This document shows positions 1 through 25,026 of a stretch of DNA of 25,026 nt, in pieces. The stretch comes from a virus. Location: positions 1 to 25,026 of the IMG/VR virus record IMGVR_UViG_3300036770_001658; one strand, given 5' to 3'. The position numbers and the translations under genes are program-made. The notes under the pieces are model-generated. The model worked only from the letters and a program-made list of their open reading frames with translations. It was not told the DNA's origin and did not search any database. How positions within the stretch are numbered: the stretch's first letter is position 1; the number at the start of each line of letters is the position of its first letter.

Positions 1-50
1 GATCGTGAAAGACATGCCGCTAGATTGGCGGCCATGTCAAGCAAGCTGGA

Positions 51-158
51 CTAGGATCGGTCAACCCAGTCAGCCCACACCGTCAGCCCTTTGACGATGC
101 CGTCGATAACGATGTAGACGGCACAACCAATCAGCATAACTCGCTCGGCATCGCTCAT
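51..158 (-). CDS. Small one-helix membrane protein, 35 aa, unknown function
   Basis: This short ORF begins with an ATG that overlaps the stop of the upstream gene in an ATGA junction, the same coupling used throughout the window. The protein starts MSDAERVMLIGCAVYIVIDG and ends WADWVDRS. Residues 8 to 22 are a run of hydrophobic residues long enough for one membrane helix, preceded by a short charged N-terminus. I do not recognise the family. Its place at the end of the late operon would suit a small lysis-related or membrane protein, but that is inference. It could be a chance ORF. The coupled start and the coherent hydrophobic segment argue for it. Confidence 0.5.
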   Translation of the reverse strand: MSDAERVMLIGCAVYIVIDGIVKGLTVWADWVDRS

Positions 159-403
159 GACTCGTCTTTGCCTAGTTTCTGCTGCATGTCGCGGTGCATC
201 AGATTACACAGCACGCTACGCACACCGCCGGGGCCGGAGAACTCTTGCATATTCCATGTTAGCCGGATGATTTGATCCACCGCGTGCCGTTCCTGCCGCG
301 TTAGCCCAGGAAGCGAGTCTAGCGCAGCGAGGTCAAGAAGGTGCCTTGAGTTGAAGGTTTCGGGCGGCCGAGAAACTGAAGCCTTAGGTATGTCCATGTC
401 CAT
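155..403 (-). CDS. Hypothetical phage protein, 82 aa
   Basis: The start chosen is the ATG of MDMDIPKASV, because a strong AGGAGG sits 6 to 7 bases upstream (410-415). A longer frame reaches position 493 but runs back through an inverted repeat and has no ribosome-binding site. The protein is mostly helical in appearance, with a charged segment LTRQERHAVDQIIRLTWNMQ near the middle and a basic C-terminal tail ending GKDES. I do not recognise a domain. It is separated from the upstream gene by about 100 bases holding a long inverted repeat, so it may be expressed partly independently. It is coupled by ATGA to the 35-aa ORF downstream. Confidence 0.65.
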   Translation of the reverse strand: MDMDIPKASVSRPPETFNSRHLLDLAALDSLPGLTRQERHAVDQIIRLTWNMQEFSGPGGVRSVLCNLMHRDMQQKLGKDES

Positions 404-432
404 CGTTTTCCTCCTGCGTAAAACTACAACAT

Positions 433-511
433 CCTGAGCCGGGCAAGCGGGGAGGCTGACGCTCGGGAAAGGAGACCGTGCGTCCGCACTCAACCCGCCG
501 CCCGGCTCAGG
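433..511 (-). terminator. Long inverted repeat, possible terminator or processing hairpin
   Basis: Positions 433-444 (CCTGAGCCGGGC) and 500-511 (GCCCGGCTCAGG) are a perfect 12-bp inverted repeat. Two mismatched positions further in, 447-451 and 493-497 add five more pairs. The loop holds a second small hairpin at 478-489 (GTGC GTCC GCAC). On the minus-strand transcript the stem is followed by the loosely U-rich ATGTTGTAGTTTT. The repeat includes the stop codon of the 507-689 gene and fills most of the 103-base gap before the next gene. The stem is clear from the sequence. Calling it a terminator is inference, because the U tract is weak and the loop is long. Confidence 0.45.
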
Positions 512-689
512 TGACCGATTCTGACCGGTTCTCTGAGTAAGCGATCACGGCCTTGAGCCGCTGCACCTCGTCCAACAGTCGCCGCACATGGGCGGCCAGC
601 GTGCCGCTGGTGCCTGTCCATTGGGCCATGAACCTGTCGGCGTCGCGGCGGCACTGCGCCAGGTAGTCGTCAGGCAGCGGCTCAACCAC
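507..689 (-). CDS. Hypothetical phage protein, 60 aa
   Basis: The ORF opens with GTG inside the last codons of the preceding gene (8-base overlap), giving MVEPLPDDYLAQCRRDADRF. No good Shine-Dalgarno is seen, so translation probably depends on coupling. The protein is short, acidic-basic mixed and probably all-helical, with a segment HVRRLLDEVQRLKAVIAYSE at about residues 34 to 53 that could form a short coiled coil. No known domain is recognised. Its stop codon lies within the right arm of the inverted repeat at 433-511. Confidence 0.6.
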   Translation of the reverse strand: MVEPLPDDYLAQCRRDADRFMAQWTGTSGTLAAHVRRLLDEVQRLKAVIAYSENRSESVT

Positions 690-1149
690 GGCGGTGCTCG
701 CGGTAGACGACCAAGGCGATGGCAGCGTAGGCGGCGATGTCTAGCAGCGTGTCCTCCACGCCGTCGAACTCCACCTGGCCACGGCGGAAGAACGCCCGCA
801 GTCGCTGCATCTTGTCCGCCATCCGCAGCACGCACGCGGCGTAGGCCGGCACGTTGATGACGTCGGCAGAGTTGCGGATGTTCGCCAGTGCGTCTTCATC
901 AACGCCGTAGTCCAGCGTCTTCCGTAGGTGCAGCTCGCGGAGCTCCTCGAGCACGGCGATGAACGAGTCGGTGCCGGGCCGGTACTTCTGAAACGCCGGC
1001 GTCCACTCCGCGTATGTTTCGCCCGGCTCGGGGTCGCCCTGGTCCAGACGGTATCCAACCATCTTCGGATCGTCGGCCGGAGTCGCCGCCATGCGTGCCG
1101 CCACTGCCGCCCGCAGAGACTCCACCGACTGATCTAGGCTCACACTCAC
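682..1149 (-). CDS. DUF1599 / MazG-like nucleotide-metabolism protein
   Basis: The 155-aa protein carries a C-terminal helical region (about residues 70 to 150) with the hallmarks of the phage DUF1599 family (also called nucleotide modification associated domain 1): HLRKTLDYGVDEDALANIR, then a VLRMADKMQRL helix, then DTLLDIAAYAAIALVVYREH. Acidic residues of the DTLLD helix and the ADK motif sit where all-alpha NTP pyrophosphohydrolases bind metal. Members are thought to act on nucleotides or in making modified DNA bases, but the reaction is not established for this one. The start is GTG in a GTGA overlap with the phosphoesterase stop, and GAAAGGA lies about 6 bases upstream. Confidence in the family is good; confidence in the function is low. 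Confidence 0.75.
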   Translation of the reverse strand: MSVSLDQSVESLRAAVAARMAATPADDPKMVGYRLDQGDPEPGETYAEWTPAFQKYRPGTDSFIAVLEELRELHLRKTLDYGVDEDALANIRNSADVINVPAYAACVLRMADKMQRLRAFFRRGQVEFDGVEDTLLDIAAYAAIALVVYREHRRG

Positions 1150-2225
1150 GATTTGTCCTTTCTCAAGTCCCGGTCACAAAACAATGGATACGCACGCGTC
1201 ACCTCGTTCCGGCCGTGGTCGATGATCGCCATGCCCTGGCACGGCCGCTCGGGGCTCGCCTTGATGCGGACAGCGTAGGCGCTGTGTCCAATAACGCTGC
1301 CGTTGGCGACGTAGCGTGCGCCACGCAGCCAGCCCCATGAGTGGTAGTGGCCGAATATCGTCAGGTCGGCACGCCGGTGTGCGTCCCATCCGGCGATTGC
1401 CTTGCTCGCCGGCAGGGCCAGGCCGTACACGCCGCCGGCATACCGGATCGCATGGCCGTGGCAGTGACGCACAAGGAACTCGTCGAGTTCCACATAGCCG
1501 AGGTGCCCTTCTGCAATCTGCCACTCGACGTTTTTGTTTTGCTCCTCGCGGGCCAGCGTGAAATACATCATCTGTTCCCACGAATGCTCAAGCTCCGTGG
1601 CGATGCGGTTTTTCTCCGTGCTGCGTCCGTGGTTGCCGGCGTTGGTGCAGACGATCACGGAGTCGGCCGCCTGGGCCACGCGGTCGATCAGTCCCCGCAG
1701 CCGCTCGGCAATCCACCGCGTGGCGTTCATTGGCGAGAGTTGGGCCACCTCGACGCAGTCCGGGTGAATGTGCCCCGTGATGAAGTCGCCGCCCAGCCAG
1801 ATGAGCACGCGTCGCACGTCGGCCTGGTTCCGCTCGTGCTCGAGGCAGTCGATAAACCGCTCCTCGAGCTCGGCCATCCGCAACTGGCACACGTCGAGCG
1901 AGTAGTCGTTCTCGCCGTTGACCGTCTCAGGCAGCACGCGCTCTTCGCAGTGAACGTCCGACAGCATGAGGATTGCGGTGGCCTCGTGCCGCTGGCGTTT
2001 CCGCGCCTTGACAGTTTTGGTCAAGGGTGCCGGGCGGATGCCTTGCAGGGAGGCGAGCGAGTCGGCGCGTTCCCGCTCGCGGTCGATCTGCGACAGCGCC
2101 GCCTTGTATTTGCCACGCAGCGATGCGACCTCGCTCCGCAGCCGGGCAAGCTCTGCATCGGCGGCGAGCTGGTCAGCCGAGGCCAGCCGCTCCGCAACGT
2201 CGTCCGTTATTTTTCGCTTAGCCAT
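1146..2225 (-). CDS. Calcineurin-like metallophosphoesterase, 359 aa
   Basis: The five blocks of the calcineurin-like phosphoesterase superfamily are visible in order: LSDVHCEE (D90, H92), LGGDFITG (D147), NAGNHGR (N198, H199), RHCHGHAI (H254 to H258) and FGHYHSWG (H293, H295). These residues normally bind two metal ions. Residues 10 to 60 form a predicted coiled coil ahead of the catalytic domain. The third block reads GNHG where many family members have GNHE. The substrate cannot be read from the sequence: phosphodiester, nucleotide or DNA are all possible. The ATG at 2225 overlaps the upstream gene by 19 bases, and the gene is coupled by GTGA to the DUF1599 gene, so the two may act together on nucleic acids or nucleotides (inference). 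Confidence 0.88.
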   Translation of the reverse strand: MAKRKITDDVAERLASADQLAADAELARLRSEVASLRGKYKAALSQIDRERERADSLASLQGIRPAPLTKTVKARKRQRHEATAILMLSDVHCEERVLPETVNGENDYSLDVCQLRMAELEERFIDCLEHERNQADVRRVLIWLGGDFITGHIHPDCVEVAQLSPMNATRWIAERLRGLIDRVAQAADSVIVCTNAGNHGRSTEKNRIATELEHSWEQMMYFTLAREEQNKNVEWQIAEGHLGYVELDEFLVRHCHGHAIRYAGGVYGLALPASKAIAGWDAHRRADLTIFGHYHSWGWLRGARYVANGSVIGHSAYAVRIKASPERPCQGMAIIDHGRNEVTRAYPLFCDRDLRKDKS

Positions 2226-2458
2226 ATGGCCACCTGCCTGGGGCGTGGCATCTCAATCCCACGGTCGCTCAGCGTCTCCGTGATCGCCGCAGCCAGCCGC
2301 GTGAGGTTCACGTTGCCGAGCTCGCCGCTGCGGTAGCGGTCGCGAATCGCGTTGACCTCGGCCGCCACGTCTGGCGGCAGCTTGTGGTGCCATGCGTATG
2401 AGAACCGCACGGGCGTCACGCGGCTCATGATGTCGGCGGCGAGCGTTGCTTTTGGCAT
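2207..2458 (-). CDS. Hypothetical phage protein, 83 aa
   Basis: The ATG at 2458 has AAGGAG five bases upstream, overlapping the stop of the HExxH gene, so the start is well supported. The protein reads as a small helical fold: HHKLPPDVAAEVNAIRDRYR, then VNLTRLAAAITETLSDRGIE, then a C-terminal PRPRQVAIWLSEK. The last two helices resemble a helix-turn-helix arrangement, so DNA binding is possible. I cannot assign a family. It overlaps the downstream metallophosphoesterase by 19 bases and so is almost certainly co-translated with it. Confidence 0.7.
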   Translation of the reverse strand: MPKATLAADIMSRVTPVRFSYAWHHKLPPDVAAEVNAIRDRYRSGELGNVNLTRLAAAITETLSDRGIEMPRPRQVAIWLSEK

Positions 2459-2460
2459 GG

Positions 2461-2742
2461 CTACTCCTTCGGCGTCATCGTGTAGAGCATCTTGAGCGCC
2501 CGCCGCTGCACCTTCGCCAACTCCGTGATGGCTTCCTCACTGATGCTCGGCCCGAGCGTGGCGTGTGCGATCTCGTGCAGGATCGTCTCGACGCGTGACC
2601 ATCCACGGCAGCGTTCATCTATCAGGATGCGAGGCCGCGCCGAGTTGTCAAAGAACGTCCACCCAGCGGCGTCGCCCTTGAGGCGGGTGAACCGCAGCAG
2701 CCACCGCTTGCCCTCAATCGTGATGTGGTGGTCGCGTGCCAT
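2461..2742 (-). CDS. Small HExxH metallopeptidase-like protein, 93 aa
   Basis: Residues 52 to 62 read VETILHEIAHA, the HExxH zinc-binding motif of metallopeptidases (H56, E57, H60), followed by SEEAITELAKVQ, where an acidic residue such as E70 or E74 could be the third ligand. The N-terminal half looks like a small beta-sheet (HITIEGKRWLLRF, GWTFFDNSARPRILID). The overall layout, a short sheet leading into a HExxH helix, recalls SprT-like and ImmA/IrrE-like minimal peptidases found in phages. Possible roles include cleaving a host or virion protein. No signal peptide is seen. Protease activity is inferred from the motif alone. The gene is 3 bases downstream of the membrane-protein stop. Confidence 0.75.
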   Translation of the reverse strand: MARDHHITIEGKRWLLRFTRLKGDAAGWTFFDNSARPRILIDERCRGWSRVETILHEIAHATLGPSISEEAITELAKVQRRALKMLYTMTPKE

Positions 2743-2745
2743 GCG

Positions 2746-2892
2746 TCAGCCTTTCGCAGCCAGCCACAGCCCGTAATTGGCTGCGGCGTAGCCCAAGTAG
2801 GCGAGGCCCAATCCGGCCTTCCCGCTGCGAATCAAGTCCGCAGCGACGACGAGGTAGATGACGCCAGTGAGGGCGATGAGCCACGGTGCCAC
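2746..2892 (-). CDS. Two-helix membrane protein, holin candidate, 48 aa
   Basis: The frame is open further upstream, but that part overlaps the next gene and has a non-protein-like composition. The start chosen is GTG at 2892, with GAAAGGA 8 bases upstream. The 48-residue product has two hydrophobic segments, LIALTGVIYLVVAADLI (about 5 to 21) and LGLAYLGYAAANYGLWLAA (about 28 to 46), joined by the short basic turn RSGKAG. Size, two helices and position just after the tail genes fit a small class II type holin, but no endolysin is visible nearby, so this role is inference. It may instead be another small phage membrane protein. Confidence 0.6.
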   Translation of the reverse strand: MAPWLIALTGVIYLVVAADLIRSGKAGLGLAYLGYAAANYGLWLAAKG

Positions 2893-2929
2893 GGGCCGGT
2901 TCCTTTCGCCGGCCAGTGTGGATAACGTG

Positions 2930-3166
2930 TCAAGTCTGACCCGGCGGCAGCCCGAGCTTGGTGCCCAGCCGGTTGAGCGCGGCCTGGCGTTTGCGGCATC
3001 CGCAGTCCTTGACGCCCACCTTCGAGGCCACGGCCTGCACACGCTCTTTCGTGATGCCCACCGCAGACAGCCCGGCGGCCACCATGTCGCCGAGGCCAGC
3101 GGCAGACTGCTTGCGCGCGGCTGCCTCACGGGCGCGTCTCAAAACGTCAATGCGCCATTGTTCCAT
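2930..3166 (-). CDS. Small conserved phage protein with CGC motif, 78 aa
   Basis: The start is the ATG that shares a base with the upstream stop (TGATG). The protein has two parts: a basic amphipathic helix (residues 1 to 22) and a C-terminal module GLGDMVAAGLSAVGITKERV followed by KDCGCRKRQAALNRLG. From memory, small proteins with a GLGD start and a CGC-x-KRQ-x3-LN-x-L ending occur beside tail genes of several phages, with no known function. The two cysteines might bind metal or form a disulfide. The gene follows the Cys-rich protein gene directly and is followed by the holin candidate. Confidence 0.7.
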   Translation of the reverse strand: MEQWRIDVLRRAREAAARKQSAAGLGDMVAAGLSAVGITKERVQAVASKVGVKDCGCRKRQAALNRLGTKLGLPPGQT

Positions 3167-3633
3167 CACGCGACCGTCACTGTAGTCCCGGCAGGAACCT
3201 GACCCTCTGGAACTGTGTAGGTGCCGGCCTGCGGACACTCGCACGCGCTACCAAGGTCAACAAGAATGGAAGCAAAAGAGACGCAATCAAAAGGAAAATT
3301 ATCGGCCCCGATATTTAGTGCCCACCTGCCTTGCGAGCAAAACAGCGTAACGCTGACAAAGTTTGGCTCGCCGCCCTGCCAGCCGCGAGACGATGGGTCG
3401 TCCGCGTTCAACTGATCTTTTGTAATCGTATACGTCAGCGTTGTATTGCAGTCAGGGTCAAAAGCGCCTTCTGTGTCAAACGTCACTTCAAAACTTTCCG
3501 GGCACTCGTCGTACGCCAAATTGTCGCAATCAACGCACGGCCCGGCTTCGTCCTCGCAGCAACACTCCTGCTCCGTGCCGATCTTCCCGTCACGCATGAC
3601 GACCTTGCCGTCTTGAAACGTGATGAGCGTCAT
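3166..3633 (-). CDS. Cysteine-rich probable tail-tip protein, 155 aa
   Basis: The ATG at 3633 overlaps the preceding stop (ATGA) and gives MTLITFQDGKVVMRDGKIGT, followed by a cluster of cysteines (C24 to C26, C33, C36, C44). Eleven cysteines occur in all, the last pair near the C-terminus at C131 and C133. The N-terminal DGKVVMRDGKIGTEQ plus Cys cluster is a pattern I associate, from memory, with planctomycete phage and prophage proteins. The C-terminal half is beta-rich and ends TVPEGQVPAGTTVTVA. Position after the baseplate-like genes suggests a virion tail-tip or host-contact protein. The cysteines could hold metal or disulfides. Function is not known. Confidence 0.7.
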   Translation of the reverse strand: MTLITFQDGKVVMRDGKIGTEQECCCEDEAGPCVDCDNLAYDECPESFEVTFDTEGAFDPDCNTTLTYTITKDQLNADDPSSRGWQGGEPNFVSVTLFCSQGRWALNIGADNFPFDCVSFASILVDLGSACECPQAGTYTVPEGQVPAGTTVTVA

Positions 3634-4748
3634 GGGCTCGCCGTCGCCGTGGCGCAGGTGGTGACAGAGAACCACTTGAGGCACGCGCCTTCGTGCCCCA
3701 GCACTTGCGTCTCGTATGCCTTGAAGTCAGGCAACTCCGCGAGATCGACGTTCCCAAACGGAATCGAGCCGCTCCACTTCCACGCGACGTAATCGCTGCC
3801 GCCGTCGTCAATCGTGACACTCGTGATCGTGCCGAACGTCGGGCTTCCTGGCGACGTATCGACGACTGGCGTGAGCACGGCCCCTGACCCGGCGCTCGGC
3901 GTCAACTGCACGATCGTCGTGGAGAGCGTCCATGTGTACGGCGTCAATGCTGACGACTCTTTGTAGTATTTGCCGCCACTCACGACCGATGCCCCGGCAG
4001 TGTCGAGCGACAGCACGGCCGCCACTTCCTCGGTTGCCGAGTTCAGCGGCGAGACTGTAAGCGTTTGCGGCGTGAATGCACCCGTCGGTCCCGCGGCAGT
4101 GATGCCGCTGATCCGCCAGTAGGGGATATCGCACTCTCCGGCTTCCTCTGCATAGGACAGCGTGAACGTCACGGCGGTCGATGCCGCGGACACGCCGACC
4201 GTCGGCTGCTCTCGGCCAAGCACGGCGTACCCAGAGCCGCCTGTCACCATGTCGATGTCGGTGATCGGGCCTGGGCCGCTGTTGCCAGCCGGCTCGGGGG
4301 TCGTGCCGATGTTCACGTCACGCACGATCGCGACGGCACCGGAGCCGTTGCAATTCGTGACGGTCAGCGTAACCAGATATTCCTTCCACGAGCCGCACAG
4401 CCCGCCTTGCTCAATCTCGATGGCGTGTTGCTCGCCAGCCGCCTTCGCAAACAGCACGCTCCGCGAAGCCGTGTTCGGGCTCTGCGAGTTCATGTCTAGC
4501 GGCAGCGTGACGTTCTTGACGCTGTACGTCGCCGTGCCGCCGGCTAGGGTGACTGTCTTGTATTCGTCTTTTGGCCACGGGCCGGTGAAGGTGCCGAGAC
4601 GCACGCCGCTGCCGCCGGCAAACGCACCATCGAGAGCGCGGTCAAACTTCAGCGGCGCGCCGTCTCGCTCGCCCGTCTCGACGATGCGAACCACGCGAGC
4701 GATGCGTTCAGCCGCACCGCGAGTGAAGTCAACGCGGGCGGTGCTCAC
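3630..4748 (-). CDS. Large beta-rich virion protein, probable tail-tip component, 372 aa
   Basis: The start is GTG at 4748, six bases after a clear GAGGAG (4755-4760); an ATG four bases earlier is out of frame. The protein is rich in Thr, Ser, Val and Gly. It carries two copies of a glycine-centred motif, ITDIDMVTGGSGYAVL near residue 163 and ITSVTIDDGGSDYVAW near residue 315. Such TGGSGY-type repeats are common in phage structural proteins and in beta-solenoid or beta-sandwich parts of tail fibres. The C-terminus has two cysteines (CLKWFSVTTC). No enzymatic motif is seen. Tail-tip or baseplate location is inferred from gene order after the tape measure. Confidence 0.72.
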   Translation of the reverse strand: MSTARVDFTRGAAERIARVVRIVETGERDGAPLKFDRALDGAFAGGSGVRLGTFTGPWPKDEYKTVTLAGGTATYSVKNVTLPLDMNSQSPNTASRSVLFAKAAGEQHAIEIEQGGLCGSWKEYLVTLTVTNCNGSGAVAIVRDVNIGTTPEPAGNSGPGPITDIDMVTGGSGYAVLGREQPTVGVSAASTAVTFTLSYAEEAGECDIPYWRISGITAAGPTGAFTPQTLTVSPLNSATEEVAAVLSLDTAGASVVSGGKYYKESSALTPYTWTLSTTIVQLTPSAGSGAVLTPVVDTSPGSPTFGTITSVTIDDGGSDYVAWKWSGSIPFGNVDLAELPDFKAYETQVLGHEGACLKWFSVTTCATATASP

Positions 4749-4751
4749 GCA

Positions 4752-5120
4752 TCACTCCTCGAAAATCTGGAGCAGCAGCCGCGAGTCAGGGGCGTCGGCT
4801 TGCGCGGCATAGTTGCCGGGTGCCAGCCGCAGGAGCGCCGCGTCACCTGCCTTGAGTCGCACGACAGAGAACAGCGTCGTGCCGCTGACGCGACCGAACG
4901 ACACCGTATGCGTACCACTGGTCGCCAGCGACCGGGCGAACGTCAGCCCGAGAGCCCCGGCCGACGCTGTGCTGATCGCCTGCGTAGACGTGCCGACGTT
5001 GAGCGTGATCGCTAGCAGCCCCGCCGTGGCGAAGTCGCTCGTGATGTTCGAGGCGTTGACGTTTTGTTGCAACGCACCGGCGTTGACGTTGAGATTCACG
5101 CTGTAGGAAAGATCGGCCAT
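4752..5120 (-). CDS. Small beta-rich virion protein, 122 aa
   Basis: ATG at 5120 is preceded by AGGAG (5126-5130), with the upstream TAG stop inside the spacer region. The composition (Asn, Ser, Ala, Thr, alternating small and aliphatic residues) suggests an all-beta structural protein. The segment TLFSVVRLKAGDAALLRLAPGNYAAQ resembles the jelly-roll or decoration-like small proteins carried in tail regions. No domain is recognised. It lies between two probable tail-tip genes and is probably part of the virion. Confidence 0.68.
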   Translation of the reverse strand: MADLSYSVNLNVNAGALQQNVNASNITSDFATAGLLAITLNVGTSTQAISTASAGALGLTFARSLATSGTHTVSFGRVSGTTLFSVVRLKAGDAALLRLAPGNYAAQADAPDSRLLLQIFEE

Positions 5121-5128
5121 GGCAACTC

Positions 5129-5998
5129 CTAGCTCGGCGGCGTGCCGAAATACTGGGACATATCAATTCGCTTGTAGACGCGACGCGTCAAGATCGCAGG
5201 CAGCGTTGCCCCGGTCTGCTTGCCGCCGCTGCCGTTGAGCGCGATCGGGTTCGCCGAAGGGATCTGCTCGCCGTCCGGCCCTTCCACGTCGGCGCGTTTT
5301 TTCGTGCCGCCTTCGATGAAGTTGAACCCCACGTCGGGAAGCAACAGATTCCACCCAGTTTGGCGGCCGAGCAATTCGCTCGTGATTTTCCAGTATCGCA
5401 CTTCCTGGCCGTTGACCTGCTCGGTCACCTGCTCGCCGGAAATGCCTTGCACCTTGATGCAATCTTGCGGGAACCCGGCGTATACGCTTTCGTTCACGCA
5501 GTTCGTGACCGCTGCCGCGAGGGCAGAGGGGAAACTTTGCCGGTTGCTCTGGATGGTGATTTTCTGTTGGGCTTCATCGACCGTCAGCCCCTCGAAGTAG
5601 TCGCCCGCCGAGTTCGTCAGCGGCTTCTGTGTGGAGCCGTCATAGTAGAAAAGCGCCGGCACCGCGACGCCTTGCGTCTGAAACTTCCAGATGTCGGGAC
5701 GCAGCCACGGCAGGAGGTCGGGGTCGCGATCTTCGTTCTCGGGTATCGCGTAGTCGGCAATGACCTCTGCCCAGTACCGATTGCCTTCATACGCCTCATT
5801 GACCGTCAACTCTCGGCATCGTGCCGCTGGCACCTCGGGATGCGGCGCGCCGTGCTGAGCGCCGACGGTCGCCACCATGAGTCCCGAACTCGTGTCGGGG
5901 TTGTTCAGCGTGAGAATGAACCGACGCTGAAACTCCGGCGACGCGCCGATCAGGTGTGTCGCGGTACGCGGCAGTTCTCGCCAGGAGTGAACGCTCAT
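5129..5998 (-). CDS. Probable tail/baseplate protein downstream of the tape measure, 289 aa
   Basis: ATG at 5998 overlaps the tape-measure stop in an ATGA junction; a GTG one codon earlier is possible but less likely. The protein lies where distal tail or baseplate hub components are encoded in siphoviruses. It has mixed alpha/beta composition, an N-terminal SPEFQRRFILTLNNPDTSSG segment, a Trp- and Tyr-rich middle (YWAEVIADYAIPE, WLRPDIWKF) and a polar Gly-rich C-terminus. I do not recognise a named family and see no peptidase or lysozyme motif. The role is inferred from gene order. Confidence 0.7.
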   Translation of the reverse strand: MSVHSWRELPRTATHLIGASPEFQRRFILTLNNPDTSSGLMVATVGAQHGAPHPEVPAARCRELTVNEAYEGNRYWAEVIADYAIPENEDRDPDLLPWLRPDIWKFQTQGVAVPALFYYDGSTQKPLTNSAGDYFEGLTVDEAQQKITIQSNRQSFPSALAAAVTNCVNESVYAGFPQDCIKVQGISGEQVTEQVNGQEVRYWKITSELLGRQTGWNLLLPDVGFNFIEGGTKKRADVEGPDGEQIPSANPIALNGSGGKQTGATLPAILTRRVYKRIDMSQYFGTPPS

Positions 5999-8415
5999 CA
6001 CCCAGTCCCCGCGAGGATGTCAACCTTCTCGGCGTTGAGCTTGGCAACCTCTTTGCGGAGGTTCTCAAGTTCCTTCGTTTGTTTCTTCGCTTCCGCAATC
6101 GCCGGGTCTTCCTGCAACGTGTCGAAGAATGCAGAGATGCCGCCGCTGCGGATGTCGTTGATTTCGATGGAGCCGGTGCGGATGCCGGCAAGCTCCTCGG
6201 CACGCTCGCGTTCGATCTCGAACTGGCGGTCGCTGAATTGCTGTTGCTTGTCGAGAATCTGTTCGTTGATGCGGGCAATCGCGTCGGCTTGGCGTTTCGC
6301 TTCTTGCTCTGCTTTTTTGGCTGCTTCTTCCGCTGCCTTCTCGGCAAGCTCCCGTTCTTTTGCCGCGCCGCTGGCAACGTCACGCTCGCGGGCCGCCACC
6401 TGATCGAGCGTCGCCAGCCGCGAGGTAGCAGCGTCGATAGCGGCTTGGTCGCCAGCCGCGCGAGCCGCTTGCAACTGCTCTTCAACGCGGACGATTTCCT
6501 GTTGAATCTGAAGCAGATTGTCGGCCGCCCTCGCCCGGCTTGAGTCGCCGCCGAATTGCTCATCGATGCGGATCTGTTCAAGGTTCGCGTCGATGATGTC
6601 CTGCACCGCCTTCGCTTCCGCCTCGGCTCGCCGCTGGGCTTCCTCCGCGAGCCGCTTGTTCTCGTCGGCAACCTGCCGGGCCACGTCAATCTGCTTCTCA
6701 AACTCCGCCGTCGCGTTGGCGACACCGCGGGCGTATTGCTCTGCGTTGAGTTCGCCTTCGTTCGCCTGCTCCTGCAAGTCTGCGAGGGCTTGCTGGAACT
6801 GAAACGCGGCATCGAAGCCAGCCTGTCCGAACTCGCCTGCCTTGGCGATCGCGGAGTCGAGACCCTTTTGCGAGTCGGCGAACGCCTTGTCGAATGCTTT
6901 GACTTCTTCCGCAGTGCGAGTCACCGCCTCGGCAGTCTTGCCGGTCGCCGTCGCGGTCTCTTCGGCAGTCGAGAAGAACGACCGAAAGAATCCGATCGTG
7001 CCGTTCACGGCATCGCCGAATACCCCGAACGCAGAGCCGATCGCATCCAGCACCGGGCCGAGCACAGTGCCAATCGTCTGGGCAACCACCGTCACGATGT
7101 TGATAAGCCCGCTGAACGCCTTCGCCACGCCCTCCACAATTCCGACGAATGGCAGGAGCACCGACTGCCCCAACCCGGTAAGTGCCACGCCAACCTGATC
7201 GAACGCAGCGCCGAGCCCCGCGAACGCCGTGCGGTCGGTATCGCTTAGCGCTGCCCCGAACGTCTGAATATCTTCGGCAGCACCCCCCAGCTCGTTGAAG
7301 AACGGAAGCAACTGCACGCCGCTACGACCAAACAAGGCAATCGCCGCAGCCGAACGCTCGGCAGGATCTTCGATCGCAGCCAGCCGCTCGCCGATCAAGT
7401 CAATCCGCTGCTGCTCAGACAGTGCGCCGAAGTCTTGCACCGACACGCCGAGTCGCGACAGCGCCGCCTGGGCTTTCTTGCTTTCTTCGTCGGCACCAGC
7501 GAGCGTGTTCTGAAGCCGGGCAAACGAGCCGCTCAACTGCTCAATCGACACGTCGGCACGCCTGCCCGCTTCCTCTAGCGTCTGCACGAACTCGAACGAC
7601 ACGCCCAACTGATTCGCCAGCCGCCCCAGCCTCTCGACGCGATCCTCTAGGCTGATGAGCCCACGGGCAACCGCAGTCGCCCCGGCAGCGAACGCCGTGA
7701 TGCCTGCAAGGGCGAGCGTGAACGGGTTTATGAGCGCCGTGACCGACGCGGCAAGCGCGCTGAATCCTTGAGCCAGGCCGCCGGCAAAGATCCTGGACAG
7801 CCCTTCGCTCGCGCTCGCAATGCCCGAAATCCGGCCCGCGATGTTGCCGAGCGGGCCGGGCAGCACGGCGAACACGCCAGACAGTTCGTTGAACTTGAGC
7901 GTCGTATTTTCAGCGGCAGTGTCGATTGCAGTCGTCTGCACCGCCAACCCGCGGGCCGCACGCTCTGCATCGGTCAAGCCCTTCGCCGCAGATTCGACAG
8001 CACGGGCGTAGGTCTCTTGCGAAATGCGACCGGCGTTGACTTGCTCAGTCAGTTCCGCCTGAGCCCGGTCGAACCGCTCCAGCGTCGTGAGGTTGGCTTC
8101 GGTGATTTGCTGCGCCCGCTGGAACGCTGCCGCCTCTTTGTTCGCCGCCTCGGCCAGCCGCTCGAATGCCGCGGCAAACTGTGTCGCGGCCCCCGGCCCG
8201 CCGTCGCGGAGCGTGTTGATGAGGTCTTGTGACTCTTTCTCAAAGCGAGCCTGTGCCGCCGCCGCCGCCTCGCTGCCGCCCGCGAACTTGTCGAACTGCC
8301 CGGTGAGCTTGTCGGCCTCGTTGCCGAGGTTGACCAGCGCACGCTGCACCGGATCAAGCCGCAGCCCGCTGGCGTCAGCCGTGACCCGCAGCGCCAGTGA
8401 GAGGACGTTAGCCAT
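5998..8415 (-). CDS. Phage tail tape measure protein, 805 aa
   Basis: This is the longest gene in the window and follows the tail-assembly chaperone pair, the usual place for the tape measure. Two hydrophobic Gly/Ala-rich stretches (about residues 160 to 240 and 405 to 475) are flanked by long charged helices. From about residue 540 to 790 there is an extended coiled coil rich in Ala, Glu, Lys and Arg (for example EEAQRRAEAEAKAVQDIID). The protein sets tail length during assembly and is ejected with the DNA in siphoviruses. At about 0.15 nm per residue the tail would be near 120 nm. No embedded peptidase or lysozyme domain is visible. The ATG overlaps the chaperone frame by 8 bases. Confidence 0.9.
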   Translation of the reverse strand: MANVLSLALRVTADASGLRLDPVQRALVNLGNEADKLTGQFDKFAGGSEAAAAAQARFEKESQDLINTLRDGGPGAATQFAAAFERLAEAANKEAAAFQRAQQITEANLTTLERFDRAQAELTEQVNAGRISQETYARAVESAAKGLTDAERAARGLAVQTTAIDTAAENTTLKFNELSGVFAVLPGPLGNIAGRISGIASASEGLSRIFAGGLAQGFSALAASVTALINPFTLALAGITAFAAGATAVARGLISLEDRVERLGRLANQLGVSFEFVQTLEEAGRRADVSIEQLSGSFARLQNTLAGADEESKKAQAALSRLGVSVQDFGALSEQQRIDLIGERLAAIEDPAERSAAAIALFGRSGVQLLPFFNELGGAAEDIQTFGAALSDTDRTAFAGLGAAFDQVGVALTGLGQSVLLPFVGIVEGVAKAFSGLINIVTVVAQTIGTVLGPVLDAIGSAFGVFGDAVNGTIGFFRSFFSTAEETATATGKTAEAVTRTAEEVKAFDKAFADSQKGLDSAIAKAGEFGQAGFDAAFQFQQALADLQEQANEGELNAEQYARGVANATAEFEKQIDVARQVADENKRLAEEAQRRAEAEAKAVQDIIDANLEQIRIDEQFGGDSSRARAADNLLQIQQEIVRVEEQLQAARAAGDQAAIDAATSRLATLDQVAARERDVASGAAKERELAEKAAEEAAKKAEQEAKRQADAIARINEQILDKQQQFSDRQFEIERERAEELAGIRTGSIEINDIRSGGISAFFDTLQEDPAIAEAKKQTKELENLRKEVAKLNAEKVDILAGTG

Positions 8416-8749
8416 TGCCGTCTAGTTCAAGATCACCGAGCCCGAGTTGCCGTCGCAATTCCAGAAGCGCCGCCATGTCCTGCGACTCGTGTTGCGGTGG
8501 CTTCTCCACCGGGTTGAAGTCATCGACTTTTGGTCGCTTCTGATTCTTGCCAACGTGCGGTGCTAGGAGGGCCGTGACGACGAGTGCCGTTTGCCGCCAC
8601 GAATCGGGCAGTGCCGAGTAGTAGCGGTTGTAGGCGATCCACTCGGAGAACTCCGCGGAATCCATCCGCGTGCCCAACTCGCGAACCGTCATCCGCAAGT
8701 CCCGCGCGACGGCGAACATGTACCGCCGCGTGTGGCTTGCGTTCAGCCT
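8408..8749 (-). CDS. Tail-assembly chaperone, frameshifted C-terminal part (lambda gpT-like)
   Basis: This frame is read by ribosomes that slip -1 at 8749-8755, giving a fusion of about 226 residues with the upstream chaperone (113 residues from each frame). The extension begins RLNASHTRRYMFAVARDLRM and contains TVRELGTRMDSAEFSEWIAYNRYY, a pattern typical of the T half of lambda G/T-type chaperones, which bridges the chaperone to tape measure and tube subunits. An internal ATG at 8719 lacks any ribosome-binding site, so independent translation looks unlikely. The stop overlaps the tape-measure start. The assignment rests on the slippery site, the gene position and the sequence pattern. Confidence 0.82.
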   Translation of the reverse strand, partial: RLNASHTRRYMFAVARDLRMTVRELGTRMDSAEFSEWIAYNRYYSALPDSWRQTALVVTALLAPHVGKNQKRPKVDDFNPVEKPPQHESQDMAALLELRRQLGLGDLELDGNG

Positions 8750-9087
8750 TTTCCCAACTCTTGAACGTCCTCCTCTGTCATGCGGTTGTGCTTCATCGCC
8801 TCGTCGAACAGCCGGCCCATCACGGCACCGGACTTCTCGGAGAGCTTGTCGATCTGGTCACGGCTGAAGAGCAGTTTGCCGGTCTCATCGCACAGCACGC
8901 CCGCGAGGTACTGCGTGCGGAAGTTGTCGATGCCGGTATCTTTCTTGCCGATCCACTTTCGTTCGTACGCGTCGCGCTCGCCCACGCTCATCACGCGAAT
9001 GAACACGTCGCCGCCCCACTCGGGAACGGAAACCTTTTTCAGCCCCATGTCGTCAGCCGCGAGAATCTGTTCTGCCGTCAGTGCCAT
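8743..9087 (-). CDS. Tail-assembly chaperone (lambda gpG-like), 114 aa
   Basis: ATG at 9087 follows AGGAG (9098-9102) by ten bases. The protein has the pattern of small phage tail-assembly chaperones: VPEWGGDVFIRVMSVGERDAYE near the N-terminus, a helical middle (LAGVLCDETGKLLFSRDQID), and a short acidic C-terminus MTEEDVQELGKG. Such proteins coat the tape measure and recruit tail-tube subunits but are not in the finished virion. The last codons TTG GGA AAA GGC TGA contain the frameshift heptamer, so two products are expected. Synteny, with tube genes upstream and tape measure downstream, supports the call. Confidence 0.88.
   Translation of the reverse strand: MALTAEQILAADDMGLKKVSVPEWGGDVFIRVMSVGERDAYERKWIGKKDTGIDNFRTQYLAGVLCDETGKLLFSRDQIDKLSEKSGAVMGRLFDEAMKHNRMTEEDVQELGKG
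8749..8755 (-). promoter_or_regulatory. Programmed -1 ribosomal frameshift slippery site GGGAAAA
   Basis: On the minus strand the zero-frame codons are TTG GGA AAA GGC TGA. The heptamer G GGA AAA fits X XXY YYZ exactly in phase, so both tRNAs can re-pair after a -1 slip. The stop of the zero frame is only one codon further on, and the -1 frame stays open to 8408. Just downstream on the RNA, GGCT and AGCC can pair around a 7-base loop, and CGGCG and CGCCG can pair further on; either could stimulate slipping. Confidence 0.85.
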
Positions 9088-9100
9088 GTGTCACGATCTC

Positions 9101-9460
9101 CTAAGGATTGGTCGGAGCGCCGACCGTATCCTGCACTCTAAAGGTGATGACAAATCTCACGGCGTCGTTCGCGGTCGATTCGACGCGGTAGCCGCTGTAG
9201 ATGCAGTCGCTGTTGAACAGCGTCACCGGGCCGCCGCTGGACGGTGCGATAATTGTCAGCTGCTTCCGGCGGCCGTAATCCGACGTGGCGAGATTCGCCA
9301 GCGAGAAACAGTTCAGCCGCACTTCGCCGAGATTCGGCGTCCAAGCCACGGTGCGTCCCTGCGGCAGTTCGCCGCGGAACACGTCGGCTTCAAGGGTCTG
9401 CACCTCCTGAAGCGTCTGGCCGCCCCAGGTGAACGTGAAGCCTTGGCACGGTATCGCCAT
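9101..9460 (-). CDS. Small tail protein, 119 aa
   Basis: ATG at 9460 has GGAGG six bases upstream. The protein is beta-rich: GFTFTWGGQTLQEVQTLEAD, then EVRLNCFSLANLATSDYGRR, then a C-terminal AVRFVITFRVQDTVG. Its place between the probable tube gene and the tail chaperone fits a second tube-like, tail-terminator or minor tail protein. No specific family can be named. It could also be the real tube protein, with the preceding gene as an accessory; the sequence alone does not settle this. Confidence 0.68.
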   Translation of the reverse strand: MAIPCQGFTFTWGGQTLQEVQTLEADVFRGELPQGRTVAWTPNLGEVRLNCFSLANLATSDYGRRKQLTIIAPSSGGPVTLFNSDCIYSGYRVESTANDAVRFVITFRVQDTVGAPTNP

Positions 9461-9479
9461 GACGGGCCTCCGTCACGGC

Positions 9480-9908
9480 TTAGCGAGCGACCGTCAGCGT
9501 CGCCTGCCCGCGGATGGCGTCGTTCGTGGCGAGCGTCAGCGTCGAACTGGCGACGGTGTAGTAGCTCGCGGTGTTGCCGCCCGACAGCGTGACGCCGGCC
9601 ACGGTGATCGAGTACGTGCCGGTCGAGCCGTCGAGGATGACGGTGCGGCCGATGTAGTCGAACGTGACCTGACGGCCCGAACCGCCATCGTCAGCCGGCA
9701 CCACGAGCGGCGGCGTCAGCCGCGCGGCAAGCTCGCCGGTCGTCTGGCCGAGGTGAGCCACGTCGATCTGTGCGTCAGCGGCCGCACCGGGGTTCGTGTT
9801 CGAGAGCACGATGTTGCTGATGTAGAAGTTCGTCGTGCTCGCGCCGGAAACGCCGCTCAGGGTCAGTTTGGTCGCGCCAGCGGTATCGTGCGGAGTGTAG
9901 AAAGACAC
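9480..9908 (-). CDS. Probable major tail tube protein, 142 aa
   Basis: GTG at 9908 follows AGGAG (9919-9923) with a ten-base spacer. After an N-terminal SFYTPHDTAGATKLTLSG the protein has ISNIVLSNTNP and AQIDVAHLGQTTGELAARL. The latter recalls the iDVTHlg-TTGEf element found in tail tube proteins, where it lies in a beta-sandwich. The rest is beta-rich and ends in a Thr/Ala-rich segment GQATLTVAR. Order after the DUF3168-like completion gene and before the chaperone genes supports the tube role. The assignment remains a family-pattern inference. Confidence 0.65.
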   Translation of the reverse strand: MSFYTPHDTAGATKLTLSGVSGASTTNFYISNIVLSNTNPGAAADAQIDVAHLGQTTGELAARLTPPLVVPADDGGSGRQVTFDYIGRTVILDGSTGTYSITVAGVTLSGGNTASYYTVASSTLTLATNDAIRGQATLTVAR

Positions 9909-9912
9909 GGCG

Positions 9913-10326
9913 TCAAATCTCCTGCCAGAGGACTGTGTACGTCTGCGTCACGCTATAGACCGGCGGGAGGTCGCCGCCGGCCAACTGCACGAACCCGTCG
10001 CTCTCGTTCAAGAGCGACACGTTCCTCACTGATATGAAGTTTCCCAGCGACCCCCCGAAACCATCCAGTGTCGCCCGGCAGCGGTCGGCAAGTTCCCTTA
10101 CTGCCTCGTAGGTTTCGGCGTACATATCCACGGCGAGCGTCACGGTGGCGATGCCAGACGGGCCATTGAGGGTCATTTCCCGCTGCACCCCCTGCCGCCT
10201 CCACGTCAGGAACGGGATCGCCGCGGACGCCGGGGCCAGCACCGGATACACCCGGTCGCCGACGATCTCGGCCACTGCCGGGGCGGCTTTCAGCTGGTCG
10301 GCCAGGAGGCGTTCGGGGGATTTCAT
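9913..10326 (-). CDS. Tail completion / tail terminator protein, DUF3168-like, 137 aa
   Basis: The sequence fits the DUF3168 (gp17-like) pattern: N-terminal helix SPERLLADQLKAAPAVAEIV, then GDRVYPVLAPASAAIPFLTWRR, a central beta-strand pair (IATVTLAVDMYAETYEAVREL), a helix LADRCRATLDGF, and a C-terminal strand YSVTQTYTVLWQE. These small proteins cap or join the tail to the head in siphoviruses. The ATG shares a base with the upstream stop (TGATG). Gene order, directly after the gp10-like protein, is the usual one. Confidence 0.82.
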   Translation of the reverse strand: MKSPERLLADQLKAAPAVAEIVGDRVYPVLAPASAAIPFLTWRRQGVQREMTLNGPSGIATVTLAVDMYAETYEAVRELADRCRATLDGFGGSLGNFISVRNVSLLNESDGFVQLAGGDLPPVYSVTQTYTVLWQEI

Positions 10327-11114
10327 CAGTCAATGGATCCAGTAGCGGAGCGCGATAGCGTGCCGATTGCTTGCTCTAGGCTGATACGCAGTTCCCGCTG
10401 GAGAATTTCTCCAACCGTTGCCTGCGTGCGATCCCATGCGGTTTTCAACGGGGGCAGTCCGCTGGAGCCGCCGGCAGGCATGGGGGGGATCGAAATCGGC
10501 GAACCAGATTTTCTGAAGAACGCATTTGGGTATGAAGGTTCCGTCTGCACCCGATGCGGAGCCCCAGAGCCGCGAGGCGGGCGAGGGGTCGGCACGAATC
10601 CCTTGAAGCCCCCGAGCTTGTTGAAACTGCTTGCGATATACCCGCCTTGACGGGCGACAGAGTGAGACTGAACTTGCGCAACTACGCCAGACTGCATCGT
10701 TCGCTTGTGAGCCTTGCGGGTGTATGGCTTGTCGGCCGGCTTGCTGATCGTTCGCTCGTTCGTGCCTTCCTCTAGCCAATACTGATGCCTGGCTCGGTCT
10801 GGCCCTTTTCGCACGCTGCCTCCGGCTGCACTTTCAGAGTCGCCCCTCGCCGCCCTGCGGAACCCAAGCACGGCAACAGCAACTCCGTCGTCTCGGTAGG
10901 CAATGACTTTGCTCTTGATGGCTCGCCGAAGGTTGCCGGTCGGGCCAACCGGCGTGATCTGCTTGAGTGCTTCCTCCGCAGGCTTGATCGCTTTTTCAAG
11001 CGCAGCCTTCAAAACAACCGCGGCACGCTGGCGGCCAAACACTTGCCCAATGTCTTTCTGAAGTTGCTGCAAGCCGGCAAGCTCGGCTGAGATTTCGATT
11101 TTGCCCAGTGCCAT
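10326..11114 (-). CDS. HK97 gp10-like head-tail/tail-completion protein, 262 aa
   Basis: The frame is open to 11348, but the upstream 78 codons overlap the adaptor gene in another frame. The ATG at 11114 forms a TGATG junction and gives MALGKIEISAELAGLQQLQK. Typical features of the gp10-like family follow: an early helix with paired Ala residues, TPVGPTGNLRRAI near residue 55, HQYWLEEGTNER near residue 110, and a C-terminal helical segment. The protein is longer than the usual 120 to 160 residues because of a Pro/Gly/Ser-rich insert in the second half. It probably functions at the head-tail joint or tail terminator. The insert might be surface exposed (inference). Confidence 0.8.
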   Translation of the reverse strand: MALGKIEISAELAGLQQLQKDIGQVFGRQRAAVVLKAALEKAIKPAEEALKQITPVGPTGNLRRAIKSKVIAYRDDGVAVAVLGFRRAARGDSESAAGGSVRKGPDRARHQYWLEEGTNERTISKPADKPYTRKAHKRTMQSGVVAQVQSHSVARQGGYIASSFNKLGGFKGFVPTPRPPRGSGAPHRVQTEPSYPNAFFRKSGSPISIPPMPAGGSSGLPPLKTAWDRTQATVGEILQRELRISLEQAIGTLSRSATGSID

Positions 11115-11434
11115 CAGTCCACCCGCTCCGTGCAGAGGGCTTCGTGCTCGCTGCGATTGTTGTGTTCCAGCAGCGAGCTCATCTCCAGCACCCGCCCGCG
11201 CCACAGGAACCGCATCGTCGCCTTGAGCCCCGGCACATAACGCAGCCGCACGCGGTGCGTGATCTCGGTTTGCTGCTGCCCTTGAAGCAAAAACTCCCGG
11301 CTCGATAGCCCGTCCACGCTCGCCCACCGCTCCGCGAACGTCGTCCACGATTGCACGACCTCGCCCATCGCGTTCCGAGTCTCGGTCGCCTGCTGAATCG
11401 TCACGCGTTCCCGCAGGCGGCCGGGGTCAATCAT
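11114..11434 (-). CDS. Head-tail adaptor / head closure protein, 106 aa
   Basis: ATG at 11434 overlaps the upstream stop (ATGA) and gives MIDPGRLRERVTIQQATETR. This opening, followed by EVVQSWTTFAERWASVDGLS and the strand pattern THRVRLRYVPGLKATMRFLWRGRVLEM, is typical of the phage head-tail joining family (SPP1 gp16 / HK97 gp7-like, PF05521), small beta-barrel proteins that form a ring under the connector. Size and gene order agree. Confidence 0.86.
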   Translation of the reverse strand: MIDPGRLRERVTIQQATETRNAMGEVVQSWTTFAERWASVDGLSSREFLLQGQQQTEITHRVRLRYVPGLKATMRFLWRGRVLEMSSLLEHNNRSEHEALCTERVD

Positions 11435-11856
11435 GAGCCGTACAGCACGAGGGTGTAGTTCGCCGTGCCGGCGGTGCCGACCACGTTGATCGAGAACGAC
11501 ACCGTTTCCAGTGCCTCGGAAACCGCGATCTGCCCCGAGCGGGAATAGATCGTCCAGTCGTCGATGCCGCAGCCGCCAGACCCGTCGCACGCGACCAGAT
11601 TGGCACCGTCCGCCTGGAACGCCACCCGCGACACGCTGGCAAACGACACGACCGAGCCGGCCGCGTTGCGGTACGTCGTCGGGGCCACCGCCACCGTGCT
11701 GACCGCGGTGCCACAGGTGCCGGTGACGACGGCGACTTTTCCGAAGTCATATTCGGTGGCGTGCTGCAGCGTGATCGTCTTGAGCGACTTCGCTCCATCC
11801 GCGACCGTGGAATCCGTGAACAGCACGTCGATGCCGAAGCGGCCTTTGACGCTCAT
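11431..11856 (-). CDS. Beta-rich structural protein in the head-tail region, 141 aa
   Basis: ATG at 11856 overlaps the gp6-like gene stop (ATGA); an in-frame ATG at 11871 would add MGGVP and cannot be excluded. The protein begins MSVKGRFGIDVLFTDSTVAD and has many Ser, Thr, Val and Gly residues. A GGCGIDDWTIYS segment sits near the middle and the C-terminus is TANYTLVLYGS. It looks all-beta and resembles small virion decoration or adaptor proteins, but I recognise no family. It lies between two connector genes, so a structural role is likely. Confidence 0.68.
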   Translation of the reverse strand: MSVKGRFGIDVLFTDSTVADGAKSLKTITLQHATEYDFGKVAVVTGTCGTAVSTVAVAPTTYRNAAGSVVSFASVSRVAFQADGANLVACDGSGGCGIDDWTIYSRSGQIAVSEALETVSFSINVVGTAGTANYTLVLYGS

Positions 11857-12449
11857 CGGTACGCCCCCCATTTCGCAGAATCGAGGAGCGACTTCACGCC
11901 GAACGGAATCTCACTCAGGCTCGCTTGGTCGGCCGCCATCCGGCGTTCGTACCACATGCCCACGAGCCAGAGGATCGCGTTCTTGATCCGTTGAGGCACG
12001 CTCGTGCCGTCGCTACCCCGACCGCCCCACCAAGTCACGGCGACGGCGTTGTAATCGAGAAGGTGCGACGGCCACGAGTCGTTGTAGAGAGTGCGAAGCA
12101 CGCCAGGCACCGCGTCGCGGTCAACCCGGTACTTCGCCGTGGAGAGCGTGGCGGTGCTCTGGTTCTCCAGCGTGTAGGTCACGCTCACCGCCGTGGTCGT
12201 GCCCGCGGTCGCCATCGGCGGGCGGGGAAGCTCGATCTCCACCGGGAACGAATCGAGCGTCATGCGGTACTGCGTGTGCACGAACGTCTCGTCGCAGTAC
12301 GCTTCGCACCACTCACGGGCCGCCGTGATGAGGGCCGAAATGTAGGCGTCGTCGGTGTCCGTATCGACGCGACAGTGCGTCTTCGCTTCGGCCAGCGTGA
12401 CCGGCTCAACCGCCGGCTGGGTCAGGGTCTTGAGGCTGCGGTATCGCAC
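11853..12449 (-). CDS. Head-tail connector protein, HK97 gp6-like, 198 aa
   Basis: The N-terminus MRYRSLKTLTQPAVEPVTLA continues EAKTHCRVDTDTDDAYISALITAAREWCE. The EPVTLAEAK-H-RvD-...-D-yI--LI-AAre--E signature is characteristic of gp6-like connectors, which bind the portal. The C-terminal part (NAILWLVGMWYERR) is the helix usual for these proteins. The GTG start at 12449 lies inside the preceding gene (44-base overlap) and has only a weak GAGGA upstream. Starting here gives the expected family N-terminus. Confidence 0.86.
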   Translation of the reverse strand: MRYRSLKTLTQPAVEPVTLAEAKTHCRVDTDTDDAYISALITAAREWCEAYCDETFVHTQYRMTLDSFPVEIELPRPPMATAGTTTAVSVTYTLENQSTATLSTAKYRVDRDAVPGVLRTLYNDSWPSHLLDYNAVAVTWWGGRGSDGTSVPQRIKNAILWLVGMWYERRMAADQASLSEIPFGVKSLLDSAKWGAYR

Positions 12450-12651
12450 GCGGTGGGCGTCCTCGTTTTCTCGGCGTCACGTCGGCACGCTCGCCGGCCG
12501 GCTCCATCGCCGCCGTCTCGATAATCAAGTCGTGCTGCGGCTCCCGTACGGCGATGCCGTCGCGGATGAGCCGCTGTGCTGTCTCGTCCTCGCAATCGAC
12601 AATCCGCCCGACCGTGTAGGTCGAGTAGTTCCGCACAAGTTTGATTTTCAC
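12406..12651 (-). CDS. Small phage head protein, 81 aa
   Basis: The GTG at 12651 forms a GTGA overlap with the preceding stop and gives MKIKLVRNYSTYTVGRIVDC; a GTG six codons earlier is possible. The first 40 residues make a compact pattern (strand, YTVGRIVDC, EDETAQRLIRDGIAV) that recurs in many phages as a small protein between capsid and connector genes, with no firmly known role. The C-terminus is basic and Pro-rich (PRKRGRPPRA), so it may contact DNA. The gene overlaps the gp6-like gene start. Confidence 0.7.
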   Translation of the reverse strand: MKIKLVRNYSTYTVGRIVDCEDETAQRLIRDGIAVREPQHDLIIETAAMEPAGERADVTPRKRGRPPRAIPQPQDPDPAGG

Positions 12652-13382
12652 GATTTGGGCACGCTCCACGCAGTTTTCGGCTTACCGTTCGCCGTGTAGT
12701 CGCCGACGTATTGAAACACGGGCTTTTGAAGATCCGGCCCCGGCCAGACCGAGACGTACTCGCCGTGGCCGATGGTCACGCGCGGCGTGATGTAGACGCG
12801 GTTGCCGGCTTTGCGGAACTGCTTCCAGAACCAGATATCAGCGTCGCACCGCCCGTCGCCGTACTCGCCGGCTGCGTTCGGGTGGTCTTGAAACCACGGT
12901 TTCGGCGTCCGCTTGAGTGCCTTGGTCGAGATAAGGGTGCAGCCAAAGTGAGCGGAGTCCACTTCCTGCACCGGCTCGGCAAACCACGACATCGGCAGTT
13001 CGGTAGACCCGCCGCCCGGCGGATTGTCGAGGGTGCCGGGCAACGTGAACATCGGGCGGCCGTCCTCGCGTTTGACTTGCAGCGGAGCGAGGGCGTCGCA
13101 CTGAAACGCCATCGCGATCGCCACGAGTTCGCTCACCTCACGCTGCCCCCAAAACGAATCGTAGTCGGTCGTGAGGATGAACTCGGTGGAATCGACGAAC
13201 TGCTCCATGCACCGCTGGAGCACTTGACCCCACAGCGCCCCTTGCCCGAGCGTCGGGCGGATGCCGAGCGGCATGAGCGCCTGAGCCCAGCCAAACAGAT
13301 TCGCGAGCGGGCCGAATCGTGGGCCGCTCATGACGCACTCGATCCGCACCTCGACATCGGTGTTGCCGACTTTGACCAGCAT
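12648..13382 (-). CDS. Glycosyltransferase-like (GT-A type) protein, 244 aa
   Basis: The ATG at 13382 has TTTGGAG five bases upstream; an earlier in-frame GTG at 13412 is less well supported. The protein contains EFILTTDYDSFW at 68-78, where D73 and D75 resemble the DxD metal-binding motif of GT-A glycosyltransferases. A C-terminal GDGRCDADIWFWKQFRKAG segment (about 175 to 193) resembles the ED-x-W/F-x-R catalytic region of family 2 enzymes, and H206 follows in IGHGE. The donor and acceptor are unknown. Its position within the head operon suggests it could glycosylate a virion protein, but activity is inferred only from these motifs. From memory, similar proteins occur in planctomycete phages. 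Confidence 0.65.
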   Translation of the reverse strand: MLVKVGNTDVEVRIECVMSGPRFGPLANLFGWAQALMPLGIRPTLGQGALWGQVLQRCMEQFVDSTEFILTTDYDSFWGQREVSELVAIAMAFQCDALAPLQVKREDGRPMFTLPGTLDNPPGGGSTELPMSWFAEPVQEVDSAHFGCTLISTKALKRTPKPWFQDHPNAAGEYGDGRCDADIWFWKQFRKAGNRVYITPRVTIGHGEYVSVWPGPDLQKPVFQYVGDYTANGKPKTAWSVPKS

Positions 13383-13459
13383 GAGCGCTCCAAAAACAGA
13401 GATGGCGGGCACGGCTCATGCCGCACCCGCCATTCACTGTGTCGAGGCTGTCAAGCCGA

Positions 13460-13888
13460 TCAGCCGCTGTACTTCGAGAGCACGCCCTTCGCGGCGGCCG
13501 ACTCGGGGCCGACCTCGCCCTTGCCGAGCCGAGCCACGATCGTGGTCGCAAGGCTGGTCGCGGGCGTGGCGTCTACCTTGAGGTAGCGACCCTTGCCGCG
13601 GCAGTCCACGTCGAGACGCACGACGCTCGGCTGAGCCGTCACGGCCACGCTCGCAGCGGGAACCGCCACGGTGTAGACCGAGGCACCCGCCGTGTTCGTG
13701 TCGCCCTGCGTCAGGGTCAGCACGTTGAGGATGCTCGCCGAGGTGTTCGCCGGGGTCGCCGAGACCGCCACGACCACATCGACCGACGCGTAGTCGTAGC
13801 CGAGGGTGTCGATGGTCAGCGTCGCAGTGCCGGCGGCACTCGTCACCGTGGTGCCCACGACCGTCTTGGTTGCTTCGAGATGGTTCAC
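13460..13888 (-). CDS. Probable capsid decoration or minor head protein, 142 aa
   Basis: GTG at 13888 has AGGAG (13899-13903) ten bases upstream. The protein is Ala/Thr/Val/Ser-rich with alternating hydrophobic residues, typical of a small beta-sandwich: VDVVVAVSATPANTSASILN, then SVYTVAVPAASVAVTAQPSV, then a basic DCRGKGRYLKVD. It sits directly after the major capsid gene, the usual place for a decoration protein. I recognise no named family, so the call rests on position and composition. Confidence 0.66.
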   Translation of the reverse strand: MNHLEATKTVVGTTVTSAAGTATLTIDTLGYDYASVDVVVAVSATPANTSASILNVLTLTQGDTNTAGASVYTVAVPAASVAVTAQPSVVRLDVDCRGKGRYLKVDATPATSLATTIVARLGKGEVGPESAAAKGVLSKYSG

Positions 13889-13918
13889 GAGTCAGATTCT
13901 CCTAGAGGGTCAGGGGGG

Positions 13919-15283
13919 TCAGGCGGCGAACTTGAGAGCCACGATCGGGCCGGCCTTGCTCGTGTCGCCCAGGTCATGAGCGACCATCGCAACGCGAGCC
14001 GTGGCGAAGGTCAGAAGCTGGTCGAACTCGATGAACCGGCTCGCGTCGGTCTTCACGCTGATCTCACGCCGCGTGCCCATCGTGCACGCCTGCGAGAGGT
14101 CGCCGAAGAGGCACGCGATCTTGGTCGCCGTGCCCGACAGAGCCGACTCAAGGGGATGGGTCAGCACCACCGGGAAGCCGAGGAACTGGAGCCCGGCACC
14201 ACCGGCCACGTCGGCACCGTTGTTGCCACCGGCCGCCATGAGCAGCCGCAGCATCGAGGAGCCGTAGCCCGCCGGCGAAATGTAAAACTTCGCATTGCGG
14301 CGTGCGTACAGGGGCAGCTTCGCGACCAGATTGGTGAAGTCGAGAAGATCGAGCCCGCCGAACGTGTTGTTCCCCGTGTCGGCCGTCACGACGCTCGCGG
14401 AGTGCGTGCCGTCGTTGATGGCGACCGCGACACCCGTGGTGCCGTGGTAGGTGCCACCGCTGCCGGTGCCGATGAAGCCGGCGTTATCGAAGGCTTCGGC
14501 ATACGCCTGGGCCACCTCGACCGCCATCGCATCGGCGAGGTCGATGACCGAATCCTCGACCAGCGACATCGGCACGCGGTTGTCCACGCCCCAGAGCTTC
14601 GCGACGAGTTGCACGTTGTCGAACGTGACGTTGCTCGTCTCGGGAGCCGCGTTCTCGCCGATCGGGCGAGCGGTCAGACCGCCGGTGCGACGGGCGATGA
14701 GCAGCGTGTCGCTGTTCATGCCGACGTTGCGGGCGTTCGCGGGATAGGCACCGAACTCCTCGACGAGCCGGATGATCTCGCTGGAGAGTTCATCGTTGGT
14801 CAGCACACCGCCGAGCGAGTTGATCCCGCCGGCCTGGGCGCGGCTCTGGACGCCGTGATCGGCACACCACCGACGGGCCTCCTCGTCACCGAGAAGACCG
14901 GCACGGATCGCCATGCCGGCACGGTAGGCACGCTCCTCGCAGCGGAAGCCGCGGAGGGGGCGGTGAGCCTTGGGAACGGCGAACACTGGGGTCTTGCGAC
15001 TCTCCACGGCGGGGGTCTCCTCGACGGTGGCTTCGATCTTCTTGGCGGGGGCGGAACGCTCCAGCACGCTGCGGAGTTCCAGTTCCTTCGCCTGCACGCG
15101 CTGCATGAACTCGATCCGCTCGCGGAGCTTGTCGGCCTTCGCCTCAAGCGACCGCAGCGAAGCCTCCTGCTCCTCGGTCATGGGCTCCGCGGGAGCCTCG
15201 CCCTCGGGCGCGTCCTCGGTCATCGCCTCCATCTCAGCGACGACGGCGGCCAGTTCTTCGAGCAGTGCCTTCAGCTTTTCCAC
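13919..15283 (-). CDS. Major capsid protein, HK97 fold, 454 aa
   Basis: The first 100 residues form a charged coiled coil (LEELAAVVAEMEAM, then KADKLRERIEFMQRVQAKEL), the delta domain that acts as an internal scaffold and is removed by the protease. From about residue 150 the pattern is that of HK97-type capsids: LTNDELSSEIIRLVEEFGAY, TGGLTARPIGENAAPETSNV, a middle AEAFDNAGFIGTGSGG, and a C-terminal FDQLLTFATARVAMVAHDLG. The GTG start at 15283 follows AGGAGC (15291-15296) with an 8-base spacer. Cleavage would be expected near residues 95 to 115, judging by HK97, but the site cannot be fixed from sequence. Confidence 0.92.
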   Translation of the reverse strand: MEKLKALLEELAAVVAEMEAMTEDAPEGEAPAEPMTEEQEASLRSLEAKADKLRERIEFMQRVQAKELELRSVLERSAPAKKIEATVEETPAVESRKTPVFAVPKAHRPLRGFRCEERAYRAGMAIRAGLLGDEEARRWCADHGVQSRAQAGGINSLGGVLTNDELSSEIIRLVEEFGAYPANARNVGMNSDTLLIARRTGGLTARPIGENAAPETSNVTFDNVQLVAKLWGVDNRVPMSLVEDSVIDLADAMAVEVAQAYAEAFDNAGFIGTGSGGTYHGTTGVAVAINDGTHSASVVTADTGNNTFGGLDLLDFTNLVAKLPLYARRNAKFYISPAGYGSSMLRLLMAAGGNNGADVAGGAGLQFLGFPVVLTHPLESALSGTATKIACLFGDLSQACTMGTRREISVKTDASRFIEFDQLLTFATARVAMVAHDLGDTSKAGPIVALKFAA

Positions 15284-15310
15284 GAGGATCGCTCCTGTAT
15301 TCGGGTCTGC

Positions 15311-15331
15311 GGCGACGCGATCGCGTTCGCC
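15311..15331. repeat. Palindrome ahead of the capsid gene
   Basis: ACGCGATCGCGT (15315-15326) is a perfect 12-bp palindrome. With one bulged base it extends to GGCG and CGCC on either side. It lies in the 86-base gap between the zinc-ribbon gene and the capsid start, 28 bases before the start codon, close to two copies of CCCGAAAC (15335-15342 and 15355-15362). It could be an RNA hairpin controlling capsid expression or an operator. Nothing shows which. Confidence 0.4.
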
Positions 15332-15369
15332 TATCCCGAAACTAGGAGCCGTGCCCCGAAACCATGCAG

Positions 15370-15552
15370 TTACGCACGGTCGGCAGTAAAAGACTTCCGC
15401 CGCACTTCAGCGGCCGGAACGATCTGCTTGTCGGTGCAGCCGCACCGCTGGCACCGCAAATACCGGGTTTGGTATTCGCCGCTGCGAACGCTGGACGCGA
15501 CGGCGTACTTGCCGTCGCGGCACCGTGGGCACGAATCACCACTAGCGGCCAT
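15370..15552 (-). CDS. Small zinc-ribbon protein, 60 aa
   Basis: The ORF starts with ATG at 15552 inside the end of the protease gene (11-base overlap). It has two cysteine pairs, SCPRC (about 8 to 11) and RCQRCGC (about 34 to 39), spaced as in a zinc ribbon. A beta-hairpin-like segment SGEYQTRYLR lies between them, and the C-terminus is basic. Similar zinc-ribbon mini-proteins are common in phages, with roles in nucleic-acid binding or unknown. Its location between protease and capsid is notable, since neither neighbour needs a DNA-binding factor. Confidence 0.7.
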   Translation of the reverse strand: MAASGDSCPRCRDGKYAVASSVRSGEYQTRYLRCQRCGCTDKQIVPAAEVRRKSFTADRA

Positions 15553-16555
15553 GCTGCCTCAAGACATCGCGGTAGAACGCGGCCCGCGCCGCAAGATGCT
15601 TGCGGGCCTCCTCGTGACGCCGCCGCTCCTGGCGGAAGTGGTCGAATGACCGCTGGGCCACCTTCACGTCGGCGTCTGGATACGCCGGAAACGTCACCGG
15701 GCCGACATCGAGAAGCGAGTCGATACGCTGAATCGTCCGCACGCTGCGGCCGTCCTCGACCGCCCACGAGTCGCCGCCCTGCGGCACGGTGAAACTGAAC
15801 GACGAACCCTTCACGATGCCAGCCTGAATGTTGCTGGCAATATCGCGACCGTAGGACGTGTCAGGCACCGGGAACTCGTAGCGGAGACCCACGTCATCGA
15901 CGCTCAGTTTGAGCGTGCCGGGATAGCGGGCGAGGGGATAGTTCGGGTCGTGATTCCAGAGTGCCCGCGTCTCCAGCGGGCGACGCCGGCCGCGACGCTC
16001 AGCCACGATGGCAAACGCACCGGGATCAAGCCGCTCCACGAAGTCGCCCAGGTCGAGGGACAGCACGCCGAACTTCGCGGCGTAGCCGACAACGTATTCC
16101 CGCTCGGCACCGTCTTCGCTGCGGCTCTCGACCGCGAGCAGTGGCACCGCCGACTCGATCTCGTCAATCGCCAGGGAACGCCGTTCGATGTTGCCCATGA
16201 TGCTCCTGCCCTCCTCGTCTGCCGCTTCGATCTGCTTGGTCAGTTTGCTCGCCCACGCCTGCCCAGGATCACCGCCCCATAGCGCCCAGGCTATACGCCC
16301 AGCACTCGGGAAGCCGTCCTCGCCGGGGCTCCATCCTTCGCCCTGCTTGTCCACCTCGTGCCGGGCGAAGTAGCTCTCCATCCGCTTCGCCGTGTCTGGC
16401 GAGATGTTCGTGCCGTTCGAGAGGTCGCGTGCTCTGGCAACGCCGACTGCCGTGCCGCCGCGGCCGTACTCGTCACGCCACGCGAGCCCCTTCGCCGCTT
16501 CCTCGCGAACGCCATCCGGCGGGCTGAAGTCGATGTGGTCATATCTAGCCGCCAC
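15542..16555 (-). CDS. Prohead protease (HK97 S78 family) with extra N-terminal domain, 337 aa
   Basis: GTG at 16555 has GGAGG seven bases upstream (16563-16567); the frame upstream of it overlaps the portal and is not coding. Residues 14 to 103 form a separate domain, GVREEAAKGLAWRDEYGRGG to ALWGGDPGQAWA, with an RMESYFARHEVDK centre, which I know from other phage proteins but cannot assign a role. Residues 120 to 300 are the peptidase: LWNHDPNYPLAR (H202), GIVKGSSFSF (S252) and a C-terminal VGPVTFPAYPDA. The usual third residue is not obvious: a D283 stands near where Glu is common. The enzyme would cleave capsid delta domains. An internal ATG (16198) has its own AGGAG. Confidence 0.9.
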   Translation of the reverse strand: MAARYDHIDFSPPDGVREEAAKGLAWRDEYGRGGTAVGVARARDLSNGTNISPDTAKRMESYFARHEVDKQGEGWSPGEDGFPSAGRIAWALWGGDPGQAWASKLTKQIEAADEEGRSIMGNIERRSLAIDEIESAVPLLAVESRSEDGAEREYVVGYAAKFGVLSLDLGDFVERLDPGAFAIVAERRGRRRPLETRALWNHDPNYPLARYPGTLKLSVDDVGLRYEFPVPDTSYGRDIASNIQAGIVKGSSFSFTVPQGGDSWAVEDGRSVRTIQRIDSLLDVGPVTFPAYPDADVKVAQRSFDHFRQERRRHEEARKHLAARAAFYRDVLRQHGR

Positions 16556-18383
16556 GCTTCCGCCTCCGCGGCTTGGCTCGCGACGACTGCTCAACCGGCG
16601 GCGGCTCGGGCAGCGGGTCGATCTTCGTGAGCGTCGCGACCTTGTGCCCGACTTGCGTGCCGGTCGGCCGCCACCCGCCGCTGACCTCCTCATAGACAGT
16701 GATGAGGGCGGCGGGGTCTTCCTCGGTCGCGTCGATCGTGAAGTCGGTGCCGGGGATATCGAGCGTGCCGTAGTCCATGACGTGATCGACTCGCCCGCGA
16801 GCGCGACCGCCAGACGAATCCCACGACACGAAGTCGCCCTCCGCGACGCTGCCGGGGGCGGCACGCTGGGAGGCTTCCTCCAAGGCGGGAGCCTCGCCCG
16901 GCATCGCGACCGGCTCGGTGTTCGTGCCGGCGATGATCGCGTTCACCGTCGATGCTGGGATGCCTGGGAACGCGGCGGCGATAATCGCCTTCGCACCTTG
17001 CTCGTTCAAGAGCCCGGCGTTGTATTGGGCGACGATCTCCAACAGGCTCGAAACCTGGGCACCGTTGAGCGACACGTCGGCGATCTGCGGGCCTTCCTCG
17101 GCCTCGACCGCCGGGGCTTCGCTGGCCGGCTCGGGAGCCGGGGCAACCTCGTCCACCACGATCTCCTCGACCACCGGTGCCGGCACTTCCGGCTCGGCAG
17201 CCGCCTTATCGAGCGTGGTCATGTTGAGTTGCACGAACCGCGTGTCGCCGCCTTCGACGGGGTTCATGTTCTCCCACGAGCGGATCTCGTTCACGCTCGC
17301 CACGCCTAGATTCCAGAGCGTGTTGTAGTAGGTCGCCCGGCCCGCGGCGTCGGCCCGCAACGCACCGCGCGTGTCGAACTCTGCGAAATATTCGTCGTCG
17401 TCGAGAAGGTCGCGAGCGATGGCAGACTCGATCCGCCGCAGCCACGGCATCAAGCCGTTCTGCACGTAGTCAAGCGACTGCTGCTCGATGTTGCTGTATG
17501 ACGACCGCGACAGGTCGCCCACGAGATGCGGCGGGATGCCCCAGATGCGGCACACCTCCTCGACTTGGAATCGCCGCGCCTCCAAAAACTGCGACTCTTG
17601 ATTGTTGCCGCCGAGCTCGTTGACCTTGAGCCCGCCCTGCAAGACTGCCGTTCGGTTGCTGCGGTCGGGGCCGCGATGAGCGCGTTCCCACTGGTTCCGC
17701 GTGTTCTCGGCCGCCTCGGGCGAAAGCATCTGATCGGTCGAGAGGATCACGCCTGGACGTGCCCCGTTGCCGAAAAACGTCGCCCCGTGAATCTCGCACG
17801 CGCGTGCCAGCCCGATTGCGTCGCGGGCAAGCTCGATCATCGACATCCCGTTCACGCCGTCGTCGCTCATGCCGCGAACCGACATGATCGCATCTTGCGT
17901 GTAGACGGTCGAAGTGCCAGACGCCTCGCGATACGTGTACCGCAGCCGGCCGTTCTCAATCTGATCGGTCTTCATCCGCGACGGGTGCAGCGGCACGATT
18001 TCGCTGATCTGCCCGCCCGCATACACCTTCTCGTCAAACGCCGCGCCGGTCGCCAGCAAGTGCAGCATCATCTGCTCTCGCCACTCAAACGAGGTCTGCC
18101 ACGAGTTCGGCTGCGTGTGCAGGATGCGATAGAGCGGGTGCTCGCGAGCGATCTCTTTGCCACCGCCCGGCAGCCGGCGATACAGGTGCAGCGGCAAGCC
18201 CGCCACGCTGGTCGAGAGCACGCGGATGCACGCGAGCACCACGGTAGACCGCAGGGCCGTCTCCGCGTCCACCTTGACGCCCGACGGGTTGCGGTTGCTC
18301 GATGCCCAGCCGCCGGATTCGTAGTCCCAGTTGCGGGCGTCTTCGCCAGGGAGCCAGAGGATGCGGTGTGCGTTGGCGATCAT
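16545..18383 (-). CDS. Portal protein (HK97 family) with long C-terminal extension, 612 aa
   Basis: Residues 20 to 390 fit the HK97-type portal: TVVLACIRVLSTSVAGLPLH, YAGGQISEIVPLHPSRM, ARDAIGLARACEIHGATFFG, VCRIWGIPPHLVGDLSRSSY and SLDYVQNGLMPWLRRIE. The dodecameric ring it forms is the DNA channel and terminase docking site. The usual portal ends near 400 residues. Here an acidic Pro/Glu/Ala linker (391 to 431) is followed by SLNGAQVSSLLEIVAQYNAG (438 to 457) and then by a domain at 513 to 590 (AEGDFVSWDSSGGRARGRVD and GHKVATLTKI). That last domain resembles the small DUF2945 / TUDOR-like fold often attached to phage head proteins. The basic tail PRRRKRGG could bind DNA. ATG at 18383 is coupled by ATGA. 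Confidence 0.92.
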   Translation of the reverse strand: MIANAHRILWLPGEDARNWDYESGGWASSNRNPSGVKVDAETALRSTVVLACIRVLSTSVAGLPLHLYRRLPGGGKEIAREHPLYRILHTQPNSWQTSFEWREQMMLHLLATGAAFDEKVYAGGQISEIVPLHPSRMKTDQIENGRLRYTYREASGTSTVYTQDAIMSVRGMSDDGVNGMSMIELARDAIGLARACEIHGATFFGNGARPGVILSTDQMLSPEAAENTRNQWERAHRGPDRSNRTAVLQGGLKVNELGGNNQESQFLEARRFQVEEVCRIWGIPPHLVGDLSRSSYSNIEQQSLDYVQNGLMPWLRRIESAIARDLLDDDEYFAEFDTRGALRADAAGRATYYNTLWNLGVASVNEIRSWENMNPVEGGDTRFVQLNMTTLDKAAAEPEVPAPVVEEIVVDEVAPAPEPASEAPAVEAEEGPQIADVSLNGAQVSSLLEIVAQYNAGLLNEQGAKAIIAAAFPGIPASTVNAIIAGTNTEPVAMPGEAPALEEASQRAAPGSVAEGDFVSWDSSGGRARGRVDHVMDYGTLDIPGTDFTIDATEEDPAALITVYEEVSGGWRPTGTQVGHKVATLTKIDPLPEPPPVEQSSRAKPRRRKRGG

Positions 18384-20017
18384 AGGATCAGGATGGAGGG
18401 TTCGGCTGCTGGCTTGTTCGTGATCTGCGACGACTCCCAGCCACCAAGGGCAAAGATGAGAGCCACGATTCCGTCGATGCGACCCGTGCTCTTTTTCTTC
18501 ACCGGCCGCACGTCCTCAAACGCGTTTGTCTCCACGGTCACATTCGCGGCCATCCACGACAGAACGGGGTTGCCGCCGTGGCGAATTCGGTTCTGCAGCG
18601 TGAGAGCCTCAAGCCTTTTCGTGCCCGAGCTCATGCCGCGGAACCCTTGGCTCCATCCTGACACTTTCAGCCCCGCCCCTTGCAGTTCCACCGCCAACTG
18701 CACCGCCCCGGTGAGATCCATGTAGACGTGCTCGATCTGGTGATTCTTCGCGTACTCAAGCACGAACTCGCGAATCTTCGAGTGGTCGATCACGTTCCCG
18801 TCGGTCGCCGTGATGTAGCCAGAGTTCACCCAATGCTGAAAGGGTTGCCGGTCGGTTCGCTCCCGCTCCATGATGAGGTCGCGCGGTGCCCAGAACATCG
18901 CGTCCACCTCGAACTCGTCGCCCTCGCACGGGTACAGAGCGACCATCGCCGATAGGTCAGTGCTCTTCGACAAGTCCATGCCGAGGATGCACTTCCGCCC
19001 GGCGAATGGAGAAGTCGGGCCGGACGAGCACGCAGCCCACTTCTCGGGGTCAAGCCACCGCTGGCTGCTCTCAGTCCAGACCCCGAGCGAGTAGCGGAGC
19101 CAGCCGTTCAGCTTGGTCGCTTTGTTCTTCGCCTCGCGGGCATCCGCCGCGAACGATTCCTCGGTCATGGTGATGCCCATGCCGGGGTTGACCCGCCGCC
19201 ATACCGCCGGGTCGAAGTAGTCCTCCGAGCCGTCAGTCTTCGCCCCGTAGATCCGCCCGTAGAACCGGGGATCATACTTCGGGTCGGCGATGACTTGCTC
19301 AGCGTACTCGTGCTGCTCCCAGCAAATCGTGTCGCGGCGATCGCCCGCCGTGGTGATCGTGCAAAGCAGCGGAGCCCGGCGAGATCGACCCGAGTACCGC
19401 AACGCCTCGAATAGCCGGCGGTCGGGCCACGCGTGCAGTTCGTCGCAGAACACGAACGAATACGACGGGCCTTCCGCCGCCCCGGCGTCCCGCGAGATCA
19501 CCCGCATACTTGATCCGGTCGCGGCACAGAATATCGTCTTCCGCGAGTCGATCACTTCGAGCACGTCGCGTAGCTCGGGCGACCGCTTCACCATCGCGGC
19601 GGTCTCGTCAAAGATGATGCCGGCTTGGTTGCGATCCTTCGCCGCGATGCACCCGAGCTCGCCTTCGCCCTCCATCAAGAGATGCCAGATGGACAGGCAC
19701 GACAGGAGCGTGCTCTTTGCGTTTTTCTTCGGCACCTCCAGGTACGCGAGCCGATAGCGGCGGGTATCTTCGCCCTTGACCTTCCACCCGTAGAGCGGCT
19801 CGATCACGTCGTGCTTGTGCCAATCGAGCAGCCGCATCGGCTCGCCGGCTTTGGCGGTCGGGGAGTCTTTTGTGTGACAGCACACCGACTCCAGAAACCC
19901 GATCACGAGATCGGCGTCATCCTGGCGGTATTCGTAGCCCGGCACCCGCTCGGCTTCACGCCTTGCGGGAAGCCTTGAGGGCGCGGAACTTTTCGAGGGC
20001 GCTTTCCGCCTTGGCAT
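18380..20017 (-). CDS. terL: Terminase large subunit, 545 aa
   Basis: An ATPase domain and a nuclease domain are visible. The deviant Walker A is VPKKNAKST (95 to 103) and Walker B is FVFCDELH (188 to 195). A coupling motif TITTAG follows at 220 to 225. In the nuclease domain GMDLSKSTD (346 to 354) supplies D348, D435 is in YMDLTG, and D515 is in GRIDGIVAL. These match the HK97-like Terminase_1 family, which cuts and translocates phage DNA. The start at 20017 overlaps the small subunit by 62 bases and has GGTGGAG close upstream; a GTG at 19945 is the alternative. The C-terminus overlaps the portal start by four bases. Confidence 0.93.
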   Translation of the reverse strand: MPRRKAPSKSSAPSRLPARREAERVPGYEYRQDDADLVIGFLESVCCHTKDSPTAKAGEPMRLLDWHKHDVIEPLYGWKVKGEDTRRYRLAYLEVPKKNAKSTLLSCLSIWHLLMEGEGELGCIAAKDRNQAGIIFDETAAMVKRSPELRDVLEVIDSRKTIFCAATGSSMRVISRDAGAAEGPSYSFVFCDELHAWPDRRLFEALRYSGRSRRAPLLCTITTAGDRRDTICWEQHEYAEQVIADPKYDPRFYGRIYGAKTDGSEDYFDPAVWRRVNPGMGITMTEESFAADAREAKNKATKLNGWLRYSLGVWTESSQRWLDPEKWAACSSGPTSPFAGRKCILGMDLSKSTDLSAMVALYPCEGDEFEVDAMFWAPRDLIMERERTDRQPFQHWVNSGYITATDGNVIDHSKIREFVLEYAKNHQIEHVYMDLTGAVQLAVELQGAGLKVSGWSQGFRGMSSGTKRLEALTLQNRIRHGGNPVLSWMAANVTVETNAFEDVRPVKKKSTGRIDGIVALIFALGGWESSQITNKPAAEPSILIL

Positions 20018-20453
20018 CCGGCTCCACCTTGAGCGACGACCTCGCGGCCGGCGACAGCCCGAAGTCGCTCTCCAGTTGTCGCAGTTGCTGGGCGAGCTTA
20101 TGGGCGATGCTCACCTCGGGACGTTGAGCGACGTACTTCACCTCGCCCTTGTCGTTCAGAATTCCATACGTGTCGCCGTCTGCCTTCAGTTTCGCCCGGA
20201 CGGCAAGCCACCATTCCCACGTGTCGCAGTAGCGGGCGAGTGCCTCGACATCGGCACGCGTCATCACGCGGGTCGCCTGGAGCATCGGCAGCAACTCGCG
20301 CCACCTGGCGGCGGCGACTTCGCCAAGGTGAGGCGGCATCGCGATGCCGTCGGCCGGCGGCTGCGGCTCGGCGTCGTTTAGCCGCTGCTTGCCAGGATTG
20401 CCGCGAAGGATTTTCAACGGCGTCGGGGCTGGTTTTGGTCCGCGTCTGCCCAT
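19956..20453 (-). CDS. terS: Terminase small subunit, P27-like, 165 aa
   Basis: The N-terminus MGRRGPKPAPTPLKILRGNP and following KQRLNDAEPQPP are the classic opening of P27-family small terminases, with the PtplKxLrGNPgK pattern. A central helical region (AAARWRELLPMLQATRVMTR to CDTWEWWLAVR) and a C-terminal EVSIAHKLAQQLRQLESDFG (about 112 to 131) complete the family layout. The protein recognises the packaging site and regulates the large subunit. No Shine-Dalgarno is seen ahead of the ATG at 20453; a hairpin followed by five U ends 15 bases upstream. Confidence 0.92.
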   Translation of the reverse strand: MGRRGPKPAPTPLKILRGNPGKQRLNDAEPQPPADGIAMPPHLGEVAAARWRELLPMLQATRVMTRADVEALARYCDTWEWWLAVRAKLKADGDTYGILNDKGEVKYVAQRPEVSIAHKLAQQLRQLESDFGLSPAARSSLKVEPDAKAESALEKFRALKASRKA

Positions 20454-20468
20454 GATGTTTGCTTGATG

Positions 20469-20504
20469 AAAAACGGGGCAATCCGGGTGGCGACCCTACC
20501 CCCG
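20469..20504 (-). terminator. Hairpin with U5, possible terminator or attenuator
   Basis: On the minus-strand RNA, CGGGG and CCCCG (20500-20504 and 20474-20478) form an outer stem. A 4-bp GGGT/ACCC stem with loop CGCC lies inside it (20485-20496). TTTTT follows directly (20469-20473). This looks like an intrinsic terminator, yet it ends only 15 bases before the terminase start, so it would act as an attenuator between the accessory genes and the packaging genes. The rest of the 164-base gap (20505-20617) is GC-rich with no ORF that I trust. Confidence 0.45.
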
Positions 20505-20617
20505 TGGCGTTACCCGCGGCCACCCCTCCCCACTGGGACTTCTGGTTTTCCTCAGACGTGCCCGGCGCGGCGGCACCCGCCCTCCCCGCCGGCACCGGCT
20601 GCCTATCTTCCGTGCAA

Positions 20618-20941
20618 TCATTCGCGGTTGCTTTTCCGGCTGTGGCAACTCACGCACAGACACTGCCCGCCGGCCACGTCATACCGCGAGCGTCCATCGC
20701 GGCAGTGGTCGGTGCCATGCACCACCGGGCTGACGTGATCCGCGTGCGCCTGCCGCTTGTCAGCACACACGCGGCCGCATTGCTGGCACTGCCACGCGTC
20801 GCGGGTCAGCACCGCCAGCCGCCACGCCTTGTGCCTGGCGTCGCAGTACCCACGGGCTGCCGCGTTTGGTCGCTGCTCTGCCGCTGTGACGCTGGCGGAG
20901 CGGAGACGCGGCGGCCTGTGAGTGGGGATACGCGTCGGCAT
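20618..20941 (-). CDS. HNH endonuclease, 107 aa
   Basis: The core is visible: CQQC (C52, C55) zinc ligands, HADHVSPV (D68, H69) and CVSCHSRKSNRE (C96, C99, H100). HNH proteins beside the terminase, like HK97 gp74, help the terminase make its cut. The central position usually Asn in this fold reads DVAGGQCLC, so the N of HNH may be replaced by Gly; this could weaken the turn or reflect an alignment shift. The N-terminal 35 residues are basic. The ATG lies just inside the end of the upstream gene, without a strong Shine-Dalgarno. Confidence 0.85.
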   Translation of the reverse strand: MPTRIPTHRPPRLRSASVTAAEQRPNAAARGYCDARHKAWRLAVLTRDAWQCQQCGRVCADKRQAHADHVSPVVHGTDHCRDGRSRYDVAGGQCLCVSCHSRKSNRE

Positions 20942-20944
20942 ATC

Positions 20945-21301
20945 TCACGACTTGAACGACACGATCCCGATGGTTCCGGTCGAGTTCGTGGTACCGCTGA
21001 CAATCCGCACGTAGGGCACAGCGAACACCGCGTCGGGCAGCGAATAGATTTGCCCCTCGGTCGTGCTCGGGGCGAGCGTCACGTCGGCGGCCGAGCCATC
21101 GGCACCATACACCCGGCGGTACGGGCCGGCCTCCGCGATCGAGCCCCAGCACTGGAGCGAAGCGGATGCCGTGACCATCGTGCCGACCGAGATGACGCCG
21201 CCGGCCATGTCGTCAACGCGGATCGTGGTGGCGTCGGCGGTCGCCGTGCCGAGGGTGATGCTGACGCTGCGAACGCGACGCTTGATCTTGATTTCGCTCA
21301 T
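20945..21301 (-). CDS. Small beta-rich phage protein, 118 aa
   Basis: ATG at 21301 has GGAG six bases upstream. After a basic start MSEIKIKRRVRSVSITLGTA the protein is Thr/Val/Ala-rich with many predicted strands and ends IVSGTTNSTGTIGIVSFKS. The composition resembles the virion decoration and tail proteins elsewhere in the window, but it lies upstream of the HNH and terminase genes rather than in the head cluster. I recognise no family. It could be a structural protein carried in an unusual place. Confidence 0.68.
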   Translation of the reverse strand: MSEIKIKRRVRSVSITLGTATADATTIRVDDMAGGVISVGTMVTASASLQCWGSIAEAGPYRRVYGADGSAADVTLAPSTTEGQIYSLPDAVFAVPYVRIVSGTTNSTGTIGIVSFKS

Positions 21302-21381
21302 GGCTGCTCCAGTGTGGCGCGGGTCTGGCCCGACTCGTGGCCTGTCTCCAGCCTACGCCGCGAGCCCCGCAGGCTTGCAGT

Positions 21382-21609
21382 TCACTTGTGCTGCGGCACG
21401 CGTGCGGGTGGCACCGGGTGCTCGATCCCGTACATCTGGTTGCCCATCACCCGCACCTCGCTTGAGTCGATGTGCACCACGCGGCCGTCGGCGAAATGGT
21501 GCACCACCCAGACGGTATTGATCGCCGGCCCGTAGTCGATGAGGAACAAGGCGTGCCCCTCGCCCAGCGGCGTCGTCACCCAGACGGGCGGGTTGCACTG
21601 GAGCATCAT
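21382..21609 (-). CDS. Small conserved phage protein, 75 aa
   Basis: The start ATGATG overlaps the stop of the preceding 59-aa ORF, giving MMLQCNPPVWVTTPLGEGHA. The sequence WVTTPLGEGHALFLIDYGPAINTVWVV and GRVVHIDSSEVRV suggests an SH3-like small beta-barrel. From memory, phages often carry a small protein with the same VTTPLGeG-A-F-IDYG-h-NT-w-V opening, of unknown function. The 80 bases after its stop (21302-21381) hold no ORF I would call. Confidence 0.7.
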   Translation of the reverse strand: MMLQCNPPVWVTTPLGEGHALFLIDYGPAINTVWVVHHFADGRVVHIDSSEVRVMGNQMYGIEHPVPPARVPQHK

Positions 21610-21785
21610 GCCGCTTCGAGCTCTTTGACCCGAGCCCGCAACCGCTCGATCTCATCCGCTGCCTCGGCCAGCGCCATGCGTTGCTCTTGGTGCTGCCGCT
21701 CGGCAGTGGCGAACCGCTCGGCTAGGTCACGCCCGAGGTGGTAGGACGCCAGGAGTCGCAGGCGTGCGGTCAGGTCGTCATTCAT
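21606..21785 (-). CDS. Small coiled-coil protein, 59 aa
   Basis: The ORF runs from ATG at 21785 to TGA at 21606, whose last bases are part of the next start. It begins MNDDLTARLRLLASYHLGRD and ends EAADEIERLRARVKELEAA. Almost the whole sequence is a helix with heptad-like Leu/Ala spacing in the last 30 residues, suggesting a coiled coil. No family is recognised. It has no clear Shine-Dalgarno, and a UUCG hairpin ends about ten bases before the start. Confidence 0.6.
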   Translation of the reverse strand: MNDDLTARLRLLASYHLGRDLAERFATAERQHQEQRMALAEAADEIERLRARVKELEAA

Positions 21786-21794
21786 GTGGGCTGT

Positions 21795-21810
21795 GTATCA
21801 CGAATGATAC
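21795..21810. promoter_or_regulatory. GTATCA-cgaa-TGATAC palindrome
   Basis: A perfect 6-bp inverted repeat with a four-base centre lies about 10 bases before the start of the 59-aa gene. On the minus-strand RNA it forms a UUCG-loop hairpin. It could be an operator or a leader hairpin. The rest of the 117-base gap (21786-21902) also contains GCCCCGA and TCGGGGC (21850-21856, 21878-21884), a 7-bp stem with a 21-base loop. Confidence 0.4.
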
Positions 21811-21902
21811 GTTTCCCGAACGTCTCGACGCTCTTTATCTACGGTCACGGCCCCGATAACGCCGCATTACGCCAGGCTCGGGGCGGGCTAATTAGATGGT
21901 TC

Positions 21903-22313
21903 TCACTTCGTCCGCTCCAGCAGCCCCCGCAGCGTGGCGGCGTGCCGCTCCACCGCATACGCCGAGCCAACGTATTCCACTGCGACCTCCAGGGCTTCAC
22001 GTTCCTCGTCTGTGATGGTCGGCCCCGCCCCGCCTACATCAGTGACCGACGCGGTGCGTGGGCCTTCGACGGGAGCAGGGCCGACGTTCTGGATGGCAAG
22101 CCGCATGGCGGTTTGGATCATCTGCGTGGCGCGTTCCTCGTTGCCGTCCGTCGTATCGCGGTAGTCCTGAGCGCAACTGACGCAGAACAGGATCGCCTCA
22201 ATCTGATCGTCGGTCAGCCGCAGCCGCTGAATCTCTTCGTACTGATCCTGCTCTCTCGCGGTGCAGCGGCAGTTTACGTCGTAGGGGCCGCAAATCGGAC
22301 AAGCAGCGTCCAT
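21903..22313 (-). CDS. Cys-rich small phage protein with LTDxE/LLER repeats, 136 aa
   Basis: The ATG at 22313 has GGGGAGG seven bases upstream (22321-22327), so the open extension further up is not used. The N-terminus CPICGPYDVNCRC and the central CVSC (C44, C47) could bind zinc. Residues 29 to 47 (QRLRLTDDQIEAILFCVSC) and the C-terminal ITDEEREALEVAVEY...LRGLLERTK repeat a theme also seen in the 23517-23747 gene. The two proteins appear to share a small helical module. No function is known. Confidence 0.68.
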   Translation of the reverse strand: MDAACPICGPYDVNCRCTAREQDQYEEIQRLRLTDDQIEAILFCVSCAQDYRDTTDGNEERATQMIQTAMRLAIQNVGPAPVEGPRTASVTDVGGAGPTITDEEREALEVAVEYVGSAYAVERHAATLRGLLERTK

Positions 22314-22330
22314 GCAATCGCCTCCCCTTG

Positions 22331-22501
22331 TCATGTTCCGCAGCAAAAAAACTGGCACGCCCAAACGATCAGCCCAGCCAATCCGAACACTACAACCGCC
22401 GAGAACAGTAGCCCGCCGAGCGTGGCTGGCGCGTCGCTGTCTGGCTCCCGCTGGTTAGCGGCAGACGCGGCGACGGCGGCGATCACTGCTGGGTCGATCA
22501 T
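22331..22501 (-). CDS. Small one-helix membrane protein, 56 aa
   Basis: The ORF begins MIDPAVIAAVAASAANQREP and has one clear hydrophobic helix (about 28 to 50, LGGLLFSAVVVFGLAGLIVW), ending CQFFCCGT. The first 20 residues are a helix rich in Ala that may be amphipathic. ATG at 22501 lies 4 bases from the edge of the attC-like palindrome, without a clear Shine-Dalgarno. It could be a holin-like or other small membrane protein, or a chance ORF; the long hydrophobic helix favours a real protein. Confidence 0.5.
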   Translation of the reverse strand: MIDPAVIAAVAASAANQREPDSDAPATLGGLLFSAVVVFGLAGLIVWACQFFCCGT

Positions 22502-22504
22502 GTG

Positions 22505-22587
22505 AGAACCACGCGATGCAGCGGACCCGCGATGCCGTCTGCGGAATGGTAAGTCAGCGGTCGCGGGCCGCTGATCGCTGGCGTTCT
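22505..22587. repeat. attC-like imperfect palindrome A
   Basis: AGAAC at 22505-22509 pairs with GTTCT at 22583-22587. After short unpaired spacers, GCGAT pairs with ATCGC. A bulged G follows, then CAGCGG pairs with CCGCTG, then there is a bulged A, then CCCGCGA pairs with TCGCGGG. A 28-base centre completes the fold. Both bulges are on the left arm, six bases apart. This is the layout of integron attC sites: R box, unpaired spacer, L box with extrahelical bases, variable loop. The outer box GTTCT departs from the attC consensus GTTRRRY. Confidence 0.6.
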
Positions 22588-22638
22588 GTGGCTACACGTT
22601 GCCGCAATACGTACATGAAAATATGAACATTATGGACG

Positions 22639-22923
22639 TTATTTCTCGCAAAGCGTTTCGTCGCAGCACTTTACGTCCCGCGCAATTCCATCCGAGTTTT
22701 GTGCCAATGCCTGCCACTTAGCCGCACGCTCCGCCATTGCCCACTTCTTTGCGTCCGCTGCCTCCGACTGCAACTGCTCCACGGTCGCAAGCAACTGAAC
22801 GAGGCAATGCCTCGCATCAACCATCGCATTGCCGGTCTCGCGTTCGCGGTCGGTGTTCCACTGCCCGCCAGCAAGTCGCTTTAGGTCTGCGATCACGCGG
22901 TCAACGGTCGGGAAGTCGCTCAT
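22639..22923 (-). CDS. Hypothetical 94-aa protein, flanked by attC-like sites
   Basis: The ORF is bounded by palindrome B just upstream (22946-22990) and palindrome A beyond its end. ATG at 22923 has only a weak GGAAAAAG upstream. The protein is helical, beginning MSDFPTVDRVIADLKRLAGG, with a likely coiled coil CLVQLLATVEQLQSEAADAK near the middle and a C-terminal CCDETLC. No family is recognised. The unit between the two sites is about 400 bases, a typical size for a gene cassette, so this could be a cassette gene read in the direction away from site B. The bases after its stop (22588-22638) are comparatively A+T-rich. Confidence 0.6.
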   Translation of the reverse strand: MSDFPTVDRVIADLKRLAGGQWNTDRERETGNAMVDARHCLVQLLATVEQLQSEAADAKKWAMAERAAKWQALAQNSDGIARDVKCCDETLCEK

Positions 22924-22945
22924 CTTTTTCCGATCCTACGCTCAC

Positions 22946-22990
22946 AGAACCACGCGATGCAGCGGACGAGCCGCTGATCGCTGACGTTCT
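22946..22990. repeat. attC-like imperfect palindrome B (short form)
   Basis: The first 22 bases are identical to those of palindrome A, and the last 21 differ from A by one base. AGAAC pairs with GTTCT, GCGAT with ATCGC and CAGCGG with CCGCTG. The bulged G is kept, and the variable loop is reduced to five bases (ACGAG). Two sites with the same arms but different central loops is what integron cassette ends look like. The direct repeat itself is certain; its role is inference. Confidence 0.6.
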
Positions 22991-22998
22991 CTAACGAC

Positions 22999-23047
22999 CC
23001 CGGCGGGGTTGGCTTGCCGCTTTATCAGTGCGGTGCCGCCCGCCGGG
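22999..23047. repeat. Inverted repeat CCCGGCGGG / CCCGCCGGG
   Basis: A perfect 9-bp inverted repeat (22999-23007, 23039-23047) with an internal CCGC/GCGG pair begins 9 bases after palindrome B. No U tract follows on either strand, so it is not an obvious terminator. The rest of the gap up to 23208 has no ORF I support on the minus strand. It contains the small GTTT-CGC-AAAC hairpin near 23094. Confidence 0.4.
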
Positions 23048-23208
23048 ATCGCTGTGCCATTGCAAATGCTAGGTACTTTTTCTTTCCGAACTAGGTTTCG
23101 CAAACGGCGTCAGTTTCCGCCTGTAGGGCCGGTACGGTATTTCGACATTATTGTTTCGGACGCAATCAGCCGGAAATGGTGTACCGACGCGACCTAGTGC
23201 GTGTACGG

Positions 23209-23442
23209 TCAGTTGGCTGGCGGTTCAAACTTCATCGCCGTTGGGTCAGGCCCGCCGGTGCGATGCGTCGGCTTCGTCGGCGTCCAATCCACCTCCTTCA
23301 CAGGAAACCCTTCCACGGTCGTCTGGCTCCACATCTGGTCAACCTGTTGGGCCATAGCGATTTGCACTGCCGTGACAATGGACGCGGCGACCGGGCAGGG
23401 CGGCAGCGTGGAGGGCCACAATACGGAGTCGTCGTCACACAT
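23209..23442 (-). CDS. Hypothetical phage protein, 77 aa
   Basis: The start chosen is ATG at 23442 (MCDDDSVLWPSTLPPCPVAA), which has a GGGGGTGG about four bases upstream. A longer version from TTG at 23520 would form a TTGA overlap with the upstream gene and add 26 residues; it cannot be excluded. The protein has a helical centre (SIVTAVQIAMAQQVDQMW) and a Pro/Thr-rich C-terminus (VDWTPTKPTHRTGGPDPTAM). No domain is recognised. Confidence 0.55.
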   Translation of the reverse strand: MCDDDSVLWPSTLPPCPVAASIVTAVQIAMAQQVDQMWSQTTVEGFPVKEVDWTPTKPTHRTGGPDPTAMKFEPPAN

Positions 23443-23516
23443 GCCGCCACCCCCGCAGCCACTCAGCCCACGACCAGCCCGGCGACATGGGTTCGTCCAC
23501 TCTGCATTTGCGGTAC

Positions 23517-23747
23517 TCAATCATTTGTGCGCTCCAGCAGACCCAGCAGCAACTTCGATGCAGAAGCGGTCTTATGGTGTTTAGCACATACTTCAATTAC
23601 GGCTCGCTCATCGTCAGTCAGCCGCAACCGCTCCACCTCATCGGTCAGCAGTTGCACCTGCGTCCGCAGGTAGGCGACCTCGTCGCTTTTGGCGGTCAGT
23701 TGTTCCAAGTGGTCGAACATCATCCGGTCGAAAACAATGTCACTCAT
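23517..23747 (-). CDS. Small helical phage protein with LLER ending, 76 aa
   Basis: ATG at 23747 overlaps the upstream stop (ATGA). The protein is helical throughout: a coiled coil LRTQVQLLTDEVERLRLTDD at about 27 to 46, then ERAVIEVCAKHHKTASASK, then LLLGLLERTND. The DEVERLRLTDDERAVIEV and LLERT segments resemble those in the 21903-22313 gene, suggesting a shared module. Function is unknown. Confidence 0.65.
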   Translation of the reverse strand: MSDIVFDRMMFDHLEQLTAKSDEVAYLRTQVQLLTDEVERLRLTDDERAVIEVCAKHHKTASASKLLLGLLERTND

Positions 23748-24043
23748 TCGCGCCCGTCCTTCCTGCGAATCTCGCGGCCCTTTTTGATTCCACGTTCAAT
23801 GGCATCACGGATCAGAGCGGCCCACTCATCGACCGACAAGTGATCCCTGTTGTCAATGATGTCAGCCACGGCATCCTCCAAAGGCAGGTAGACCCACTTG
23901 GCTTCTTCAGCCATCGAATCAGTAGCCGCCGTGACGCATGGCGTGTCACCCCCGACCATGTCGCCAGTCAGGCAAAGTTCGTCCGACTCGCCATCCGTTC
24001 GCAAGAGCATGGTGTCTTCAATCAGCGTGCGTGCGTGTTTCAT
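23744..24043 (-). CDS. Hypothetical phage protein, 99 aa
   Basis: AAGGAG (24050-24055) lies six bases ahead of the ATG, one of the strongest ribosome-binding sites in the window. A structured leader ending in U5 lies directly upstream of it. The protein starts MKHARTLIEDTMLLRTDGES, has two cysteines (CLTG, PCVT), and ends with a charged helical part (VDEWAALIRDAIERGIKKGR) after a YLPLEDAVADIID segment. No domain is recognised. The leader suggests that its expression may be controlled after transcription starts. Confidence 0.68.
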   Translation of the reverse strand: MKHARTLIEDTMLLRTDGESDELCLTGDMVGGDTPCVTAATDSMAEEAKWVYLPLEDAVADIIDNRDHLSVDEWAALIRDAIERGIKKGREIRRKDGRE

Positions 24044-24064
24044 GCCTTTCTCCTTTTGTAAAAA

Positions 24065-24160
24065 CTCCCGTCGCCAGCCCTACATCGATGTCATTCGATA
24101 CGCTGCTGCGCCGCAGCGCCTGCCTGACTCATCAGGCTCTTCGGAACTGGCTGACGGGAG
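24065..24160 (-). ncRNA. Structured leader RNA element ending in U5
   Basis: CTCCCGTC (24065-24072) and GACGGGAG (24153-24160) pair, and GCCAG (24073-24077) and CTGGC (24147-24151) continue the helix with one bulged base, for 13 pairs. Inside are two perfect hairpins: CGCTGC/GCAGCG (24101-24118) and GCCTGA/TCAGGC (24122-24137). On the minus-strand RNA the long helix is followed at once by UUUUU, and the Shine-Dalgarno of the next gene comes 4 bases later. This could be a riboswitch-like or attenuator leader, or a small RNA. The pairing is seen; the function is inferred. Confidence 0.5.
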
Positions 24161-24162
24161 CC

Positions 24163-24213
24163 GATTGCGTTCGCAATCCACCTCCGGTGCCCCGGATTGC
24201 CAGTAGTCTACTG
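24163..24213. repeat. Three further hairpin-forming palindromes
   Basis: In a row lie GATTGC-gttc-GCAATC (24163-24178), TCCGG-tgcc-CCGGA (24183-24196) and CAGTAG-t-CTACTG (24201-24213). Together with the leader element they fill most of the 186-base gap (24044-24229). There is no ORF here. Such density of palindromes suggests a protein-binding or folded-DNA region, but I cannot name it. Confidence 0.45.
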
Positions 24214-24229
24214 ATGCTGCCAAGCGAGT

Positions 24230-24436
24230 CTACGCCTGTTTCCATCTCGCATCCGCTCCAGCTTGAGCCTGCTCGCCAATGTCTGGATTGCCCGGTCGCA
24301 TCTCGGGCACCTTGACTCGGAGCATCTTTGCCAACGCCTGCCGGATTGCCTCACTCGGAGTGACGCCGTGCTTCTTGCAGTAATCCGCCATCGGCCCCGC
24401 GAGCGGGCCGAGGCGGAAGGTGATGCGGTCGTTCAT
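24230..24436 (-). CDS. Possible ribbon-helix-helix DNA-binding protein, 68 aa
   Basis: ATG at 24436 overlaps the upstream stop (ATGA). The N-terminus RITFRLG could be a beta-strand, followed by LAGPMADYCKKHGVTPSEAI and RQALAKML, a strand-helix-helix arrangement like that of MetJ/Arc/CopG regulators. The C-terminal third is polar and looks disordered. Such proteins repress their own operon, and palindromes lie just downstream of the gene. The fold assignment is from pattern only. A toxin-antitoxin pair with the upstream gene is conceivable but unsupported. Confidence 0.6.
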   Translation of the reverse strand: MNDRITFRLGPLAGPMADYCKKHGVTPSEAIRQALAKMLRVKVPEMRPGNPDIGEQAQAGADARWKQA

Positions 24437-24669
24437 GCGATCTCCGCTTCGATCGCCTTCATGCGGGCCTCAATCCAATCGGCCGGGTGCCGGGTGCCGC
24501 CGACGTTGCAGAACCGCACGTCGTCGAATCCGTGCGTCCGGCAGATGAGGTAAACCGTGCCGTCGTCGAACCGCACCTCGGCACCGCAGATGTCCAGCGT
24601 GTCGGCAAACTTGGTCAGCCGGTCGAAGAGCTTGGTTTCAGCCTTGGTCAGCTTCTTGGTGGCGTTCAT
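24433..24669 (-). CDS. Hypothetical phage protein, 78 aa
   Basis: The start chosen is ATG at 24669 (MNATKKLTKAETKLFDRLTK), preceded by AAAGGGA; an ATG at 24705 would add 12 residues but would leave almost no leader after the promoter. The protein has a helical N-terminus, then a probable beta-meander with a Cys-containing centre (LDICGAEVRFDDGTVYLICR, FDDVRFCNV) and a C-terminal helix WIEARMKAIEAEI. No family is recognised. It is the first gene behind the promoter at 24712-24739 and is coupled to the ribbon-helix-helix gene. Confidence 0.65.
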   Translation of the reverse strand: MNATKKLTKAETKLFDRLTKFADTLDICGAEVRFDDGTVYLICRTHGFDDVRFCNVGGTRHPADWIEARMKAIEAEIA

Positions 24670-24711
24670 TTGATTCCCTTTCGCGTTGGTGTCGTTGCCC
24701 GTCATGCCCTA

Positions 24712-24739
24712 AGTATACCTAATGTCGGACGGAAGGCAA
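24712..24739 (-). promoter_or_regulatory. Sigma70-like promoter
   Basis: On the minus strand TTGCCT (24734-24739) and TATACT (24712-24717) are separated by 16 bases, matching 4 of 6 and 5 of 6 bases of the -35 and -10 consensus. The start of transcription would fall about 40 bases ahead of the ATG at 24669, leaving room for its Shine-Dalgarno. It is the best promoter I see in the window and would drive the small-gene operon. Confidence 0.5.
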
Positions 24740-24836
24740 GCCCGCCTGAAAGATTTTTTCGGAACCCCGCTTTTTCCGGGGAAAACAGGCATTTCCGCCC
24801 CCGTCGGACAGTTGGCACCGTGAGAATCCGGGGGCT

Positions 24837-24855
24837 CGCCGGGGGATTTCCGGCG
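24837..24855 (-). terminator. Possible hairpin terminator after the edge gene
   Basis: CGCCGG and CCGGCG pair around a seven-base loop, 25 bases after the stop of the partial gene. No U tract follows, so this is a weak call. A second stem, CCCCG/CGGGG, lies nearer the promoter, at about 24763-24779. The gap 24670-24879 holds these stems and the promoter, with no ORF I support. Confidence 0.25.
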
Positions 24856-24879
24856 CGGCTGGACATTGTGGGTCTAGCG

Positions 24880-25026
24880 TCACTCAGCCGGATCGGGCGG
24901 CAGCAGCGCGACCGCATCGGCCCACGGCAGGACTTCGACGCTGGCATTCAGCACCGCCTTGTCGGCGGCGTTCCACATGGCCTCCAGCAGCCCGCCCGGC
25001 CCGATCTCGGTCAGCACGTCGGCCGA
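24880..25026 (-). CDS. Partial gene at the window edge, C-terminal 48 aa
   Basis: The frame is open from the right edge to TGA at 24880-24882. It reads SADVLTEIGPGGLLEAMWNA and ends ADAVALLPPDPAE, with G or C in most third codon positions, as in the other genes here. The start lies outside the window. The family cannot be recognised from this fragment. Confidence 0.55.
   Translation of the reverse strand, partial: SADVLTEIGPGGLLEAMWNAADKAVLNASVEVLPWADAVALLPPDPAE

Follow-up and report, generated by a model that had tools for sequence, protein, structure and literature searches.

A small cassette array in a tailed-phage contig resembles an integron without integrase, probably served by the integrase of a planctomycete host

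The window analysed here, a stretch of 25,026 nucleotides covering positions 1 to 25,026 of the IMG/VR virus record IMGVR_UViG_3300036770_001658, is predicted to contain a small array of gene cassettes which, with two attC sites and no integron integrase (IntI), corresponds to the definition of a CALIN, an attC cluster without integrase. This array is in all likelihood a phage integron devoid of integrase that would be served in trans by the IntI of the host. More broadly, it is likely, though held with some reserve, that planctomycete phages keep an integron platform of their own without integrase, made of an attI-like site and of inverted cassettes whose attC carries a translation start, and that they use host IntI at each infection; phage and host integrons would then draw on overlapping gene pools, some of them anti-defence. 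Integrons are otherwise known from bacteria, attC clusters in phages amounting to a handful of scattered cases.

The window contig is part of a tailed-phage genome, on which genes for TerL, the portal and the prohead protease were recognised, all on the minus strand, together with a possible minus-strand tape-measure gene that falls below the Pfam cut-off. The phage identity assumed in an earlier sequence-only reading was thereby confirmed, and BLASTN of the locus against deposited phages gave no match. Site A, which has a long loop, lies at 22507-22585 (from AAC to GTT) and site B, with a 5-base loop, at 22948-22988, the plus strand being the attC top strand in both. Their left arms are identical over 22 bases, their right arms show one mismatch in 21 bases and their loops differ. 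In the stem, GCGAT, a bulged G and CAGCGG face CCGCTGATCGC, and the ends are AGAAC/GTTCT. The position, arms and fold described by the sequence-only reading were all found again, and the attC form is made up of AAC...GTT ends, an imperfect hairpin with one additional base in the L'' arm, and a spacer left unpaired. When folded as single-stranded DNA, A and B outdo all or nearly all dinucleotide shuffles (minus strand, z -5.5 and -4.0, respectively). R1, a covariance model built from related sites of the same attC family, gave 53.6 bits for site B and, with default filters, 50.0 bits for site A; with filters off, site A obtained 8.8 bits and is underrated because of its long loop. In a search of Rfam, no family was found to cover sites A or B. 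The cuts would fall between 22583 and 22584 in site A and between 22986 and 22987 in site B.

Cassette 2 (22584-22986, minus strand) begins at the TT of site A, finishes at the G of its attC, site B, and contains one gene of 94 aa (22639-22923, minus strand). The array continues to the left beyond the pair of sites initially noticed. Cassette 1 (21900-22583, minus strand), which opens with the TT of the left end and closes with the G of its attC, site A, carries two genes, and the limits of both cassettes are drawn from own-end complementarity. It begins with GTTCTCACTTCGTCC, as do many other phage cassettes. Its second gene, missing from the earlier reading, encodes 136 aa (21903-22313, minus strand), with a TGA stop codon adjoining the cut point and AGGGGAGG upstream of the ATG. 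The other encodes 56 aa (22331-22501, minus strand) from an ATG located 5 bases from site A, and its hydrophobic stretch makes it, by inspection, a possible membrane protein. The 94-codon and the 56-aa ORFs were thus present as claimed, both on the minus strand; no Pfam match was obtained for the 56-aa ORF and no Pfam or PHROG match for the 94-aa ORF. Relatives of the 94-aa gene were found at 68-91% identity in three viral contigs. In L090, the relative of cassette 2 begins at the same G|TT but behind a different attC. In L090 (3127-3849), about 320 extra bases separate the 94-aa gene start from the attC, forming a larger cassette of the same family.

Three further elements were noticed in and around the array. 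Within the 136-aa gene and on the same strand (22019-22084, minus), the Rfam DUF3800-VIII RNA is matched at 61.5 bits. This match was also obtained in the related phages L148, L156 and L053, and an Rfam search of contigs with a DUF3800-VIII-like sequence after a site B-like end gave no match. Just right of site B, at about 22993-23062, a conserved hairpin element, CCCGGCGGG..CCCGCCGGG, is also found in 17 other fetched loci, nearly all of them attC-bearing contigs, and stands directly before the attI-like site in L071; it is possibly a leader, a promoter region or an array end. Finally, the short motif TGTGTATCACGAATGATACGTTTCCC at about 21786-21816 has a perfect GTATCA/TGATAC inverted repeat, is kept left of the array in L053, L154 and L156, and looks like an operator.

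Sites A and B belong, as judged from sequence and predicted fold, to a widespread attC family. Phage loci were gathered by a single exact 20-mer of the left arm, AACCACGCGATGCAGCGGAC, a bait that undercounts divergent relatives; it occurs in at least 119 stretches of viral contigs. By comparison, it was found in just five contigs in a set of 84,980 bacterial and archaeal species; all five belong to metagenome bins labelled Planctomycetota, one of them as Kuenenia. A looser scan of the first loci fetched (1.15 Mb) returned 239 sites, frequently with several in succession, against zero in shuffled sequence; no phage locus had sites in both orientations. Covariation of the stem reached 0.367 versus 0.117 after shuffling, with 9 of 11 stem pairs changed on both sides; since rows were chosen for pairing, the percentage paired is biased, and compensatory changes are less so. 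The R boxes of attC sites are RYYYAAC and GTTRRRY. That the outer box departs from GTTRRRY, as previously remarked, proved general in phages (0 of 277 sites match) and would be a lineage trait, because host sites of the same family also depart from it (17 of 128 match).

An integron cassette is cut between G and TT, and the bases inside its two ends pair in the circle, the two flanks of one linear attC being derived from different cassettes. In 111 cassettes, the complementarity run was 4.01 for own ends versus 1.65 within the site and 1.71 +- 0.12 after permutation (maximum 2.15 in 2000). In the same way, the mean own-end run was 4.68 versus 1.94 +- 0.11 permuted in a larger set of 173 phage cassettes, and 4.16 versus 1.02 +- 0.15 in host cassettes. 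For the cassette between A and B, the run is 5 for own ends versus 2 within site A. Such own-end complementarity is best read as the fossil of a circular intermediate. Moreover, among 28 pairs of similar cassettes whose neighbours are unrelated on either side, the right-hand site was the more alike in 25 and the left-hand site in 2. The right-hand site thus travels with the gene, and the plus strand of the window would be the attC top strand, in agreement with what the side of the bulges had suggested. The right-hand site was nevertheless less than 75% alike in 12 of the 28 pairs, so that parts of sites would also be exchanged by other means. The clearest exchange was seen between L048 and L055, in which three cassettes at 100% identity follow the orders A-B-C and B-C-A with junctions at G|TT, in backbones that align at about 69% over 3.4 kb. 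Among relatives by TerL, the backbone is colinear with the window up to 21382 and then different; a clean empty site in a near-identical phage was not seen among them, as few of these contigs reach the array.

The proposal that attC-like sites bound a cassette is therefore upheld by covariation, own-end complementarity, exchange at G|TT and the presence of the same sites in genomes encoding IntI. A simple duplication of a hairpin, towards which arms confined to this locus or a gene fixed between the same sites in related phages would have pointed, is argued against by arms that are common in other viral contigs and by relatives that exchange cassettes with breakpoints at G|TT. Exchange by ordinary homologous recombination at the repeated 20-base arms, with the help of phage recombinases and without integron integrase, the attC form being a relic, would be favoured by arms that are long and identical and by the exchange of the inside of the right-hand site in the 12 pairs mentioned above. 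It appears improbable, as the own-end complementarity lies outside the arms and requires G|TT cutting in a circle, as the best-case breakpoints fall at G|TT, where the bases differ on one side and agree on the other, and as stem pairing has been kept by compensatory changes.

Cassette exchange by an integron integrase calls for a source of the enzyme, and the host is the probable one. Matches to the covariance model were found in 16 of 294 sampled Planctomycetota genomes and, in one Planctomycetota family, in 31 of 60 genomes with up to 18 sites per genome. An integron integrase, which the sequence-only reading had advised looking for in the host, was above the NCBI curated cut-off in 12 of 15 site-bearing host genomes, and the 20-mer and intI lie on one contig in three host genomes. 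On the contrary, none of 94 attC-bearing viral records, which are fragments but include contigs of 94-154 kb, had an integron integrase above the TIGR02249 cut-off. TerL was identified in 22 and portal in 21 of 50 attC-bearing viral records, with varied sizes and scores, so several phage lineages probably carry these arrays. Host genome G345 has cassettes in common with phages (98% identity over 334 bases, 96% over 228 and 89% over 363). Phages and hosts apparently trade genes through these cassettes, and the array-bearing viruses probably infect Planctomycetota. In addition, phage-type inverted cassettes were observed within planctomycete arrays at L227 (G045:C92) and L264 (G345:C23, 1-800), that of G045 standing directly after attI, the place expected for a recent capture; any direction given to the flow of cassettes would be conjectural.

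The left ends of the arrays provide a second link with the hosts. The start of the first cassette was found by its complementarity to the first attC in 62 of 104 arrays (8.8 expected with permuted flanks), and about half of these 62 starts follow TTATNCGG..CCGNAGAAACACTG|GTT, with two inverted arms. An attI profile built from 30 sequences of this type matched host loci about 13-310 bases past the 3' end of intI in G363, G049, G375, G388, G369 and G364. Single host E-values are weak (0.03 to 1.9) and three shuffled controls gave one match, the strong part of the host evidence being the position beside intI. In phages, 34 of 36 profile matches are found immediately to the left of the first attC, and attC-bearing loci show no match anywhere else, a result that mainly indicates absence elsewhere, since the profile was trained on many of these sequences. 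An independent scan with the attI motif alone yielded 20 new places with enough sequence. An attC followed downstream in 16 of them, and in none did one lie upstream or on the opposite strand; of the four exceptions, two have no TATC arm and look accidental. The array of planctomycete G045 opens, after attI, with a cassette that begins with GTTCTGTGGCTACTT, like many phage cassettes, and whose gene appears to be inverted as in phages. The main left-end class of phage arrays resembles host attI. The idea that all left ends form one class was rejected, as four classes and some unclassified ends were found.

The left end of the window array belongs to a minor class without host match, outside the main attI class, and is the least certain part of the reading of the window. 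It was placed at 21857-21901 (plus strand), where ..GGGGCGGGCTAATTAGATG|G is followed by TT, with the putative cut between 21899 and 21900. At this end, the start of cassette 1 can pair with the left flank of site A over a run of 5, and GGGCTAATTAGATG|GTT recurs at the left end of the L002 array, with similar sequences in L003, L007, L043 and L148. That 21857-21901 is a divergent attC was discarded, as R1 gave no plus-strand match there and its kin stand at the left ends of other arrays. It is tentatively taken, with reservation, as an attI-like end.

A phage-encoded recombinase distinct from IntI would account for the 94 records without IntI and for the weak matches to other tyrosine recombinases in a few phage records. 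It is nonetheless quite improbable, as most site-bearing records have no tyrosine-recombinase profile match and as the sites and attI-like ends resemble those found beside host IntI. The supply of IntI by the host remains the preferred reading.

With orientation judged from the longest ORF, 144 of 172 phage cassettes have their longer ORF on the bottom strand of attC (median 294 bases) and 28 on the top strand, whereas 56 of 74 host cassettes carry it on the top strand (median 537 bases). The direction of the genes in the window, singled out earlier as unusual, is thus the general one in phages, and at all 20 sites located near TerL the orientation gives cassette genes the same direction as TerL. 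The stop codon ends at most 9 bases from the cut point in 165 of 184 phage cassettes. The outer box reads GTTCTCA (TGA), GTTATGC (TAA) or GTTCTGTGGCTA (TAG) instead of GTTRRRY, a departure for which these stop codons would account. At the other end of the gene, a Shine-Dalgarno sequence and an ATG are present in the loop of 126 of 183 long phage sites, and in 121 of these the reading frame translates the arm into S-x-A-S-x-G or something close to it; the corresponding count in hosts is 3 of 123 sites, none of which has this frame. An alignment of 122 otherwise unlike cassette proteins also has an S-x-A-S-x-G-type N-terminus in its consensus. The genes of sites A and B begin outside the site, by a few bases and by 24 bases, and both sites belong to classes without a built-in start.

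Start signals inside so many phage sites would suit a hairpin acting as an RNA leader that controls translation of small genes, with repeats arising from leader copying and not from recombination. This is very improbable, as the host hairpin lies 3' of genes on the other strand without start signals, and as own-end complementarity, G|TT breakpoints and attI-like ends would be left unexplained. Host chromosomal integrons mis-assigned as viral contigs would have the same attC family and some cassettes common to host genomes, but this is equally improbable given TerL and portal on the same records, one orientation for the 20 sites near TerL, and phage cassettes that are inverted, about half as long, with starts in the site and no IntI in their records.

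In the integron-like mechanism that is preferred, a cassette unit consists of one or two genes and one attC, whose bottom strand would fold into a bulged hairpin. A tyrosine recombinase of the IntI family would cut between G and TT, and the cut cassette would leave as a circle or join another array or an attI-like primary site. The enzyme would most likely be supplied in trans by the host planctomycete, whose own integron shares the attC family and has an attI resembling the attI-like site of the phages. Lying on the attC bottom strand, the phage gene starts next to or inside its own attC, the loop of which often carries the Shine-Dalgarno sequence and the ATG, and stops at the cut point. Each phage cassette would hold all that it needs to be translated and would be read the same way as the terminase gene. 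Regarding the cargo, Pfam and PHROGs recognise few of the 122 cassette proteins, among which are DUF551 (19), C5, Dam and N6/N4 DNA methylases, Mom, HNH nucleases and phosphoadenosine phosphosulfate reductase. The methylases and Mom suggest that part of the cargo may serve the evasion of restriction.

CALINs have been reported in 21 scattered phages by Qi et al. 2023, and IntI1 recombined five of six tested phage attC sites (PMC9892861). As in that study, attC arrays without integrase are found here in phage genomes with methylase cargo. However, its two best arrays have genes in the usual direction (PMC9892861) and those described here are inverted; in addition, the present family occurs in more than 100 viral stretches, has an attI-like start, which goes beyond the CALIN definition, and has start codons inside attC. 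Integrons whose intI points towards attI are known from Treponema (PMC3607928). The sedentary chromosomal integrons of Planctomycetota have this arrangement and, compared with the phage arrays, the same attC family, a similar attI and shared cassettes; unlike them, they possess intI, top-strand genes and longer cassettes. In class 1 integrons, ORF-11 of attI1 and short ORFs in attC aid the next gene by reinitiation (PMC8876359). Recombination sites supply translation signals in both systems, but in phages the cassette's own attC starts its own inverted gene and the arm becomes the N-terminus. Neither inverted cassettes with a start in attC nor a phage-wide family combining them with its own attI-like site was found in the open-access papers searched.

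Altogether, a group of environmental phages appears to rely on integron parts, namely a capture site, exchangeable cassettes and an enzyme that would be borrowed from the host. This would open a concrete path along which genes pass between phages and host integrons, and it is a candidate explanation for the rapid turnover of accessory genes in phages; it also presents a recombination site that has been turned into a translation start.
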